Shown: piece by piece, positions 1-64,000 of the stretch
How positions within the stretch are numbered: position 1 is the first letter of the stretch
How the letters are laid out: each line of letters opens with the position of its first letter
NCBI RefSeq assembly: GCF_023806465.1
Contig: NZ_JAMSLS010000002.1
Location: 1 to 64,000 of the forward strand
Source of the DNA: Thermomicrobium sp. CFH 73360
Lineage (GTDB): Bacteria > Chloroflexota > Chloroflexia > Thermomicrobiales > Thermomicrobiaceae
Direction: 5' to 3'
Length of the DNA: 64,000 bases
Notes under the pieces: generated by a model
What the model was told of the DNA's origin: nothing
The model's database searches: none
What the model saw: the letters and a program-made list of their open reading frames with translations, nothing else
Translations under genes and position numbers: made by a program

Positions 1-227
1 GCTTCAGCTCCAACGAGGAGCGGGTGCTTTCCCTCGGCACGGTCGCCCCGGAATACGCCAAGGAAGGGACACGGCTGCGGATTGTGTGGGGCGAGCCGAA
101 TGGCGGATCGCGCAAGCCGTCGGTGGAGCGGCATGTGCAGACCGAGGTCTGGGTGACAGTTGGACCGGCGCCGTACGCAGAACCCGCCCGCCGCTACCGC
201 GAACAGTTGGCACGCTCGCGGCAGTAA
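1..227 (+). CDS. C-terminal part of a GcvT-like aminomethyltransferase / O-demethylase (5' end outside window)
   Basis: The open frame enters from the left edge (codons start at base 3) and ends at TAA 225-227, giving about 74 residues. The text (SSNEERVLSLGTVAPEYA, then VWGEPNGGSRKP, then VERHVQTEVWVTVGPAPY) resembles the C-terminal barrel of glycine-cleavage T-protein relatives such as folate-dependent O-demethylases. The catalytic part is outside the window, so the substrate cannot be named. A perfect hairpin follows 23 bases after the stop. Confidence 0.65.
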   Translation, partial: FSSNEERVLSLGTVAPEYAKEGTRLRIVWGEPNGGSRKPSVERHVQTEVWVTVGPAPYAEPARRYREQLARSRQ

Positions 228-250
228 ACAGCCCTTCCGCGGACTCGTCC

Positions 251-285
251 GAGCTCCCCAGGGTAACCTGGGGAGCTCGTTCGCT
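251..285 (+). terminator. Terminator-like hairpin after the GcvT-like gene
   Basis: A perfect 12-bp inverted repeat (GAGCTCCCCAGG, 251-262; CCTGGGGAGCTC, 267-278) closes on a GTAA loop. The downstream side is only moderately T-rich (gttcgcttc), so intrinsic termination is likely but not certain. It separates the GcvT-like gene from the dNTPase gene. Confidence 0.65.
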
Positions 286-376
286 TCTGGGACAGCAGAC
301 CAAGACGATGTTCACCCTGGCAGAAGCACCGCGGTGTCCGTACACTTCCATGAGAGAGGAACGGACACAGCCGACC

Positions 377-1432
377 ATGCCAACGATCCGCGAACAACTT
401 GAAGAACATGAAGATGCTTGGCTCCACCCGGCTGCAACGCGTAGTCGTCAAGCCACACGGCAGCGATACGAGCCGGAGTGTCCGCTTCGCACTGCATTCC
501 AGCGTGATCGCGATCGGATCATCCACTCGAAAGCATTCCGGCGGCTTAAGCACAAGACGCAGGTTTTTATCGCGCCGAGCGGTGACCACTTTCGGACACG
601 TCTGACGCATACTCTGGAAGTGACGCAGATTGCCCGAACGATTGGTCGGGCGTTGCGGCTCAATGAAGATCTCATTGAGGCGATTGGCCTTGCCCACGAC
701 CTTGGTCATACGCCCTTCGGACACACGGGGGAACGAGCTCTCGCTGCCGTCTTCCCAGGTTTTCGCCACAATGAACAAAGCCTCCGCGTTGTTGATCGGC
801 TGGAACGAGACGGTCACGGGCTGAATCTCACGAACCCAGTCCGTGACGGGATCCTGCGACACTCTAAAACGATGGAGAGTCTCTCCAGTTCCGTAGCCGG
901 CTGGCCCACAACCCTTGAGGGTCAAGTCGTGAAGATCAGTGATGGCATTGCCTATATCAACCACGATCTCGATGACGCGCTCCGAGCGGGCCTTATCAAC
1001 CTGGACGACGTTCCTCGCGAAATCCTGGACATCCTTGGTTGGACGCACAGCGAGCGTATCCACCGGCTCGTTGCAGATGTTATCGCGACGTCAGCACCAC
1101 TCTTGGAGACGTTCACTCCTGGACAACCAGTGGTCCTTCTCTCTCCCGAGCTCGAGAATGTGGCAAACCGGCTCCGCTACTTCTTGTTCGAGCGTGTCTA
1201 CGAGCCGCTCAACCAGCTTGAGTCAACGCGCAAGGCAGAACGACTCATCCAGTTCCTGTATGAACACTACGTTCGGCATCCAGAGGATATGCCTGAAGAC
1301 TTCCGTCGGAACCTCACCGACGAGCCAGTGGAACGGATTGCTGCTGACTACGTCGCGAGCATGACTGACCGGTATGCCCTCGCCTGTTTTGAGGCGATCT
1401 CCATGCCTCGATTCTGGTCGTTCCTTGGGTGA
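377..1432 (+). CDS. dgt: dGTP triphosphohydrolase-like HD-domain dNTPase
   Basis: This 351-residue protein belongs to the HD-domain dNTP triphosphohydrolases, which cleave (d)NTPs to nucleoside plus tripolyphosphate. The N-terminal third holds the family signature FRRLKHKTQVF, then TRLTHTLEVTQIAR and LAHDLGHTPFGHTGE, which carry the metal-binding H...HD...D residues. The length fits the shorter type-2 (YpbA/Slr-like) family members. I chose ATG 377 (MPTIREQLEEHEDAW) because the frame upstream has no family character, although it stays open to base 86. The stop lies 4 bases before the dnaG ATG, so the two genes are probably co-transcribed. Confidence 0.9.
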   Translation: MPTIREQLEEHEDAWLHPAATRSRQATRQRYEPECPLRTAFQRDRDRIIHSKAFRRLKHKTQVFIAPSGDHFRTRLTHTLEVTQIARTIGRALRLNEDLIEAIGLAHDLGHTPFGHTGERALAAVFPGFRHNEQSLRVVDRLERDGHGLNLTNPVRDGILRHSKTMESLSSSVAGWPTTLEGQVVKISDGIAYINHDLDDALRAGLINLDDVPREILDILGWTHSERIHRLVADVIATSAPLLETFTPGQPVVLLSPELENVANRLRYFLFERVYEPLNQLESTRKAERLIQFLYEHYVRHPEDMPEDFRRNLTDEPVERIAADYVASMTDRYALACFEAISMPRFWSFLG

Positions 1433-1436
1433 TGTC

Positions 1437-3287
1437 ATGGGACGCGAAGACATCGAGCGCGTACGCGAAGCGATCGACATCGTGGACCTCATTGGGAACT
1501 ACCTGCCGCTCCAAAAAGCGGGTAAGAATTTCAAGGCTCTCTGTCCATTCCATCAGGAGAAGACACCGTCCTTCTACGTGTTTCCGGAAACGCAATCCTT
1601 CTACTGCTTCGGCTGCGGCGCTAGTGGTGACGCTCTTACTTTTCTCATGCGCACCGAACACCTCAACTTCCGCGAGGCACTCGAACGCCTGGCCGAACGT
1701 GCTGGTATCACCCTCACTCCACTCCGGCCCGCCGACCGGGTGGAAGACGAGCGGCGCCAACGGTTACTCGAGCTGAACCGACTGGCAGCTGCATGGTTCT
1801 CACACGTGCTGTGGTCGACCGCCTTTGGTGAGCCGGCACGCGACTATCTCTCTCGACGTGGTGTCGACCACTCGACAGCGGAGCGCTTCGGGCTCGGTTT
1901 TGCTCCTGAGGCCTCAACGGCTCTGCTACGCTATCTCACGCGACACGGCGCGTCCCCAGAGGAACTCGTGGAAGCCGGCCTTGTCGTCCGGCGCGAGGAT
2001 GGTTCGGTCAGCGATCGGTTCCGCAACCGGCTCATCTTCCCCATTCGCGACCAGCAGGGACACGTGCTCGGTTTTGGCGGCCGGACTCTGGGTGACGCCC
2101 ACCCAAAGTACCTCAACTCGCCCCAAACCCTGCTTTTTGACAAAGGACGTGTCCTCTACGCGATCGACCTTGCAGAAGAGTCCATCCGTCAGCAGCGGAC
2201 CGTCATCGTTGTCGAGGGGTATCTCGACGCCGTTACCGCTCACCAGTTTGGTTACACCAATACTGTTGCCTCGCTTGGCACCGCATTGACTGAACGACAA
2301 GCGCGACAACTTCGCAAGCTCGCCGATCGGATCTTGCTCGCACTTGATGCCGATACGGCTGGGCGACAAGCGACACTGCGCAGTCTCGAGCTGCTCCGCA
2401 CCACGCTCGCCGACCAAGAACGGCCGGTCGCTGATCCGCGCCAGCTGATCCGCTTTGAGCGGACGCTCGGCATCGAACTCTCGGTCATCGTGTTGCCCGA
2501 GGGCTATGACCCCGACGACCTCATTCGTACTGACCGCGCGCGATGGGACCAAGCGCTCGGCCAACCTGTTCCCCTCATTGATTACTATCTTGATGTTCTA
2601 ATCGGTGAGCAACGACCGGCTGACTCCCGAGCTGCGACCGAGTTCCTTCAGCGCGTTGCTCCCGTACTCACCGAACTCGGCGATCCCGTCCAGATTGACC
2701 TGTACACACGCTTGATTGCCCGCCGCCTTCACCTGCCGGAGGAAACCGTACGGCGTGCGCTCGCCACCTACCGGCGCCGCCCGCTGAGCGCGGTCAAAGC
2801 TCCGGTCAATCCGTCCGCAGGCACTCGTCCACTTACCCCAGAACAGCAATTAGTGGCGCTCCTGCTCCGCTATCCCGAAGTAGCCCGCGGACTCGCCGCT
2901 GAACTTGACGATGAGACACTCCTCGATGCACAACATCGAGAGCTTCTCGGGCTTGTGCGCGTTGGACGCACTCTCGAAGACGCAGATATTCCGGAAGAGC
3001 TGCGTCACTATGGGCAGAAACTGCGTGAGCGAATTGCAGCACAACCGGAACTTCCGCTCCCACTCGCCAGGCAGGCCATTCGCGACGCTTTTCGGCGGCT
3101 TCGCCGGGAACGCCATGACGAACGGTTGCGTTCACTCCTCAGCGAGGTGCGTGCGGCAGAAGAATCAGGCGATCGTGCTGCACTCCGAACAGCGCTCGAG
3201 CTCGTTGAGGCGCTGAAGCAACGCTTCCCGGAGTTCTACCCCGAGCCGAGCCCGTACTTCCGCGATACCCGGGATCCTGTCACATAG
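1437..3287 (+). CDS. dnaG: DNA primase DnaG
   Basis: This 616-residue primase synthesises RNA primers at the replication fork. The N-terminal CHC2 zinc finger is visible (C36, H39, C57, C60 in CPFHQ...FYCFGC). It is followed by the catalytic core and a TOPRIM domain with VVEGYLDAV and the acidic ALDAD motif. The variable C-terminal part is a helicase-binding-type helical region. ATG 1437 (MGREDIERVREAIDIV) matches the usual N-terminus. The gene directly follows dgt. Its last 8 bases overlap the end of selA on the other strand, so the two genes meet tail to tail. Confidence 0.97.
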   Translation: MGREDIERVREAIDIVDLIGNYLPLQKAGKNFKALCPFHQEKTPSFYVFPETQSFYCFGCGASGDALTFLMRTEHLNFREALERLAERAGITLTPLRPADRVEDERRQRLLELNRLAAAWFSHVLWSTAFGEPARDYLSRRGVDHSTAERFGLGFAPEASTALLRYLTRHGASPEELVEAGLVVRREDGSVSDRFRNRLIFPIRDQQGHVLGFGGRTLGDAHPKYLNSPQTLLFDKGRVLYAIDLAEESIRQQRTVIVVEGYLDAVTAHQFGYTNTVASLGTALTERQARQLRKLADRILLALDADTAGRQATLRSLELLRTTLADQERPVADPRQLIRFERTLGIELSVIVLPEGYDPDDLIRTDRARWDQALGQPVPLIDYYLDVLIGEQRPADSRAATEFLQRVAPVLTELGDPVQIDLYTRLIARRLHLPEETVRRALATYRRRPLSAVKAPVNPSAGTRPLTPEQQLVALLLRYPEVARGLAAELDDETLLDAQHRELLGLVRVGRTLEDADIPEELRHYGQKLRERIAAQPELPLPLARQAIRDAFRRLRRERHDERLRSLLSEVRAAEESGDRAALRTALELVEALKQRFPEFYPEPSPYFRDTRDPVT

Positions 3288-4695
3288 GACGCAGAACCCG
3301 TCGCAGTGCCTGAACAAGCGCATCGTCTTGCTCAGGAAGAACAGTGCGAACATCCAGTAGGAGGCGATCGTCGTCAACCCTCCCGACGACTGGCGGCTGA
3401 CCAATCCGCAAGCGACGTGCCAACTCGTCAACCGAAAGACCGGGCACACTTCGCGCGATCGTTGCCGCCGGTATGGCGAGTGCCACGCTGGGCAACGTCT
3501 CTCCCGGCAGCGACCCGCCACCGACCGTCGCCTCAGTGCGGATGATTTCCCCTTCAATGATATCTGCTAACTGTTCGGCCCAGGCTCGGCAACGCTGAGC
3601 GAGCACCTCAATCGGAGCGGCGATCATGCGCCAGACCGGGACTTTCTCCACCGCCTCGCCACGCAGGTAGTGGCGCAGGGTCACAGCGGTCCCTGCAAGT
3701 GCCGTCTTATCGGCACGGACTGCACGGGCCAGCGGGTGCCGTTCGACGCGCTCGATTAACTCCTTTCGCCCTACGATGATGCCAGCCTGCGGGCCACCGA
3801 GTAACTTGTCCCCGGAAAAACAGACGAGGTCGGCACCGGCGGCGATTGCCTCCTGGACAGTCGGCTCGTGCGCCAGTCCAAAGGCAGCGGTATCGAGCAT
3901 GGCGCCACTACCGAGATCTTCGATCAACAACAGCCCACGCGTCTGCGCGAGTTCCGCAAGTTCCCGGAGCTCGGGCTGCGCCGTGAAGCCAATAATACGG
4001 AAATTACTCCAGTGCACCGAGAGAATGGCTACTGTCTCGTCGGTGATCGCCTCGGCATAGTCGCGGACATACGTTCGGTTCGTTGTCCCGACCTCGACCA
4101 GACGGGCACCGCTCTGCCGGAGCACATCGGGGATGCGGAATCCTCCGCCGATCTCCACCGCCTGACTGCGCGAGACCAAAACCGAGCGTCCCGCACAGAA
4201 CGTGCTGAGCACGAGGAGCACGGCAGCAGCATTGTTATTGACGACCAGCCCCGCCTCGGCTCCAGTGAGCAACGATAAGAGACGACTGAGTTCGGCCATG
4301 CGTCCGCCGCGGCGGCCAGATTCCAGCTCGATTTCCAGCGCAGTGTAGCGGCGGGCAGCTTCCAGCATTGCGAACGCTGCCTCCTCGCTCACCGGAGCTC
4401 GCCCGAGATTGGTGTGGATGATGACTCCGGTCGCATTGATGACCGGTTCGAGACGTGGCCGTATCAGGCGCTGGAGCTCATGCCGTAGCCACCCGACAAC
4501 ATCCGGCGGAGACTCACCCGCAAGGATGCGATGACGCGCTGCAGCGAGCACCTCTTGGGCTACTTGAACAACTGCACGCTCACCGAGCGCCTCGGCAAAC
4601 GGGTGGATCTCCGGAAGCTGCAGGAGCGTTGAGACAGCGGGAAGCGAACGAAGGTGCCGCTGCGGTTGAAGGTCGCGCGTCGAGCGCTCGTTCAT
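3280..4695 (-). CDS. selA: L-seryl-tRNA(Sec) selenium transferase SelA
   Basis: This 471-residue PLP enzyme converts Ser-tRNA(Sec) to Sec-tRNA(Sec) using selenophosphate. Family hallmarks are NATGVIIHTNLGRAP, the NNNAAAVLL segment, IEDLGSGAM and the PLP-lysine motif FSGDKLLGGPQAG. The start is ATG at 4695 (MNERSTRDLQPQ), with a GGAG element upstream; the longer open frame upstream runs through the tRNA gene. No selB, selC, selD or obvious selenoprotein lies in the window, so a full selenocysteine system is inferred to be elsewhere. Confidence 0.95.
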   Translation of the reverse strand: MNERSTRDLQPQRHLRSLPAVSTLLQLPEIHPFAEALGERAVVQVAQEVLAAARHRILAGESPPDVVGWLRHELQRLIRPRLEPVINATGVIIHTNLGRAPVSEEAAFAMLEAARRYTALEIELESGRRGGRMAELSRLLSLLTGAEAGLVVNNNAAAVLLVLSTFCAGRSVLVSRSQAVEIGGGFRIPDVLRQSGARLVEVGTTNRTYVRDYAEAITDETVAILSVHWSNFRIIGFTAQPELRELAELAQTRGLLLIEDLGSGAMLDTAAFGLAHEPTVQEAIAAGADLVCFSGDKLLGGPQAGIIVGRKELIERVERHPLARAVRADKTALAGTAVTLRHYLRGEAVEKVPVWRMIAAPIEVLAQRCRAWAEQLADIIEGEIIRTEATVGGGSLPGETLPSVALAIPAATIARSVPGLSVDELARRLRIGQPPVVGRVDDDRLLLDVRTVLPEQDDALVQALRRVLRPM

Positions 4696-4715
4696 TCCTG
4701 GGCTCCGTGGTGATA

Positions 4716-4739
4716 CGAAAAAGGCCGGCAAAGCCGGCC
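4716..4739 (-). terminator. Rho-independent terminator of tRNA-Pro
   Basis: A 7-bp GC-only inverted repeat (GGCCGGC/GCCGGCC, 4723-4739) has a 3-base loop. On the minus strand it is followed by TTTTTCG. It sits 6 bases after the 3' end of tRNA-Pro and just upstream of selA, so it should stop tRNA transcription before selA. Confidence 0.85.
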
Positions 4740-4744
4740 ACCCG

Positions 4745-4819
4745 TCGGGGAGAGAGGATTCGAACCTCCGACCTCCGCGTCCCGAACGCGGCGCGCTAAC
4801 CGGGCTGCGCCACTCCCCG
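4745..4819 (-). tRNA. tRNA-Pro (anticodon CGG)
   Basis: The cloverleaf is complete on the minus strand: 7-bp acceptor CGGGGAG/CTCCCCG, D-arm, anticodon arm CCGCG-TTCGGGA-CGCGG with anticodon CGG, and T-arm GGAGG-TTCGAAT-CCTCT. The discriminator is A. CCA is not encoded, so the enzyme must add it. Confidence 0.95.
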
Positions 4820-4832
4820 CTTCTCCGGCGGC

Positions 4833-4862
4833 AGTATAGCATAGTGCACAGGAACTTGCCAA
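4833..4862 (-). promoter_or_regulatory. Promoter of tRNA-Pro
   Basis: On the minus strand TTGGCA (4857-4862) and TATACT (4833-4838) are separated by 18 bases and lie 13 bases before the tRNA 5' end. This is a good sigma-70-type promoter for a short-leader tRNA transcript. Confidence 0.75.
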
Positions 4863-4920
4863 GGAAACCTAGCCTGACGTCCCGGCAGTCGGCTAGAATT
4901 GACTCTGTGCTGGGTGACGC

Positions 4921-4994
4921 GCCCGCGTAGCTCAGGGGAAAGAGCCGGGGCGTCCTAAGCCCTGTGGTCGGGGGTTCGAGTCCCTCCGCGGGCG
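4921..4994 (+). tRNA. tRNA-Arg (anticodon CCT)
   Basis: Acceptor GCCCGCG/CGCGGGC, D-arm GCTC...GAGC, anticodon arm GGGGC-GTCCTAA-GCCCT (anticodon CCT) and T-arm GGGGG-TTCGAGT-CCCTC form a full cloverleaf. Position 32 is a G in this reading, which is unusual. CCA is not encoded. A TAGAAT box lies about 30 bases upstream (4895-4900), but a convincing -35 is not visible. Confidence 0.94.
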
Positions 4995-5082
4995 CCGAGT
5001 GCGTGGAGCCCGCCGCCACCGGCCACTGGTGTCGGTGGTTTTGTTTCGGGCGCCTACCCTCGAGAGGAGGGATTTCAGGCGA

Positions 5083-6387
5083 GTGGAGACAGCGCTCGAG
5101 CACCGTGATTTCTTCCCTCCAGTCGGCATCCGGCGGGTGGCGATGATTAGCCTGCATACGTCCCCGCTCGCCCAACCAGGCATCGGGAGCGCCGGCGGAA
5201 TGAACGTCTATATCCGCGAACTCAGCCGTCACCTAGCACAGCGTGGTGTTGAGGTCGATATTTTCACCCGACGCGACCATCCTGATCTCCCTCCCGTCGT
5301 CGAGCCAGTCCCAGGCGTCCGCGTCCTGACGCTTGACGCTGGCCCTGCAATGTCCCTTGCCAAGGAGCAGCTGTTCTGCTACGTACCGGAATTTGTCAGC
5401 GAGTTAGCGTACCGCGTTTACAGTCAGCAGCGTCCTTACGATGTGATCCATGCACATTACTGGCTATCCGGATGGGCCGCACACCTCCTCCAGCGATACT
5501 GGCCCATTCCGTTCGTTCAGATGTTTCATACGCTTGCGGTGCTGAAGAACGCGGTCCGGGCCAGTCCGCCAGAATCCGTGCTCCGCCTCCAAGTCGAGCA
5601 AGGACTCGCGCGCATCGCCGACGCAGTCATCGCCGCGAATCCAGATGAGCGTGAGACGATTGTCAGCGAACTTGGTGCCCCTCCAGGGCGCCTCTGCACT
5701 GTTCCGCCAGGAGTGGACGCAGAACATTTCCGCCCGTTGGACCGCGCTGCAGCCCGAGCACAAATGGGAATCGAACTGAATCGGCCGACCGCCCTTTTTG
5801 TCGGCCGAATTGACCCTGTCAAGGGCATCGACACGCTCCTGCGTGCGTGGCAACGCGTCCACGCAACACTTGCGAAAGAGCGGCCACTGCTCCTATTCCT
5901 TGGTGGAACCTTTCAGAATGGTCTGTCTGGGCCCGAGCCCGATCGGGTCTTAAACCGTGTCATTGCCGAAGCCGAGGCGCTCGGCCTTTCCGAGTCCATC
6001 CGTTTTCTTGGCTCGCGACCGCAAAGCGAACTCCCTCTCTTCTACAACGCTGCTGACGTCTGTCTTATTCCGTCACGGTACGAATCGTTTGGTCTCGTTG
6101 CCGTTGAAGCGATGGCCTGCGGCACGCCGGTTATCGCGAGTCGTGTGGGGGGACTCCGTTTCAGCGTGGAACATGAGGTCTCGGGGCTGCATGTACCCCC
6201 TGACGATCCAGATGCCCTAGCCGCGGCAACGATCCGCACGCTCACCGATCACAGACTCCGCTCCCACCTCCAAGTTGGTGCACGGCAAGCCGCACTCCGC
6301 TACTCTTGGCACCGGGTCACGACCGCCGTCATCAGGGTCTACGAACAGGTTGCACGCCGGGAAGCCGTACAGCCCTGTCCTGCGTGA
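5083..6387 (+). CDS. GT4-family retaining glycosyltransferase (MshA / sucrose-phosphate-synthase-like)
   Basis: This is a GT-B glycosyltransferase of family 4. The N-terminal half carries MISLHTSPLAQPG and GGMNVYIRELSRHLA (acceptor and sugar-nucleotide loop). The C-terminal half has VPPGVDAEHF, FVGRIDPVKGIDTLL and PSRYESFGLVAVEAMACGTPV, which holds the EX7E catalytic motif. It resembles MshA and sucrose-phosphate-synthase relatives; the acceptor is unknown. The start is uncertain: GTG 5083 has an AGGAGG 12 bases upstream (434 aa), while ATG 5143 sits exactly at conserved MISLHTS (414 aa). It follows tRNA-Arg by 88 bases. Confidence 0.85.
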   Translation: METALEHRDFFPPVGIRRVAMISLHTSPLAQPGIGSAGGMNVYIRELSRHLAQRGVEVDIFTRRDHPDLPPVVEPVPGVRVLTLDAGPAMSLAKEQLFCYVPEFVSELAYRVYSQQRPYDVIHAHYWLSGWAAHLLQRYWPIPFVQMFHTLAVLKNAVRASPPESVLRLQVEQGLARIADAVIAANPDERETIVSELGAPPGRLCTVPPGVDAEHFRPLDRAAARAQMGIELNRPTALFVGRIDPVKGIDTLLRAWQRVHATLAKERPLLLFLGGTFQNGLSGPEPDRVLNRVIAEAEALGLSESIRFLGSRPQSELPLFYNAADVCLIPSRYESFGLVAVEAMACGTPVIASRVGGLRFSVEHEVSGLHVPPDDPDALAAATIRTLTDHRLRSHLQVGARQAALRYSWHRVTTAVIRVYEQVARREAVQPCPA

Positions 6388-6405
6388 GGGTGGAAAGGGT
6401 TGGCA

Positions 6406-7131
6406 ATGGTCCAATTCTCGGTCGCCGAGGAAATCTTCACCACATTTCCGGACTATCTCGTGGTTGTGGTTGTGGCGCTTCATGTCGATAATCATTGCCA
6501 TGTTGAAACTGCTCGTACTCTCTTGGCCGAGACAGTCCGCACAACGCAGGAACGGCTTGGAGGCACCGATCCGAAGGAATTGCGAGCGATTGCAGTCTGG
6601 CGACAGGCATTCCGGGTACTCGGCTGGTCAGCGAGCACCTATCAGAGCTCAGTAGAATCTCTCCTTCGGCGGACTCTCAAGGGAAATCCACCACCCAGCA
6701 TCAATCCCGCCGTTGATCTTGCCAATGCGGCCTCGCTGCGCTTTCTGGTCCCGATCGGCGCTCATGATCTGGAGAGTGCCCCACACGGCCTCACTGTTCG
6801 ACCAAGCCGGGCTGTGGATCGGTTTCTGCCGCTCAATGAGGGTGAGGCAGAGATCCCCGAGCCAGGTGAGTTCATCTATGCACACGCCGACGAAGTCCGC
6901 ACCCGCCGCTGGGTGTGGCGACAGAGTCGACTTGGCCTTGTGACACCAGACTCGCGCAGGATTTTCTTCCCCATCGACGCCTTCCGTCACGTGACCGAGC
7001 AGGCGGCACAAGAGGCGGCCGACTGGCTTGCCGAGCAACTCCGGACACTGCTCGGTGCGTCGATTTTGCGCGGAGTCGTCGATCGGGAGCACCCGGAGAT
7101 CCACCTCAACAACATCGAGCAACCTTCGTGA
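6406..7131 (+). CDS. B3/B4 tRNA-binding-domain protein
   Basis: This 241-residue cytoplasmic protein resembles the stand-alone B3/B4 domain found in phenylalanyl-tRNA synthetase beta chains. These free-standing copies are thought to bind or edit aminoacyl-tRNA or amino acids. Supporting segments are VWRQAFRVLGWSAS, SLLRRTLKGNPPPSINPAVD, ANAASLRFLVPIGAHD and FFPIDAFRHVTEQAA. ATG 6406 has AAAGGG upstream. It lies 18 bases after the glycosyltransferase, probably in one transcript. The exact role is unknown. Confidence 0.75.
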   Translation: MVQFSVAEEIFTTFPDYLVVVVVALHVDNHCHVETARTLLAETVRTTQERLGGTDPKELRAIAVWRQAFRVLGWSASTYQSSVESLLRRTLKGNPPPSINPAVDLANAASLRFLVPIGAHDLESAPHGLTVRPSRAVDRFLPLNEGEAEIPEPGEFIYAHADEVRTRRWVWRQSRLGLVTPDSRRIFFPIDAFRHVTEQAAQEAADWLAEQLRTLLGASILRGVVDREHPEIHLNNIEQPS

Positions 7132-7357
7132 TGAGGGAGACTGATGACACGGCACCTTCCAGATCACACGGTAGATTCCGACGGTGTCAGCGCTGCTGAT
7201 GTGCCGCTCGATGCCGCACCAAACTCGGCTTAGATACGGGTTTCTCCTCGACCAAATGGGGAGTTGAGACGTTGGGCTGACCACCGGAGGAGCGTCCGGG
7301 CGATTTGCCGGGCCGTGCTCCGTTGTCAACACCCCGCAACCCATCACCGCGTTCCTC

Positions 7358-7386
7358 TTGACAGTCAGACAGAAGACTGTTACGAT
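7358..7386 (+). promoter_or_regulatory. Promoter of the dapAB leader
   Basis: TTGACA (7358-7363), a 17-base spacer and TACGAT (7381-7386) form a near-consensus sigma-70 promoter. Transcription would start near 7393, leaving an untranslated leader of about 270 bases before dapA. The 226 bases between the B3/4 gene and this promoter hold nothing I recognise. Confidence 0.8.
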
Positions 7387-7392
7387 GCAAGC

Positions 7393-7661
7393 TGGGCAGG
7401 CTCAGTCAGTGAGCTGGAGACCGTGACGACGCCAAGGCAAGCCGACGAACTTCGAGAAGATTCCCCGACCAGGCGCTTCTTGCCTGTTGCTCCCCGCCGT
7501 GTCTATCCCCTGAAACGCCGTTCCCGCGTTCACTAGCTCTGCTGGACAAGACGCTTGTCCACGTCCAGTTTGCCGAAAGAAGTGAGGCGTGCCTTTCCGG
7601 TGCGACATCGGATGGTCACGCGGTCATCATGCAACGTGTTCGGAAAGACGGAGGGAACGGC
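7393..7661 (+). promoter_or_regulatory. Long structured dapA leader with a ribosome-site-sequestering complement
   Basis: The leader is about 270 bases. GCCGTTCCC at 7517-7525 is a perfect 9-base complement of GGGAACGGC at 7653-7661, which overlaps the dapA Shine-Dalgarno region and touches the ATG. A hairpin at 7542-7568 has two competing pairings (GGACAAG/CTTGTCC or CTGGAC/GTCCAG). GGCAAG/CTTGCC (about 7436-7485) closes another arm. I do not recognise a lysine riboswitch, and the T-box resemblance is too weak. Control at translation is inferred. Confidence 0.5.
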
Positions 7662-8570
7662 ATGCTCGAGGGAACGTTTGTTGCAGTCATAACCCCGTTT
7701 GTAGGTGAGAGGCTCGATGAGCAAGCGCTCGGTCACCTCGTTGATTGGCTTATTACCGAGGGAGTTGACGGTCTTGTCCCATGCGGGACGACTGGTGAGA
7801 CCCCGAGTTTGAGCGATAATGAATGGCGACGCGTGGCCGAATTGGTGATCGAGCGCACAGCAGGCCGGGTTCCGGTCATCGTCGGCACTGGAACGAATTC
7901 GACTGCCGTGAGCATTGCCCGCACGCGAATCGCACGCGAGCTTGGTGCCACCGCAGCAATGGTTGTCACACCCTATTACAACAAGCCGCAGCAGGAAGGT
8001 CTCCTGCGGCACGTCGTCGCGATCGCTGACGCCGTCGATCTGCCATTGGTGGTCTACAACGTCCCCGGGCGGACCGGAGTCAACCTTACCCCCGAGACGG
8101 CGCGCCGGATGGTGGAGCAGGCACCGATCGTCGCCATCAAGGAGTCAAGCGGTTCGCTCGATCAAGTCAGTGAACTCGTCCTTGCCGTGGGGGATCGCTG
8201 CGCGATTCTCAGTGGCGACGACTCGCTCACACTTCCAATTCTCGCCGTGGGTGGTCGCGGTGTCGTCTCCGTCCTCGCCAACGTCGCCCCAGCAGCCACC
8301 GCCGCAATGGTCCGTGCTGCACTGCGTGGAGAACTCGAACGCGCGCGACGCCTCCATCACGAGCTTTTCTTCCTGGCTCGCGCGTTGTTCATCGAGACGA
8401 ACCCCGTTCCCGTCAAGGCCGCTGCGGAGCTGCTTGGCCTGTGCCGTGCCGACGTTCGTCTTCCACTTGCACCACTGACCCCTGCGAATCGAGAGCGCCT
8501 CCGTGCGGTCCTCGCCTCCTGCCCGCACACAGCTGAGCGCCTTCCTCACGCCGTAGGGGAGGTTGCCTGA
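7662..8570 (+). CDS. dapA: 4-hydroxy-tetrahydrodipicolinate synthase
   Basis: This 302-residue TIM-barrel lyase condenses pyruvate with aspartate semialdehyde, the first step toward diaminopimelate and lysine. Visible family signatures are CGTTGETPSLS (substrate loop), TPYYNKPQQEG, the catalytic Tyr in VYNVPGRTG (about Y132) and the Schiff-base Lys in VAIKESSG (K160). ATG 7662 (MLEGTFVAVITPF) fits the family N-terminus and has GGAGGGAA upstream; an in-frame ATG at 7629 lacks a good ribosome site. The gene overlaps dapB by one base. Its aspartate-semialdehyde substrate is made by asd at 61.8 kb. Confidence 0.97.
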   Translation: MLEGTFVAVITPFVGERLDEQALGHLVDWLITEGVDGLVPCGTTGETPSLSDNEWRRVAELVIERTAGRVPVIVGTGTNSTAVSIARTRIARELGATAAMVVTPYYNKPQQEGLLRHVVAIADAVDLPLVVYNVPGRTGVNLTPETARRMVEQAPIVAIKESSGSLDQVSELVLAVGDRCAILSGDDSLTLPILAVGGRGVVSVLANVAPAATAAMVRAALRGELERARRLHHELFFLARALFIETNPVPVKAAAELLGLCRADVRLPLAPLTPANRERLRAVLASCPHTAERLPHAVGEVA

Positions 8571-9349
8571 TGCTGCGCCTTGCGCTTATCGGGATCACTG
8601 GACGTATGGGGCGGGTCGTTGCTGAATGCGCTGCCGCCGCACCAGACATCGAGCTTGTCGCTGGCCTGGTGAGTCCCAGTCGCGACCTGGCGGAGACCTC
8701 CCGCGTGCTTCCGCGCACCGTCCGACTCACGCATGACCTCTCCGAGCTCGTCTCAGGTGTGGACGTCGTCATCGATTTCAGCCGTCCAGAGGTGACGGCT
8801 GATGCGGCACTCGCTGCAGCTGACTCGGGCGTGGCCTTTGTGAGTGGCACGACCGGACTTCGGGAATCGGAGTTCGCTGCCATACGTCAGGCTGCAACAT
8901 CGATTCCAGTTGTCCACGCAACGAATTTCAGCATCGGGATAGCGGTGCTCTTGCGGATCGTCCCGGAGCTCGCACGGGTACTCGCGAGCTGGGACTGTGA
9001 ACTCATGGAGAGACACCACCGGCAGAAGCGTGATGCACCATCCGGCACGGCGCTGACGCTGGCACGGGTCGTGGCCGCAGCACGAGCGGCCAACACCTCA
9101 TTCGTGTACGGGCGCGGGCCCGGGATCGCCACGCGCCAGCCGGGAGAACTCGGGATCCACGCAATTCGTGCCGGGGGCGAAATCGGCCGACATGCGCTGC
9201 TTTTCGCCTCCGACGAGGAAGGAATCGAGATCACCCATTGGGCACAGAGTCGGCGCGCTTATGCAGCTGGGGCGCTCGAGGCAGCCCGCCGCCTCGTCGG
9301 CCGCTCCCCTGGCCTGTACCAGTTCACTGACCTCCTTTATGAGATGTAA
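8570..9349 (+). CDS. dapB: 4-hydroxy-tetrahydrodipicolinate reductase
   Basis: This 259-residue NAD(P)H enzyme follows DapA in lysine/diaminopimelate synthesis. The N-terminal Rossmann motif is ALIGITGRMGR; VIDFSRPE and FVSGTTGL follow. The catalytic segment is ELMERHHRQKRDAPSGTAL, with His and Lys. The start ATG overlaps the dapA TGA by one base (tgATG), indicating translational coupling. A strong hairpin lies 13 bases after the stop. Confidence 0.97.
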   Translation: MLRLALIGITGRMGRVVAECAAAAPDIELVAGLVSPSRDLAETSRVLPRTVRLTHDLSELVSGVDVVIDFSRPEVTADAALAAADSGVAFVSGTTGLRESEFAAIRQAATSIPVVHATNFSIGIAVLLRIVPELARVLASWDCELMERHHRQKRDAPSGTALTLARVVAAARAANTSFVYGRGPGIATRQPGELGIHAIRAGGEIGRHALLFASDEEGIEITHWAQSRRAYAAGALEAARRLVGRSPGLYQFTDLLYEM

Positions 9350-9362
9350 TGTGCAACGTGAT

Positions 9363-9393
9363 CCCGCCGACCCAAGGGTCGGCGGGGTATTCT
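9363..9393 (+). terminator. Terminator of dapAB
   Basis: A perfect 11-bp hairpin (CCCGCCGACCC 9363-9373, GGGTCGGCGGG 9376-9386) has a 2-base AA loop (effectively CAAG). It is followed by a partly T-rich stretch (gtattctcg). It ends the dapA-dapB unit. Confidence 0.8.
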
Positions 9394-9462
9394 CGTCCCA
9401 GACCACATGCTGTAGGATCGGGTGACAGCTTGGCAGTTAACCTCATCACACGAGGGGGCGAA

Positions 9463-10407
9463 ATGACCACGATGCGATTCGGTATCCACGTTGGGCCACA
9501 GAACACAACGGTGGATGAACTGCGCCGACTCTGGCGCTTTGCTGATGCACATGACTTCCACTGGTTCTCGGTCTGGGATCACTTCTACGCCCGCACCTCC
9601 GACCAGATTCCACACTTCGAAAGCGTCGCTCTCCTTTCGGCGATCGCCTGTGAGACGCAGCGCATCCGCTTCGGGTGTATGGTCTTCGCGGTCCAATTCC
9701 GAAATATTGGGCTGCTTGCCAAGTCCATTGTCACCATCGACCACCTCAGCGGTGGACGACTCGAAGTTGGACTCGGCGCGGGATGGCACGAGCCGGAGTA
9801 TCGGGCCTTCGGTTACCCGTTCCTCTCGGATCGTGAACGACTTGACCAGCTTGAGGAAGGTATACAGTCCCTGCGTGCCTTGCTCGAACAGGATGCTGTG
9901 ACTGTTGAGGGACGGTGGATCCAGCTTCGCGAGGCCCGCGTGCTCCCCAAGCCACTCCAGACTCGACTCCCACTGTGGGTTGGTGGCGCCGGGGAACGTC
10001 GCACGGCCCACATAGCGGCACGGTACGCCGACGGCTGGAACATTCCGTACGTGAGTCCTGAGGGTTTTCGTCAGAAGCGGACTGCACTCGAGCACTGGTG
10101 CGAGGTGGAGGGACGCGACCCGGCTACAGTTCGCCTCGCAGTGCAGGTCGGGTTGTACATGGCCCCTGAAGACGACGACCAGGCGGTGGCACGTCTCCGT
10201 GCCCGTCTCGCAGAGCAAGTAGGGCCACAGGCCCTTGAACAGCCCGGATGGCTTGTTGGCGGCCCAAGCAAGATCATCGAAGAGCTCCAGGCCTATCGGG
10301 ACTCGGGGGCGGACTGGATCAACGTCACTGTACGCCCCCCGGTCGATTTTGAAGCTCTCCAAGCCTTTGTCGACCGGGTTATGCCCCACTTCACAGGCCG
10401 CAGCTAA
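9463..10407 (+). CDS. Luciferase-like (LLM class) flavin/F420-dependent oxidoreductase
   Basis: This 314-residue protein has the bacterial-luciferase-like TIM barrel that uses FMN or coenzyme F420. Signatures include WFSVWDHF near residue 40, a central TIDHLSGGRLEVGLGAGWHE, EPEYRAFGYPF, and LPLWVGGAGERR with AARYADGWN. The pattern is closest to F420-dependent family members, but cofactor and substrate cannot be fixed from sequence. ATG 9463 (MTTMRFGIHVG) follows GAGGGGG. It stands alone after the dapAB terminator. Confidence 0.88.
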   Translation: MTTMRFGIHVGPQNTTVDELRRLWRFADAHDFHWFSVWDHFYARTSDQIPHFESVALLSAIACETQRIRFGCMVFAVQFRNIGLLAKSIVTIDHLSGGRLEVGLGAGWHEPEYRAFGYPFLSDRERLDQLEEGIQSLRALLEQDAVTVEGRWIQLREARVLPKPLQTRLPLWVGGAGERRTAHIAARYADGWNIPYVSPEGFRQKRTALEHWCEVEGRDPATVRLAVQVGLYMAPEDDDQAVARLRARLAEQVGPQALEQPGWLVGGPSKIIEELQAYRDSGADWINVTVRPPVDFEALQAFVDRVMPHFTGRS

Positions 10408-10858
10408 CTCACTCGCGCGCCCAGCCAAAAGAGTGCCGCTGTCGCCTTTGGCGACGGCCCAGTTTGTGATGGTGGCTTCGGATCGTGGACTGTTTCCGGG
10501 GGAAGACGATCTCGCAAAGCGCTCGGCTTCCCGACCATTCTCATCAGGTGGCCGAGGTCACCTCATCCGGCTTTGTGGCAAGCGTCGTCCAGTGCGCGTG
10601 AACGGTCTTCACACACCACAATCGGGCCCGACGAGCGGCGCCGGGCCCCCGAAAGCTCCGTCAAAGACAGGCTGCATGGCTCGCCGACGAGCGGGAGGCG
10701 GGACTCCGACCAGACGAGCGACGCAGTGGAGCACTGCCTAGCCGGCTCCACGCCCGCCCCATCAGCCGTCTCATGATGGAACACGCGTTTGCGCCGCGCA
10801 CTCACCAAGCCGTAGCATTGTAGAGGGAGAGACGTGGTGGAGCGAGGAGCAAGGGCTG
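10408..10858. other. Intergenic stretch without a supported gene
   Basis: This 450-base gap contains a short hairpin after the oxidoreductase (GTCGCC-TTT-GGCGAC near 10440-10454) and an inverted repeat GGGCCCG/CGGGCCC (10624-10648). On the minus strand near 10690-10758 there is a sequence vaguely like a decayed tRNA-Cys (see rejected items). Open frames here have no family resemblance. I see no convincing gene. Confidence 0.6.
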
Positions 10859-11275
10859 ATGTGGCAGAGACTGAGTTCATTCGTATCGCTCCTCGTCCTC
10901 CTAAGTGCGGGTTGGCTCACATTCGCGCAGCCCACGTCATGCTTATGCGGCGCTGACCTGCCCCACCCACACCTCTGGTTCGAACTTCCCGGACACCACC
11001 ATGGCCATTCGTCTTCCGCGACCGCGGGCGCATCAGCAAGTCGAGATCTCCCCACGGGACCAAGCGTCAACGCACCACCCCCGCTCGTACCGTTCGGCAG
11101 TACTATGCCAATCATCCTCTTTGGCGTGTTCCTCCTCAACCTCGCGCTCCTGCGCCAGTCATGTCGCGAGATTCGCCACGCGCGGCCTACAGGCAGAACA
11201 GTGAAACCGCCGGTGCCCCCACCGCGGCTGGCTACCAGGGAAAGTCGGGTCGCTCGCCACGTATCCGGTGTCTGA
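10859..11275 (+). CDS. Small membrane protein with Cys/His-rich external motif, copper operon
   Basis: This 138-residue protein starts with a signal-like segment (LLVLLSAGWLTFAQP). It continues with PTSCLCGADLPHPHLWFELP and GHHHGH, a plausible metal-binding site. A hydrophobic helix follows near residues 83-98 (MPIILFGVFLLNLALL), then a basic tail, suggesting the Cys/His part faces outward. ATG 10859 has GAGGAG nine bases upstream. It leads a run of two SCO-type genes and a PCu(A)C gene, so a role in copper binding or delivery is inferred from context. I do not recognise the family. Confidence 0.65.
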   Translation: MWQRLSSFVSLLVLLSAGWLTFAQPTSCLCGADLPHPHLWFELPGHHHGHSSSATAGASASRDLPTGPSVNAPPPLVPFGSTMPIILFGVFLLNLALLRQSCREIRHARPTGRTVKPPVPPPRLATRESRVARHVSGV

Positions 11276-11304
11276 CTTGACGTCATTGCTGAGGTGTCCG
11301 TGTG

Positions 11305-11943
11305 ATGGTTCGCCGCTTCGCGTTGGTCACGGTTCTCTTGGCGGCCACGCTCTCAATCGTGTGGAGTGCGATAGCCGCCCCACAAGTCCTCCCTCGACTG
11401 CGACTCGCTCCGGGCTTCGGTCTACAAGACCCTACCGGGGAGACCGTCTCGAGCGATTCCTTGCGAGGGAGCACGCTTGTTGTCACTTTTGGACCAGCGC
11501 AGTGTGATGAGCGCTGTCGCGCATGGGGTCGAACAGTCGCGACCGCACTCCCGCGAGATCTGTCTCCGGAGCAGTTCCAGCTGGTCTGGATTGTCACCTC
11601 ACCTGCCACACCTGCGGACCTTGCAGCGCTCGAGGGGCAGCTGCCCGCTGCGCCACTTCCGTGGCGTGTCCTTGGCACCGATGACGCGCGACAGCTGGAA
11701 CTGGTTCTCGCCGGTTTCCGTGTGCCGCGTGTCGTCAGCGCTGCCGGTTCGCTGCCCGACCCGATTCTCATCATCGTGGACCCTGCCGGGATCGTGCGGG
11801 CTGAATATCGGGTTTCCCCGCAGCCGCAGGTAATTGCACAAGATCTGGCAGCGCTGAAGAAGGAAATCCGAGAGAGTCGTGGACTCCGGCGTTATCTCTA
11901 CGAAGCGGCGCACCTCTTCACCTGCAACGTTGGAGGACTCTGA
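11305..11943 (+). CDS. SCO1/thioredoxin-fold exported protein
   Basis: This 212-residue protein has an N-terminal signal/anchor (ALVTVLLAATLSIVWSAIA) and a thioredoxin-like fold with a CX3C pair (CDERC, about residues 65-70). That pair is the copper-site spacing of SCO proteins. The usual SCO text FGYTHCPDVCP is reduced to FGPAQCDERCR and I see no obvious metal-binding His near the C-terminus, so it is divergent. ATG 11305 is preceded by an in-frame GTG at 11302; either could start. The stop overlaps the next ATG by one base, coupling it to the canonical SCO gene. Confidence 0.75.
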   Translation: MVRRFALVTVLLAATLSIVWSAIAAPQVLPRLRLAPGFGLQDPTGETVSSDSLRGSTLVVTFGPAQCDERCRAWGRTVATALPRDLSPEQFQLVWIVTSPATPADLAALEGQLPAAPLPWRVLGTDDARQLELVLAGFRVPRVVSAAGSLPDPILIIVDPAGIVRAEYRVSPQPQVIAQDLAALKKEIRESRGLRRYLYEAAHLFTCNVGGL

Positions 11944-12569
11944 TGCGACCAACACGTCCCTGGATCCGCCGAATCGTCATCGCCGAGCTCGCCCTGATCG
12001 CGCTCGTCCTCATCGTCACCGGCTGGTTCTACTGGCAGTCACGCGCAGCCACTACCGCGTTCAATGGGATGCTGCTTGATCCCCCGCAAGACGTTCCTGT
12101 AGTCCGCCTTCAGGGAAGCGACGGGCAAGCGCACGCCTTGACCGACTTCCGCGGCAAGGTGACCGTTGTCTTCTTCGGCTACACGCACTGCCCGGACGTC
12201 TGCCCGATGACCGCATCCACTGTCACGCGGGCACGCGAGCTACTCGGGAATCAGGCAGATCGCATCCAGTTCGTCTTCGTCTCCGTCGACCCGGAACGCG
12301 ATACTCCGGAGCGACTTGCCAGCTACTTGGCAAAGTACGACTCCTCCTATATCGGATTGACTGGTGATGAGCAGGCGATCCAGGAACTCGCCACGGCCTT
12401 TGGAGTCCACTACGCGAAGGTCCAATCGACCTCCGCTCTCGGGTATCTCGTCGAACATACAGCCTCGACCTTCGTGCTCGACCGAGAGGGTCGATTACGC
12501 GCTGTCCTCCCGTTCGGGTTGACACCGGAGCAAATGGCGAGCGACCTCCGCACGCTGTTGCGGTCTTGA
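11943..12569 (+). CDS. SCO1/SenC family copper chaperone
   Basis: This 208-residue protein has one N-terminal membrane helix (LALIALVLIVTGWFYW) and a thioredoxin-like domain outside the membrane. The copper ligands are visible: CX3C in YTHCPDVCP and the distant His in VEHTAST. SCO proteins deliver copper or a thiol-disulfide function to the CuA site of cytochrome c oxidase. It overlaps its upstream paralogue by one base and precedes the PCu(A)C gene, a pairing typical of CuA assembly. Confidence 0.93.
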   Translation: MRPTRPWIRRIVIAELALIALVLIVTGWFYWQSRAATTAFNGMLLDPPQDVPVVRLQGSDGQAHALTDFRGKVTVVFFGYTHCPDVCPMTASTVTRARELLGNQADRIQFVFVSVDPERDTPERLASYLAKYDSSYIGLTGDEQAIQELATAFGVHYAKVQSTSALGYLVEHTASTFVLDREGRLRAVLPFGLTPEQMASDLRTLLRS

Positions 12570-12607
12570 AGGTTCTGGTAGTACCGAACAGTCGTGGGAG
12601 GAGCACC

Positions 12608-13273
12608 ATGGTACGACGAGTGATTCGCTCGTATCGCACGATTGCGCTGTGGATCGTAGCGACGAGTCTACTTTTTAGTGTGGCCTGTGCCGGAGGAACT
12701 ACCCCAACGCCAACAGCCGCATCGTCACCCACCCCGGCAGCCGCGGTTCAGCCCTCACCGACCACTGTACCGAGCCCTACACCGACCACCCCTCCGACAC
12801 CCACCCCGGTCCCAACTCCGACACCAAGCGCCATGCACGGGACGCCAACGATGGGTCACGGCATGGGGATGGGCATGGCGACACCACCGGTGCAGAACGA
12901 GTTCCGTGAAGGCCCGTTCATTCTTCGCAACGTCTGGGCTCGTGCTGCAACACAGGCTGACGGCCTCAGCGCAGTGTACATGGTGATTGAGAACACCGGT
13001 GACCAACCCGACCGTCTCCTCCACGCCCACTGTGACGCTGCCCAGACGGTTGAACTCCATGAGACCAGAATGGAAGGCGGTGTCATGAAGATGCAACCGG
13101 TCGACGGCATTGATGTGCCAGCGAAGGGAACCGTCGAACTCAAACCGGGTGGTCTGCACGTCATGCTCATCGGTTTGACACGCGACCTCAATCCGGGTGA
13201 CACCATCGAAGTGGAACTCCACTTTGAACAAGCTGGGCACGTCCACGTGGAAGCGACGGTCGTCAAACCTTGA
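12608..13273 (+). CDS. PCu(A)C copper chaperone lipoprotein
   Basis: This 221-residue lipoprotein has a lipobox (LLFSVAC), a long Pro/Thr linker and a Met/His-rich patch (HGTPTMGHGMGMGM). The PCu(A)C (DUF461) domain follows, with the Cu(I)-site pattern LHETRMEGGVMKM and GGLHVMLIGL. Members carry copper to CuA with SCO proteins. ATG 12608 follows GGGAGGAG, 38 bases after the SCO gene. A strong terminator closes the operon. Confidence 0.93.
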   Translation: MVRRVIRSYRTIALWIVATSLLFSVACAGGTTPTPTAASSPTPAAAVQPSPTTVPSPTPTTPPTPTPVPTPTPSAMHGTPTMGHGMGMGMATPPVQNEFREGPFILRNVWARAATQADGLSAVYMVIENTGDQPDRLLHAHCDAAQTVELHETRMEGGVMKMQPVDGIDVPAKGTVELKPGGLHVMLIGLTRDLNPGDTIEVELHFEQAGHVHVEATVVKP

Positions 13274-13292
13274 CGCAGGAGTTCCAACCGGC

Positions 13293-13324
13293 GGCGCCAG
13301 GGGACAACCCCTGGCGCCTTTTGT
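13293..13324 (+). terminator. Terminator of the copper-delivery operon
   Basis: A perfect 11-bp hairpin (GGCGCCAGGGG 13293-13303, CCCCTGGCGCC 13308-13318) has an ACAA loop and is followed by TTTTGT. Confidence 0.93.
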
Positions 13325-13412
13325 CTTCCAATCTTCTCTCCACCCCTGAGGATGACGTCTCACCAACACGTGTCGGTCCCTGCTCGCCACTCTTCACAGG
13401 GACCTCATTCAG

Positions 13413-13508
13413 GTGATCTTCCACGCTCAGCGTCATACCCAGCGTCTCGGTCTCGCGCAGTCGACGCCGGTAGGCCATGTGATCTTCGGCGCTCAGCGTC
13501 ATACCCAG
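13413..13508. repeat. Two copies of a 30-base direct repeat, 66-base period
   Basis: Bases 13413-13442 and 13479-13508 match at 28 of 30 positions, including an uninterrupted CGCTCAGCGTCATACCCAG. Read on the minus strand the repeat gives LGMTLS(A/V)EDH in both copies, but the surrounding frame has no family character, so coding is not supported. The rest of the 500-base gap (13325-13830) shows no gene I can support. Confidence 0.8.
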
Positions 13509-13830
13509 AAACAACTCCTGCTTCTTCTGCCTCGAATGTTGACCTGTGGTAGTTCTCATGACGACTCGAGGACCGCGGTGTACCTCCAGGGCTCTCCTGT
13601 TCCCTGGAAGTGCGCAGTACTACAATTGCTTCAACACTTCCTCGGTCTTTGCACCGTTCTTTGTGCCATGGGATACCTTTTGCGATACCTGCCCTTGTGA
13701 GGCGCGTTTGAAGCGGTTCTCTGAGTAGTACGGCTCACGAGCCAATCTATTGTGGAATAGCTTGCGTTTCCGTCATCGCTGGGCAAAATAAACCCATACT
13801 TCGGTCTGTGAGGCAGCGAGGACAACCGTG

Positions 13831-15305
13831 ATGAAGCCCCAAGGGACCACCGACGCAGCGATCCACCACCCCCACCGTGCCCTCACCTTCTTCGCTCTTT
13901 ACGCCACGCTCTTTCTGGTCGCTTGTCTCCGGACAGCACCAGAGCCGACACCCCTGCCTACCACCGATCGATGGTCACTCACCATTCAGACGCTCCGCCT
14001 TGAGCCAGGCACCACCCCCACGCTCCGTATTCGGCTCGCACCCCCGAGCACTGCCAGTTCGACCATTGTTCAGCTCGAATTGGCTCCCCCAAACGGCGCG
14101 TTTACCGTCGTTCTCCTCAAGGAAGTGCGTCAGGCAACTTTCGAACTCGCTGTGGACCTCGGAGAGCATTTCGGTCCCAACATCCCAAGTGGTACCTGGC
14201 GTGCCCGTCTCGTTGACCAGCATGATCAGAGCCGTGTCTTAGCCGAAGCGAGCTTTGTGATTCTTCCCAACCCGTAGAGCGTCACCCTCTGGGAACTTGT
14301 CTTGCCAACGATGCCGACCCTCGCTGATCATTGTGCCAGCAGCAGTGTGCCTGTGGAGATCGGGATCCGCCACCGCACAGGAGCGGGCCAGGAGACAGTC
14401 GTCCTTTATGCCGTCGTGGTCTCACCGTCCGGCCAGCAGTTCGTGACTCCTAGTCTTACTCTCCGTGGTTCAGAGGCCACGACGCTCCAGCTCTCCCTCT
14501 GCACGGTGACAGGAGGAAACGTGGTTCCCCCGGGTGCCTGGACCGTCCGTTGGCACCGGAAGGACGCTCCAGAACAACCGATCGCCGTGGGTCAGTTCAC
14601 TGTCACTCAGCCCCCCACCCCACTCCAGCCCCCAACGTGACTCTGGTGTGGCAACTACCACAGCAACCCGTTCAGCTTGGGTCCTGCGATGACGTCGTCA
14701 CGGTCCGGCTGAGGAACGCAACAGATTCGGTTGGTCAAGCACTCTCGGTCATCGTCCAGGTTGCCGCTCCCGGCCGCGAGCCAGTCAACCTGACTCTCCT
14801 CACTTTGGTCCAGGCTGATTGGCAAGTGCTTGAACTTCGTCCATGTCAAGTCGTAGGCAACCAAGACATTGCCGGAACGTGGCAACTCCGTGCGTTACAC
14901 GCAGGAACCAGAGAGCCAATTACTCCATGGGTCTCGCTCGATATCGGTCCGCTCCCTTCCCCGTCACCGACTCCCTCCATGCCGCCACCGCAGCAGCCCC
15001 AGCCCCCGCCTGCTACTCGACCGCCGGAGTCAGCACCGCCTCCTCCACCCGCCGCCGTCGTCGATACTGACCGCGACGGGCTCAGTGACGACGAGGAACG
15101 CCGCCTTGGTACCGACCCGGTGAACTCCGATACCGACGGAGATGGCCTCAGCGATGGCGAGGAGGTCCGCCGATACGGGACAGATCCACGATCGCACGCT
15201 ACCGATGTGGACGGAACGTGGGACGGCCAAGAAATCCTGCAAGGGAGTGATCCATTCGACCCGTGCAGTCCATGGCAGTTCGCCTACAACTGCCAACAGC
15301 ACTAG
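13831..15305 (+). pseudogene. Broken lipoprotein gene: three beta-sandwich-like repeats plus Ca-binding repeats
   Basis: Three open pieces read as one original gene. Piece 1 (13831-14277, ATG, GAGGA upstream) has a lipobox (TLFLVAC) and ends ...SFVILPNP at TAG 14275. In the same frame piece 2 resumes SVTLWELVLP and runs to TGA 14638-14640. Piece 3 (about 14637-15305) is one frame away, opening NVTLVWQLPQ. It has a Pro-rich linker and thrombospondin-3-like Ca motifs (DTDRDGLSDDEERRLGTDP, DTDGDGLSDGEEVRRYGTDP). Adding one C to the C6 run at 14611-14616 joins pieces 2 and 3. Piece 1 alone could still be a 148-aa lipoprotein. Function unknown; probably cell-surface. Confidence 0.75.
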
Positions 15306-15895
15306 CTTTCACGCGAGGATGCCAGGCTAATTTTTCTGTTTCCTATGAGTCTGCTCCCAAGTACTGCTCCAGCCGCGCCTGGAAATCGATCCAGATGCGC
15401 TGCTCCATAGCACTTTCCCGCGTCGCGGTCCAACTGGGCACAACGGATGCCCTCGTCGGCCATCACCCACCCTACGGCCACGCTCGCACATGCGACAATC
15501 GCTCGCTCGAATCACACTACCCTGCCAAAGAGTAAGATGAACGTCCTGAACAAATCGAACTCCAGGGTGACTCCGCAGCCGACCACCCGTTTCAATCCAT
15601 CCGTTGTATCCCCACAGGCGAGCTCTTACTGACACCGGCCTGCCTGTGGGCCAGGAGACGCTGTTGGTGATCCGTCCTCACCAAGTGTTCGACAGAGCCA
15701 AAAGAGATTCAGACGGCGGCCAATGAGCTCTGCGCGCCAAGTATGCTGTGGAGGTCGGACCAGAAGCAGCGCACCGACTGTCGATCCCTCCTTGGTGCAA
15801 CGTGCGTCTGCCCCCGAGCTCCCACGTACTGGGCAGGCCGTTCGTCTTGGTGCTCTCTTCCCACTTTGAATGGCGGCGCAACAGGATGACGATAT
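15306..15895. other. Intergenic stretch without a supported gene
   Basis: About 590 bases follow the broken lipoprotein gene. One frame (up to 15535) contains LGTTDALVGHHPPY, faintly like the GHHPH motif of CapA-type proteins, but nothing around it supports a gene. GTTTCAATCC near 15590 resembles a CRISPR repeat start but occurs once. No RNA gene was recognised. Confidence 0.55.
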
Positions 15896-15914
15896 GGAGA
15901 CAGACAACTCCCAC

Positions 15915-15920
15915 TATAAT
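15915..15920 (+). promoter_or_regulatory. Consensus -10 box of the hydrogenase operon
   Basis: A perfect TATAAT lies about 97 bases upstream of the first hydrogenase ATG. The region 16-18 bases upstream lacks a TTGACA-like -35, so activation by a regulator is possible. The site of such a regulator is not identified. Confidence 0.5.
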
Positions 15921-16016
15921 TGGGCGGAGCGACCCGGTAGTGGCTCATCACGTAACAGAAGCCGGCTGCTGCCACACCTTCGCATTGATCGCGCAGCCAT
16001 AAGGACGGTAACGGCG

Positions 16017-17147
16017 ATGCCAGAGGCAGTGGTCGTGGAAGCGAGCCAGCTCGCAAACCTCCTGGCCGCGCTCCAAGCACGCAAGTATCGAGTGATCGGA
16101 CCGACTGTCCGTGACGGGGCCATAATCTATGACGACCTGACTACGGTCTCTGATCTCCCCGTTGGCTGGACAGATGAGCAAGAGGCGGGAGAATACCGAC
16201 TGCGGCGCCGAGACGACGGAGCGTACTTCGGTTACGCCGTTGGGCCGTACGCTTGGAAGCGCTTCCTTCACCCTTCACCGTTCACCCTGTGGCGCGCGCG
16301 ACGAACGCCCGACGGTGTCATTGTGGAGCTGACCGATGCCGAACCGTCGCGCTTTGCCTTCCTCGGCGTCCGTCCCTGTGATCTCGCGGCCATAGGCATT
16401 CTCGACCGCGTCTTGCGTGACGGACCGTATGTCGACCCCTCGTATCGCGATCGGCGCGACCATGTCTTCATTGTCACTGTGCAGTGTGCCAACTTTAGTC
16501 CCAGCACCTGTTTCTGCGTTTCGATGGGCACTGGACCACGTGCTGAAAATGGCTTTGACCTGGCCCTCACTGAGCTTCTGGATCCTGGATCACACCGCTT
16601 CTTAGTTGAGATCGGCAGTGAGCGCGGGGCCGAGATCTTGCGCGAGCTTGCGCACCGTCCTGCTTCGGCAAGCGATTGGGAAACGGCTACTCGACTCGTT
16701 CATAAGACTGCGGCACGGATGGGACGCCAGCTCGAAGTCCGTGGACTCCCAGAAGCGCTCCTTGCCAATCTCGAGCACCATCGCTGGGACCACGTTGCAG
16801 CCCGCTGCCTCACCTGCGGGAACTGCACGATGGTTTGTCCGACCTGCTTCTGTTTCTCTGTCGAAGACCGCAGCGATCTGACTGGATCAGTGATCGAGCG
16901 GGTCCGCACTGCGGATGTCTGCTTCACCACCGCTTTCACTTACACAGCAGGGAAGTCGTTACGGCAGAGCGCACGCTCGCGTTACCGACAGTGGCTTACC
17001 CACAAATTGGCAACGTGGGTCACACAATTTGGCACCTTTGGATGTGTCGGCTGCGGGCGCTGCATCACCTGGTGCCCTGTCGGGATCGATATTACGGAAG
17101 AGGCTGCTGCGATCAGCGGGCTGACGCGCAAGGATGAGAGGCCATGA
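16017..17147 (+). CDS. hyhB: Group 3b [NiFe] hydrogenase beta (iron-sulfur) subunit
   Basis: This 376-residue protein matches the HyhB/sulfhydrogenase beta subunit, also related to anaerobic sulfite reductase subunit A. It relays electrons between the hydrogenase module and the flavin subunit. Two 4Fe-4S motifs are visible: CLTCGNCTMVCPTCFC (about 264-279) and CVGCGRCITWCP (about 343-353). An additional Cys group is CANFSPSTCFC (157-167). ATG 16017 (MPEAVVVEASQL) follows AAGGA; the frame is open further upstream without family resemblance. It overlaps the next gene by 4 bases and starts a six-gene operon. Confidence 0.92.
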   Translation: MPEAVVVEASQLANLLAALQARKYRVIGPTVRDGAIIYDDLTTVSDLPVGWTDEQEAGEYRLRRRDDGAYFGYAVGPYAWKRFLHPSPFTLWRARRTPDGVIVELTDAEPSRFAFLGVRPCDLAAIGILDRVLRDGPYVDPSYRDRRDHVFIVTVQCANFSPSTCFCVSMGTGPRAENGFDLALTELLDPGSHRFLVEIGSERGAEILRELAHRPASASDWETATRLVHKTAARMGRQLEVRGLPEALLANLEHHRWDHVAARCLTCGNCTMVCPTCFCFSVEDRSDLTGSVIERVRTADVCFTTAFTYTAGKSLRQSARSRYRQWLTHKLATWVTQFGTFGCVGCGRCITWCPVGIDITEEAAAISGLTRKDERP

Positions 17148-17617
17148 GCGACCGGGAGTTGGAAGAGTTTCTCGCCGTGCACCCGTTCACGGCCGACCTC
17201 GACGAGAGTCAGCGAGCCCGTCTTGCGAAACAGGCGCGTCTGGCCCACTACCAGCCGGACGAGTATCTCATCCAAGAGGGTCGTCCAGCCGATGCCTTCT
17301 ACCTTATCGTCCAGGGTCTGGTCTCAATCGAGCTCTTCGTCCCCGGCCACGGGCCACGCCCGCTCCAGACTGTTGAAGGCGGAAGTGCCGTTGGTTGGTC
17401 GTGGATGCTTGCTCCCAGCCGTTGGGAGTTTGACGCTCGAGCCCTCGAACGAACGACCGCAGTGGTCTTCGATGCCGAGCGTCTTCGGGCGCTGTTGCTC
17501 GAGGACTGCTGTTTGGGCCTGCGCCTTGTTCAGCGTCTCTTGTTTCTTGTCACCGAACGTCTGAGAGCCGCTCGTCTGCAGTTGCTGGATCTCTACGGAC
17601 CACCAAGGGAGCGCTGA
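17144..17617 (+). CDS. Cyclic-nucleotide-binding-domain protein of the hydrogenase operon
   Basis: This 157-residue protein is a Crp-type cyclic-nucleotide-binding beta-roll (EYLIQEGRPADAFYLIVQG, then VEGGSAVGWSWML) followed by a C helix. It ends before any helix-turn-helix, so it should not bind DNA. Such single-domain proteins occur between hydrogenase genes in other group 3b operons. A sensory or structural role in the complex is inferred. ATGA overlaps join it to the upstream gene, and its stop overlaps the gamma subunit start. Confidence 0.85.
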   Translation: MSDRELEEFLAVHPFTADLDESQRARLAKQARLAHYQPDEYLIQEGRPADAFYLIVQGLVSIELFVPGHGPRPLQTVEGGSAVGWSWMLAPSRWEFDARALERTTAVVFDAERLRALLLEDCCLGLRLVQRLLFLVTERLRAARLQLLDLYGPPRER

Positions 17618-18477
17618 TGGTCAAAGCAGCAATCACAACTCCAGCAGCGACGAATCCCTTCATCCCGTTCCCTTTCGTTGTCATGAGCAGACGCCGCGAA
17701 ACACGGGACACAGTGACGCTGCGTCTACGCCCTCTGAGGAATGTACGCCTCCTCGCGCAGCCCGGACAATTCATGATGCTCTCAGTCATCGGTGTCGGTG
17801 AAGTGCCCATCTCGGTGAGCGGTTTGCCACGCCGCCCTGGGGAACTCGAGCACACGATCCGCGCAGTCGGCTCGGTGACCCGTCACCTTGTCGCCCTGCG
17901 ACCCGGAGACTACATCGGGGTACGAGGGCCATTTGGCACGTCCTGGCCGCTCCAACTGGCCCACGGACAAGACGTTCTCTTGATTGCCGGCGGACTTGGC
18001 TTTGCTCCTCTCCGTTCCGCATTACTTTCCATTCTCCGCGAACGCTGGCGCTACCGTCAGGTGATCGCTTTGTACGGTGCGCGAAGCCCTACCGATCTGC
18101 TGTACCGCCGTGACCTAAGCCGCTGGCAGCAACGGCCAGATCTCGTCCTCCGTATGACCGTTGATCACCCCGACCAATACTGGCGCGGACAGGTTGGGGT
18201 CGTTCCGAATCTGATTCGGCAGGTAGCAGCCTTCTTTGAGCCCGCCAACACCATTGCGATGATCTGTGGACCAGAGATTATGATGCGCTTTACGATACGT
18301 GAACTCCAAAAGCACGGCGTTCCGGATGAACACATCTTCCTCTCATTGGAACGGAACATGCAATGCGCGATTGGGCTGTGTGGGCACTGCCAGTTGGGCC
18401 CGTTCTTCCTCTGCAAAGACGGCCCAGTGCTGCCGTATAGTCGTCTCGCACCCTTCAGCGATATTCGCGAGTTCTGA
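17617..18477 (+). CDS. hyhG: Group 3b hydrogenase gamma (FAD/NAD(P)-binding) subunit
   Basis: This 286-residue protein has the ferredoxin-NADP reductase fold: an FAD domain ([19 protein letters not shown]), an NAD(P) domain ([16 protein letters not shown], and CGPEIMM), and a C-terminal 2Fe-2S Cys cluster ([19 protein letters not shown]). It couples hydrogen oxidation or evolution to NAD(P)(H). The ATG overlaps the upstream TGA by one base; the small subunit follows after 17 bases. Confidence 0.93.
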
Positions 18478-18494
18478 TTGGTGGGGAGGAAGCC

Positions 18495-19358
18495 GTGCCT
18501 CGGCAACGCCATAGACCGAAATTGGCGGTCTGGAAATTCGCCAGCTGCGACGGTTGCCAACTGACCCTGCTTGACTGTGAGGACGAGCTTCTCCTCATGA
18601 GTGAACTCTTTGAGATCGCGTACTTTCTTGAGGCGTCAAGTGCCGTCGTTCGCGGGCCGTACGATCTTTCCCTCGTTGAGGGAAGCATCACGACCCCGGA
18701 AGAGGTCGAGCGGATCCATGCGATCCGGCGACAAAGCCGCATTCTGGTTGCCATGGGTGCTTGCGCGACTGCAGGGGGCATCCAAGCAGTGCGCAACTTC
18801 GCGGATGTTGAGGACATGAAGCGAGTGGTGTACGCGTCTCCGGAGTATGTGCGGACCCTCGAACACTCCCTCCCAGCCTCAGCGTACGTCCCCGTCGATT
18901 TTGAACTCCCCGGTTGTCCACCGAGCAAAGCGCAGGTCCTGGAGTTCCTCACTGCCTTCCTCCAAGGACGCCGACCCTCGATCCCAACACACAGTGTCTG
19001 CATTGACTGCAAGCGACAAGGCGTCGTCTGTGTGATGGTCGCCGAGGGCATTCCCTGCCTCGGTCCGGTCACGCGGACCGGTTGCGATGCACTCTGCCCT
19101 CGTTACCGGCGTGGCTGCTACGGTTGCTTTGGTCCCATGGAGTCACCGAATACAGAAAGCCTGAGCGCCTGGTTCCTGGTCCGATCAGGACTCGCACCGC
19201 AACAGCTCGTTCCGCTCTATCGCTCCTTCAACGCAGCAGCACCAGCGTTCGTGGAGGCAAGCCAACGTTCCGCGGATCCTATCGGAGTTCAACAGGCCAC
19301 CGAGTCACCGTGGACCCAGGCAGTCAACGAGCGGGAGTCTGCTAATGGTGAGCCATGA
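18495..19358 (+). CDS. hyhS: Group 3b [NiFe] hydrogenase small (delta) subunit
   Basis: This 287-residue subunit carries the iron-sulfur clusters next to the [NiFe] centre. Visible features are the proximal-cluster motif [16 protein letters not shown] near the N-terminus, [21 protein letters not shown], and a Cys-rich region ([11 protein letters not shown], then [16 protein letters not shown]). The start is GTG 18495 behind GGGGAGGA. Its end overlaps the large-subunit start by 14 bases. The cytosolic location fits the absence of a Tat signal. Confidence 0.94.
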
Positions 19359-20652
19359 ACGGCAGCGCACGATCCGCATCAGCGCACTCGCGCGCGTCGA
19401 AGGGGAAGGCGCACTGTTCATTCGGGTGCGCGACGGGAAGCCGATGGACGTTCGTCTCCAGATCTACGAGCCACCTCGCTTCTTCGAAGCCTTGCTCCGC
19501 GGCCGCCCCCACACTGACGCACCCGATATCACAGCCCGCATATGCGGTATCTGTCCGGTGGCTTATCAGATGAGTGCTTGTAATGCTCTGGAGAGCCTGT
19601 TTGGGATCACCATTCCTCCGGAAATACGTCAGCTCCGGCTCCTCCTGTACTACGCCGAGTGGATCCAGAGCCATACGTTACACGTGGTCATGTTGCATGC
19701 CCCTGACTTCTTGGGTGTTGACAGCGTCGTTCAAATGGCCCAGACCAATCGTGATCTTGTCCAGCGGGCATTGCAGCTCAAGAATGTGGGCAACCAGCTC
19801 CTCGCCCTGATCGGCGGCCGAAACATTCACCCGGTGAATGTCCGCGTCGGCGGATTCTACACTGTGCCCCGGCCTGATCACCTGCGTGCGCTCCGCGACC
19901 CACTCCAGCGGGGGTTGGAGACCGCTCTCACACTGGCACGGTGGGTCGCCCGCTTTCCCTTCCCTGATTTTGAGCCAAAGTACGAGTTTGTTGCTCTACG
20001 TCATCCGACGGAATACGCCATTCTGGATGGTCACGTCGTCTCAAGCTATGGAGTTGATCTCCCGGTGAGTCGTTTCGAGGAACTTGTTGTGGAGCACCAG
20101 GTACCGCACTCGACGGCCCTTCGCTACGAAATTGCTGGACGTGGCAGTTACCTCACTGGGCCGCTCGCTCGCTTCAATCTGAATTTCTCCCAACTCTCCC
20201 CTCTTGCCCAGGAAGTAGCTCATGAGACGGGGCATGTTCCACCGTTACAGAATCCCTTTCGGAGCATCGTTGTTCGCTGCCTAGAGATTATTCATGCGCT
20301 TGAACAGTCCCTGGCACTGATCGAGCGCTATGAGCCACCTGCTCGCTCCTGGGTCGAATACGAGGTACGACCCGGCATAGGCTTTGGAGCGAGTGAAGCG
20401 CCGCGTGGCCTCCTGTATCATCGCTATGAGGTTGGAGCAGACGGAAACATTAGGGAGGCACGGATTGTGCCACCTACCGCGCAGAACCAGAAACGCATCG
20501 AGGACGATCTTCGAGTCCTTGCGCCACGCGTGATCCAACTCCCCAAAGATCGTGCAACAAAATTCTGCGAACACGCGATTCGAAACTACGACCCTTGTAT
20601 TTCTTGCGCTACACACTTTCTCCACCTTAACATTGTCGAGGAAGACGAGTGA
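19345..20652 (+). CDS. hyhL: Group 3b [NiFe] hydrogenase large (alpha) subunit
   Basis: This 435-residue catalytic subunit binds the [NiFe] site. The L1 motif is [17 protein letters not shown] (about 65-81) and the L2 motif is DPCISCATH (about 416-424). Eleven residues follow the His ([11 protein letters not shown]); this is the short C-terminal extension normally removed after Ni insertion. The specific endopeptidase is the next gene. The start is ATG 19345 inside the end of hyhS. Maturation proteins HypA-F are not in the window. Confidence 0.96.
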
Positions 20653-21167
20653 GTAACCAGAAGATGCTCGTTATCGGTCTGGGAAACCCTCTGCGCGGTG
20701 ATGACGGTGTGGGCATCTGGGTGGCCGAACACATCGCCGCAGCCAACTGGCCAGGAGTCATGGCTGTCGCACTCGAATCGAGCGACCCGACGCTCTTCTT
20801 CTCTCTCTGGCACGGTTTCACTTTGGTCTATCTTGTTGACGCAGTTATCGCACCATATCCAGTCGGTACCATTCTCCGGCTAAACCTTGCCCGGCGACGC
20901 CGAACCACTCGCGTGCCAACGGCAACGACGCATATCATCGATCTCTGGGAAATCCTCGAGCTCGCAAGGACATTCGGAGAGCTTCCCCCACGCCTCATGC
21001 TGTACGGGATCGTTAGTGACTCGTTTCAGTTCGGCAAGGGCCTGTCGCCGGAGGTTGAGCTAGCCGCACAAAAACTGTTGACTCGCCTCTGGCGGCTTGC
21101 GCAGCACATTGGTCGGCCACTGCCGCCCGGTACTGGCAGCGAACAGACATGGTGCGACACAGGGTAA
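20649..21167 (+). CDS. Hydrogenase maturation endopeptidase
   Basis: This 172-residue HyaD/HycI-family protease trims the C-terminus of the large subunit after nickel loading. The N-terminal signature VIGLGNPLRGDDGVGIWV contains the conserved Asp that binds nickel; further conserved positions are LVDAVI and the later LYGIVSDSFQFG region. The start is GTG 20649, overlapping the hyhL stop by 4 bases, with GAGGAA upstream. It is the last gene of the operon. Confidence 0.93.
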   Translation: MSNQKMLVIGLGNPLRGDDGVGIWVAEHIAAANWPGVMAVALESSDPTLFFSLWHGFTLVYLVDAVIAPYPVGTILRLNLARRRRTTRVPTATTHIIDLWEILELARTFGELPPRLMLYGIVSDSFQFGKGLSPEVELAAQKLLTRLWRLAQHIGRPLPPGTGSEQTWCDTG

Positions 21168-21534
21168 CAACCACAGCAAAGGCAATTCGTTTGCTTATCC
21201 CACGCGACAAGTCGTGGTGACCGGCTACCAGTGTCCTGACATTGCTCGCGGATGCCAGCCGAGTAATCCGTCCTCCTCACAGGATCTGCTCTTTGCCCGA
21301 CCAGCTCTTCCTGTCAAAACCGGCCTTCGAGCATCAAGAGGGCTCACCGACGCAACAGATCGTTCCACGCCCAGGATGGTTGACATTGGACGGCGAGCAT
21401 GCCGACGGACACGAGTACCCATCTCTCTATTCCGCACAGTAGCCATCTCAGCAGGGCAGATTTCTTCTGTGAACTTCAGGAATAAGGATATGGGAAATAC
21501 TTACACGAATGCTCCTATCTTTTCTCAGAATCTG
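21168..21534. other. Intergenic region between convergent hydrogenase operon and secA
   Basis: The 367 bases hold small inverted repeats (GCAAA...TTTGC near 21177-21195; CCACG...CGTGG near 21201-21218) that could terminate the hydrogenase transcript. T-tracts are poor. No gene or RNA family is recognised. Confidence 0.5.
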
Positions 21535-24138
21535 CTATCCCCGGACAGAACTACTCGGTGTGATCACCCCTGTTTCTTTCAGCAAACAGCAGTGCTTATA
21601 TTTCTTCCCCGAACCGCAGGGGCACGGATCGTTTCGGCCGACCTTCTGCTTCTTCCGCGCTGGTCCCGCACCATCGCCACCCCGATTTGGCGTGCCAACC
21701 TGCATGACCGGCCGTGTCAAGGCCGGAGCCAGCTGCACACGGTAGATCAGGCGTGCCACGTCGTACTCGATGTTCTCCAGCAACTGCTGGAACATCCGGT
21801 AGCCTTCACGCTTATAGACCACCAGCGGATCGAGCTGGCCGTACGCTTGCAGACCAACTTCATGTCGCATGTGCTCCATTTCAGTCAAATGCTCGATCCA
21901 CAGCCGATCCATCACTTGGAGTAGAACGAGACGCTCAATGGTCCGCATCGTAGCAGCGCCAAACTCGGCCTCGCGGCGCTCATACCGAGCAAGCGCCCGC
22001 TGCCAAAGCATCTCAACAAGCTCGTCCTCGTCGCGCTTCTCCAACTCGCGCGGCGTGAGACCGTCCGCATCGCCAACGATGCCCACAAACGTGCGCAGGA
22101 TATCCTCCGGGTCCGGTTCATCAGTGGCCTCAAACGCCTGCTTCACCGCCTTTTCGATCTGCCGCCGCACCATACCAAGGACATGCTCGCGCATGTCCTC
22201 GCCCATGACAATCTTCCGACGATCGGCGTAAATCACCTCACGATGCTTATTGATGACACTGTCATACTCGACGAGGTGCTTGCGCAAATCAAAGTTGTAG
22301 CCTTCAATCTTCTTCTGTGCCTCCTCAATCATCCGGCTAACCAAGGGATGTTCAATGGGATGGTCATCGTCCATCCCCAGTTTCTCGAGCAATCCCTCAA
22401 TCCGATCGGTCCCAACACGGCGTAGCAACTCATCTTCCAGTGAGACGTAGAACCGGCTTGAACCGGGATCGCCCTGCCGCCCGGCACGCCCTCGCAGCTG
22501 GTTGTCGATTCGTCGTGCTTCATGGCGCTCGGTACCAATAACATGCAGCCCCCCCAGGTCAGCCACACCGGGGCCAAGGACGATGTCAGTTCCTCGACCG
22601 GCCATGTTGGTCGCAATCGTCACCGCACCACGTTGACCGGCTTTCGCCACAATCAGGGCCTCACGCTCATGGTGCTTCGCGTTCAGTACCTCGTGCGGAA
22701 TCCCCTCACGCTTCAGCAACTGGCTCAGGTACTCGCTCTTCTCAATCGACGTTGTACCGACGAGCACCGGACGCCCAATTGCGTGCAGCTCCTTAATCTC
22801 ACGAACAACCGCCCGAAACTTCCCTTCCTCCGTGCGATAAACGATGTCCGGGTGATCCACACGAATCATCGGCTTATGAGTTGGAATAACGACCACCTCG
22901 AGGTTGTAAATTGTCTGGAACTCCTCGGCTTCTGTTGCCGCAGTTCCAGTCATTCCGGCCAACTTCTCATACATGCGGAAGTAGTTCTGATAGGTGATCG
23001 TCGCCTGGGTCACCGTCTCCTGACGGACACGCAGTCCCTCTTTCGCCTCAATCGCCTGGTGGAGCCCCTCGCTGTACCGTCGACCCGGCATCATGCGCCC
23101 CGTGAATTCGTCGACGATGATCACCTCACCATCGCGCACGATGTAGTCGCGGTCACGCAGGTAGAGCTCCTTGGCCTTGAGCGCTGTTTCCAAGAAGTGG
23201 ACAGCGTCAGAATAGCGATCGTCATAGAGGCTATGTCCCTCGGGGATGCCGAGCAGACGCTCGACCCGATCAATCCCTGCCTCCGTTAACGTCACCGTCC
23301 GGTGCTTCAAATCCACCGCGTAATGCACGTCACGCCGCAGCTGCCGCGCAATTTGCGCGAACTGGTAGTAGCGGTCGACCGTGTCGCGCGCCGGTCCAGA
23401 GATGATCAGCGGCGTACGAGCCTCGTCAATCAAGATATTGTCAACCTCGTCGACAATGGCAAAGTACAGCTCGTGCTGCACGATATCCTCGGGACGATAG
23501 ACCAGGTTGTCCCGCAGATAGTCGAAACCAAACTCGTGGTTTGTCCCGTAGGTGATATCGGCAAGATACGCTTCCCGGCGGCTGACCGGTCGCCAGTGAT
23601 TGAGACGATCGTCCGGGCTCGGATCGGGCGCCATATAGGTCGGATCGTAGATGCCGGCAAATTCGTGCGTGATCACACCGACCGAAAGGCCGAGGGAATG
23701 ATAGATCGGCCCCATCCAGCCACCACCGACCCGAGACAAATAGTCGTTCGGCGTGACCAGATGGCAGCCTCGACCAAGCAAGGCGTTTAAGTAGAGCGGC
23801 AAGGTTGCAACGAGGGTTTTCCCTTCGCCTGTCTTCATCTCGGCGATCTTGCCTTCGTGGAGGACAATGCCGGCCATAAGCTGCACGTCAAAGTGCCGCA
23901 TGTTCAATGTGCGTCGTGCAGCCTCCCGCACAACTGCAAATGCCTCCACCAGGATGTCATCAAGCGTCTCACCATCTTCCAAACGTGCCTTAAACTCCTC
24001 CGTCTTCGCCCGGAGTTCGGCGTCACTCAGTTGCTGGATTTCAGGCTCGAGCGCGTTGATTTCGTCAACGATCCGACGCAAACGCTTCAGTTCGCGCTCG
24101 TTCGGGTCGCCCAAGATCTTCTTTAGTACGTTCCGCAT
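21535..24138 (-). CDS. secA: Preprotein translocase ATPase SecA
   Basis: This 867-residue motor drives Sec-dependent export. Visible features are Walker [19 protein letters not shown], the Walker B-like [49 protein letters not shown] and [19 protein letters not shown]. The C-terminal zinc-binding tail is [13 protein letters not shown], the SecB/ribosome contact in other bacteria. Start ATG at 24138 ([16 protein letters not shown]) has GGGAGA upstream; an in-frame ATG 15 bases earlier includes that ribosome site and is less likely. It is transcribed alone. Confidence 0.97.
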
Positions 24139-24270
24139 GGACTCGTCTCCCAAAGTCAGTCTGGCGCGGATGCATTCCTGGCACCCGTACCGGTCAAGTC
24201 TACCGCTCGCCCCGGCAGCCTGACGACCAGAATGGGTAGGATGAGGACGAGCGGAAAGGGGGAGAGGAAG

Positions 24271-24657
24271 ATGCCGGGAAACGGTTCAGTCCTTGATCGG
24301 TGGCTGCCCTTCGCATATCGGAGTGAACTCATCGTGATAGGCATCGCTACGCATCTCGGATTCAACATCGTCGCGGCTGCCGCATTTCGGCTCGCTGCGC
24401 TGAGCAGCAGCTGGATTACCTTTCTTGTGTGGCAGGTCGTCGGCAATCTCGCCGGTTTCGTCACCGTCCTTGCGCTCACCGTCCTCTTGCGCTATCTCCC
24501 GCTTTCGATCGCCTACCCGATCACGACCGGACTCTCTGTCATCGGAGTGCAGGTCATCGCGGCAAGCGTGCTTTTGCACGAATCACTCCCCCTTCGGGTG
24601 TGGTTGGGGACAGCGCTCATTGTGAGTGGCATCCTTCTCGTCGGAGGCCGCATCTGA
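24271..24657 (+). CDS. Small EamA/SMR-like membrane protein
   Basis: This 128-residue protein has four predicted membrane helices (around 20-45, 52-75, 77-97 and 104-125). The order and length fit small multidrug-resistance or half-size EamA transporters ([19 protein letters not shown] and [15 protein letters not shown]). Such proteins usually pair as dimers; the substrate is unknown. ATG 24271 follows GGGGGAGAGGAAG. It ends 4 bases before the alkyltransferase-like gene. Confidence 0.8.
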
Positions 24658-24661
24658 AACG

Positions 24662-25039
24662 ATGGCCAGACGTCACCATCGGACGACCGAACGTGACTCT
24701 TCTTTCGCGGAACGGGTTTACGCGATCGTCCGCCGCATTCCTCCAGGCCGAGTAACGACCTACGGTCGTATCGCACGTGCGGCTGGCACAACTCGATCCG
24801 CACGGATGGTCGGCTGGCTCCTGCACCACGCGCCACCAGATGTCGCCGCGGTCGCCCACCGGGTCGTCAACCGCAATGGGGAGCTGACGGGCGGGTGGGC
24901 TTGGGGCCATCCAGCCGTCATGCGCGCGCTGCTTGAAGAGGAGGGGGTCACTTTTATTGAGGAATTTCGCGTTGATCTCGAACGCCACCTGTGGGAGCCA
25001 GATGATGACCCCATCGACACCGAGGAAATGGCGTCGTAA
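24662..25039 (+). CDS. Alkyltransferase-like (ATL) DNA-repair protein
   Basis: This 125-residue protein has the DNA-binding fold of O6-alkylguanine-DNA alkyltransferases (FAERVYAIVRRIPPGRVTTYG, then MVGWLLHHAP). In the active-site position, where alkyltransferases read PCHR, it has VAHRVVNRNG, so the acceptor Cys is absent. ATL proteins bind alkylated guanine and hand it to nucleotide excision repair without removing it. ATG 24662 is 4 bases after the membrane-protein gene; a GGAGG lies 15 bases upstream. Confidence 0.88.
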   Translation: MARRHHRTTERDSSFAERVYAIVRRIPPGRVTTYGRIARAAGTTRSARMVGWLLHHAPPDVAAVAHRVVNRNGELTGGWAWGHPAVMRALLEEEGVTFIEEFRVDLERHLWEPDDDPIDTEEMAS

Positions 25040-25108
25040 ATTCCACGACTGCGCGGCGAAACCGTCGCCTTTGCCGCAATGGCTGTCGAACGTGACACGC
25101 CGTTTCCC

Positions 25109-25315
25109 TCAGCCGCCACCGACGAAATGCACCACTTCCAGTGTGTCCCCGTCACGGAGCTCCCGCTGCTCGTACTCGTCACGCGTGACAATTTCACCGT
25201 TGTGCTCGACTGCGACCAGCCGAGGGTCAACCCCACGCGCCCGCAGGAACTCAGCGATGGTCCGCACTCCGTCCAGCTCGACCGGTTTCCCGTTTAAGAT
25301 CACACGAATTGCCAT
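25109..25315 (-). CDS. thiS: Sulfur carrier protein ThiS
   Basis: This 68-residue ubiquitin-fold protein carries sulfur as a C-terminal thiocarboxylate for thiazole synthesis. It starts [14 protein letters not shown], has [15 protein letters not shown], and ends [12 protein letters not shown] with the required terminal Gly-Gly. It is the last gene of the thi operon and its start lies inside the tenI 3' end (65-base overlap). No thiF is in the window. Confidence 0.93.
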
Positions 25316-25946
25316 CGCCACGCACCTCGTCCATCGCCCGTCGGTACGCACGCACCGCTGCGACCGGATCGTCTGCTGCGAGGATTCCACGGATGACAGC
25401 AACGCCGTGCGCGCCCATCCTAACAACGGCCGGGACACGGTCAGGTGTGATGCCACCGATGGCGACGATCGGGACGTGGGTGGCATGCACCACCGCACGC
25501 AAGGCATCAAGCCCACGGGCAGCTGCGCCGGGCTTGCTCGCCGTCTCGTACACATTTCCGTAGAGAAGGTAATCACACCCCTCCGCGGCTGCTGCCCGCG
25601 CAGCCTCAACACTGTGCACCGAACGGCCAACGACTCGTCCCCGACCAAGCAACTCCCGCGCTGCCCACACCGGTAATCCCTGCTCCGGTAGATGCACCCC
25701 GTCAGCTTGACACAGAAGAGCGAGATCAAGACGGTCGTTCACGAGCAAGACGGCCGGCGGCACAATGAGACGACGGAGCTCTGCAGCCACCTTCAGAAGC
25801 TCACCAGCCGCAACGCCCGGCGCCCGGAGGTGGACAGCATCCACACCAGCCTGGAGCAGTCGGGGTAACCACTCACAGAGCTGCTCGAAGGGGCAAACCA
25901 CCGGATCGGTGATGAGATGAAGGCGGGGTACTGTCCAGGGATTCAT
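25251..25946 (-). CDS. tenI: TenI-like thiazole tautomerase
   Basis: This 231-residue protein has the thiamine-phosphate-synthase barrel, but its motifs ([17 protein letters not shown], then [27 protein letters not shown]) match TenI rather than ThiE. TenI aromatises the thiazole phosphate carboxylate made by ThiG. ATG at 25946 follows GGAG and overlaps thiE by 4 bases. The last 22 codons run into thiS and form an extension ([16 protein letters not shown]) not expected for the family. A second ThiE activity cannot be excluded. Confidence 0.85.
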
Positions 25947-26608
25947 GGTCGCTCCGCCAGCGCTTCGTCGACCACCCTGCGCAACTGCGCGGCAGCGAGA
26001 CGGACATCATCAGCACTCACGACTGCAGAAATCACTGCCACACCGACCGCACCGGCTCGAATCACCGTACCCGCGTTCTCGGCCGTGATGCCTCCGATTC
26101 CAACGACCGGTATACGGACCGCCGCGACGATCTGCTGGACATGCGCAAGGCCAACTGCTGGACCTGCGTCCGGTTTCGTCACCGTCGGATAGACCGGCCC
26201 TACACCCAGGTAGTCAGCACCAGCCGCCTCAGCCTCTAGCGCCTGCTCCAAGGTCTCGGGTGAGAAGCCGACGACGAGTTGATCACCGACTAAGCGACGC
26301 GTCTCGGCGACTGGTAGATCAGTGACACCGACGTGCACGCCATCTGCCTCAAGGGCGAGCGCGAGGTCGACTCGGTCGTTGACTACGAAGAGCGCTCCCT
26401 CACGGCTACAGAGTTCGCGCAGTTCCCGCCCCACGCGCAAGGCCTCGCTCAGCGGGCCGGATTTCCAGCGGAGCTGAATCGCTGTTGCACCGCCAGCAAT
26501 CGCTTGGCGCGCAATCTCGCTTTCCGGTCGCCCACGCGCAAGTGCTCGGTCGGTAATCACGTAGAGTCGTAAAGCATCACGCAGTCGTGTGCCACGCCAT
26601 GACACCAT
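25943..26608 (-). CDS. thiE: Thiamine-phosphate synthase ThiE
   Basis: This 221-residue TIM barrel joins hydroxymethylpyrimidine diphosphate and thiazole phosphate. Signatures: LYVITDRALARG, AIQLRWKSG, FVVNDRVDLALALEADGVHV, DYLGVGPVYPTVTKPDAG and VVGIGGITAENAG. Its GPVYPT.TK loop distinguishes it from the TenI-like neighbour. The start is ATG at 26608, 3 bases after thiG. The stop overlaps the tenI ATG. Confidence 0.93.
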   Translation of the reverse strand: MVSWRGTRLRDALRLYVITDRALARGRPESEIARQAIAGGATAIQLRWKSGPLSEALRVGRELRELCSREGALFVVNDRVDLALALEADGVHVGVTDLPVAETRRLVGDQLVVGFSPETLEQALEAEAAGADYLGVGPVYPTVTKPDAGPAVGLAHVQQIVAAVRIPVVGIGGITAENAGTVIRAGAVGVAVISAVVSADDVRLAAAQLRRVVDEALAERP

Positions 26609-26611
26609 GAC

Positions 26612-27427
26612 CTACTCCTTGCGCACCACACCCTCGAGCGGCGAACTCGCCGAGGCGTATGGCTTCTTGGGGATCCGGCCGGCGAGATAGCAGAGTCGTC
26701 CCGCCTCGATTGCCAAACGCATTGCCCGCGCCATCTTGACGGGATCACCGGCCTGGGCAATTGCCGTGTTGATGAGACAGGCATCAGCCCCGAGCTCCAT
26801 TGCCAATGCCGCATCAGACGGTGCCCCAATCCCCGCATCAACGATTACCGGAACGTTCGCTTGCTCCACGATGATCTGCAACCAACGAAAGTCTGGTAAT
26901 CCCTGCCCCGAGCCGATGGGGGAAGCCAACGGCATCACGGTCGCACAGCCGACTTCCTCCAGCTGCTTGGCGAGGACCGGATCCTGGTTGATATAGGGCA
27001 AAACGACAAACCCTTCCTGTACAAGGACCTTCGCTGCCTCCAGCGTGCCAATCGGGTCGGGCAAAAGATACTTTGGGTCCGGGATCACCTCGAGTTTGAC
27101 CCAATTGGATAGTCCCATGGCGCGAGCCAGCCGCGCCACACGAATCGCCTCCTCCGGCGTCCGGCAGCCTGCGGTATTGGGGAGAATCTGGTATTTGGTC
27201 CAATCGATGACCTCCAAAATACTCCGGCTCTTTGGATCGTCGAAGTCGATGCGCCGCAGCGCAACAGTGACCATCTCACAGCCAGAGGCCTCGAGCGCGG
27301 CCAGCATCTCCTCGTTCGAGCGCCATTTCCCCGTTCCGAGGATGAGTCGCGAGCGAAACTCACGATCGGCGATCTTGAGGGGCTTGTCCTCAACCGTCAT
27401 CCGCGCCGGTCCCATCATCTCCGCCAT
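26612..27427 (-). CDS. thiG: Thiazole synthase ThiG
   Basis: This 271-residue enzyme makes the thiazole ring from deoxyxylulose phosphate, dehydroglycine and ThiS thiocarboxylate. Visible: [57 protein letters not shown] and [20 protein letters not shown]. Two ATG codons are tandem (27430 and 27427); the second has the better spacing to GGAGGT. The gene overlaps the thiD stop. No thiO or thiH is in the window, so the glycine-derived imine comes from elsewhere. Confidence 0.95.
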
Positions 27428-28260
27428 CATGGCACCTCCTGCTCCTGCACCACGGGAGACCACCAGGCATGGAAGTGGTGTACCGGTGACCGCCCCTGCC
27501 CAATGGCAAAGGCTGTCTCCAGTGCACGGTGCAGGTAGCGTTTGGCCTCCCACACGGCTGTCGCCACATCGAATCCCCGTGCCAGAAAGGCTGCGATAGC
27601 CGCTGAGAAGGTACACCCAGTACCATGCGTATGCGGCGTCAACACCCGTGGCAGCGCAAATCGTTCAAAGGTCCGCCCATCGAAGAGGAGATCGACTACC
27701 TCGTCGCCATCGACGTGGCCACCCTTGAGTACCACGTAACGGGGGCCAAAGGCATGAATGATCCTGGCTGCCTCATGCATCTCGGCTTCGCTCCGCACCG
27801 ATCGCCCGCTCAGGACTTCGGCTTCCGGCGCGTTCGGCGTCACAATGTAGGCCAGTGGCAGGAGTGTTTGGCGCAGCGCAGCCACTGCATCTTCCCGGAG
27901 CAGGCGATCACCACTCTTGGCCACCATCACCGGGTCGACGACGAGCCGCTCGATGCGATGCCGCTGAACGCCTGCTGCAACTGTCTCGATGATCGCCGCC
28001 GAACTCAGCATCCCTGTCTTGGCGGCGTCCGCACCGATGTCTTCCATGACGGCATCGAGCTGCGCTGCAATGATCTCGGTTGGGATCTCATGGACGGCCG
28101 TGACTCCGACCGTATTCTGTGCGGTGATCGCCGTGATGACGGTAGACCCATAGACCCCAAGTGCGCTAAACGTCTTGAGGTCGGCTTGGATCCCTGCACC
28201 GGCCCCAGAGTCAGAACCGGCGATCGTGAGCGCCTTGGGAACATGAACACCCTTCGGCAT
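27427..28260 (-). CDS. thiD: Hydroxymethylpyrimidine/phosphomethylpyrimidine kinase ThiD
   Basis: This 277-residue ribokinase-fold enzyme phosphorylates HMP and HMP-P. Visible: [57 protein letters not shown] and the catalytic [23 protein letters not shown] at 28260 is 5 bases after GGAGG; a GTG two codons earlier overlaps the ribosome site. It is the first gene after the TPP riboswitch. Confidence 0.95.
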
Positions 28261-28313
28261 CGCCACCTCCCGCCAACTGGAGAAACATCATGACGAGGGG
28301 GCGGAAACAGAAT

Positions 28314-28336
28314 CCGCCGTCCCAACGGGGCGGCGG
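28314..28336 (-). terminator. Expression-platform hairpin of the TPP riboswitch
   Basis: On the minus strand CCGCCGCCCC-GTT-GGGACGGCGG forms a strong hairpin between the aptamer and thiD, followed by ATTCTGTTTCC. It may act as the regulated terminator, although the T-tract is weak. Ribosome-site control is an alternative. Confidence 0.6.
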
Positions 28337-28358
28337 GTGGAGGAAGAGCTGAGGATTG

Positions 28359-28450
<92 letters not shown>

Positions 28451-28461
28451 CCGTCAGGCCA

Positions 28462-28490
28462 AGCCTAGCATGAGGCACCCGCACCTGCAA
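28462..28490 (-). promoter_or_regulatory. Promoter of the thi operon
   Basis: On the minus strand TTGCAG (28485-28490) and TAGGCT (28462-28467) are 17 bases apart, with TGC before the -10. Transcription would begin just before the TPP aptamer. The roughly 300 bases between this promoter and the permease stop (28491-28792) show no other feature. Confidence 0.65.
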
Positions 28491-28792
28491 CTGCCCGAGC
28501 CTCAACCCGAGAGCACCTTCCATCGTTCTTGCATCACGCTTGACTTGGACCAGCAAACACGAGAGCATCTCACCGACGCTCTCAGCCGATGGTGACCGAG
28601 TGACTCCAGAGGCAACTAGACTGGTTCTGAACGCGCTTGACCTTGGCCCTTGAGCTGACGGAGCAGGAGCAAAAGGCACGAGCCCCAAGGTGACTCAACC
28701 ACCTGGTCTTTGCACCGTTCGAGACTGATCCGGCCAAGTCAGCCGGGAGGCACCCCTGCCACCCTGGCCGACTCAATTCAGGACAGGCTCTC

Positions 28793-29785
28793 TTAGCGCT
28801 CCGCCTGCCGCGGATCGAACGCGTCCCGAAGGCCATCACCAACAAACGTGAAGGCTAGGGTGATCGATGCAACAGCCAAAGTGGGAGCGATCAGCATCCA
28901 AGGCTGCGACTCCCAGGCCTTCGATCCTTCCAAGATCATGCTTCCCCAGCTCGTTGGAAACGGTGCATCGAGCTGAACGGTCGGTCGGATGCCAATACCG
29001 AGATAACTCAGGATTGCCTCAGAGATGATGGCCCCGGGCACGATATAGGCAGCGACAACGATGATCGGCCCCAGGGTATTCGGAACGATGTGCCGGGCGA
29101 CAATACTCGCTCCACTGGCCCCGATTGCCCGCGCTGCCTCCACGAACTCCTTTTGCTTTAACGCGAGGACCTCGCCACGGACCAGCCGGGCGACGGTTAC
29201 CCAACTGACGAGCGAAAGCGTGATGAAGAGGAGAACAAGACCATTCAGGAGTTTCCCGATCCAGGCATCTTGAAACGCCACCTGCATGATGATGAAGAGC
29301 AGAAGATCAGGGAATGCATAGACGACATCGGTAAAGCGCATGAGCAGGTTATCCACACGCCCACCCGCGTAGCCAGCCAGTAAGCCGACGAGCATACCGA
29401 TCGAGACGGTAAAGACCATTGGTACGAAACCAACAACGAGGGACACGCGCGTCCCGTACACTAGGCGGCTAAAAACATCGCGTCCTACCGAGTCCGTGCC
29501 CAGCGGATACTCCCAGGTGCCGGTCCGCATCGGATTTGGGTCATGGATCCAAGCGGCTTGGCGAAAGACCCCAGCGTGCTGGACATCGCTCTGAACAGGA
29601 TTATGCGGGGCAATAACTGGTGCTGCGATAGCGACGATGGCCAGGAACAGAATATAGGCCAGCCCAGCGATGGCGAGACGATTCTTGCGGAAGCGTCGCC
29701 AGGCGTCGCTCCACAGGCTCCGGGGCGGTCGCCGAAGTTCTAGGTCACGATCCAGCGCTCGCATGGTCGTTGTCGGCGCTGCCAT
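28793..29785 (-). CDS. Peptide/nickel-type ABC transporter permease (DppC/OppC family)
   Basis: This 330-residue membrane protein has an N-terminal helix (LAIAGLAYILFLAIVAIAAPVIAP, split over residues 35-58), the DppC-type GTDSVGRDVFSRLVYGTR, and five further helices. The EAA-loop is EAARAIGASGASIVARHIVPN, the contact to the ATPase. ATG at 29785 follows GGGGCGACGAGG. It is the second permease, 13 bases after the DppB-type gene. No ATPase gene accompanies it here. Confidence 0.92.
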   Translation of the reverse strand: MAAPTTTMRALDRDLELRRPPRSLWSDAWRRFRKNRLAIAGLAYILFLAIVAIAAPVIAPHNPVQSDVQHAGVFRQAAWIHDPNPMRTGTWEYPLGTDSVGRDVFSRLVYGTRVSLVVGFVPMVFTVSIGMLVGLLAGYAGGRVDNLLMRFTDVVYAFPDLLLFIIMQVAFQDAWIGKLLNGLVLLFITLSLVSWVTVARLVRGEVLALKQKEFVEAARAIGASGASIVARHIVPNTLGPIIVVAAYIVPGAIISEAILSYLGIGIRPTVQLDAPFPTSWGSMILEGSKAWESQPWMLIAPTLAVASITLAFTFVGDGLRDAFDPRQAER

Positions 29786-29798
29786 ACCTCGTCGCCCC

Positions 29799-30809
29799 TT
29801 AGACACGGATCCGCGGATCAAGGACGCCATACATGACGTCCACCCAGAGATTTGCCAGCGCGACGAACAGTGCATACATCAGGGTCGTCCCCATGATCAT
29901 CGAATAGTCACGGGCGGCAATCGCCACCACGTACTCCCGACCCATTCCCGGCACATTAAAGATCGTCTCGATGATGAACGAGCCCGTCACCAGTCCCGCC
30001 ACCGCCGGACCGAGGACAGTCACCACAGCGATGAGCGCATTCCGCACCATGTGCCGGGTGACGACGCGGAACTCGCTCAGTCCCTTCGCCCGCGCCGTAC
30101 GCACATAATCCTGCCGGATGACTTCGAGCATTGATGAGCGAGTCAAGCGCGTCAGATACGACATCGTCCCAAGCCCGAGGACAATGCCAGGTGCAAGGTA
30201 GGCGGTCGAAAATCCTTGCCACTCCTCCGGTTGGCGGATTGGCTTGATACCGAACGCTTGACTCAAGAAGATGATCACCAGCACGCCAATGATGAAACTT
30301 GGCACCGAGACGCCAAGGGTTGCGACGGTGAGGCTGATGTAGTCGATCCAGCTGTTCTGCTTGAGTGCGCCGAAAATCCCCAGCGGAATGCCCACGACCA
30401 CGGCAAACGCCGTCGCTACAAGGCCCACTTTTGCGGTCGTGGGAAACTTGCGCCAGAGGATACTCTGCACCGACTCCGTTCCCTTCGAGCGGTAGGAGGG
30501 TCCCAGATCGAGCCGAGCCAGTCCCCAGAGATAGCGGAAGTACTGGCTATCGAGGAACGCCCCAAGGAGCCGTACCGGATTCCGTTCCCCGGCCTGCCAG
30601 CGGGCGCGAACCTGCTCGATATTCACCCACACCGGTTTGTCCAGGCCGAATTTCTGATTGAGCGCCTTCAGGGTGGCCGAAGCGACTGGCTTCTCACGAT
30701 CCCACGGTCCACCCGGTGCCTGGTGCATGAGAAAGAAGGTAATCGTCGTGACCGCAAGGATCACCGGGATCAGCCACAACAGGCGGCGGAGAATGAAGGC
30801 AAGGAGCAT
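29799..30809 (-). CDS. Peptide-type ABC transporter permease (DppB/OppB family)
   Basis: This 336-residue permease has six membrane helices. It begins MLLAFILRRLLWLIPVILAV and has HQAPGGPWDREKP, SVPSFIIGVLVIIFLS, and the EAA-loop VRTARAKGLSEFRVVTRHMV. The last helix region has PGMGREYVVAIAARDYSMIM. ATG at 30809 sits 7 bases after GGGGGA. The insert around residues 70-120 is typical of DppB homologues with long first loops. It forms the channel with the DppC-type partner. Confidence 0.92.
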   Translation of the reverse strand: MLLAFILRRLLWLIPVILAVTTITFFLMHQAPGGPWDREKPVASATLKALNQKFGLDKPVWVNIEQVRARWQAGERNPVRLLGAFLDSQYFRYLWGLARLDLGPSYRSKGTESVQSILWRKFPTTAKVGLVATAFAVVVGIPLGIFGALKQNSWIDYISLTVATLGVSVPSFIIGVLVIIFLSQAFGIKPIRQPEEWQGFSTAYLAPGIVLGLGTMSYLTRLTRSSMLEVIRQDYVRTARAKGLSEFRVVTRHMVRNALIAVVTVLGPAVAGLVTGSFIIETIFNVPGMGREYVVAIAARDYSMIMGTTLMYALFVALANLWVDVMYGVLDPRIRV

Positions 30810-30873
30810 TGGCAAATCCCCCATGACAGTATGCGCCGGGCCGGGGTGTGGGCCCCGGCCCGGCTCGAGCATG

Positions 30874-32632
30874 CTACCGCGTCACGTCAAGCGTCATGAG
30901 CGAAGCGAATTCGCCGGGGAAGGCATCGTCGCTCGGCGTCGGGTTATACCCTGTAACGTATGGCTTGACAAGCCAAATATTCAACGGGTTGTACAAGAAG
31001 GGTCCTGGCACGTCGTTGACCAGCATCTGCTCAGCCTGCTTGTAGAGCTCGATCCGCTTTTGCTGGTCAAGCTCCTGGTCCGCCTGTGTCACGATCTTAT
31101 CGAATTCCTGGTTGCAGTACCCGAAACGCTGGGCGAACGTCGCGTCGCACTTCCAGTAGACGCTCAACCAGTTCTGCGGATCCGGGTAGTCCTGGATCCA
31201 TCCCGCGAGGGTCATCTGTGGATAGGTAGCGGGATCCTTGCGCATCGCAACGAGCGTCTTCCCGTCCACCGGCTCGAGGGTGATGTTCACCCCAAGAATG
31301 TCACGGTACTGCCCCGCGATCCACTCGACGCGCGGTCGCGCCGCCGGATCATCGCTGTTGTATGTCAGCTTGATCTCTGGCAACTTCTCCGGACCGCCGT
31401 AACTCGACTCAGCCAGTGCCTGCTTCGCCTTCTGTGGATCGAAAGCGTACGCGTCGGTGCCGATGTACCCGGGAATCCCAGGCGGGATCCACTCGAGCGT
31501 CGGTGTGCAATCACCGTTCCGAATCTGCTCACAGTAGGTCTTGCGGTCAAATGCGTAGGCGAAAGCCTCACGCACCTTCTTGTCGGTAAATGGCTCCTTG
31601 GTCAGGTTAAAAGAAAGCATAATCGTCGTGGCAGCCGGATAGGTTACCAACTGCTTGGAGAGCTCCGGGTCGCTCTTAATCGCCGGTAGTTGTGACGGAT
31701 CCGGCGAGAACATGTCGATCTGTCCTGCCTTATACGCCTCCAGTGCGACCGAACTCGCCTTTTGGTAGATAATCTCCACCGCATCGAGCTTCGGATTGCC
31801 CTCCCAGTAGTTGGGATTCGCCACAAAACGGATCCGTTGATCCTCTACTACCTCAACCATCTGGAAGGGACCGTTCCCGATCTGCAGCTTGGGATCCTTC
31901 CACCAGTTTTCCCCACCTTGTTCAATGAGCTCCTTCCGGGCCGGATAGAAAACTCAGAGTGAAGCGATGGTCGGGAAATACGGTGCCGGATGCGTCAACC
32001 GAACAATCAGTGTCCGGTCATCCGGCGCCTCGACGCCGAGCTTCTTCCGAGCCTCCTCATACTTTGCCTGATCATTTGGATCGGTCTCGGCGAATTCCTG
32101 ACAACCGACAATGTCAAAGAGGATCGACTGGTACTCCCCAGCCGTCTTTGTGTCACAGGTTCGCTCCACCGCGTAGCGGAATCATTCGGCTGTCAGAGGG
32201 GTACCATCGGTGTATTTCAGACCCGGGCGCAGGTGGAACGTCACTACAGTTCCGTCCTGATTGAACTCCCAGGATTCTGCTGCCGCTGGGACGGTGTTCA
32301 AGTTCTGGTCCAGCCGCGTGAGCCCCTCGTAGTTCATATGGAGGACGGCAATCTCCTTGGAGAAGGAACTCTTCTGCGGATCAAAGACATCCGGATAGGT
32401 ATACTCGTGAATACGTAGCACCTTCTGCCCGGTCGGGGGTCTTCACCATAGCAGCGGTCAGCGTCGCGGCGGCCGCTGGCGTCTCCGCCGCCGTGGGAGT
32501 CGCACCACTCGGTGCTGGGGTTGGCGTTGCTTGCGTCCGTGCGCAGGCAGTAAGAATTGGGACCGCCAACGCCAACACCGAGGCCAGGTGCCACAGCCGT
32601 TTGAGTTGTTTGGACCTCACCTCACACCTCAC
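30874..32632 (-). pseudogene. Broken peptide ABC transporter substrate-binding lipoprotein
   Basis: Four pieces on the minus strand read as one family-5 solute-binding protein. The start (GTG near 32632) gives a lipobox (LAVPILTAC) and a Pro/Ala linker. The frame is lost at the G-run 32435-32439 (C5 on the coding strand). One extra C would join KTP to GQKVLRIHEYTYPDVFDP. In that frame TGA stops at 32182-32184 (after GTPLTAE, before FRYAVERTCDT) and 31954-31956 (after YFPTIASL, before VFYPARKELIEQGG). The C-terminal 328 residues are intact to 30874. The second TGA most likely replaces Trp. The two permeases downstream are intact. Confidence 0.85.
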
Positions 32633-32988
32633 GTTTCCGCAAACAGTCTCCGCAAGACAACACGGCCAATTCGTTCTGCGGCTCCGTGATGGTGTGCGGT
32701 GGACCTCGCTCGCGTTGATCGGGCACCCTGCACCTCAGCCGTCAACCGGCTGCGGGTACTCTACACCACGTCACCTGACAAGTCAACAACCTCAGCCGAA
32801 TCGGCATCCCATGAGAACGCGTTCAACCTCGAGGACTGCAACGGAACATCGACCGAAGATCAAACGGGACAACCCGGATACCGGCACGACACTTCTCCTC
32901 CCGATGACGGCAATGCACGCCTTTCGCGTACTTTCCCTCTATACTTCGCGCCAGGCGGCCCACAGTGGCCAGGGGTGAGGAGGAAGCG
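32633..32988. other. Divergent upstream region of the peptide transporter and the PLP enzyme
   Basis: The 356 bases should contain the promoters of both flanking units. TATACT at about 32939-32944 is a candidate -10 for the plus-strand gene, without a good -35. No gene or RNA family is recognised. Confidence 0.4.
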
Positions 32989-34203
32989 ATGATACCCGAG
33001 GACCTCCGGCGCCTACACTTGCGGTTTGCTTCCCGTGCGGTGCATGCCGGGGAGCGACCAGCCCCCCGCGAAGTGATCCCCACCGCCACTCCCATCTACT
33101 CGACTTCGACCTTTCTCTATCGGGATATCGACCGGATGGACGCAGCCCTCGGTGGCGCTGAAGGCGTCTTCGTCTACGGTCGCTATGGCAACCCCACAAC
33201 CGAGGCTCTCGAAATTGCGATCGCTGCGCTCGAAGAACAGGAGGCTGCCGCTGCCTTCAGCTCGGGGATGGCAGCTTTGCACGCGACCGTCCTCTCCTGT
33301 GTCGAGACAGGCGATCGCATTGTCGCCTCGCGTGACCTCTACGGTCAAACAATCACCTTGCTCCGAGCCGTGTTCGGTCCACTCGGTGTGGAAACGGCGT
33401 TTGTCGATATCCGAGATCTTGATCAGGTTGAGAAGGAGCTCCAGCGCGGCCGCGTCCGTCTCGTCCTCTGCGAGACCATTTCGAACCCCCTGCTCCGCGT
33501 CACCGATCTCCCCGCCCTCGCTGAGCTCGCTCATCGCTATGGGGCACGGCTGGCCGTCGACAACACCTTCGCGACTCCCTATCTCGTCCGCCCCGGCACT
33601 TTCGGCGCGGACTATGTCATCCATAGCGCCACCAAGTATCTCAGCGGCCATGGGGACGTTACCGCCGGTGTTGTCGCCACCACGGCGGACCGTCGGTGGG
33701 AGTTGAACGAGATCAACAAGACTGTCGGGGGCATAGTTGGTCCTTTTGAGGCCTATCTCGTTCTCCGTGGACTCAAGACACTCCCCCTGCGAATGCGTCG
33801 GCAGTGTGAGAACGCTATTCGCGTCGCCAATTGGCTCGCCGAACACCCCGCAATCGAACGGGTTTACTTCCCGGGATTGCCAACCCATCCGAGCCATGAA
33901 ACGGCAGTACGTCTCTTCCCGCCGGGTGAGTTCGGCGCGATGGTCGCCTTCGATATTCGTAGCGGCACACGAGACCGTATCTTCCGTTTCCTCCAGAGTC
34001 TCCAGCTCGTCATTCCAGCGACGACACTTGGCGATGTGTATTCCGAAGTCCTGTACCCTGTCATGGCCTCTCACCGTGGTCTCTCTCCTGAAGAACGCCA
34101 GGTCATGGGTATCGGCGAAGGACTGGTTCGTCTTTCCGTCGGGATCGAAGACCCCGAGGACATCATCGCTGACCTTGCGCACGCACTGGCGCAGATCAGG
34201 TAA
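32989..34203 (+). CDS. Transsulfuration PLP enzyme (cystathionine gamma-synthase / gamma-lyase family)
   Basis: This 404-residue enzyme belongs to the Cys/Met-metabolism PLP family. Visible: GERPAPREVIPTATPIY, VYGRYGNPTTEALE (Tyr and Arg contacting the partner PLP), FSSGMAALHA, the PLP-stacking and Asp region AVDNTFATPY, the Schiff-base Lys in HSATKYLSGHGDVTAG, and ATTLGDVYSEVLYP. ATG 32989 follows GAGGAGGAA. Whether it is a synthase (with metX-made O-acetylhomoserine) or a lyase cannot be told from these motifs. Confidence 0.9.
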   Translation: MIPEDLRRLHLRFASRAVHAGERPAPREVIPTATPIYSTSTFLYRDIDRMDAALGGAEGVFVYGRYGNPTTEALEIAIAALEEQEAAAAFSSGMAALHATVLSCVETGDRIVASRDLYGQTITLLRAVFGPLGVETAFVDIRDLDQVEKELQRGRVRLVLCETISNPLLRVTDLPALAELAHRYGARLAVDNTFATPYLVRPGTFGADYVIHSATKYLSGHGDVTAGVVATTADRRWELNEINKTVGGIVGPFEAYLVLRGLKTLPLRMRRQCENAIRVANWLAEHPAIERVYFPGLPTHPSHETAVRLFPPGEFGAMVAFDIRSGTRDRIFRFLQSLQLVIPATTLGDVYSEVLYPVMASHRGLSPEERQVMGIGEGLVRLSVGIEDPEDIIADLAHALAQIR

Positions 34204-34593
34204 CCAGCAAGCTCAGCCACTCATCGCAGCGTCGCTCGCGCCGCAGGACAGTCGACCTGCCTGCCTCCCGTTCAGGAACTTGTAAAGCCCCCTGGGGCAC
34301 TGTCGAAGTGTCTGCCTCAACGTCCCTCTTGGGCAACAGCAGCCCACACGCTGCGAACGGCAGGCGACCACGAAGACCACACACCCATTTTCAAGATCGA
34401 GGCACCGAATGAGAAAAGGTGAAGCCGCACCATTTTAGAACCCACGGGCACGTCCGAATTCGTGGACATCGCGCCGGACAGCTGAACCACCGTATCCCTC
34501 GACCTCCCACCGTGGCCGGCCTTGACCGGATGAACTCGAGACACAGAGGGCAAAAGTCCCCACTCGTTCCTCTTGTCTCCTAAGGGATCTGAC
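34204..34593. other. Intergenic stretch without a supported gene
   Basis: The 390 bases between the transsulfuration gene and the next promoter hold only a weak hairpin (GCCCC-CT-GGGGC near 34287-34299), which may end the upstream transcript. No gene is supported on either strand. Confidence 0.5.
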
Positions 34594-34622
34594 TTGACGG
34601 GTTGAAGCTCCCGCGGTACACA
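34594..34622 (+). promoter_or_regulatory. Promoter of the aminotransferase-deacetylase pair
   Basis: TTGACG (34594-34599), 17 bases, TACACA (34617-34622). The expected start is about 35 bases upstream of the ATG at 34665. Confidence 0.6.
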
Positions 34623-34664
34623 GCCCCCGACGGCATGGGACGAGGAGGCGATCGGAGCAGTGCG

Positions 34665-35864
34665 ATGCACCTGGAACGCAAAGTCGAAGCTATCCGTGCA
34701 GCGATGCCGGCTGTGCACGAGCATGTCTACCTGAATACAGGCACCTATGGACCACTACCCCAAGTCGTGGTTGAGGCGATGCGGTCGGTTTCGGAACGCG
34801 AGTTCATCGACGGAAGGATCACCCGCGAGAACTATGAACGCACCACTGAGCTGAAGGCCGCTGCGAGGCAGGAGGTTGCACACCTCCTCGGTTGTCATCC
34901 TGACCAGATCGCGCTGACGAGGCATACCACCGACGGCATCAATTTGGCAGTGATGGGCATCAATTGGCAGCCAGGGGACGAGATCGTCACCACTGATATG
35001 GAACATCCGGGGGCCCAAGGGCCGATCTTTAACGTCATCCGGCGGTATGGCGTCAGTGTTCGGACGGTACGCCTCGGGACCGGCGCCGGTGATGTCGTTA
35101 GCGCCATCGCACGCCTGATCGGTCCGCGGACCCGGATGGTGGTTCTCTCGCACCTCACGTGGAACACTGGTGCCGTGCTCCCCGTCAAGGAGATCGCCGA
35201 GCTCGCACACCGCGTCGGAGCACTCGTCGTCATTGACGGTGCCCAGTCCGCGGGATCTCTCCCCGTGAACGTCAAGGAGCTCAGCGTCGACGTGTACGCC
35301 ATTCCTGGGCAGAAGTGGTTGTGCGGCCCGGAAGGCACCGGGGCGGTGTATTTTTCCGACGATGCACTCGATCAACTGCAGCTGACCATCGTCGGCTACG
35401 CCTCCCTGGTCCAAGGAGCACTAGAACCGATTGGCGGCTACTTCGTACCCAAACCCACCGCTGAACGCTTCGAGGTGGGCGGTGTGCACATGCCCGCGAT
35501 CGCCGGGCAGGTCGCTGCGCTCCGCTGGTTACGGGAAGACGTCGGTTACGACTGGATCTTTGGGCGCATCGCCGCACTGGGTCACTATGCCTGGCAACGC
35601 CTCGCCGGACTGGAGGGCGTGGAGGTGCTGACGCCCCCCGATCGGATGGCCGGGCTCGTGACTTTTACCGTGCGCGACTGCGACCCACAGCAACTTGTGG
35701 AGAAGCTGCTCGAACGGAACGTCATCGTCCGCTGGATCACTCATCCCTACAGCGTGCGTCTTTCGGCTGGGTTTTACAATACCGAAGACGATATTGAGCG
35801 CCTGATCGAGGCGCTCCTCGCAGTGCGTTCTGAACTTCTGGGAGCCAGGAGAACGACCGGATGA
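34665..35864 (+). CDS. Class V aminotransferase-fold PLP enzyme
   Basis: This 399-residue enzyme resembles cysteine desulfurase/isopenicillin-N-epimerase relatives. Visible: HVYLNTGTYGPLP, ALTRHTTDGINLAV, DMEHPGAQGP, VVIDGAQSAGSLPV (the PLP Asp and Gln) and the Schiff-base Lys in IPGQKWLCGPEGTGAVYF. A Cys-loop of the desulfurase type is not evident, so desulfurase activity is doubtful. ATG 34665 is 7 bases after GGAG; an in-frame ATG at 34635 is possible. It overlaps the deacetylase by 4 bases, suggesting a shared pathway that I cannot name. Confidence 0.85.
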   Translation: MHLERKVEAIRAAMPAVHEHVYLNTGTYGPLPQVVVEAMRSVSEREFIDGRITRENYERTTELKAAARQEVAHLLGCHPDQIALTRHTTDGINLAVMGINWQPGDEIVTTDMEHPGAQGPIFNVIRRYGVSVRTVRLGTGAGDVVSAIARLIGPRTRMVVLSHLTWNTGAVLPVKEIAELAHRVGALVVIDGAQSAGSLPVNVKELSVDVYAIPGQKWLCGPEGTGAVYFSDDALDQLQLTIVGYASLVQGALEPIGGYFVPKPTAERFEVGGVHMPAIAGQVAALRWLREDVGYDWIFGRIAALGHYAWQRLAGLEGVEVLTPPDRMAGLVTFTVRDCDPQQLVEKLLERNVIVRWITHPYSVRLSAGFYNTEDDIERLIEALLAVRSELLGARRTTG

Positions 35865-36700
35865 ATCAGGATCAGCGCACAATATCAGTGTGGCCTGCTG
35901 GCCATCGCGCCGCACTCGTCGTCTCAATTGATGTCGACGGCGAATATGGCGTTATCACTCAGCACGGGGAGTCGGACTGGTACTGGCGTGCCCAAGCAAA
36001 GTACGATCTCGATGCCGGTCTCGCACGTCTCTTAGAGCTCCTCGCCGACTACGAGGTCAAAGCGACTTTTTGTTGGGTCGGTCTCGCCGCGGAAGAGCGC
36101 CCCGATGCCGTCCGTGCTGTGGCTGGGGCAGGACACGAGATCGCCACGCATGGGTGGGATCACCGTCTGTACAGCCAGATGACGCGCGAGCAGCAACGAG
36201 AAGACTTGATCCGGACGCGCGACGTCCTGACCGAACTCTCGGGGGCGACACCGGTGGGCCACAAATCCCCCTTCTGGCAGTCCACACCAGAAACAATTGC
36301 GCTGCTTCAAGAACTCGGCTTCCAGTGGAACATGGATCTGGCTCTCGGCGACCTTCCTGTACCAATGCGCCCCAATCCTGCACGCCTTCCGGTCATCCAG
36401 TTGCCTCCGTCTCGCTGGTGGGACGACTATACCTTCTTCATCGAGCAGTCCCTTCCGCCCAGACTCGTCGCCGAATTCTGGCGTGAGGACTTCGAAGTTT
36501 TGCGCGCCGAGGGCAAGCTCATGTGTCTGACACTCCATCCCTGGATCTGTGGACGCCCAGGCCCCTCGCGCACACTCGGGCAGTTCCTCGACTATGTGAT
36601 CGCGCTTGGTGACGTGTGGATCGCCCGTGCCGACCATGTGGCTCTTTGGTGGCGAGAGCGGGAGCGTGATCTCGAGATGGGTTCTCCTGAGCTCTCGTGA
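35861..36700 (+). CDS. Polysaccharide deacetylase (NodB-fold) family protein, cytoplasmic
   Basis: This 279-residue protein has the NodB-type fold without a signal peptide. Metal-site candidates are SIDVDGEY near the N-terminus, HEIATHGWDHRLYS (H...H), and the later LTLHPWICGRP. GHKSPFWQST corresponds to the RxPxG/RSP segment. Intracellular members often act on amides of small molecules (allantoinase-like or peptidoglycan-derived) rather than on polymers. It is translationally coupled to the aminotransferase (ATGA overlap). Confidence 0.85.
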   Translation: MNQDQRTISVWPAGHRAALVVSIDVDGEYGVITQHGESDWYWRAQAKYDLDAGLARLLELLADYEVKATFCWVGLAAEERPDAVRAVAGAGHEIATHGWDHRLYSQMTREQQREDLIRTRDVLTELSGATPVGHKSPFWQSTPETIALLQELGFQWNMDLALGDLPVPMRPNPARLPVIQLPPSRWWDDYTFFIEQSLPPRLVAEFWREDFEVLRAEGKLMCLTLHPWICGRPGPSRTLGQFLDYVIALGDVWIARADHVALWWRERERDLEMGSPELS

Positions 36701-36967
36701 CACCCATCTCTGTCCCCCGTGATCGATTTCGATCCAGGACTCACCGAGCCAGCACAGTCCAGGGAGACCACGCGGCAACGATGCACGCAGGCTGACGCTG
36801 CAGGCATGGAAGATGGGTCCCGGCAGTTTCCGCGACGTGCTCGTTGCAACGCTCCTCCGCAGGGGTGAGACAGCGCGACCGAAGACCAATGGCGCTGCAC
36901 ACCCGTGCACCCCACTTTCGGTACACTCGGATCCGTCGCAGCTCGACGGAAGTAATGAGGGGATACG

Positions 36968-38179
36968 ATGACGCAGTCGACCGTGACAGGACGAGGTCAT
37001 TCGCCACTGGTCATACTACTTCTGCTCGCGCTCTCGCTCGTCTTAACCGCGTGTTCTGCTGTCGGCGCAGGGCGTCCGACTCCGACGGCTACACTGACAC
37101 TTCTCAATGATCCAGCACCGAGGGACCTTGTACTCGTGACTCCTGCTCCTGAACCGTCCCCGACACCGGTACCTCCGGCCACTCCCACAGCAACACCTGA
37201 ACCGACTCTCACACCGATACCCACTCCAACACCGCAGCCGACGCCCGTTCCAGACAACGTCTTTCTCGAGCCGATGTCGCACGAGTTCCAGACCTGGAAC
37301 AACTGCGCAGCCGTGTCGGCGGCAATGGTTCTCTCCTACTTCGGCATCCAGCGCACCCAGGCACAGCTCGGCCCAGTGCTCCGGCCAAACTCGGGTGACA
37401 AGCATGTCGAACCGTATCAACTCGTCGGGTTGCTCGAGCAGTTCGGTCTCCGGGCGCGTGTCCTGGAGGGAGGCTCTCTTGAACGCATTGAGGAACTTGT
37501 GGCAGCAGGCTTTCCCGTCATTACTCCCCAGTGGCTTGACCACAAACCAGACGCGATCGGGCACTACCGAGTGGTCCGCGGCTTTGACCGCCGCCAAGGG
37601 GTTGTTTTCGTGAACGATTCCATGATTGGTGCTGGTGTTGCCATGCCGTATACGGAGTTTGAGGAACTCTGGCGCGCCTTCGCTTTCCGGTACATTCCCG
37701 TCTACCGGCCAGAAGACGAGCCGCGGGTGCTTGCAATCCTCGGTGAGGACGCTGACCCACGCCGCAATGTTGAGCGCGCCAACCAGTGGATGCGTGAACT
37801 TGTTGCCCAGCATCCTGACGACGCCTACCTGTGGTTCTCGCTGGGGACGACCGAGTATCTTCTCGGCAACATCGACGCCGCGCTTGCCGCCTACGAGCGT
37901 GCGGCTGCCATTGGTCTCCCACCCAAGATGCTCTGGTACCAGTTCTGGCCGGTTTCGGCTTACGTCGATGCCGGGCAGTATCAACGTGCCCTGGAGCTCG
38001 CTGCTGCGCAGATCGCGAGCGCTGGTGTTTTCGGTGAGATGCATTACGAGCGAGGACGCGCCTTCGAGGCACTTGGCCAAACAAACGCAGCGATCGCCGA
38101 GTATCGCAGGGCACTCGACGACGACGCGAATCTTCAGGCCGCGCGTGATGCACTCGCTCGCCTCGGCGTGCAACCCTAG
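36968..38179 (+). CDS. C39-like papain-fold peptidase lipoprotein with TPR region
   Basis: This 403-residue lipoprotein has a lipobox (ALSLVLTACSAV) and a Pro/Thr-rich spacer to about residue 95. The domain that follows has the C39_2 signature EFQTWNNCAAVSAAMVLSYF (nucleophile Cys) and GHYRVVRGFD (catalytic His). The C-terminal third has tetratricopeptide-like helices (DAYLWFSLGTTEYLLGNIDA and HYERGRAFEALGQTNAAIAE). It should sit on the outer face of the membrane. Whether it cleaves peptides or only binds them is unknown. ATG 36968 follows AGGGGA. Confidence 0.85.
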   Translation: MTQSTVTGRGHSPLVILLLLALSLVLTACSAVGAGRPTPTATLTLLNDPAPRDLVLVTPAPEPSPTPVPPATPTATPEPTLTPIPTPTPQPTPVPDNVFLEPMSHEFQTWNNCAAVSAAMVLSYFGIQRTQAQLGPVLRPNSGDKHVEPYQLVGLLEQFGLRARVLEGGSLERIEELVAAGFPVITPQWLDHKPDAIGHYRVVRGFDRRQGVVFVNDSMIGAGVAMPYTEFEELWRAFAFRYIPVYRPEDEPRVLAILGEDADPRRNVERANQWMRELVAQHPDDAYLWFSLGTTEYLLGNIDAALAAYERAAAIGLPPKMLWYQFWPVSAYVDAGQYQRALELAAAQIASAGVFGEMHYERGRAFEALGQTNAAIAEYRRALDDDANLQAARDALARLGVQP

Positions 38180-38233
38180 CGCTCGCTTGGCTCTCGTGTT
38201 ACGCTGCCGCGCGGAAGAGAATGGAGCACTCGG

Positions 38234-39841
38234 ATGTCGGCCGATCTGATCCTTTATGGTGGACAAGTCCTAACCGCGGTTCCTGGAGCGCCACCAGCGA
38301 GTGCCGTCGCCATCCTGCAGAACCGGATCCTCGCCGTCGGTACCGACGATGCGGTGCAAACTCTTGCTGGCCCTGCCACGGACCTTATCCCGCTTCGCGG
38401 ACGTACGGTCGTCCCCGGTTTCAACGATGCTCATTGTCACCCGATCGCGCTCGGCCTCAGCTTGCGCGAGGTCGACGCACGCACACCACCGAACCACAGC
38501 ATTGTTGACATCGTGCGGCGAATTGCCGAACGCGCAGCCACCCAGCCGGCAGGAACGTGGATTATCGCGCGGGGATACGACCAGGCACACCTCACTGAAC
38601 AACGCCACCCGACGCGCGACGACCTCGACCAAGCAACGCGGGAGCATCCTGTCCTCCTTCTTCGCGCCTGTGGTCATATTGGTGTCGCGAACAGCCAGGC
38701 ACTCGAGCTCGCCGGTATCGGGTCGGGAACCGCCGACCCGCCTGGAGGCACGATCGACCGTGCGGCCGACGGTACACCAACTGGCGTGCTCCGTGAGGCA
38801 GCACTCCAACTGGTGCGAGCGAAGCTCCCACCGCCGACGGTCGAAGAACTCGCGGCGGCAATTCGCCAAGCCGGTCGCACCTTTCTCGAGTACGGCGTGA
38901 CCAGTGTCCAGGAGGCTGGGATTAGACGGGCAGAGGAGTTCCTGGCGTACCAGACGCTGGCAGCACGTGGTGAACTTCCTGTGCGTACCACGCTCATGAT
39001 CCTCATTGATGCGCTTCTCGAGCCATGCCGCGAACTTGGCATCCGTACCGGCTTGGGCGATGCCTGGTTGCGCATCGGCCCCGCCAAACTGTTCCTGGAC
39101 GGGAGCATCGGGGGACGAACTGCCCGCATGTCCGAGCCATACCTCGATCGCCCCGAAACATGCGGCCTCTGGATGGATGATCCGGAGGTCATGAAAGGCA
39201 AGATTGTCGAGGCCCATCGTGCGGGCTTCCAGTGCTGCGCCCATGCGATCGGCGACGCAGCAATTGAACTGCTTCTGGACGCCTTTGAAGAGGCGCTTCG
39301 GCTCGAACCACGGCCGGACCACCGGCACCGCATCGAGCACTGCAGCATCCTCCGTCCGGGCCTTATCGACCGGATTGCACGCCTCGGTGCCATTCCGATC
39401 CCCGGCACGACCTTCCTCCACGATTTCCAAGAGGTCTACCTCAGCGGTCTTGGTCGCGAGCGACTTCGCTACGCATATGCCCTCCGCACCTTCCTCGACC
39501 GGGGTATCGTTGCCGCTGCAAGTACTGACACACCTGTCTGCTCCCCCAGTGCAATGCTCGGCATTCAGACCATGGTGACCCGGCGCAACGCTGCTGGACA
39601 GGTGTTGTGGCCAGAGGAATGCGTAACACTTGACGAGGCGATCCGCGTCTACACCGCGAACGGTGCCTACGCCAGCTTCGAGGAACGCGCCAAGGGAACG
39701 CTCGAACCTGGGAAGCTTGCCGATCTGACAGTGCTGGAAACTGACCTGCGCAGCGTTGCACCGGAGGAGCTCGGCACCGTCCGCGTCGACTACACCATTG
39801 TTGACGGTCGTGTGGCCTACGTGCGGCCCGGTGCAGCTTGA
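38234..39841 (+). CDS. YtcJ-like amidohydrolase (copy 1)
   Basis: This 535-residue metal-dependent hydrolase of the amidohydrolase superfamily has the N-terminal VVPGFNDAHCHPIALGLSL (HxH metal motif), ARGYDQAHLTEQRHPTRDDLD, the metal-site His in CAHAIGDAAIELLLD and RHRIEHCSILRP, and the Asp in AAASTDTPVCSP. YtcJ-like enzymes act on varied amide or formamide bonds; the substrate is unknown. ATG 38234 follows GGAG. A paralogue begins 15 bases downstream. Confidence 0.9.
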   Translation: MSADLILYGGQVLTAVPGAPPASAVAILQNRILAVGTDDAVQTLAGPATDLIPLRGRTVVPGFNDAHCHPIALGLSLREVDARTPPNHSIVDIVRRIAERAATQPAGTWIIARGYDQAHLTEQRHPTRDDLDQATREHPVLLLRACGHIGVANSQALELAGIGSGTADPPGGTIDRAADGTPTGVLREAALQLVRAKLPPPTVEELAAAIRQAGRTFLEYGVTSVQEAGIRRAEEFLAYQTLAARGELPVRTTLMILIDALLEPCRELGIRTGLGDAWLRIGPAKLFLDGSIGGRTARMSEPYLDRPETCGLWMDDPEVMKGKIVEAHRAGFQCCAHAIGDAAIELLLDAFEEALRLEPRPDHRHRIEHCSILRPGLIDRIARLGAIPIPGTTFLHDFQEVYLSGLGRERLRYAYALRTFLDRGIVAAASTDTPVCSPSAMLGIQTMVTRRNAAGQVLWPEECVTLDEAIRVYTANGAYASFEERAKGTLEPGKLADLTVLETDLRSVAPEELGTVRVDYTIVDGRVAYVRPGAA

Positions 39842-39856
39842 GAGAGGGGATCGGTC

Positions 39857-41452
39857 ATGACAGCCGAGCTCGTTCTGCGTAACGGCAACGTCATAACGTT
39901 GGACCCGGCGAGACCGCGGGCGACGGCTGTGAGTATCTGGCGTGGACGCCTTCTCTCCGTTGGGGAGAACGATGAAGTCGCACGTGATATTGGACCGAAC
40001 AGTACGGTTGTCGATCTCGAAGGAGCGACGCTCCTGCCGGGATTCATTGATGCCCACTGCCACCCCATCGGTCTCGGGCTCTCTCTGGAGTGGATTGACG
40101 CCTCACCGGAGGCAGCCCCCACACTCGGGCATCTGCTCGAACGTTTGCGAGTTGCCGCACGGGAACTTCCACCTGGTCAGTGGCTCTTGGCACGAGGGTA
40201 CGACGATACCCGCCTTGATGTGCGCCGCCATCCCACCCGCTGGGAATTGGACACAGTAACGGGTGACCGGCCAGCGCTACTCATCCGCACGTGCGGACAT
40301 ATGGCCGTCGCGAATAGCGCAGCGCTCGCTCTCGCCGGCATCACTCGCGACACACCCGATCCAGAAGGTGGACGGATCGTCCGCGATGAGACCGGCGAGC
40401 CAACCGGCCTCCTCCAGGAGCGAGCCCAGGAACTCGTCCGTCGACGAGTTCCTGAGCCGACGATCACGGATCTCGAGCGCGCGTTGCACCGCGCGGGACA
40501 ACGGTTCCTGTCTCTTGGGATCACTTCTGTGACCGAGGCTGGGATCAGTCGACCGGAAGAACTGCAAGCCTATCAGAATCTCTGGCAACGAGGTGAGTTA
40601 CCTGTGCGCTCACAGGTGATGCTGCTCATTGATCAGATGCTGGAGCCTGCTGAACAGCTGGGACTCCGCTCTGGTCTGGGGGACGACTGGTTGCGGATTG
40701 GTGCATTCAAGCTGTTGCAAGACGGAGCCGGCGGTGCACGTACTGCGGCGATGAGTATTCCCTACCCCAACGAGCCGAACAATTACGGGATTGCTGTCTA
40801 CACGCAGGAACAACTGGACGATGCATTCACCCGCGTGGCGAGACTGAGCTGCCAGGCCGCAGCCCACGCAATTGGCGATCGTGCCATTGAAATGGTGTTG
40901 ACCGCCTTCGAGCGAGCGCTCCAGCGCTACCCGATCCGAGATCACCGCTGGCGCATCGAACACTGCGGTATGTTGCGCCCTGACCTCCTGGACTGGATGG
41001 CCAGGCTCGGCGTCATGGCCGTACCGCAGCCAGCCTTTGGGTACTACCTTGGCGATTCCTACCGCCGCAACTTCAGCGATGATTGGCTTGCCCTCGCCTA
41101 TCCAACTCGTAGCTGGCTGGAACGCCGTATCCCGGTTGCTTTCAGTTCGGACGCACCAGTGATTCCACCCGATCCTTGGGTCGGTATCCGGGCTGCCGTG
41201 TTGCGCAAGACGCGAACCGGACTGCCATTCGGCCCCGAGCAGTCGGTCAGCCTGCTTGATGCACTCCGGCTCTATACAATCGGCGGGGCCTTCGCAAGCT
41301 TCGAGGAGCACCGCAAAGGTTGCATTGCGCCAGGCTATCTGGCCGATCTTGTCGCGATCGACCGGAATCCCTTTGCGGTCGATCCTGAAGAACTCCCGCA
41401 GATTCGCACGCTCTTCACCATCGTCGATGGCCGAATCGCCTGGGAAGGCTGA
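39857..41452 (+). CDS. YtcJ-like amidohydrolase (copy 2)
   Basis: This 531-residue protein is a clear tandem paralogue of the preceding gene over its full length. Matching segments are LLPGFIDAHCHPIGLGLSL, ARGYDDTRLDVRRHPTRWELD, AAHAIGDRAIEMVL, HRWRIEHCGMLRP and AFSSDAPVIPP. The sequences differ enough to suggest different substrates rather than a recent duplication. ATG 39857 has AGAGGGGA upstream. The first copy ends 15 bases before it, so they are co-transcribed. Confidence 0.9.
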   Translation: MTAELVLRNGNVITLDPARPRATAVSIWRGRLLSVGENDEVARDIGPNSTVVDLEGATLLPGFIDAHCHPIGLGLSLEWIDASPEAAPTLGHLLERLRVAARELPPGQWLLARGYDDTRLDVRRHPTRWELDTVTGDRPALLIRTCGHMAVANSAALALAGITRDTPDPEGGRIVRDETGEPTGLLQERAQELVRRRVPEPTITDLERALHRAGQRFLSLGITSVTEAGISRPEELQAYQNLWQRGELPVRSQVMLLIDQMLEPAEQLGLRSGLGDDWLRIGAFKLLQDGAGGARTAAMSIPYPNEPNNYGIAVYTQEQLDDAFTRVARLSCQAAAHAIGDRAIEMVLTAFERALQRYPIRDHRWRIEHCGMLRPDLLDWMARLGVMAVPQPAFGYYLGDSYRRNFSDDWLALAYPTRSWLERRIPVAFSSDAPVIPPDPWVGIRAAVLRKTRTGLPFGPEQSVSLLDALRLYTIGGAFASFEEHRKGCIAPGYLADLVAIDRNPFAVDPEELPQIRTLFTIVDGRIAWEG

Positions 41453-41510
41453 AACGCGGTATCCTGAGGGGGAACGGGACGAGAGTGCCACGAAGGGAGG
41501 GAAGGCAGCA

Positions 41511-42197
41511 ATGGCTGTCACAGTTCGCTATCTTGGGCACGCGGCATTTGCACTCGAAGCCGACGGAAAGCAGGTCATCGTCGATCCTTTCCTGACTGGA
41601 AACCCGAAGGCTGCTGCCCGACCTGATGAGCTGCATCCAACCGCGATCCTGCTCACGCACGCGCACGCCGACCACGTTGGGGATGCGCTTGCCATCTCAA
41701 AGCGCACCAAAGCGCCAGTCATCGCCACGTTCGAGCTCGCCAGCTACCTGCAACAGCAGGGTGCAGAAGCAATTCCGGCCAACCACGGCGGGACGGTACG
41801 CTTTGACGGGGGATCGGTCAAACTGGTTCCGGCATGGCATACCTCAAGCTATGGGGAGCAGTTCCTCGCTCCGGGTGTCCCGGCTGGCCTCGTTGTACGG
41901 ATGGGCGGGAAGACGCTCTACTTTGCTGGCGATACCTGCCTCTTCGGCGACATGGCGCTCATTGGCGAAGAAGGTCTTGACCTTGCTGCACTCCCAATTG
42001 GTGACCACTTCACGATGGGACCGGCTGACGCGGTAAAGGCCGTGAAACTCCTCAAGCCGCAGGTTGTTATCCCGTGTCACTACAACACTTTCCCCCTGAT
42101 TGAACAGGATCCGCATGCCTTTGCTACGGCTGTCGAGGAACAGACGTCAGCCCGCTGCGTTGTGCTCCAACCGGGCGAACAGTTCGTTCTGGAGTAG
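41511..42197 (+). CDS. UPF0173 metallo-beta-lactamase-fold hydrolase
   Basis: This 228-residue protein has the metallo-beta-lactamase fold: VRYLGHAAFALEADG, the metal motif LLTHAHADHVGD, AWHTSS, YFAGDTCLFGDM, LPIGDHFTMGP and VIPCHYNTFP. It matches the conserved UPF0173 family, whose substrate is unknown. ATG 41511 follows GGGAGGGAAGG. It is 58 bases after the amidohydrolase pair, possibly in the same transcript. Confidence 0.92.
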   Translation: MAVTVRYLGHAAFALEADGKQVIVDPFLTGNPKAAARPDELHPTAILLTHAHADHVGDALAISKRTKAPVIATFELASYLQQQGAEAIPANHGGTVRFDGGSVKLVPAWHTSSYGEQFLAPGVPAGLVVRMGGKTLYFAGDTCLFGDMALIGEEGLDLAALPIGDHFTMGPADAVKAVKLLKPQVVIPCHYNTFPLIEQDPHAFATAVEEQTSARCVVLQPGEQFVLE

Positions 42198-42198
42198 C

Positions 42199-42783
42199 GT
42201 GAGGTCAGCGAAGCAGCCGCAACGACGTGCGCTCGAGTGGGCCCGATGGGTCCTCGCAAGGCACGGTGTTGTGTTCCTTGACACCGAGACAACCGGCGTC
42301 GGCCGGTTCGATGAGGTGATCGAGATCGCAGTACTCGACCCATCTGGGCGCGTGTTGCTGCACAGTCTCGTTCAGCCCACGCGCCCGGTGCATCCGGAGG
42401 CTGCCCGTATTCACGGCCTCACTGATGCCGACTTGGCCCGCGCGCCTACCTGGCCCATAGTGTACCGCGAACTCCTTGCGGTTCTCCGTTCATTTCCCCT
42501 CGTCATCGCGTACAACGCGGAGTTTGATCGGCGGTTGATTGCGCAGACGTCTGGAGCGCACGGACTTCCTCCCCCGGAACCAGATTGGCACTGCGCGATG
42601 CGACGTTTCGCCGAGTATGCAGGACCGCCACCGATTGATTCCTGGCGTCGCTATCACCGGCTCGCCGAGGCGCTAGAGCGCTTCGGCCTTTCCCATCCGG
42701 ACTCTCATCGCGCTGCCGCTGATGCCGAAGGCTGCCGGGAGCTCGTTCACGCCATGGCACGTGGTCTGCCACTCCGCTTTTGA
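42199..42783 (+). CDS. DEDDh 3'-5' exonuclease (DnaQ-like)
   Basis: This 194-residue protein has the exonuclease core: FLDTETTGVGRFDEVIEIAV (Asp, Glu), VIAYNAEFDRRL (Asp) and SHRAAADAEGCRE (His, Asp). It lacks polymerase-associated domains, so it may be a free proofreading or RNA/DNA-trimming nuclease. The start is GTG 42199, directly after the UPF0173 stop, with GGAG 4 bases upstream. The frame continues upstream into the previous gene, where it is a shadow. Confidence 0.85.
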   Translation: MRSAKQPQRRALEWARWVLARHGVVFLDTETTGVGRFDEVIEIAVLDPSGRVLLHSLVQPTRPVHPEAARIHGLTDADLARAPTWPIVYRELLAVLRSFPLVIAYNAEFDRRLIAQTSGAHGLPPPEPDWHCAMRRFAEYAGPPPIDSWRRYHRLAEALERFGLSHPDSHRAAADAEGCRELVHAMARGLPLRF

Positions 42784-42845
42784 CGCGCGTGTCGCCTGAT
42801 CGACGTACGATTGAGAGGCGATCAGGCTTGGGCAGGAGTACCCAG

Positions 42846-43211
42846 ATGGGTGAGAAACCGCTTGACTCCGGTATTCCACCGTCTCGCGAGACACTCACAG
42901 CAGAAATGACACAAACAGCGTTCCAGCGACGCGTTGTGACACATCTCAACCCGGACGAGGTGCTGGAGCGAGCGATCGCCTTTTTCAGCACACGCGGCTA
43001 TCGGGCCGGTCGCACCGGTCGACCGAACCAGGTCTATGTGATTGGGAAGCGCGAGGGAGTTCTTCCCCGTGTGACCGCGGAGATCCTTGTCCAGCCGAAC
43101 GTTGGACGCCGCAGAGCAACCTTGGTCACAGTCAGCGGATTTGGCCCACAACTCCGTGAGCATCTCGCAGCGTTCGTTCAGGAACTTCGCCGCGAGCGCC
43201 GACTGTCTTAA
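42846..43211 (+). CDS. Conserved-looking hypothetical protein
   Basis: This 121-residue protein is not recognised. Its N-terminal 25 residues look disordered; the rest (HLNPDEVLERAIAFFSTRGY, then RVTAEILVQPN and ATLVTVSGFG) suggests a small alpha/beta fold of basic character. ATG 42846 lies 7 bases after AGGAG. It overlaps the convergent scaffold gene by 4 bases at the stop codons. An internal ATG at 42906 is a possible alternative start. Confidence 0.65.
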   Translation: MGEKPLDSGIPPSRETLTAEMTQTAFQRRVVTHLNPDEVLERAIAFFSTRGYRAGRTGRPNQVYVIGKREGVLPRVTAEILVQPNVGRRRATLVTVSGFGPQLREHLAAFVQELRRERRLS

Positions 43212-43699
43212 CCGGAAATGTCGCGTGGCATCTCGACTTGGTCGCCCGTTACGATACCAAAACGTTCATTCTCCTTCTCGACGATGTCGAGCCCTGCCTC
43301 GCGCCGTAAGCGATCACGAAGGTACTTCGTGACCGCCGCCTTCAATGTCCCCAGGGCTAACGTCGCACAACGCGGACGAAGTTTGACCGCCTCCTCGCCG
43401 ATCAACTCAGCCATGAGGTGGTAATCCGCTTCCAGCACCTGATCGAGCGTCCAGCGTTCCTCATTGACGACGTCGAGCAGAATGTCCGCAGCAGCTTGGC
43501 TGATCGTGCAGCCCTCGCCCTCGAACGACGCCGCAGCGACCAGGTGCCCCTCCGGGTCCACTTTAAGGTAGATGGTCACGATGTCACCACAACCTGGATT
43601 GCCACCGGGCATGACGACATCCGCGTCCGGGAGCTGATGCCGATGCCGTGGGTAGCGATAGTGCTCGACTAACTGCTCCATCAGTTCTTGCTTGTCCAT
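43208..43699 (-). CDS. SufU/IscU-type iron-sulfur scaffold-like protein
   Basis: This 163-residue protein resembles the IscU/SufU scaffold: HYRYPRHRHQLPDAD, NPGCGDIVTIYL (Cys1 with the following Asp), FEGEGCTISQAAADILLD (Cys2) and LRPRCATLALGTLKAAV (Cys3). It has a longer C-terminal tail than the SufU encoded at 49.2 kb, so it is a second, divergent copy. It is read divergently from fur, sharing a short region with a Fur-like palindrome. ATG at 43699 follows AAGGGG. Confidence 0.85.
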   Translation of the reverse strand: MDKQELMEQLVEHYRYPRHRHQLPDADVVMPGGNPGCGDIVTIYLKVDPEGHLVAAASFEGEGCTISQAAADILLDVVNEERWTLDQVLEADYHLMAELIGEEAVKLRPRCATLALGTLKAAVTKYLRDRLRREAGLDIVEKENERFGIVTGDQVEMPRDISG

Positions 43700-43754
43700 G
43701 CCGACCCCTTCGATGGTTGACGAATCCCGAGTGACGAGGTAAGGTATAGCATAG

Positions 43755-43777
43755 GTGAGAACAAGAATCATTCTCAC
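43755..43777. promoter_or_regulatory. Fur-family operator between the scaffold gene and fur
   Basis: A perfect 7-base inverted repeat GTGAGAA (43755-43761) and TTCTCAC (43771-43777) surrounds CAAGAATCA; the inner part GAATCATTCTC resembles Fur/PerR boxes. It is 56 bases from the scaffold ATG and 20 bases from the fur ATG. It overlaps the likely promoter (TATGCT on the minus strand at 43748-43753). Autoregulation of fur and control of the scaffold gene are inferred. Confidence 0.65.
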
Positions 43778-43797
43778 TTTGGAGTGAGTGGCGGACC

Positions 43798-44232
43798 ATG
43801 CTCCCAGCCGGATTTCGAATGACACCACAGCGAATGGCGATCCTCGCCGAGGTGCAGAATGCGGAGCGGCATCTCACGGCGGCTGAGATCTATGAACGAG
43901 TGCGCCGCAAGTATCCGACGATCGCCTATGGAACCGTCTACCGCACCTTACACCTTTTGGCCAAGCACGGGTTGATCCAAGAGTTTCCATTCGGCGACAA
44001 CGCGAGCCTCTTCGACCGGCGAACCGACCGGCACGACCACGTGCACTGCGTGGTCTGCGGCGAACTCGTTGACGTCGAAGTTCCGATCGCCTTGCTCGCT
44101 CGGCAAGTCGCAGCCGAGCAAACAGGCTTCGAGATCCTCGATCACCAGACCGTCTTTACGGGGATCTGCCCGGCCTGTCAAGAAAAGCGGGATCGTGACG
44201 CGCAGCAGCCCCGCAGCGCGGGACGCCGGTGA
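43798..44232 (+). CDS. Fur/PerR-family metalloregulator
   Basis: This 144-residue repressor has a winged helix (FRMTPQRMAILAEVQNAERH, then YGTVYRTLHLLAKHGLI) and the dimer/metal domain with HDHVHCVVCGELVDVEV. Two Cys pairs (CVVC and CPAC) form the structural zinc site. Whether it senses iron, peroxide or zinc is not decided by these residues. The location next to the suf operon favours iron or oxidative stress. ATG 43798 lies just past the palindrome. A disordered basic tail follows residue 130. Confidence 0.92.
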   Translation: MLPAGFRMTPQRMAILAEVQNAERHLTAAEIYERVRRKYPTIAYGTVYRTLHLLAKHGLIQEFPFGDNASLFDRRTDRHDHVHCVVCGELVDVEVPIALLARQVAAEQTGFEILDHQTVFTGICPACQEKRDRDAQQPRSAGRR

Positions 44233-44348
44233 GACCGCGGCACGCGCTGGGGGTACACTGCGTGCACACTTTCGCAACGTTGTGGTAGAGTAAGTTGGTG
44301 TCGCGAGTCTTTTGGAACGTGGGCATGACGAAGGAGGGAACATCGAAT

Positions 44349-45134
44349 ATGGCCGAGCACACGCCGCTGTTCATGATCGAGAACCTGCACGCGGGGATCG
44401 AAGGGAAGGAGATCCTCCGCGGGGTGAATTTGGTGATCGAGCGTGGTGAGATCCACGCACTGATGGGGCCGAATGGTTCTGGCAAGAGCACCCTTGCCTA
44501 TGTCATTGCGGGACACCCGAATTATGAGGTGTACGAGGGACGCATCCTCTACAAGGGTGAGAATGTGTTGGAGCTCCCACCGGACGAGCGAGCCCGGATG
44601 GGTATGTTCCTCGCCTTCCAGTATCCGACTGCCATTCCTGGGGTGACGATGGCGAATTTCCTGCGCCTCGCCGTCAATTCTGTTCGGAAGGCGCGGTACG
44701 GCGAGGACAAGGCGCTCACGCCTCGTGAGTTCCGTCGTCTCCTCCGTGAGAAACTGGAAATGCTGCGCATGGACGAAACGTTTGCCTCTCGGTACCTCAA
44801 CGAGGGGTTCTCGGGTGGTGAGAAGAAGCGGGCAGAAATCTTGCAGATGGCCATGCTCGAGCCGGAATTCGCCGTGCTCGACGAGACCGACTCGGGGTTG
44901 GACATCGACGCCCTGCGCACTGTCGCTGATGGCGTCAATCAGCTCTTCAACTCGAACATGGCCCTCCTCGTCATCACCCACTACCAGCGCATCCTCAACT
45001 ACATCCGGCCGCACTATGTCCATGTCATGTTGGATGGGAAGATCGCCGTCTCGGGTGGGCCCGAACTGGCGGAAGAGCTTGAAGAGAAGGGCTACGACTG
45101 GGTTAAGACTCAGTACGCCGAGGCCGCGTCCTGA
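44349..45134 (+). CDS. sufC: Fe-S assembly ATPase SufC
   Basis: This 261-residue ABC-type ATPase forms the SufBC2D complex that builds iron-sulfur clusters. Walker A is GPNGSGKST, the Q-loop is [12 protein letters not shown], the signature is [15 protein letters not shown], and Walker [14 protein letters not shown] is followed by VITHYQRIL. The start is taken as ATG 44349; ATG 44325 upstream contains the GGAGGG ribosome site and is less likely. It leads sufC-sufB-sufD-sufS-sufU-sufT, 116 bases after fur. Confidence 0.95.
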
Positions 45135-45161
45135 AGGCGCCTCACAGAAGGAGGACACACC

Positions 45162-46577
45162 GTGGCCACACCAGAAGTCGAACTGAAGCGACTGGGAAGC
45201 GAATACGCCGAGAAGTACGGGTTCCGCGACCCGGAACAGTACGTGTTCAAGGCACGGAAGGGACTTGACCGCGAGGTCGTCGAACAGATCTCGTGGATCA
45301 AGAACGAACCGGACTGGATGCGCGAGTTCCGCCTCAAGGCGCTCGAGTATTTCCTGCGCCGCCCCATGCCAACCTGGGGTGCCGACCTCTCGGAGCTCAA
45401 CTTCGACGAGATCGTTTACTACATTAAGCCGACTGAGCGACAGGGCTCGAGCTGGGATGAGCTCCCCGAGCACATCCGCCGGACGTTTGATCGCCTGGGA
45501 ATCCCCGAGGCTGAGCGGAAGTTCCTGGCCGGCGTCGGGGCCCAGTACGAGTCAGAAGTCGTCTACCACTCGCTGCGCGAGGAGCTCAAGCGTCTCGGCG
45601 TGATCTTCGTCGATATGGATACAGCGGTTCGCGAGTATCCCGACCTTGTGAAGCAGTACTTCGGCACGATTGTGCCCCCGAACGATAACAAGTTCGCTGC
45701 GCTGAACTCGGCCGTCTGGTCGGGCGGCTCGTTCGTCTACGTGCCAGAGGGGGTCCGCGTCGAGGTCCCGCTCCAGGCATACTTCCGCATCAACGCCGAG
45801 AATGTCGGCCAGTTCGAACGGACACTCATCATTGTCGAGCCGGGCGCCTACGTCCACTACGTCGAAGGATGCACGGCGCCGATCTACAGTGCAGCCTCAC
45901 TGCACAGCGCCGTCGTCGAAATTATCGTCAAGGAAGGTGCCCGCTGCCGCTACACGACAATCCAGAACTGGTCGAAGAACGTGTACAACCTCGTGACCAA
46001 GCGTGCTGCGGCCTACCGCGATGCGACGATGGAATGGGTTGACGGGAACCTCGGCTCGAAGGTGACAATGAAGTACCCCGCAGTCTGGCTCATGGAGCCG
46101 GGGGCACGCGGCGAGGTGCTCTCGGTTGCCTTCGCCGGTGACGGGCAGCACCAAGATGCTGGCGGCAAGATGGTGCATGTGGCACCATACACGTCGTCAC
46201 AGATTATCTCGAAGTCGATCTCCAAGGGGACTGGACGGGCGAGCTACCGCGGCCTGGTCAAGGTACATCGCGGTGCGCATCACGTCCGAGCCAACGTGGT
46301 CTGCGACGCGCTTCTGCTCGACGAGCAGAGCCGTACGGATACCTACCCGTACATGGAGATCGAGGAAGAACAGGTGTCCATCGGTCATGAGGCGACGGTG
46401 AGCAAGGTCGCTGAGGAGCAGCTCTTCTACCTGCAGAGCCGTGGTCTCACCGAGGCCGAGGCCATGAGCATGATCGTTAATGGATTCATCGAACCGATCA
46501 CAAAGGAACTCCCGCTCGAGTACGCCGTCGAGCTGAACCGCTTGATCGCACTCGAGATGGAGGGTTCGGTCGGATGA
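45162..46577 (+). CDS. sufB: Fe-S assembly protein SufB
   Basis: This 471-residue beta-helix protein is the scaffold subunit of SufBCD. Conserved text includes [58 protein letters not shown] and [20 protein letters not shown], with the C-terminal [23 protein letters not shown] 45162 follows AGAAGGAGG. It is 27 bases after sufC. A strong hairpin separates it from sufD. Confidence 0.96.
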
Positions 46578-46583
46578 CACACC

Positions 46584-46610
46584 GGTGGCCCGGACCGGAT
46601 CCGGGCCACC
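46584..46610 (+). terminator. Intercistronic hairpin between sufB and sufD
   Basis: A perfect 11-bp inverted repeat (GGTGGCCCGGA 46584-46594; TCCGGGCCACC 46600-46610) begins 6 bases after the sufB stop. No T-run follows (ATTCGCTATC). It is therefore more likely an RNA-stability or partial-attenuation element inside the operon than a full terminator. Confidence 0.6.
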
Positions 46611-46631
46611 ATTCGCTATCGAGGGGAGTCT

Positions 46632-47969
46632 ATGAGCACCAGGGTTATCGAACGGACACGTGGTTTCACGAGGGAAGCTGCGGTAGAGCTCTCGCATGTA
46701 CTTGGGGAACCAGAATGGCTTCGTGAGCGCCGTCTCGCAGCGTGGGAGGTGTACGAGCGCACGCCGATGCCAAGCCGCACCGACGAGGAGTGGCGACGCA
46801 CTGACATCCGCCGGTTGCCGATCGACGCGGTTTGGCCCTTCGCCGGACTGGGTCAGCGCGTCAGCAGCCCGGAAGCATTGCCGGCCGCGCTCTTCGAGAC
46901 ACTCGGTGACGCAGCACTCCGCTCTGGCCTCCTGGTACAGGTGGACGGATCAGTCGTCTACACGCAGCTGGAGGACGAACTCGCCCAGCGCGGGGTGATC
47001 TTCACCGACCTGCTCACTGCAGCCCGCGAGGTCCCCGAGCTCGTCCAACGCTTCTTCATGACCGAGGCGGTCACGGTACAGGACAACAAGTTTGCAGCGC
47101 TCCATGGAGCATTCTGGAGCGGTGGGACCTTCCTCTATGTGCCGGAGGGTATCGAGATCGCGTTGCCGCTCCGGAGCTTCGTTTGGGCTGAGACCCCCGG
47201 CGCGGCGATCTTTGCCCATACCCTGCTGATCGCTGAGCCCGGCGCAAGCGTGGTGCTTATCGATACGTGGGCCTCACCGACCGTCGATGAGCCAGTCATT
47301 GCCTCCAACGTCGTGGAGCTCATCGTGCAGGAAGGAGCCCAGGTACGGTATATCCAGCTCCAGGACTGGGGCCGTAGCGTCTGGAATTTCACGACCCAGC
47401 GTGGCCTACTCCATCAGGACGCAGTGCTCAACACGTTGAACGTGAGCCTTGGATCACGCCTCAGCAAGGCCTTCATCGCGAGTAACCTTGTGGGTCCTGG
47501 TGCCACCGCTGAGATGCTCGGCCTCTACTTCGCCGACGACGCGCAGCATCTTGACCACCAGACGCGCCAGTGGCACGTCGCGCCATACGCCACCAGTGAC
47601 CTTTTGTACAAGGGAGCGCTCAAGGATCGTGCCCGTACCGTCTTCAGCGGCTTAATCAAAGTATTCCCCCAAGCTCAGCGCACCGATGCGTACCAAGCAA
47701 ACCGTAACCTGATCCTCTCGTCGACGGCGCGTGCTGACACGATCCCAAATCTGGAGATTGGCGCCAACGATGTGCGCTGTACACACGGCGCGACGGTCGG
47801 CCAAGTCGAGGAGGAGTATATTTTCTACCTGATGAGTCGTGGCATCAGCCGACCGGAAGCGGTCAAGCTGATCGTCGATGGCTTCTTTGATGAGGTGATC
47901 GAGCGCGTGCCGGTCACTGAAGTGCAAGAGACGGTCCGCGCGGCGATCGCACGGAAGATTGGGCTATGA
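46632..47969 (+). CDS. sufD: Fe-S assembly protein SufD
   Basis: This 445-residue SufB paralogue completes the SufBC2D complex. Visible: PEWLRERRLAAWEVYERTPM, DNKFAALHGAFWSGGTFLYV, LIAEPGASVVLIDTWASP, and the C-terminal HGATVGQVEEEYIFYLMSRG with AVKLIVDGFFDEVIERVP. ATG 46632 is 3 bases after GAGGGGAG. It overlaps sufS by 4 bases. Confidence 0.94.
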   Translation: MSTRVIERTRGFTREAAVELSHVLGEPEWLRERRLAAWEVYERTPMPSRTDEEWRRTDIRRLPIDAVWPFAGLGQRVSSPEALPAALFETLGDAALRSGLLVQVDGSVVYTQLEDELAQRGVIFTDLLTAAREVPELVQRFFMTEAVTVQDNKFAALHGAFWSGGTFLYVPEGIEIALPLRSFVWAETPGAAIFAHTLLIAEPGASVVLIDTWASPTVDEPVIASNVVELIVQEGAQVRYIQLQDWGRSVWNFTTQRGLLHQDAVLNTLNVSLGSRLSKAFIASNLVGPGATAEMLGLYFADDAQHLDHQTRQWHVAPYATSDLLYKGALKDRARTVFSGLIKVFPQAQRTDAYQANRNLILSSTARADTIPNLEIGANDVRCTHGATVGQVEEEYIFYLMSRGISRPEAVKLIVDGFFDEVIERVPVTEVQETVRAAIARKIGL

Positions 47970-49225
47970 GCACCAAAGCGGGAACACAGCCACTCGATGT
48001 CCATCGCATCCGGACCGACTTTCCGATCTTGCAGCGAACAGTCCGTGATGGGAAGCCACTCGTCTACCTTGACAGTGCCGCGACGTCCCAGAAGCCAGCG
48101 AGCGTCATTGAGGCGCTCGCTGGCTTCTATCGAACGAGCAACGCGAATATTCACCGCGGAATCTATGAACTCAGCGAAGAAGCTTCGATCCTCTATGAAG
48201 AAGCACGAGCCAAAGTAGCTCGCTTCATCGGCGCCTCCCGTCCTGACGAGGTCGTCTTCGTCCGCAACACGACGGAGGCAATCAATCTCGTCGCGCGGAC
48301 ATGGGGCGTGGCCAACCTCCAGGCTGGTGACGTCGTCGTAACGACGATCCTGGAGCATCACTCCAATATTGTCCCCTGGCACCAACTGGCTGCCGAGCGG
48401 GGTATCGTGGTCCACTTCGTCGACATTGATGAGACGGGACGCCTCCGACTCGATCAACTCGAGACGCTGTTGCGTACCCAGCCGGTAAAGCTGGTCGCTG
48501 TGACCCACGTCTCGAATGCGCTCGGCACGATCAATCCGGTCAGCGACATCGCACGCCGAGCGCACGAAGCAGGAGCCCTCGTCCTCGTCGACGGGGCACA
48601 GAGTGTTCCGCATCTGCCAGTCGATGTGCGAGCACTCGGCGCAGACTTCTTGGCGTTCTCGGGCCATAAGATGCTTGGGCCCTTTGGAATTGGCGTCCTT
48701 TGGGCTCGATACGAACTCCTCGCTTCTCTCCCGCCGTTCCTTGGTGGCGGTGGAATGATCCGCACCGTGACCACTGAGGGCTTTACACCGGGGGACATTC
48801 CTGCCCGTTTCGAGGCGGGAACGCCGAGTGTGGCGGATGCGGTGGCACTTGGTGCGGCTGTTGACTATCTGGAAGCGATCGGCATGGCTGCCATCCGCCA
48901 GCATGAGGTCACGCTCCTCGCCTATGCGCTACCACGACTAGAAGAGATCCCAGGGATCCGTCTCTACGGACCGGTCGGTGAGGATCGCGCCGGAGTCATT
49001 AGCTTCACGTTCGGTGATGTCCATCCGCACGATGTCGCAGCAGTGCTTGATCTGCACGGGATCGCTGTCCGGGCTGGCCATCACTGTACCCAACCGCTCA
49101 TGCGTCGCCTTGGCGTCGTCGCGACAACCCGTGCAAGCTTCTACCTCTACAATTGGGAAGCAGATATCGACCGCCTCGTCGAAGCACTTCAGGAAGCACG
49201 CCGCGTCCTCGACGTTGCCGGGTGA
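47966..49225 (+). CDS. sufS: Cysteine desulfurase SufS
   Basis: This 419-residue group II PLP desulfurase supplies sulfur from cysteine. Visible: VYLDSAATSQKPASVIEAL, NIHRGIYELSEEA, ILEHHSNIVPWHQLA, LVDGAQSVPHLPVDV, the PLP Lys in AFSGHKMLGPFGIGVLW, and the active-site Cys in AVRAGHHCTQPLMRRLGV. ATG 47966 overlaps the sufD stop (ATGA). It passes sulfur to SufU, the next gene. Confidence 0.97.
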   Translation: MSTKAGTQPLDVHRIRTDFPILQRTVRDGKPLVYLDSAATSQKPASVIEALAGFYRTSNANIHRGIYELSEEASILYEEARAKVARFIGASRPDEVVFVRNTTEAINLVARTWGVANLQAGDVVVTTILEHHSNIVPWHQLAAERGIVVHFVDIDETGRLRLDQLETLLRTQPVKLVAVTHVSNALGTINPVSDIARRAHEAGALVLVDGAQSVPHLPVDVRALGADFLAFSGHKMLGPFGIGVLWARYELLASLPPFLGGGGMIRTVTTEGFTPGDIPARFEAGTPSVADAVALGAAVDYLEAIGMAAIRQHEVTLLAYALPRLEEIPGIRLYGPVGEDRAGVISFTFGDVHPHDVAAVLDLHGIAVRAGHHCTQPLMRRLGVVATTRASFYLYNWEADIDRLVEALQEARRVLDVAG

Positions 49226-49245
49226 GTCGAGCGGAGGGCGTCACA

Positions 49246-49626
49246 GTGTCCGACCTCTATCGCGAGCATATCCTCGACCATTACCAGCATCCACGCAACT
49301 ACGGCACGTTGGAGCAGCCGGACCGATCCTTTGAGGACTCGAACCCTTTGTGCGGTGATCGGATCCGCATCGACCTCAAGTTGTCTGGTGACCGCATCGA
49401 AGATATTCGCTTCACCGGTCGCGGCTGTGCGATCAGCCAGGCTGCGGCTTCCATCTTGACTGAGATGGTGAAAGGCAAGTCGCTCGAGGAGGTCAGAGCG
49501 CTCGGAGCTGAGGATCTCCTGGAGGAGCTTGGGGTTCCCATCAGCCCGGCACGCCGCAAGTGTGCACTCCTGAGTCTTAAAGTTCTGAAGGCGGCAGCCT
49601 ACGGAATCAATGAGTGGCCTCGTTGA
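49246..49626 (+). CDS. sufU: SufU zinc-dependent sulfurtransferase/scaffold
   Basis: This 126-residue protein accepts sulfur from SufS. The three Cys positions and Asp are seen in NPLCGDRIRIDL, FTGRGCAISQAAASILTEMV and ARRKCALLSLKVLKAA. GTG 49246 (SDLYREHILDHYQHPRNYG follows) has GGAGGG 7 bases upstream. It follows sufS by 20 bases. The length and motif set match SufU better than IscU. Confidence 0.95.
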   Translation: MSDLYREHILDHYQHPRNYGTLEQPDRSFEDSNPLCGDRIRIDLKLSGDRIEDIRFTGRGCAISQAAASILTEMVKGKSLEEVRALGAEDLLEELGVPISPARRKCALLSLKVLKAAAYGINEWPR

Positions 49627-49709
49627 CGCCGCAACGGTTGCCAAAGATCAACCGGATATTCGATGTCATACGACAACACTCCATCGACGGAGAATCCAAG
49701 GAGGAGGCA

Positions 49710-50030
49710 ATGGCCAAATTCACGGAAGACGATGTCCGAGAGCGATTGAAGCAAGTGATCGACCCGGAACTGGGGATTGACGTCGTCAACCTGGGCCTTA
49801 TCTACGGCATCGACGTAGTTGACCGGGAGGACGGCAAGACCGACGTCATTGTGACAATGACGTTGACGACGTTCGGCTGCCCGCTGGGGCCAATTCTGAC
49901 GGAAGAGGTGAACTTCGCGCTGCGCGATCTTCCAGATCTTGGCAACGTGGAGATTAACCTTGTCTGGAGTCCTCCCTGGACGCCAGACATGATGAGCGAA
50001 GAGGCCAAGGACGCGCTGGGGATCTGGTGA
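49710..50030 (+). CDS. sufT: SufT-like MIP18/DUF59 Fe-S assembly protein
   Basis: This 106-residue protein has the MIP18 (DUF59) pattern VIDPELGIDVVNLGLIYGID, then TMTLTTFGCPLGPILTEEV (with the conserved Cys) and VNLVW-like VEINLVWSPPWTPDMMSEEA. SufT proteins help mature Fe-S enzymes. ATG 49710 follows AAGGAGGAGG; the open frame upstream to 49614 is not conserved. It ends the suf run; the deacetylase gene overlaps its stop by 4 bases. Confidence 0.92.
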   Translation: MAKFTEDDVRERLKQVIDPELGIDVVNLGLIYGIDVVDREDGKTDVIVTMTLTTFGCPLGPILTEEVNFALRDLPDLGNVEINLVWSPPWTPDMMSEEAKDALGIW

Positions 50031-50965
50031 GCGAGCGCCAGCACTTCCCAAGGCCGCTGGTTATCACTGGGCTACTCAGTTGGCTCCTGCTTGCGCTCGC
50101 CTGCCGCGGACCAGCCATCTACCCGACACCCACCGTAGTCCAGGTTTCCCCATCACTGACAGTACCAGCACTGCCGACGGCAACGGCGGTGGTTCCTTCA
50201 CCAACGCTCACAACGCTCCCCAGCCCTACTCTAACGCCCTTACCACTTGCCACGGCAACTCCCACGCTCGCACCCACTCCTCCTGTCACCTCAACGCCAG
50301 TGCCACCGTCCCCGACGCCAGCGCCGAGTGGACCACGAGCCGTGATCATCACGCGGCTCCCGACTAGCGAGCCGGTTGTTGCACTCACCTTTGACTGTGG
50401 TGCTGATCGTGGCTATGCCGAAGAGATTCTCGATGAACTCGCACGTCGCGGTATCCGCGTCACCTTCGGGATGACCGGAGCGTGGGCCCGCACAAATCCT
50501 GATCTCGTCGCCCGTATGCTGGAGGAGGGTCACGACCTGATCAACCACAGCGACACGCACCCTTCCTTCACCGGTCACTCGACTGGTAGCGCTCCGCTCG
50601 CACCAGCGGAGAGGCTCGCCGAACTCCGCGGCGCAGAACAGGCGGTTGCTGCAGTGTCTGGCAGCCTCGAGACCATGCGACCGTTCTTCCGCCCACCCTA
50701 CGGTGACTACGACGACGACCTCCTGCAGCAACTCCCGCAAGCCGGCTACACCATCGTCGTTATGTGGACAGTGGACTCGCTCGGCTGGCGTGGAATTCCC
50801 CCGGAAGACGTGGTCGAGCGTGTCGAGCGCGCCGTCGCACCTGGAGCGATCGTCTTGCTCCACGTCGGCGCACAATCGACCGATGCCGCTGCATTACCGG
50901 CCTTGATCGAGTCCCTGCAACAGGTTGGGTACCGGTTCGTCACCATTCGTGACATCCTCGGCTGA
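50027..50965 (+). CDS. Polysaccharide deacetylase lipoprotein (NodB domain)
   Basis: This 312-residue protein has a lipobox (WLLLALAC) and a Thr/Pro-rich spacer to about residue 105. The NodB domain has VALTFDCGADRGYAEEILD (catalytic Asp, metal Asp), LINHSDTHPSFTGH (two metal His), MRPFFRPPYGDYDDDLLQQ and IVLLHVGAQSTDA. It likely deacetylates cell-wall or surface polysaccharide outside the membrane. The start is GTG 50027, inside the sufT stop; the ribosome site is weak, so coupling to sufT is probable. Confidence 0.9.
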   Translation: MSERQHFPRPLVITGLLSWLLLALACRGPAIYPTPTVVQVSPSLTVPALPTATAVVPSPTLTTLPSPTLTPLPLATATPTLAPTPPVTSTPVPPSPTPAPSGPRAVIITRLPTSEPVVALTFDCGADRGYAEEILDELARRGIRVTFGMTGAWARTNPDLVARMLEEGHDLINHSDTHPSFTGHSTGSAPLAPAERLAELRGAEQAVAAVSGSLETMRPFFRPPYGDYDDDLLQQLPQAGYTIVVMWTVDSLGWRGIPPEDVVERVERAVAPGAIVLLHVGAQSTDAAALPALIESLQQVGYRFVTIRDILG

Positions 50966-51139
50966 ACGATGCGGCCCCGTGTCGGGGAAAGTTTGACTTC
51001 TGCGGTCGACAAAGCGCGTGCGAGCGGACTGTTTGGCATACTTTGCGCGGGAGCTGAGCATGCCTCAGCTCTCCCAGGGAACAGGCGGAGTGTTGGTGCA
51101 GGGAACGAGAGGTCCTTGCCGAGTGAGGAGGCTAAGTTC

Positions 51140-51556
51140 ATGGCGACACAGCAGAACGAGCGCTTGACACGACGCAGTCTTCTTCGTCGGGCTGGAGCGC
51201 TGGCCGTCGCCGTGCCGGCCGTCAGTGCCCTACTCGCTGCCTGCGGTGGCGGTGGCGGTGGGACGAGCGGTGGTGGCGGTGGGAAGATTACGATCGAGAT
51301 GAGCGAATACAAGTATAACCCCGCGACCATTACCGTTTCGCCCGGCGCGAGCGTGACCGTCACGCTGAAGAATGTGGGAACCCTGCAGCACGACTACCAT
51401 ATCGACGTGATCAATCAGACGTCACCGATGGTCGACCCGGGGAAGTCGGTCGACTGGACCTTCACTGCTCCCAGCCAGGCCGGCACTTACGACACCTGGT
51501 GCACAGTTCCCGGCCATAAGGAGCTGGGGATGGTTGGAAAGCTCGAGGTTAAGTAG
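51140..51556 (+). CDS. Cupredoxin (plastocyanin-like) with Tat/lipoprotein signal
   Basis: This 138-residue blue-copper protein begins with a Tat-like twin-Arg signal (LTRRSLLRRAGALAVAVPAV) ending in LLAACGG, a lipobox. A Gly-rich linker follows. The cupredoxin domain has the four copper ligands: His in LQHDYHID, then Cys, His and Met in TWCTVPGHKELGM. It should act as an electron carrier anchored on the outer face. ATG 51140 follows GAGGAG. A terminator follows the gene. Confidence 0.92.
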   Translation: MATQQNERLTRRSLLRRAGALAVAVPAVSALLAACGGGGGGTSGGGGGKITIEMSEYKYNPATITVSPGASVTVTLKNVGTLQHDYHIDVINQTSPMVDPGKSVDWTFTAPSQAGTYDTWCTVPGHKELGMVGKLEVK

Positions 51557-51591
51557 CTTTCACAAAGGCAATTACGAGGACGTGATCGCAG

Positions 51592-51622
51592 CGGCTGGGG
51601 AAATCCCCAGCCGTCTTTGTTT
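51592..51622 (+). terminator. Terminator of the cupredoxin gene
   Basis: CGGCTGGGG-AAAT-CCCCAGCCG (51592-51613) forms a 9-bp hairpin followed by TCTTTGTTT. Confidence 0.88.
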
Positions 51623-51784
51623 CCCTCAAGTGCAATCGCGGCGTGCGATGTGCTACGATGTCGCTAGCCACGCACGGGAGCGCGTCTGCCTCGACACCGG
51701 TCGGCACCAGGACCGGATCGGGGATGCTCACCTCCAATTTCGGACAGGTCTGGCGAGACAAATCGACGAGAGAGGAGGGCCGCG

Positions 51785-53377
51785 ATGGTACCCCACCAGG
51801 CCTGGACTCACCAGGACGGACAGCTTCTCGCACAACTACCAAACGCAATCCGCGAACTCCTCGATTGCACAACTCTCGTGATCGTTTCCAACCGCGGTCC
51901 CGTCGAGTTTCACCAGACGTCCGATGGCGACTTCGTCACCAAGCGTGGCACCGGCGGCGTGATCACCGCCATGAGCGCCGCAGCACGCTATGCTGAGGCA
52001 ATCTGGGTCGCCTGCGCGATGACCAGTGCAGACCGGTTGAAAGCCGAAGAGATGCGTCGTCGGGGCGAACCGTTCCTCGACCTTCCTGATCTCCCAGGGT
52101 TCCGTCTTCGCTTCGTCGTGCCGGATCCCAGTGCGTACCAAGGCTATTACAACCGGATCGCAAACCCGCTCCTTTGGTTCCTTCAGCACTACCTGTGGGA
52201 CACGCCACGCGCACCGGATATCGACTACCGCACCTGGCAAGCCTGGCACGAGGGATACGTGGTGGTAAACCGCCTGTTTGCGGAAGAGGTGGTCGCCGCC
52301 GCCGCTGCCGTCCCGCGCGAGCCGATCATCTTGCTTCAGGATTACCACCTGTATCTTGTGCCCGCCTTTATCCGTGAACTCAGACCCGATCTTCTTCTCC
52401 ATCATTTTGTGCACATCCCCTGGCCCGACCAGGATTACTGGCGCCTGCTGCCCTTGGTGATGCGGCGCGCGATCTGCGAAGGACTGCTTGCCAACGACAT
52501 CGTTGGTTTTCAGACGCCACGACATGCCCGGAGCTTCCTGAACACCGTCGACGCGAACCTTCCCGACGCTGAAGTCGACTATCGCCGTCGTGAGGTGGCC
52601 TACCGTGGGCGCATCACGCGGGTACGCGTCTATCCCATCTCGATCGATCCTGAACTTGTGCGCGCTGTCGCGAACAGCGAAGACGCACGGCGTCATGAGG
52701 AGCATCTCCAGGCCTACCGCAACGAATTCACGATTGTCCGCGTGGATCGGGCCGAACCGAGTAAGAATGTTGTGCGCGGCTTCCTCGCCTATGATCGCCT
52801 CCTCGAGGCACATCCGGAACTGATCGGTCGTGTGAATTTCCTTGCCTTTCTCGTGCCAACCCGGATGGAAGTTGCCGAGTATATCAACTATCTGGACGAG
52901 ATTAACGCGGTGGTTGGGCGGATCAATGCCAAGTACGCCAACGCGGCCGAAGTGGAAGGCATCCACTGGCAACCGGTCCATCTCTTTGTCGGTGACGACT
53001 ACCCGCGCGCTCTGGCTGCGATGCGGTTCTACGACGTCCTCCTCGTCAATGCGATCTTCGACGGGATGAACTTGGTCGCCAAGGAAGGAGCACTCCTCAA
53101 CGAGCGCAACGGCGTGCTTATCCTCTCTGAAGGGGCTGGAGCTTACCAGCAACTAGGCCAGTGGGCATTGACCGTCTCGCCGACTGACATCGAGGGAACA
53201 GCGCAAGCTCTGTGGCGTGGGCTGACGATGCCCGAAGCCGAGCGAGCGTGGCGCGCAGAGCAACTGCGGAGACACGTCCTCGAACACGACCTCCGTCGCT
53301 GGCTCATCGATCAGCTTCAGGACATCGCCGATCTCCGAGCCGAGCGCGCACCGCACCGTGTGGCCGCACCCTCCTGA
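51785..53377 (+). CDS. otsA: Trehalose-6-phosphate synthase-like GT20 enzyme
   Basis: This 530-residue GT-B enzyme matches the GT20 family that makes trehalose-6-phosphate from UDP-glucose and glucose-6-phosphate. Visible: LVIVSNRGPVEFHQ, GTGGVITAMSAAA, ILLQDYHLYLVPAFIRELRP, HHFVHIPWPDQDYWRLLP, VDRAEPSKNVVRGFLAYDRLL (R..K site) and DGMNLVAKEGALLNERNGV. There is no fused phosphatase and none next to it. A related acceptor such as glycerol phosphate cannot be excluded. ATG 51785 follows GAGAGGAGGG. Confidence 0.85.
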   Translation: MVPHQAWTHQDGQLLAQLPNAIRELLDCTTLVIVSNRGPVEFHQTSDGDFVTKRGTGGVITAMSAAARYAEAIWVACAMTSADRLKAEEMRRRGEPFLDLPDLPGFRLRFVVPDPSAYQGYYNRIANPLLWFLQHYLWDTPRAPDIDYRTWQAWHEGYVVVNRLFAEEVVAAAAAVPREPIILLQDYHLYLVPAFIRELRPDLLLHHFVHIPWPDQDYWRLLPLVMRRAICEGLLANDIVGFQTPRHARSFLNTVDANLPDAEVDYRRREVAYRGRITRVRVYPISIDPELVRAVANSEDARRHEEHLQAYRNEFTIVRVDRAEPSKNVVRGFLAYDRLLEAHPELIGRVNFLAFLVPTRMEVAEYINYLDEINAVVGRINAKYANAAEVEGIHWQPVHLFVGDDYPRALAAMRFYDVLLVNAIFDGMNLVAKEGALLNERNGVLILSEGAGAYQQLGQWALTVSPTDIEGTAQALWRGLTMPEAERAWRAEQLRRHVLEHDLRRWLIDQLQDIADLRAERAPHRVAAPS

Positions 53378-53451
53378 CAGTTTCCACGCGCCCTGCCATC
53401 TGTTCTGGTACAACTCTCGGCGGTGGCAGAGTGGAGCGCGGGAGGGAGACC

Positions 53452-55659
53452 ATGTTCGAGCGGATCGGTCACTTTTCTTATCGCTATCGGTGGGCTGTCC
53501 TCACCCTCTGGCTTCTCGCTGTGGTAGCCGCCTTGCCATTCCTTCCGCGGGTGAGCGGCGCACTTGAGGTAGGGGGGTTTTCGAGCCCACACACTGAGGC
53601 GGCTCGCACCCGTGAACTCCTGCGTGAGCGGATCCCCAGGTATAGTCCGAGTTCGCTCATTGTTCTTTTCTCCCACCCGTCGCTCCATCCTTCCGACCCT
53701 TCCTTCGTCGAACAAGCACAGCAGGCGCTCCGCAATGTGACTTCGGTGCCTCACGTGACCGGTATCCGCTGGTTCACGGAAAATCCGAGTCAGGTCGCTC
53801 CCGATGGCTCGCTTGCCTACGCGGTCATCGATCTCGATCTCCAACCTGAAGAAGCGCAGCGCGTCCTTGACGAGATCCAAGCCGCGATTGTCCCCACCGA
53901 GCTCCGTGTCCAGCTGGCTGGTGCCCCTGCCTTTTATGCTGACCTGGAACGCGTGACTGAGCGTGACCTTCGCCGCGCCGAGTTGATTGCTTTCCCATTC
54001 GCGCTCGCTGCACTTCTGTTCGTGTTCGGCAGCGTCATCGCTGCGGCCGTGCCGCTCTTCATCGGCGGCGTGACGGTTGCGCTTGTCCTTGGTCTCGTCT
54101 ACGCACTGACACGCGTGACCGAACTCTCGATCTTTACCTTGAATGTCGCAACCTTGCTGGGCCTGGGCCTGTCCATTGATTACTCACTCTTCCTCGTCAG
54201 CCGGTTCCGCGAGGAACTCGCTGCCAATGAACTCGAACAGGCTGTCGCACGCACGACAGCCACTGCGGGTCGGGCGGTCTTCTTTTCGGGTCTGACCGTG
54301 TTGATCGGCCTTTCCGGGCTTGGTTTCTTCGAGTTCCTCTTCATGCGCTCTGTCGGTATTGCGGGCATTCTTGTCGTCCTCGTCGCGGTCAGCGCCAGCC
54401 TCACGCTGCTGCCGGCGCTACTCGGGATCCTCGGCCGGTGGGTTGACGCACTCCAGGTGATCCGCCGCGGACCAGAAACCGGTCGCTTTTGGCATGGAAT
54501 AACCGAGTTCGTCATGCAGCGTCCTCTGCAGGTCGCAATCCCTGTTATCGTTGTGCTTGTGCTCTTGGGGCTCCCGTTCCGACACGTCAAGCTCAGCTCT
54601 CCCGACGCGACCATCTTGCCCACTTCAACACCCTCGCGGCAGGCACTTGACGAATTCCGACGCGCTTTCGGTGACGGTGCGCTTTCACCTATCATCATCG
54701 CTATTGAAACGGAGCGTCCGGTCAACGACCCGCAGACCCTTGCCGCTCTCTACGAGTTCACACGCCGGCTTGCCGCCGATCCGCGAGTGACCAGCATCAC
54801 AAGCCTGGTCACGATCGACCCACGGATTACCTTGGCACAGTACCAGATGCTCTATGTTGATCCTACACAGATCCCCGACCCGGTTCTTCGCCGAGCATAC
54901 GAGCAGCTAGCAGGCGATCACCTCGCTGCCGTCTACGTCTATACCGACAGCCTTCCGGCAAGCGATCGCGCCAAGCAGCTGCTCCACGACATCCGACGGA
55001 TGGACCCCGGTCCTGGACTTCGCCTCTGGGTCGATGGTGGCACGGCAGAGATCGTTGACGTCGTCGACCGGATGTATAGCGAGTTTCCCTATGCTGCCTT
55101 AACGGTCGTTCTTGCGACATACGTGGTGCTCTTTCTGCTCCTCCGATCCGTCTTCCTGCCGCTCAAAGCAATCATCCTCAACGTCCTTAGTCTCACCGCG
55201 AGTTACGGCGCCCTGGTCTTCGTGTTCCAAGATGGGCACTTCAGCTCACTACTCCGCTTCTCGCCACTCGGCTTCACCGAAGCTTCGCTCCCCATTGTGA
55301 TGTTCTGTATCCTGTTTGGGGTTTCGATGGACTACGAAGTCTTTCTTCTCAGCCGGATGCGTGAAGCTTGGGATCAGACTCGCGACAACCGTATCGCAGT
55401 CGCAACCGGGCTCGCCCGCAGCGGTCGGATCATCACCGGTGCCGCGCTCATCCTGGTTGTCGTCGCTACTGCATTCGTGACCGCTGACGTTGTGCTTATC
55501 AAGGCGCTGGGACTTGGCATTGCCTTGGCAATCGCCCTGGATGCGAGCATTGTGCGCACGTTGCTGGTACCCGCCACGATGCGGCTTTTGGGACAGTGGA
55601 ACTGGTGGGTACCACGCCGAATGGCCCGAACCCTTGAGATAGTCCGAATGGAGCACTAA
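53452..55659 (+). CDS. MMPL/RND-family membrane exporter
   Basis: This 735-residue protein has two repeats of one helix, a large outer domain and a five-to-six-helix bundle. It starts FERIGHFSYRYRWAVLTLWL. The family's proton-relay region appears in both halves: GLGLSIDYSLFLVSRFREEL and FGVSMDYEVFLLSRMREAW. Members export lipids or hydrophobic compounds using the proton gradient. ATG 53452 follows GGGAGGGAG; the open frame upstream to 53212 is a shadow of the preceding gene. The next gene follows without a gap. Confidence 0.93.
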   Translation: MFERIGHFSYRYRWAVLTLWLLAVVAALPFLPRVSGALEVGGFSSPHTEAARTRELLRERIPRYSPSSLIVLFSHPSLHPSDPSFVEQAQQALRNVTSVPHVTGIRWFTENPSQVAPDGSLAYAVIDLDLQPEEAQRVLDEIQAAIVPTELRVQLAGAPAFYADLERVTERDLRRAELIAFPFALAALLFVFGSVIAAAVPLFIGGVTVALVLGLVYALTRVTELSIFTLNVATLLGLGLSIDYSLFLVSRFREELAANELEQAVARTTATAGRAVFFSGLTVLIGLSGLGFFEFLFMRSVGIAGILVVLVAVSASLTLLPALLGILGRWVDALQVIRRGPETGRFWHGITEFVMQRPLQVAIPVIVVLVLLGLPFRHVKLSSPDATILPTSTPSRQALDEFRRAFGDGALSPIIIAIETERPVNDPQTLAALYEFTRRLAADPRVTSITSLVTIDPRITLAQYQMLYVDPTQIPDPVLRRAYEQLAGDHLAAVYVYTDSLPASDRAKQLLHDIRRMDPGPGLRLWVDGGTAEIVDVVDRMYSEFPYAALTVVLATYVVLFLLLRSVFLPLKAIILNVLSLTASYGALVFVFQDGHFSSLLRFSPLGFTEASLPIVMFCILFGVSMDYEVFLLSRMREAWDQTRDNRIAVATGLARSGRIITGAALILVVVATAFVTADVVLIKALGLGIALAIALDASIVRTLLVPATMRLLGQWNWWVPRRMARTLEIVRMEH

Positions 55660-56742
55660 ATGCGCAGGCGCATGTTCCTCGGCTGGTTTGCTCTCGTACT
55701 CTCTGCCTGCGCTCGCGGGCAGGAGCAGCCGGCAGCGCCACAGCCCACCACCGAGCCCAGTCCACGCCCCGCGAGCCTCTTCCTCACGCCACCACCAGTT
55801 GTAGCGCCGGTGGAGTTTCCACGAGACTTCGGTTCACATGATGTCTTGACGGAGTGGTGGTACTACACCGGTCACCTCACCAGCGCTCACGATCGGCGCT
55901 TTGGCTTCGAGTTCGTTGTTTTTCAGGTCCAGCGCTTCGGTTATCCCGTTGTCTACGCCGCTCATGCCGCAGTCACCGTCGTCGATCGGCAGACATTCCA
56001 CTGGGACGAGCGAGTCGTGGCGTTACCACAGCGTCAAGCGCGATGGCCGCTGGAGCTCGTTATCGCCGATTGGAGACTCTTTAGCGATGGCCAACAGGAC
56101 CGGCTTGAGGCACAAGCACGCGACTTTGCCTTCAGCCTCAAGCTCCAATCGCAGCGTTCGCCAATCCTCCATGACGGTGACGGCTACTTCTCCTGGGCAC
56201 CAGAGACCGGATCGTACTACTACTCGCGGACGCGTCTTACGGTACGCGGTACGCTGGAGGTCGAAGGCGAAGGGCATGCCGTTTCTGGACTCGCCTGGAA
56301 CGATCACCAGTGGGGAAACTTCATTCTCGGTCCTGGCGGATGGGATTGGTTCGCCCTTCAACTTGATGACAGTACGGACCTGATGCTCTGGCAGTCCCGT
56401 GATGCGACCCAACGCATCCTCACCAAGAGTGGCACACTGGTGCGTCCTGATGGCTCGATCCTGACACTCAAAGCCGAGCAAATCGGAATCTCCGTAACTA
56501 ACCGGTGGAGGAGTCCATCCAGCGGCGCCGTTTACCCGAGCGGTTGGCATCTTGAGATTGCCTCGCCCAATCTCGTACTCACAGTGACTCCGCTCGTGCT
56601 CGAGCAGGAGCTCCGGACCCTTCGTTCCACCGGCGTTATCTACTGGGAGGGTGCGGTCGACGTAAGCGGAACGCACGAGGGATATCCGGTGCGCGGACAG
56701 GGGTATGTCGAACTCACTGGATATGCCTTCCAAGCCCCCTAA
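55660..56742 (+). CDS. CrtC/AttH-like lipocalin-fold lipoprotein
   Basis: This 360-residue lipoprotein (lipobox FALVLSACARG) has the paired lipocalin-like domain of carotenoid 1,2-hydratase and AttH proteins: DVLTEWWYYTGHLTSAH, FGFEFVVFQVQRFGYP, YYYSRTRLTVRGTL, LAWNDHQWGNFILGPGGWDWFALQLDD and YWEGAVDVSGTHEG. AttH-type members lie next to exporter genes. Here the ATG directly follows the MMPL stop (TAAATG), so it probably handles the same lipid-like cargo. True hydratase activity is unproven. Confidence 0.85.
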   Translation: MRRRMFLGWFALVLSACARGQEQPAAPQPTTEPSPRPASLFLTPPPVVAPVEFPRDFGSHDVLTEWWYYTGHLTSAHDRRFGFEFVVFQVQRFGYPVVYAAHAAVTVVDRQTFHWDERVVALPQRQARWPLELVIADWRLFSDGQQDRLEAQARDFAFSLKLQSQRSPILHDGDGYFSWAPETGSYYYSRTRLTVRGTLEVEGEGHAVSGLAWNDHQWGNFILGPGGWDWFALQLDDSTDLMLWQSRDATQRILTKSGTLVRPDGSILTLKAEQIGISVTNRWRSPSSGAVYPSGWHLEIASPNLVLTVTPLVLEQELRTLRSTGVIYWEGAVDVSGTHEGYPVRGQGYVELTGYAFQAP

Positions 56743-56777
56743 ATGATCTCCACATTCCGAAACCGATCATTCTGCAC

Positions 56778-56806
56778 TTGACAAGAGAACCGTCCTGTTT
56801 CAGGAT
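56778..56806 (+). promoter_or_regulatory. Promoter upstream of the broken BNR gene
   Basis: TTGACA (56778-56783), a 17-base spacer, CAGGAT (56801-56806). The -35 is perfect and the -10 weak. The expected leader is about 130 bases before ATG 56943. Confidence 0.6.
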
Positions 56807-56942
56807 AGGAACAGTTTTGGCCGAAGACATCGGATGAGCGCACGACCGTGTGCTTCATCGGTTAATTTGTTCTTCTGCTAGGAGGGAGGAAAGGAGGGAG
56901 GACGAGCCTCGAGTGGTTGTTGCACTCGGGGGAGGGAGAGCA

Positions 56943-58828
56943 ATGCAATCCCAGTGGATCCGCAGGCTCGCAACCGTCTCGCTATCGCTCGCACTCGTCC
57001 TCAGTTCGCTTTTCCTCACCGCCGCGGTCTCGCGCTTCGACGACAATTCGAGTATCGATGCGCGTCTCCTTCCGTACCAATTGCTTCCCTCACCGCTCCA
57101 GTTCGACACCGAGTTACGTCCCGGCCAATCAAATGGCCAGTTCAGCAAGGAGCAGATTACCCGCTTTCGCTGCACCGCGTCCGGTGATCCAGCAGAATGG
57201 GTCGATATCAGCTGTAACACACCCGAGTTTGGACAAGAGTTCGCACCAGACAACGAGATTGCGATCGCAGTTGACCCCGACAACCCACAGCACCTCGTCG
57301 CCGGATCGAACGATTACTACTACCGCTTGAACAATGCTACCGGTGCGCGGCCAGCGATTGTCCCAACCGGTTTCTTCACCTCATTTGACGGTGGTACAAC
57401 GTGGATCGACGGACAGATTCCACTTCGGACCGGCAAGGGTGGCGGTGATCCCGTGCCCGCGTTTAATCGAAAGCACGGTGTTGTTCTCATGGCCCAGCTG
57501 GAGAACGTACGCGGGCTCGGAGGGCCATTTGTCGCGCAAGGAGACGTTTCTGCTAGCCGCTCGACCGATGGTGGCATCACGTGGAGTGAACAAATCACTG
57601 TCATGAAAGGGCAGGGGACCGGCATTGGGCCGGCACGCAGCGCACTCTTCTTCGATAAAGAGTGGCTTACTGTGGATAACAACCCCACGTCGCCATAGTA
57701 TGGACGGGCCTACCTGACGGCAACGCTCTTTGTGAACCGCCCACAGGGCAGCTACACACGCTCCCCGATCGTTCTCAGTTACTCCGACGACGGGGACTGA
57801 CCTGGAGTCCGCCACAGGAGATTCCTGGCCATCACTCTAGCTGCTCCTACCAGACAACCGGTCCGGCGGGTGAATGCGATGAAGGCCAGTTCTCGATTCC
57901 TGTCGTGGCATCCGACGGCACGGTATACGTCCATTTTCACAACTATCAGAACCAGAGCGCTTGGGAAGTCTCCTTCGACTTCGACGCACAGATCATGGTT
58001 GTGAAGTCGACCGACGGCGGGCAAACCTGGAGCGATCCAGTTCCAGCCGTTCAACTGGAGGACGGGCTCAGCGATATGCCGTGGTCCGGTCATTGCACGT
58101 CAGACAATCTGGGGGCATCAGATCCGTTGGAACGCGGCAGGAAATATTGTCGTTGATCCAACAGATCCTACTCACCTCATCATTGTCTTTGCAGATCGCG
58201 GAACGCCAAATCTCGCAGCAGAGGAGGGGTGCTTCCTCACGGATGGCACTCTCAACATCGGTCATCCCCCCGACTACGACCCGTGTCAAGCGAAAACTTC
58301 CTTCGATACTGATGTGTTCCGGGTCGTTTCCTTTGACGGCGGAGTCAGCTGATCAGCACGTGAGCTCATCGACAGCGCGTCAGGAGCACCAAAGTGGTTC
58401 CCTTGGGCTGGAGTCCTCTCAGATGGCCGGTTAGTCGTGGCCTGGGACGAAGACACCACACCCGCCCCAGCAGACAGTTTTGTCCACGTTCTCTGGGTCG
58501 AGGATACAGGGAAGGAGACCCTTGGTCCAAGCGAACAGGTCGACATCTCCGTCACGCACTGGGCTGGGCAAAACGTGCCACAGGCACGCTGGCCAGCAGC
58601 CTGTGGCCCGGCAGGGTATAGCGATTCCCCGATCACTGACGCTGCGGGCAAGGACTGCAATGTCTTCCACGGAGACTACACCGGCCTGGCTGTCGGATCC
58701 GATGACAGTATCAACGTTGTCTGGACCGGCTTAAATGCGCAAGCACTTCTCCGCAACTCGATCCGTACACTGGCACACCACACGATGGCTACCGGCAGGA
58801 TGCGATGTTCGCACGACGTTCTCCCTAG
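56943..58828 (+). pseudogene. Broken gene for a secreted BNR/Asp-box (sialidase-like propeller) protein
   Basis: The reading starts MQSQWIRRLATVSLSLALVL (signal peptide) after GGGAGGGAG and shows Asp-box repeats: SFDGGTTW, STDGGITW, SDDGGLTW, STDGGQTW. Lesions along one continuous text: TAG 57696 (NPTSP*YGRAYLT), a missing G at the G4 run 57792-57795, an extra G at 58111-58115, TGA 58350 where Trp is expected (FDGGVS*SAREL), and another shift near 58735 (WTGLN then STSPQLDPYTGTPHDG). The last frame ends at TAG 58826-58828. In frame the product would be about 620 residues. Substrate unknown. Confidence 0.85.
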
Positions 58829-58836
58829 CGCAGATA

Positions 58837-58872
58837 GGGGGCAGCGCTCATCGGGTTGCTGCCCCCGTGACT
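58837..58872 (+). terminator. Hairpin after the broken BNR gene
   Basis: GGGGGCAGC (58837-58845) pairs with GCTGCCCCC (58858-58866) around a 12-base loop, followed by GTGACTTT. It is a plausible terminator 8 bases past the gene end. Confidence 0.65.
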
Positions 58873-59029
58873 TTGCAGCATCCCATGCTCGCTGGTACTT
58901 CCGCAGAGACGGTGATGAAGGCCAACACGGCTCTGCAGCAACTCTTGGCATCTCCAACAGATCGATCGGCGCTTTCAGCACGCCAGAACGGCACCTGCCT
59001 GAGGGTTCGCCAGAGAGCAAGTGGCTGTC

Positions 59030-59058
59030 TTGACAACGTTAGCGGACAAGGATAGAAT
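59030..59058 (+). promoter_or_regulatory. Promoter of the metX riboswitch transcript
   Basis: TTGACA (59030-59035), 17 bases, TAGAAT (59053-59058): near-consensus, about 25 bases before the SAM-I aptamer. Confidence 0.88.
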
Positions 59059-59082
59059 ATCGGCCAACAATTGAGAGGCCGG

Positions 59083-59192
59083 CGCTCATCCAGAGCGGTG
59101 GAGGGAACGGCCCGAGGAAGCCCGGCAACCAGCGCAGGCCACTGCGCCAGGTGCCAATGCCGGCGGAGCGAAAACGCTCCGCACGATGAGCG
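59083..59192 (+). ncRNA. SAM-I riboswitch (S-box)
   Basis: The conserved S-box aptamer is present: CTCATCCAGAG, GGTGGAGGGAACGGCCCGA, GAAGCCCGGCAACC, AGGTGCCAATGCC, and the P4-like GGAGCGAAAACGCTCC. P1 is closed by CGCTCATC (59083-59090) and GATGAGCG (59185-59192). Binding of S-adenosylmethionine should favour the terminator 22 bases downstream and switch off metX. Confidence 0.97.
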
Positions 59193-59214
59193 CGGTCCTT
59201 GCAGTGATGCAAGC

Positions 59215-59241
59215 CCCTCCACCATGTTGTGGAGGGTTTTT
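59215..59241 (+). terminator. SAM-controlled terminator before metX
   Basis: CCCTCCAC (59215-59222) pairs with GTGGAGGG (59229-59236), followed by TTTTT. It is the expression platform of the SAM-I riboswitch and lies 88 bases before the metX start. Confidence 0.95.
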
Positions 59242-59328
59242 CGTCATCCCTCCACGCGAAATGATGAGCCAGCGACGGGAGGCGCACGTTTCCCGGTGAG
59301 GACGTGTGCCAAGAGCGGAGGGAGAACT

Positions 59329-60441
59329 GTGACGACGACCGTGCCGTGTACGTATCGCCTCGCACGCATCGCCACGCCTGAGCAGCCGTTCGTCACCGAG
59401 CATGGGGATGTCTTGCCGGTCGTCGACATCGCCTATGAAACCTGGGGTGAACTCAGTCCGAACCGCGATAATGTCGTCCTGATCTGTCATGCCCTGACCG
59501 GGAGCAGTCACGTTGCCCCGCACGGTCCGGATGACCTCCCCGGCTGGTGGGATCCGATGGTGGGTCCTGGCCGGCCTATCGACACCGACCGATTTTTCGT
59601 GATTTGTGCAAATGTCCTCGGCAGCTGTTATGGCTCAACCGGCCCACGCTCGATCGATCCTCGGACTGGACGACGCTACAATCTTCGTTTCCCACTGATC
59701 ACTGTCCGGGATATCGTACGCACCCAAGCGATGCTCCTCGACCAACTCGGAATCGATCGAGTCTATGCGGTGATCGGTGGCTCACTGGGTGGTATGCAGG
59801 TGCTCGAGTGGGCTGCCATGTATCCTGAGCGAGTCGAGCGGATCGTGCCCATCGCCGTTGGGGGACGCTTCTCCGATCAGGGGATTGCCTACAACGAAGT
59901 GCAGCGCCGCACCATCATGCTGGATCCCGATTGGCAAAACGGTGAATATGAGGACGGCCAGGGACCTCGCCGTGGCCTGGCCATTGCCCGGATGCTTGGC
60001 ATGATCACTTACCAGTCCGACGAGCTCATGTCAGCACGCTTCCAGCGACGGACAGAAGCGCGGTACACTGCCTGGCCCGAGTTCCTGGGTCGCTACGACA
60101 TCGAGGGCTACCTCCACTACCAGGGCGACAAGCTTGTTCGGCGATTCGATGCCAATAGTTATCTCTATCTCACGCGGGCAATGGACTCGCACGATCTCGG
60201 ACGCGGGCGGGGTGGGTACCATGCTGGACTTGCCTTGATCCGCGCCCGAGCCCTGTGCGTTGGGATCTGCTCCGATATTCTGTTCTGGCCAAGTCAAGTG
60301 CGGGGTCTCGCCGACGATCTCCGCGCACTTGGCGTTGATGCTCGATATTGGGAGCTTGATTCCCCGAACGGTCATGACGCGTTTCTCAAAGACTTTGATC
60401 AGATTGGCCCCGTGATCGCTGACTTTCTGAGCGAACCGTGA
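59329..60441 (+). CDS. metX: Homoserine O-acetyltransferase
   Basis: This 370-residue alpha/beta hydrolase activates homoserine for methionine synthesis. Visible: VDIAYETWGELSPNRDNVVL, CHALTGSSHV, VICANVLGSCYGSTGP, the nucleophile Ser in VIGGSLGGMQVLEWAAMYP, FSDQGIAYNEVQRRTIMLDP and the catalytic His in DSPNGHDAFLKD. It could use acetyl- or succinyl-CoA; acetyl is the family default. GTG 59329 follows GGAGGGAG. The riboswitch upstream fits methionine control. Homoserine comes from hom, encoded convergently. Confidence 0.95.
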   Translation: MTTTVPCTYRLARIATPEQPFVTEHGDVLPVVDIAYETWGELSPNRDNVVLICHALTGSSHVAPHGPDDLPGWWDPMVGPGRPIDTDRFFVICANVLGSCYGSTGPRSIDPRTGRRYNLRFPLITVRDIVRTQAMLLDQLGIDRVYAVIGGSLGGMQVLEWAAMYPERVERIVPIAVGGRFSDQGIAYNEVQRRTIMLDPDWQNGEYEDGQGPRRGLAIARMLGMITYQSDELMSARFQRRTEARYTAWPEFLGRYDIEGYLHYQGDKLVRRFDANSYLYLTRAMDSHDLGRGRGGYHAGLALIRARALCVGICSDILFWPSQVRGLADDLRALGVDARYWELDSPNGHDAFLKDFDQIGPVIADFLSEP

Positions 60442-60488
60442 GGACACGGACTGGCTGCCCTGATCGGGGCAGCCGATCGAGACCCGCC

Positions 60489-60522
60489 CCGAGAGGCCGG
60501 ACCAGAGCGCCCGGCCTCTCGG
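60489..60522. terminator. Bidirectional hairpin between metX and hom
   Basis: A perfect 12-bp inverted repeat CCGAGAGGCCGG (60489-60500) and CCGGCCTCTCGG (60511-60522) lies between the convergent genes. A smaller hairpin (GGCTGCCC/GGGCAGCC, 60453-60474) precedes it. Neither has a T-tract. Confidence 0.6.
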
Positions 60523-60550
60523 TCACCTTCATCCTGATCCGGTCTCTTCC

Positions 60551-61552
60551 TCAGGCAGGCAGTTCGAGAGTCGGCAGCAAAGCCGCACCAAACCGCACTG
60601 CGTCAATAGTGTCCGCGATCAGCGCGCTGGCCGTCGGTGCTGGGCCGGCCCCAGGACCGTAGAGGACGACCGTCCCGACCCGGTCACCAGTTAACTCGAT
60701 CGCATTGAGGTTCAAGCGGACATGCGCCAGAAGGTCACTCCCCGGCACGAAGACGGGCTGCACGCTCAGGTGCCAACTCCCATCGAAGAGTTCTGCCTGG
60801 GCAATCAGCTTCATCGCCCCGCCTCGTGCCCGCGCATCGAGAATTTGGTCTGGAGTGACCGTGGTGATGCCTCGCCGTTCGACGTAATCAGGTCGAATAT
60901 GGCGCCCGGCAGCAAGTGACGCGAGAATACTCAATTTGTAGGCCGCGTCGTACCCCTCGACGTCCGCCGTAGGATCCGGCTCGGCGTAGCCGAGCCGCTG
61001 CGCCTCCCGCAACGCTTCTTGATAGGGCATTCCTTCTTCCGCCATCACTGTGAGGATGTAATTGGTCGTTCCATTCACAATGCCACGGATGCGGTAGATC
61101 CGGTTCACCATGAGCAACTGCCGTAAGCTCGCCATCAAGGGAATTCCTGCACCCACACTCGCCTCAAAGAGCAGCGCCCGCTGATGTCGCCGTGCCGTGT
61201 CGACGAGCTCGGCAAAGTGCTTGCTTAACGCCTCCTTGTTCGCCGTCACGACGTGTTTCCCCGCCGTCAAGGCGCGTTTCAGATAGGTCGCTGCCGGCTC
61301 TTCCCCACCCATCGCTTCCACGACGACTGCTACGGTGGGGTCTTCCAGAATCGGATCGATCGACGTTGTCGCTGCCCACTCTGGCAATCCTGCCTGCACC
61401 ACACGCTCCGGATGCCGAGCCAACCCCCACCGAACCTCAAGCGCGAATCCGGTTCGCTGTGCCAGGGCTTCACGTTCTGCGGCAATTGTGCGAAGAACAG
61501 CACTCCCAATTGTGCCTACCCCAAGTAAAGCTATCCCGACTGTCTGCATCAT
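60551..61552 (-). CDS. hom: Homoserine dehydrogenase
   Basis: This 333-residue enzyme reduces aspartate semialdehyde to homoserine, the branch point to Thr and Met. Visible: GIALLGVGTIGSAVLRTI (nucleotide site), VTANKEALSKHFAELVD, FEASVGAGIPLMASLRQLL, IRGIVNGTTNYILTVMAEEG and GYAEPDPTADVEGYDAAYKL (catalytic Asp and Lys). It lacks the C-terminal ACT domain, so feedback by Thr through that domain is not expected. The start is the first of two tandem ATGs (61552), 4 bases after a GAGGAAG element. It is divergent from asd. Confidence 0.95.
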   Translation of the reverse strand: MMQTVGIALLGVGTIGSAVLRTIAAEREALAQRTGFALEVRWGLARHPERVVQAGLPEWAATTSIDPILEDPTVAVVVEAMGGEEPAATYLKRALTAGKHVVTANKEALSKHFAELVDTARRHQRALLFEASVGAGIPLMASLRQLLMVNRIYRIRGIVNGTTNYILTVMAEEGMPYQEALREAQRLGYAEPDPTADVEGYDAAYKLSILASLAAGRHIRPDYVERRGITTVTPDQILDARARGGAMKLIAQAELFDGSWHLSVQPVFVPGSDLLAHVRLNLNAIELTGDRVGTVVLYGPGAGPAPTASALIADTIDAVRFGAALLPTLELPA

Positions 61553-61573
61553 TGCGCTTCCTCTCGTTCCTCC

Positions 61574-61602
61574 TTGACCTTCGTCCGGTTGCCTGGTACA
61601 GT
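61574..61602 (+). promoter_or_regulatory. Promoter of the asd attenuator transcript
   Basis: TTGACC (61574-61579), a 17-base spacer and TACAGT (61597-61602) give a good sigma-70 promoter. Transcription near 61609 leaves a 230-base leader before asd. The divergent hom start lies just outside. Confidence 0.75.
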
Positions 61603-61666
61603 CACCCCAGGCGCTGACAGGGTAGGCGAGCCCGAGCGCCTCGCGCAACGGGAAGGACCGCGAGAG

Positions 61667-61750
61667 ATGAACGCCGTGCGCTCAGCCACGCGGACAACGA
61701 CAGGGACTACCGCGACGCGCTGCGCCGGCGTGCGCTCGGGTAGCCCGTAA
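61667..61750 (+). CDS. Threonine-rich leader peptide upstream of asd
   Basis: ATG 61667 opens a 27-codon frame ending at TAA 61748-61750. Codons 8-17 read T-R-T-T-T-G-T-T-A-T, seven Thr in ten, using ACG, ACA, ACT and ACC. GGAAGGA (61651-61657) lies 9 bases before the ATG. The frame is followed by overlapping antiterminator and terminator helices, then asd. It is inferred to be a ribosome-mediated attenuation peptide sensing charged tRNA-Thr, analogous in logic to enterobacterial thrL but unrelated in sequence. Confidence 0.8.
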   Translation: MNAVRSATRTTTGTTATRCAGVRSGSP

Positions 61751-61806
61751 TCGCGCGGTCAAACTCGAGCGAACGCCGGCAGGGGTCTCATCCTCTGCCG
61801 GTTTTG
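61671..61806 (+). promoter_or_regulatory. Threonine attenuator: mutually exclusive antiterminator and terminator
   Basis: Segment 2 (61724-61738) can pair with segment 3 (61766-61780) at 14 of 15 positions, forming an antiterminator. Segment 3 includes the first bases of the terminator arm CCGGCAG (61776-61782), which pairs with CTGCCGG (61795-61801) before TTTTG. Segment 1, ACGCCG (61671-61676), can pair with CGGCGT (61726-61731) inside segment 2. A ribosome stalled at the Thr codons would cover segment 1 and free segment 2. One reaching the stop would mask segment 2 and allow termination. Confidence 0.78.
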
Positions 61807-61837
61807 TCGTTTAGAGGACGTGAGAAGGGAGGACGCA

Positions 61838-62890
61838 GTGGCCGAACGGATCGATGTGGCGATCTTGGCAGCAACGGGGAGTGTCGGGCAACGCTTCGTC
61901 CAGCTCCTCGCCGGGCACCCCTGGTTCCGGATCGCGGAACTTGTAGCGAGTGATCGCTCCGCCGGCAAACGCTATACCGAAGCAGTCAACTGGCGGATCA
62001 GTGCGGCGCCCCCCGAAGGGGTTCGTAACCTCGTGGTGAAGCACATCGAGGGACCGATCGAGAGCCCCATTGTCTTCTCAGCCCTCCCCGGCGGTGTGGC
62101 GGGAGAGATCGAGGAAGCTCTTGCTGCCGAGGGCAAGAAGGTCTTCACCAACGCACGCGACCACCGGATGGATCCTGATGTCCCCTTGCTTATTCCAGAG
62201 GTGAATCCCGATCACGCACGCGCCATCGAGCGGCAACGGCAAGTGCGCGGTTGGCGTGACGGCTTCATTGTGGCGAACCCGAACTGTTCAACAATTCATC
62301 TCGTCCTTGCGCTCAAACCCATCTATGACGCCTTTGGGATCGAGAAAGGGATCGTCACGACACTCCAGGCTGCTTCTGGTGCTGGTTACCCCGGTGTTCC
62401 CTCACTCGACCTCATCGATAATGTGGTGCCGTTCATCAGTGGTGAGGAAGAGAAGATCGAAGCGGAGTCTCGCAAGATTTTAGGAACGTGGGCTGATGGA
62501 ACCTTCCAAGACGCACCACTCACCCTGAGCGCCCATTGCAACCGTGTCCCGGTTCGCGACGGGCACATGGAGACGGTCAGCTTGAAGCTCAGTCGTCCGG
62601 CAACGCCAAGCGAGATTGCTGAGGTCCTCCGCTCGTTCCGTGCCCGGCCGCAGGAACTCGAGCTTCCGAGCGCACCACGGCAGCCAATTGTCGTGTTGGA
62701 TCAGCCCGACCGGCCTCAACCGGTCCTTGACCGCGATGCCGAGCGCGGTATGGCGTCGGTCGTCGGTCGTATCCGCCCCTGCTCCGTGTTCGACATCCGG
62801 TTCGTCGTGCTGGGGCACAATACCATTCGCGGTGCGGCAGGCGCGTCAGTGCTCAATGCGGAACTGTTCTATCGAGAGGGCTGGCTCTGA
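61838..62890 (+). CDS. asd: Aspartate-semialdehyde dehydrogenase
   Basis: This 350-residue enzyme makes aspartate semialdehyde, the shared precursor of Lys, Thr, Met and Ile. Visible: VAILAATGSVGQRFVQLL (NADP site), ELVASDRSAGKRY, the active-site Cys in IVANPNCSTIHLVLALKP, LQAASGAGYPGVPSLDLIDN, EEEKIEAESRKILG and the catalytic His in AHCNRVPVRDGHMETVSL. The pattern matches the archaeal/fungal-type Asd. GTG 61838 follows GGGAGG. It is the structural gene downstream of the threonine attenuator. Confidence 0.96.
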   Translation: MAERIDVAILAATGSVGQRFVQLLAGHPWFRIAELVASDRSAGKRYTEAVNWRISAAPPEGVRNLVVKHIEGPIESPIVFSALPGGVAGEIEEALAAEGKKVFTNARDHRMDPDVPLLIPEVNPDHARAIERQRQVRGWRDGFIVANPNCSTIHLVLALKPIYDAFGIEKGIVTTLQAASGAGYPGVPSLDLIDNVVPFISGEEEKIEAESRKILGTWADGTFQDAPLTLSAHCNRVPVRDGHMETVSLKLSRPATPSEIAEVLRSFRARPQELELPSAPRQPIVVLDQPDRPQPVLDRDAERGMASVVGRIRPCSVFDIRFVVLGHNTIRGAAGASVLNAELFYREGWL

Positions 62891-62898
62891 GAACATCA

Positions 62899-62940
62899 GG
62901 GCAGCAGGCCACTCGACATCGGGGGCCTGCTGCCCCTCTC
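62899..62940. terminator. Terminator between convergent asd and cimA
   Basis: A perfect 12-bp stem GGGCAGCAGGCC (62899-62910) and GGCCTGCTGCCC (62924-62935), then CTCTCTT on the asd side. Confidence 0.8.
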
Positions 62941-64000
62941 TTACACGCGAACCGGCTCCGATTCAGGAATCCGCGCCGCAATTTCTTCCCGCGTCACGAG
63001 CGGATAGGACAGGCTATCAGCGAGGGCAAGCCATGACGCCTCGATGATGTTTGTGGATGAGCCGACAGTGTTCCAACTGCCGTGCGCGTCCCCTGAGCGA
63101 ATCCAGACGCGCACCTTCGCCCCTGTACCATGGTGGTCATCAAGCACGCGTACCTTGTAGTCCTCAAGTTCCACTGCGGCGATTTCAGGATAGAACTCCT
63201 GCAAAGCCTTCCGCGTTGCTTGATCCAGCGCGTTCACTGGGCCGTTCCCCTCAGCGGCCGTGTGGAACACCTGATTCCCGATGCGCAACTTCACCATCGC
63301 CTCAGCCAGCATGCCACGGCCATTGCGGTACTCGGTCAGAACTGTATAGTCAAGCACCTCGAACGGTGGCCGATAGTCCGGTAAGTTGCGCCGGATAAGA
63401 AGCTCAAGCGAGGCATCGGCATCCTCGAACCAGTACCCTTGGAACTCCAGCTCTTTAATCTGTTCCAGCACCCGCCGCACGACATCCGGCTTGTCTCCGA
63501 GCTCAATCCCAAAGCTGCGTGCCTTCACCACAATATTGCTGCGCCCGCTGAGCTCGCTGACCAGGACGTGCCGTGTGTTCCCAACGACTTCCGGAGGGAT
63601 GTGCTCATACGCCGAGGGATGTTTGGCGATCGCGTTGACATGCAGTCCTGCCTTGTGCGTAAAGGCAAAAGCGCCCACGAACGGTAGCCGCGGATCGTGG
63701 GTGAGATTCGCCACCTCAGCGACGTAGCGCGACGTCTCGGTCAGCTTCCCCAGGTGCCCCGGTGGCAAGCACCGATAGCCCAACTTGTACTCGAGGATCG
63801 GAATCACCGAGCAGAGATTCGCGTTGCCAATCCGCTCGCCCAATCCGTTCATTGTCCCCTGGACGTGTGTTACACCCTCAAGGACCGCTGCGATCGTATT
63901 CGCCACTGCCAACTCGCAATCGTTGTGCGTGTGGATCCCGACTGTACAAGAAACCGTCTTGAGCGCATGACGCACTGCCCGCACAAGGGGATCAGTCAAC
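62941..64000 (-). CDS. cimA: Citramalate synthase / isopropylmalate synthase family (5' end outside window)
   Basis: The C-terminal 353 codons are present. Visible: VGIHTHNDCELAVANTIAAV (metal-binding HxH), VQGTMNGLGERIGNANLCS, THKAGLHVNAIAKHPSAYEH and SELSGRSNIVVKARSFGIEL. The C-terminal regulatory domain follows (MVKLRIGNQVFHTAAEGNGP, then DYKVRVLDDHHGTGAKVRVW). The domain pattern matches CimA, which makes (R)-citramalate from pyruvate and acetyl-CoA for isoleucine, better than LeuA. The stop TAA is at 62943-62941. The N-terminal catalytic part lies beyond the right edge. Confidence 0.9.
   Translation of the reverse strand, partial: LTDPLVRAVRHALKTVSCTVGIHTHNDCELAVANTIAAVLEGVTHVQGTMNGLGERIGNANLCSVIPILEYKLGYRCLPPGHLGKLTETSRYVAEVANLTHDPRLPFVGAFAFTHKAGLHVNAIAKHPSAYEHIPPEVVGNTRHVLVSELSGRSNIVVKARSFGIELGDKPDVVRRVLEQIKELEFQGYWFEDADASLELLIRRNLPDYRPPFEVLDYTVLTEYRNGRGMLAEAMVKLRIGNQVFHTAAEGNGPVNALDQATRKALQEFYPEIAAVELEDYKVRVLDDHHGTGAKVRVWIRSGDAHGSWNTVGSSTNIIEASWLALADSLSYPLVTREEIAARIPESEPVRV

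Follow-up and report, generated by a model that had tools for sequence, protein, structure and literature searches.

The window analyzed here is a stretch of 64,000 nucleotides from Thermomicrobium sp. CFH 73360 (genome G000 of our sample). On its forward strand, it contains dapA (7662–8570), encoding 4-hydroxy-tetrahydrodipicolinate synthase (TIGR00674, 330.7 bits against a cut-off of 206.15), and, as the next gene downstream, dapB (8570–9349), encoding 4-hydroxy-tetrahydrodipicolinate reductase (TIGR00036, 217.5 bits against a cut-off of 122). The dapB gene begins at the dapA stop codon, and the two genes are probably co-transcribed. The start of dapA was selected by the conserved first residues of the protein and gives a ribosome-binding region (7650–7664, forward strand) that consists of the Shine-Dalgarno (SD) sequence GGAGGG (7650–7655) and the ATG at 7662–7664. 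An alternative in-frame ATG is located 33 bases upstream and would add 11 residues (window 7629–7661); the start at 7662 is more likely because the ATG at 7629 lies 5' of the SD sequence and is replaced by GTG in one of the relatives (L032).

A consensus scan detected a promoter-like site upstream of dapA (7358–7386, forward strand), with TTGACA at 7358–7363, a 17-base spacer, and TACGAT at 7381–7386, the second hexamer being preceded by TG; transcription would start near position 7393. The consensus promoter and the leader of about 270 bases that a preliminary description of this DNA had reported are, accordingly, found as described. A TTGAC-N-TA...T site is present 5' of the leader open reading frame (ORF) and its lysine codon, both discussed below, in all 10 leaders of g1 and g5, two genera of this family, so that a transcription start near the dapA ATG is not indicated. 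No intrinsic terminator was identified between the promoter and dapA, the sole terminator-like site in the region 6600–8000 (6726–6740) being located 5' of the promoter.

Searches of the Rfam families yielded no lysine riboswitch (L-box, RF00168), either in the window at the gathering score or in the region 7200–7800 at E <= 10, in agreement with the earlier statement that no lysine-riboswitch core is recognizable in the leader. At E <= 10, the same region contains no T-box (RF00230) and no meaningful match to any other family. Elsewhere in the window, Rfam identifies a SAM riboswitch (59083–59192, forward strand, 82.4 bits) and a TPP riboswitch (28347–28455, reverse strand, 74.2 bits).

A leader ORF and its overlap with the anti-SD segment

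We searched 61 genomes of the order and, by score and identity, selected 21 dapA orthologs (L031–L051); DapA-like proteins from other genera with 31–45% identity were excluded before counting as members of a different subfamily. One ortholog (L051) lies at a contig end, and the remaining 20 leaders with upstream sequence come from the genus of the window (g1, n=6), a second genus of the same family f1 (g5, n=4), family f5 (n=8), and family f2 (n=2). Named close relatives of this dapA belong to Thermomicrobium sp., uncultured Thermomicrobium sp., Bacterium HR28, and Bacterium HR27.

The preliminary description overlooked an ORF of 37 codons that runs from GTG to TAG (7423–7536, forward strand), would encode (M)TTPRQADELREDSPTRRFLPVAPRRVYPLKRRSRVH, and ends with ...RRVYPLKRRSRVH. 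A short ORF with an SD sequence, as expected of an attenuator, is thus present between the promoter and dapA, but in the window the spacing of this SD sequence is unfavorable: GGAG (7416–7419) lies only three bases 5' of the GTG at 7423. The leader start codon is, therefore, uncertain, and one of the leaders (L033) has an additional in-frame ATG upstream of it. Among the six g1 species, conservation within the leader is highest in the 3' part of the ORF. In the codons for RRVYPL, which precede the lysine codon, five columns vary, all of them silently and one by a CTG/TTG change, and silent variation is the only kind observed across RRVYPLK. The codon two positions after the lysine, inside the anti-SD segment described below, varies among arginine, histidine, and serine, and the stop codon of the ORF is TAG, TAA, or TGA. 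The silent columns, the varying anti-SD codon, and the swapped stop codons form the pattern expected where an RNA element overlaps the codons of a translated peptide.

The lysine codon, AAA at 7513–7515 (forward strand), occupies the same place in all 10 leaders of g1 and g5. The ORF contains one lysine codon in g1 and two (AAA CGC AAA) in g5, with no run of cognate codons. In the 45 long ORFs of the window, lysine accounts for 2.0% of the codons, and 80 of the 337 lysine codons are AAA.

One base after this codon, still within the leader ORF, begins the segment GCCGTTCCC (7517–7525, forward strand), the exact complement of GGGAACGGC (7653–7661) in the dapA ribosome site, and the perfect 9-base complement claimed previously is indeed exact. 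When the leader is shuffled with its dinucleotides preserved, a complement of at least 9 bases arises with P = 0.019 for a 19-base target and P = 0.066 for a 51-base target, such that the complementarity in a single sequence is a weak argument when taken alone and becomes a strong one when conservation is added. This conservation, on which the earlier proposal depended, was found in the relatives: the anti-SD segment pairs with the ribosome site of dapA in 10 of the 10 leaders of both genera. The 9-base register starts at the second position 3' of the lysine codon; its partner in g1 is the 9-base stretch that ends immediately before the ATG, and in g5 the partner is shifted upstream by one position. 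The duplex energies in the 10 leaders range from -20.5 to -30.0 kcal/mol, and shuffles of the 25-base segment give P <= 0.005 in nine leaders and 0.029 in L040.

In the g1 alignment, 98.1% of the cells are paired, compared to 31–57% when the segment is slid by 1 to 3 columns. Within g1 alone, one pair shows a double-sided change, seen in two species, and the covariation score is equaled by 31 of 500 shuffles, a modest result given that there are only six sequences. A comparison of g1 with g5 shows that both partners differ in pairs 3, 4, 5, 6, 7, and 9; L033 and L040 each contain a single mismatch. The g5 register was selected to fit the pairing, so this count leans towards pairing. Judging by sequence and conservation, the ORF, its lysine codon, and the anti-SD segment are genuine features of this leader, and the predicted pairing between the anti-SD segment and the SD region is conserved with compensatory changes. 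The layout of a translational switch suggested in the preliminary description is thereby supported.

The pattern TAYCCNYTGAARCGC is found once per genome in six of the seven g1 genomes, each time at the dapA leader, and matches twice more in other genera (G106, G110). In a class-wide DNA search, 20-base matches in genus g3 and in G103 were considered as occurrences of a conserved element and rejected as chance matches that lie antisense in apparent tRNA genes.

The spacer between the leader ORF and the SD sequence is not conserved. The hairpin with two alternative pairings that had been placed there exists in the window (about 7541–7568, forward strand), but it is a local feature, with 50% of the cells paired in the six g1 leaders (pair count, alignment A1), a value equaled by 139 of 500 shuffles. 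Modeling of RNA folding supports a switch weakly. In fragments that begin at the lysine codon, the anti-SD segment is predicted to pair with the SD region with a probability of 0.62–1.00 in all 10 leaders, and removal of the segment increases the predicted access in seven of them, with no change in L035 and a decrease in L033 and L034. In partition functions of whole leaders with a ribosome masked at the lysine codon, the predicted access to the region from the SD sequence to the start codon changes from 0.19 to 0.21 in the window; access increases by 0.02–0.21 in 9 of the 10 leaders and decreases in L033. Access to the SD core by itself increases in 6 of the 10 leaders, the window not being among them. 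Masking of a ribosome at the stop codon gives an access similar to that with masking at the lysine codon.

dapA leaders in sister families and outside the class

A small ORF with a Lys-Arg pair is present in 19 of the 20 leaders with upstream sequence, including the MKRPR peptide of L049, and, outside g1, this pair is all that the peptides share (their ends are, for example, SAKRKR, RAKRQAPR, GRSKR, and FDIKR). In family f5 (L041–L048), all eight dapA leaders are T-box-like, with the GGGUGG-ACCACG motif, and are organized in the order T-box, terminator-like hairpin (with a T-run in most), small ORF with AAG CGN, and another hairpin directly after; the ORF of L048, longer than the limit of the script, was read by eye. 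RF00230 matches were obtained in all five f5 loci tested (E 3e-17 to 3e-5; in L041 in two pieces), all below the gathering score, at which none of 15 loci matched. At the position that we take to be the specifier, based on the Rfam alignment and general T-box anatomy, AAG is found in all eight leaders, in seven by pattern and in L042 by eye; in the trpE T-boxes of family f1, which served as a control, that place reads TGG in seven of seven cases. The hairpin abutting the Lys-Arg codons covaries, with 91.7% of the cells paired and 7 of the 12 pairs changed on both sides, and none of 500 shuffles scored as high on any measure. Ribosome-masked folding of these eight leaders revealed no consistent switch. 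The dapA leaders of f5 possibly contain two lysine sensors in series.

One of the two f2 leaders, L049 (reverse strand; oriented positions), combines a promoter-like site, an ORF encoding VTILAFATVANKKSQCRIAPIGKTSGR with in-frame AAA AAA (248–331), an intrinsic-terminator-like hairpin (from 369), and, further downstream, the tiny ORF for MKRPR. From its arrangement, this leader could be a classical lysine attenuator, in a single genome; in the other f2 leader (L050), examination by eye identified none of these elements.

Extending the search to the phylum yielded 12 more dapA leaders, all from outside the class. Of these, 11 were scored for the complement and the ORF, one of the 11 (L166) with a doubtful start codon. 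The longest complement in the 11 scored leaders is at most 6 bases, none of them contains a Lys-Arg ORF with an SD sequence, and none of the 12 matched a T-box (Rfam, E <= 0.01). The leader peptide had no match in plasmid records (tblastn).

Other genes of the order have leader ORFs of their own. Upstream of ilvB in g1 and g5 (L142–L148), a small ORF with runs of leucine, valine, and isoleucine codons (LVVVILIL) is followed by a GC-rich hairpin, which looks like a branched-chain attenuator. Similarly, upstream of lysC (aspartokinase) in two f5 loci (L126, L127), small ORFs that encode TTIMIT and TETTITIT are followed by a hairpin and look like threonine/isoleucine attenuators. In the leaders of lysC (six g1 and g5 loci) and lysA (six loci), examination by eye detected no ORF of the dapA type.

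A candidate lysine-responsive attenuator

We propose, as the probable although by no means certain interpretation, that the dapA leader acts by translational attenuation, mediated by the ribosome and responsive to lysine, rather than as a riboswitch. The anti-SD segment is contained in the last codons of the ORF, next to the lysine codon, and, for this reason, the signal is likely sensed by a ribosome that reads this codon. Lysine is the likely signal because, in f5, the dapA leader carries a lysine T-box (AAG) followed by a Lys-Arg ORF and because, in L049, tandem AAA codons precede a terminator. We infer that ribosomes translate the leader ORF (7423–7536) and that, when charged tRNA-Lys is plentiful, the AAA codon would be passed quickly and the ribosome would depart; the segment 7517–7525 would then pair with 7653–7661 and hide the dapA ribosome site. 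Under a shortage of charged tRNA-Lys, the ribosome would wait with AAA 7513–7515 in its A site and would cover the bases to about 7525–7527, preventing the anti-SD pairing, such that dapA (and dapB) would be translated. A ribosome footprint that extends ~12 nt beyond the codon being translated, the value given in the available text of PMC4833913, reaches 7527 and hence would cover the entire anti-SD segment. Direct reinitiation after the leader stop codon, considered as another route, is unlikely given that 125 bases separate this stop from dapA and that reinitiation is tied to a spacing of about 10–16 bp according to the same text (PMC4833913).

Several observations do not fit this proposal comfortably and lead to alternative explanations. 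The window's ORF contains one lysine codon, in contrast to the runs in classical leaders, and a run of this kind is present in the ilvB leader of the same genome. Furthermore, the RRVYPL peptide is under purifying selection in g1 beyond what a codon sensor needs, as could be expected if the nascent peptide RRVYPLKR itself caused an arrest, triggered by lysine, some other metabolite, or an inhibitor, and the arrested ribosome exposed the dapA site; the Lys-Arg pair kept in 19 of the 20 leaders would fit as well. However, this pair is the only part of the peptide that is common outside g1, the f5 lysine T-box points to tRNA charging, and arrest at high lysine, with the end product turning on dapA, makes little sense; we consider peptide arrest unlikely. 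To the same degree, we doubt a general translational coupling in which any ribosome on the leader ORF would open the dapA site, so that dapA would follow translation capacity with no sensing of lysine. Such coupling would agree with the expectation that a ribosome at the stop codon (7534–7536) would also cover part of the anti-SD segment and with the finding that a ribosome masked there gives an access like that at the lysine codon; it leaves without explanation the constant place of the lysine codon in all 10 f1 leaders, despite the rarity of lysine codons in the window, and the lysine T-boxes at dapA in f5.

Two further readings dispense with a leader peptide sensor altogether. Chance complementarity in a plain long leader with no regulation, to which the single-sequence P values of only 0.02–0.07 and the shuffles that match the g1-only covariation score give some room, appears very improbable because the pairing is kept across g1 and g5 with most of the pairs replaced and because the 11 scored dapA leaders from other classes show neither a comparable complement nor a Lys-Arg ORF with an SD sequence. 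Still less probable, in our assessment, is a new class of metabolite-binding riboswitch in which the 9-base element would act as the anti-SD. The long leader and the conserved anti-SD segment would suit such a riboswitch, and computation alone can exclude no ligand class; yet Rfam yields no meaningful match at E <= 10, the conserved core varies in the manner of a coding sequence, the spacer between the ORF and the SD sequence is not conserved, and the hairpin is unsupported. The small-molecule aptamer implied by the preliminary description is thus not supported; the 5' part of the leader looks like a translated small ORF, with the anti-SD segment beside a lysine codon.

In the translational attenuators of erm and cat genes, a ribosome stalled by an antibiotic on the leader ORF stops an anti-SD segment from hiding the SD sequence of the next gene. 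A stalled leader-ORF ribosome would likewise free the next SD sequence in the proposed dapA attenuator, but here the leader ORF itself contains the anti-SD segment, adjacent to a lysine codon, and the downstream gene belongs to lysine biosynthesis. The anti-TRAP operon of Bacillus subtilis (rtpA/rtpLP) combines a T-box and a leader peptide for tryptophan and, in having a T-box and a small ORF in series for the same amino acid, resembles the dapA leaders of f5; it differs in the amino acid and, from the family of the window, in that the latter lacks the T-box. To our knowledge, the known RNA sensors of lysine are the L-box and the lysine T-box. In literature titles and abstract openings, with subscription papers mostly outside the scope, we found no description of a lysine leader peptide or of a dapA attenuator.

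The classical his, leu, thr, trp, ilv, and phe attenuators similarly employ a leader ORF with cognate codons, where the position of the ribosome sets the RNA pairing; unlike the dapA leader, with its single codon, SD target, and no terminator, they switch transcription via terminators and contain codon runs, as described in the available text of PMC3766115. The upstream ORFs for cysteine in mycobacteria and their relatives are also leader peptides without obvious terminators before biosynthesis operons, but they contain cysteine codons, and the available text mentions no anti-SD segment inside the ORF (PMC1262725). SEP5 of Sinorhizobium, also in the aspartate-family pathway, has been proposed to be a leader peptide and likewise contains lysine codons; it differs in having six threonine and three lysine codons and in its location 5' of an aspartate dehydrogenase gene, according to the portion available (PMC10117765). 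The available texts also report isoleucine and tryptophan T-boxes in two Dehalococcoides (PMC2494555) and document swaps between T-boxes and leader peptides (PMC2965389).

The attenuator specificities listed in the available text of PMC3766115 are His, Leu, Thr, Trp, Ile/Val, and Phe, and lysine is absent from that list, so the dapA leader, if interpreted correctly, would extend it. We see about an even chance that this leader is a lysine-specific attenuator with a single lysine codon and with the anti-SD segment in the peptide's own codons, possibly a remnant of a double sensor (T-box and leader peptide, as still present in the sister family) after the loss of the T-box, which would bring lysine and the Thermomicrobiales into the known range of such systems. 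If confirmed, it would show that a single cognate codon can suffice when the anti-SD segment lies exactly under the waiting ribosome, and one gene in one bacterial order would display three lysine-sensing layouts, namely, a T-box with a small ORF, a small ORF alone, and a tandem-lysine ORF with a terminator, which would make the replacement of sensors directly comparable.

Follow-up and report, generated by a model that had tools for sequence, protein, structure and literature searches.

A predicted threonine-sensing transcription attenuator upstream of asd in Thermomicrobium and its relatives

How is the synthesis of aspartate-semialdehyde dehydrogenase adjusted in Thermomicrobium, and what is the role of the short threonine-rich reading frame and the GC-rich hairpin that lie between the asd promoter and the asd gene? 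In the window, i.e. the whole stretch of 64,000 nucleotides of Thermomicrobium sp. CFH 73360 that was analyzed, asd (61838-62890, + strand, GTG start; TIGR00978, E 8e-137; NF006416, E 1e-142) is flanked by the divergent homoserine dehydrogenase gene hom (60551-61552, - strand; NF004976, E 6e-110) and by the convergent citramalate synthase gene cimA (62941-63999, - strand), which runs off the window. The in-window part of cimA matches TIGR00977 with E 2e-124 and the whole gene in the genome with 2.4e-207, above the family cut-off; the identities of asd, hom and metX are those of their NCBIfam profiles. Because hom is divergent, there is no upstream gene on the + strand that would need a terminator at the position of the leader hairpin. 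Asd also feeds lysine and methionine. A SAM riboswitch (59083-59192, + strand) precedes metX, so that the methionine branch is under separate control next to the presumably threonine-controlled asd; a TPP riboswitch is present further away in the window (28347-28455, - strand).

The intergenic region starts with a near-consensus promoter, in agreement with the original prediction. TTGACC (61574-61579) and TACAGT (61597-61602) are separated by a 17-nt spacer with an extended TGG element, and this sigma-70-like promoter (61574-61602, + strand) matches the consensus at 9 of 12 positions. It is the sole promoter-like match within 61400-62000, where 0.1 such matches are expected, and transcription of asd is predicted to start near 61609. 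The ribosome site that had been proposed is also present as a purine-rich region at 61651-61666 (+ strand; GGAAGG at 61651-61656 and GAGAG at 61662-61666). The leader ORF was originally read as a frame of 27 codons from ATG 61667 to TAA 61748-61750, i.e. MNAVRSATRTTTGTTATRCAGVRSGSP* (61667-61750, + strand), with seven Thr in codons 8-17 and use of all four Thr codons. This composition is confirmed in the sequence: the codons ACG, ACA, ACG, ACA, ACT, ACC and ACG occupy positions 8, 10-12, 14, 15 and 17 of this frame (61688-61717), corresponding to seven Thr per ten codons. None of 1000 dinucleotide shuffles of 61603-61837 exceeded five, and the leader is alone among the short ORFs on both strands of the window in having at least six Thr per ten codons. 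The relatives do not favor the original start codon. All six genus members share GTG 61676 and, 9-10 nt ahead of it, a purine-rich SD sequence, whereas only three have ATG 61667. For this reason, we regard GTG 61676 as the better start, and the leader peptide probably has the sequence VRSATRTTTGTTATRCAGVRSGSP* (61676-61750, + strand).

Downstream of the leader stop codon lies the GC-rich hairpin of an intrinsic terminator (61775-61802, + strand; 11 pairs formed by segments 3 and 4) with a T-rich tail to ~61812 (TTTGTCGTTT). The terminator was predicted as found, except that the distance from the leader stop is 24 nt and not 26 nt. Segment 2, the 5' arm of the antiterminator, is inside the leader ORF (61724-61738, + strand; GCCGGCGTGCGCTCG), and segment 3, the 3' arm, is at 61766-61780 (+ strand; CGAGCGAACGCCGGC). 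Upon recomputation, the two segments pair at 14 of 15 positions, as had been noted, and positions 61775-61780 of segment 3 are shared with the 5' arm of the terminator, giving an overlap of 6 nt. In the minimum-energy fold of the untranslated leader, a candidate segment 1 (61671-61681, + strand; ACGCCGTG) pairs with 61722-61731, including ACGCCG at 61671-61676 with 61726-61731. This pairing could allow the proposed competition between 61671-61676 and the antiterminator, although the sequence of segment 1 is kept in only five of six genus members; in other genera, 1:2 pairing takes a different form, and a local hairpin adjoining the Thr run is possible. The fold of 61660-61805 has z = -3.0, and none of 200 shuffles was equally stable. 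A chance origin of the leader ORF and of the fold is excluded.

Based on this anatomy, we suggest that the asd leader controls its gene by ribosome-mediated transcription attenuation in response to charged tRNA-Thr, and we assign this reading a probability of roughly 0.9. In this model, RNA polymerase would start near 61609, and a ribosome would begin to translate the leader, probably from GTG 61676. With abundant Thr-tRNA, this ribosome would pass the seven Thr codons, reach TAA 61748-61750 and mask the 3' part of segment 2. As a consequence, segment 3 would pair with segment 4, and transcription would stop at ~61805. When Thr-tRNA is scarce, the ribosome would stall in 61688-61717, i.e. upstream of segment 2, and segment 2 would pair with segment 3 before segment 4 is made. 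As a result, the base of the terminator would be taken up in the antiterminator, and the polymerase would read into asd. If the leader is not translated, segment 1 would pair with segment 2 and the terminator would form, making "off" the predicted default state. In this scheme, we infer the coupling of transcription and translation, the stalling of the ribosome, and termination and its strength. Because Asd also feeds the two other branches, a switch at asd that responds to threonine only would need leaky termination.

A comparison of related Thermomicrobia, which had been named as the way to check the prediction, bears on this model in several ways. We located asd in 56 of 61 relatives, and the compared set consists of 23 readable asd upstream regions, including the one described here, from 10 genera in two families, f1 (the family of the window, which includes Thermomicrobium, Thermalbibacter and Sphaerobacter) and f2. 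In each of the 23, the promoter is followed by a leader ORF with Thr or with Thr and Ile codons, a terminator and a long antiterminator are present, and the leader stop is 25-33 nt ahead of the GGCAG of the terminator. Thus, the Thr run, the spacing, the antiterminator pairing and the promoter are all kept, and column conservation over the 23 sequences is highest in TTGAC and TGnTAnnGT. In the ten codon positions preceding the switch, Thr accounts for 102 and Ile for 25 of the 230 codons (127 together), with the leader of genus g4 having just three Thr codons ahead of the switch. A comparison of the window with relative G004 reveals what is conserved in each part. In the ten pre-switch codons, there are seven changes, all in the third position and synonymous, and no nonsynonymous change, whereas segment 2, formed by the bases after the Thr run, has a single difference. 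These two patterns argue that the Thr run is preserved at the codon level and segment 2 at the RNA level. When a covariance model of the switch was run on 158 genomes of the class, it matched ahead of asd in 24 genomes of f1 and f2 (E 1e-10 to 1e-22); 23 of these 24 genomes trained the model, and the matches demonstrate presence but are not independent proof.

The two alternative folds were computed with the ribosome placed according to the general attenuator footprint, and the stalled state was modelled by removing the RNA upstream of the switch in the absence of segment 4. In the stalled state, segments 2 and 3 form an antiterminator of some 20-26 pairs in each of the 23 sequences; a ribosome at the leader stop leads to the terminator in every one of them. 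Several full-length equilibrium folds have both hairpins coexisting in shortened form. The 2:3 helix also covaries. When segments 2 and 3 were swapped between genera, the average energy was -23.2 kcal/mol compared to -33.9 kcal/mol for own partners, and none of 20,000 permutations was as good; this result stands when the ends with the invariant GCCGG are trimmed or when each genus is represented by a single species. In the antiterminator alignment, 26 cells are doubly changed vs 8.6 after shuffling, the covariation score is 0.336 vs at most 0.096 in slid controls, and the RNAalifold consensus is the antiterminator helix and not the terminator. Covariation of both helices had been proposed as a check; it is borne out for 2:3, but in the 3:4 terminator stem none was detected above the control. 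This stem is near invariant, and the lack of a signal is explained by its having hardly any variation. Altogether, the conserved anatomy, the 2:3 covariation and the two folds support the attenuator interpretation.

Among the readings that compete with attenuation, the one that fares best, and that we nevertheless consider unlikely, is that the leader peptide controls asd mainly via translation of asd, mRNA stability or Rho rather than via an intrinsic terminator. The U tract of the terminator is indeed imperfect, being interrupted (TTTTGTCGTTT), and asd starts only 35 nt past the hairpin. Moreover, the antiterminator in family f2 overlaps the terminator stem by just two or so pairs, which makes the strength of switching there uncertain. 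Against this reading, the hairpin and T-rich tract are retained in all 23 sequences, and the asd ribosome-binding site (GAAGGGAGG; 61824-61832, + strand) is part of neither fold. Less probable still is a metabolite riboswitch or T-box that fortuitously contains a Thr-rich frame. Its appeal lies in the riboswitches nearby, such as the one ahead of metX, and in a GC-rich 5' leader hairpin (61609-61660; AGGCGC...GACAGGGTAGGCGAGCCC...GCGCCT) that is strongly kept inside the genus. However, this 5' part is not kept across genera, the Thr run is conserved by codon and not by base, and a search of 61560-61840 against Rfam at gathering and relaxed thresholds (to E = 10) returned no relevant family, i.e. 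no riboswitch, T-box or amino-acid leader family, including RF00506 Thr_leader. Finally, that the ORF encodes a functional small protein with incidental hairpins is equally improbable; while the frame is conserved over two families, the peptides are alike only in their Thr/Ile composition and in the C-terminal part, which the RNA segments dictate, with sequence and length varying freely.

If the leader is an attenuator, does it sense threonine only? The Thr run agrees with the predicted threonine sensing, but the leaders outside genera with citramalate synthase carry Ile codons as well. Citramalate synthase allows isoleucine to be made without threonine. Genera g1, g3, g4 and g5 have a CimA that scores above the family cut-off, whereas g2, g6 and all genera of f2 have none above it. 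The ten pre-switch codons include 0-1 Ile in the CimA-bearing genomes and 2-3 in the others, with no overlap (two-sided exact p = 0.0095 at the genus level). In the asd tree, the CimA-bearing genera form just two separate lineages (g1, g3 and g4; and g5) and, therefore, the link is based on few independent events; in a window of 12-15 codons, the Ile counts of the two groups overlap. These data are suggestive of a correlation in which Ile codons adjoin the switch only where CimA is missing. As a second discriminator, ilvA was uninformative because paralogues are present everywhere. The link between Ile codons and CimA would offer a case of evolving regulatory specificity that is open to direct testing with reporters.

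The original prediction placed the element on asd. This is correct for f1 and f2, but the element is not specific to asd. In families f3-f5 of the same order, asd is downstream of lysC, and a Thr/Ile leader and a terminator precede lysC-asd; lysC was identified by the aspartate kinase profile in G057 and by the KFGGTSV start in the others. In most cases, these leaders have an overlapping antiterminator, while in G024 the leader is present with no overlapping antiterminator by the criterion used. In families f6-f14 of the class, no leader was seen ahead of asd, and none was found before thrC and lysC in this genome and in the Sphaerobacter-like genomes G007 and G009. In other classes, a Thr leader and a terminator precede lysC in 2 of 20 sampled loci, and one of the two (L264) has an overlapping antiterminator. 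A third case comes from a groundwater Chloroflexi bin (L085), and both L264 and L085 are plausible isolated cases. Among these distant candidates, L261, with a Thr run and a terminator before lysC, was not counted because it has no antiterminator overlap.

Leader-peptide attenuation is textbook biology, with E. coli and related bacteria as the best-known cases. As judged from sequence, it is well supported that the asd leader joins this known type of regulator in an unexpected lineage. The closest counterpart is thrL of the enterobacterial thr operon (RF00506), whose short leader likewise includes Thr and Ile codons and offers a choice between a 2:3 antiterminator and a 3:4 terminator, and which controls early genes of the aspartate family. 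However, the asd leader does not match RF00506, it precedes asd or lysC-asd and not thrABC, and in CimA-bearing genera it has Thr codons without adjacent Ile codons. The trp and ilvB attenuators of Actinobacteria also combine a peptide containing regulatory codons with GC-rich terminators in high-GC genomes (Seliverstov 2005, PMC1262725); in that phylum, control at the RNA level was not found for threonine biosynthesis (PMC1262725), and a weak thrL is listed before thrS in Streptomyces lividans (PMC8079986). The ilvB-OMG and ilvB motifs resemble the asd leader as uORF-containing RNAs with branched-chain and Thr codons in varied phyla, but they are found at ilvB and not at asd or lysC (PMC10272879). 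Naville and Gautheret stated in 2010 that no leader-peptide system was known outside Proteobacteria and Actinobacteria before their own case in Firmicutes (PMC2965389), and a 2013 survey, in which 24 lineages including five Chloroflexi genomes were scanned, suggested a gamma-proteobacterial origin of amino-acid attenuators (PMC3766115). In line with the initial view that such leaders are little described in Chloroflexota, we found no description of attenuation in Thermomicrobium, Sphaerobacter or Chloroflexi/Chloroflexota in the open-access literature that was searched. A widely conserved and covarying threonine attenuator in Chloroflexota would argue that such attenuators arose independently or much earlier, and it predicts that transcription and translation are coupled in the host organisms.

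Similar leaders are present at other genes. The switch model gave weak matches (E 3e-4 and up) before the DAHP synthase gene in this genome, on another contig, and in other genera; since this first covariance model has 11 pairs and consists mostly of sequence, weak matches were checked by hand. In the DAHP synthase leader peptide, MGCVSLQHQAWFAYYFSPPALLAGHRVLKR*, Trp, Phe and Tyr codons immediately precede a GCCGGCG segment. The leader also contains the CGCCGGC segment that matches it and a terminator of the form GCAGAGG...CCTCTGC, and it can adopt the alternative folds seen in the asd leader. At locus L193 (G000, contig C37, about 1040-1200), these codons occur, for example, in QAWFAYYFSPPALLAG. 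DAHP synthase leaders with a terminator and an overlapping antiterminator occur in many genera and are also present at L196, L197, L202, L204, L207, L217, L228, L237, L240 and L241. We regard the DAHP synthase leader as a putative attenuator that responds to all three aromatic amino acids. For DAHP synthase, control by a leader peptide has a precedent in AroR of Corynebacterium glutamicum aroF, which has Phe-Tyr-Phe (PMC11802643); the leader described here has Trp, Phe and Tyr, and its switch part resembles the asd element. The likeness of the asd and DAHP synthase leaders may stem from common descent or from convergence on a GC-rich solution.

We speculate that Thermomicrobiales, and perhaps Chloroflexota widely, have an attenuator scaffold of their own that arose separately from the leaders of Proteobacteria and combines one shared switch with exchangeable codon cassettes. 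The choice of cassette would follow how metabolism is wired, Ile codons having been dropped where citramalate synthase frees isoleucine synthesis from threonine; we rate this tentative idea as slightly short of an even chance. The common switch would consist of GCCGGCG...CGCCGGC plus GCAGAGG...CCTCTGC, and the cassettes would be Thr or Thr/Ile in leaders of asd or lysC-asd and Trp/Phe/Tyr in those of DAHP synthase. A similar leader and terminator are also present before pheS at L198 and L229 in genus g3 and at L232 in genus g4, where the leader peptides are His-rich (SHHVHFSPPALPVG, QFHHHRWPALP) and have no Phe run. At L222 (G010, contig C53, - strand), a Thr-rich short ORF and a GCAGAGG terminator precede a gene that is apparently glutamate synthase or a related amidotransferase.
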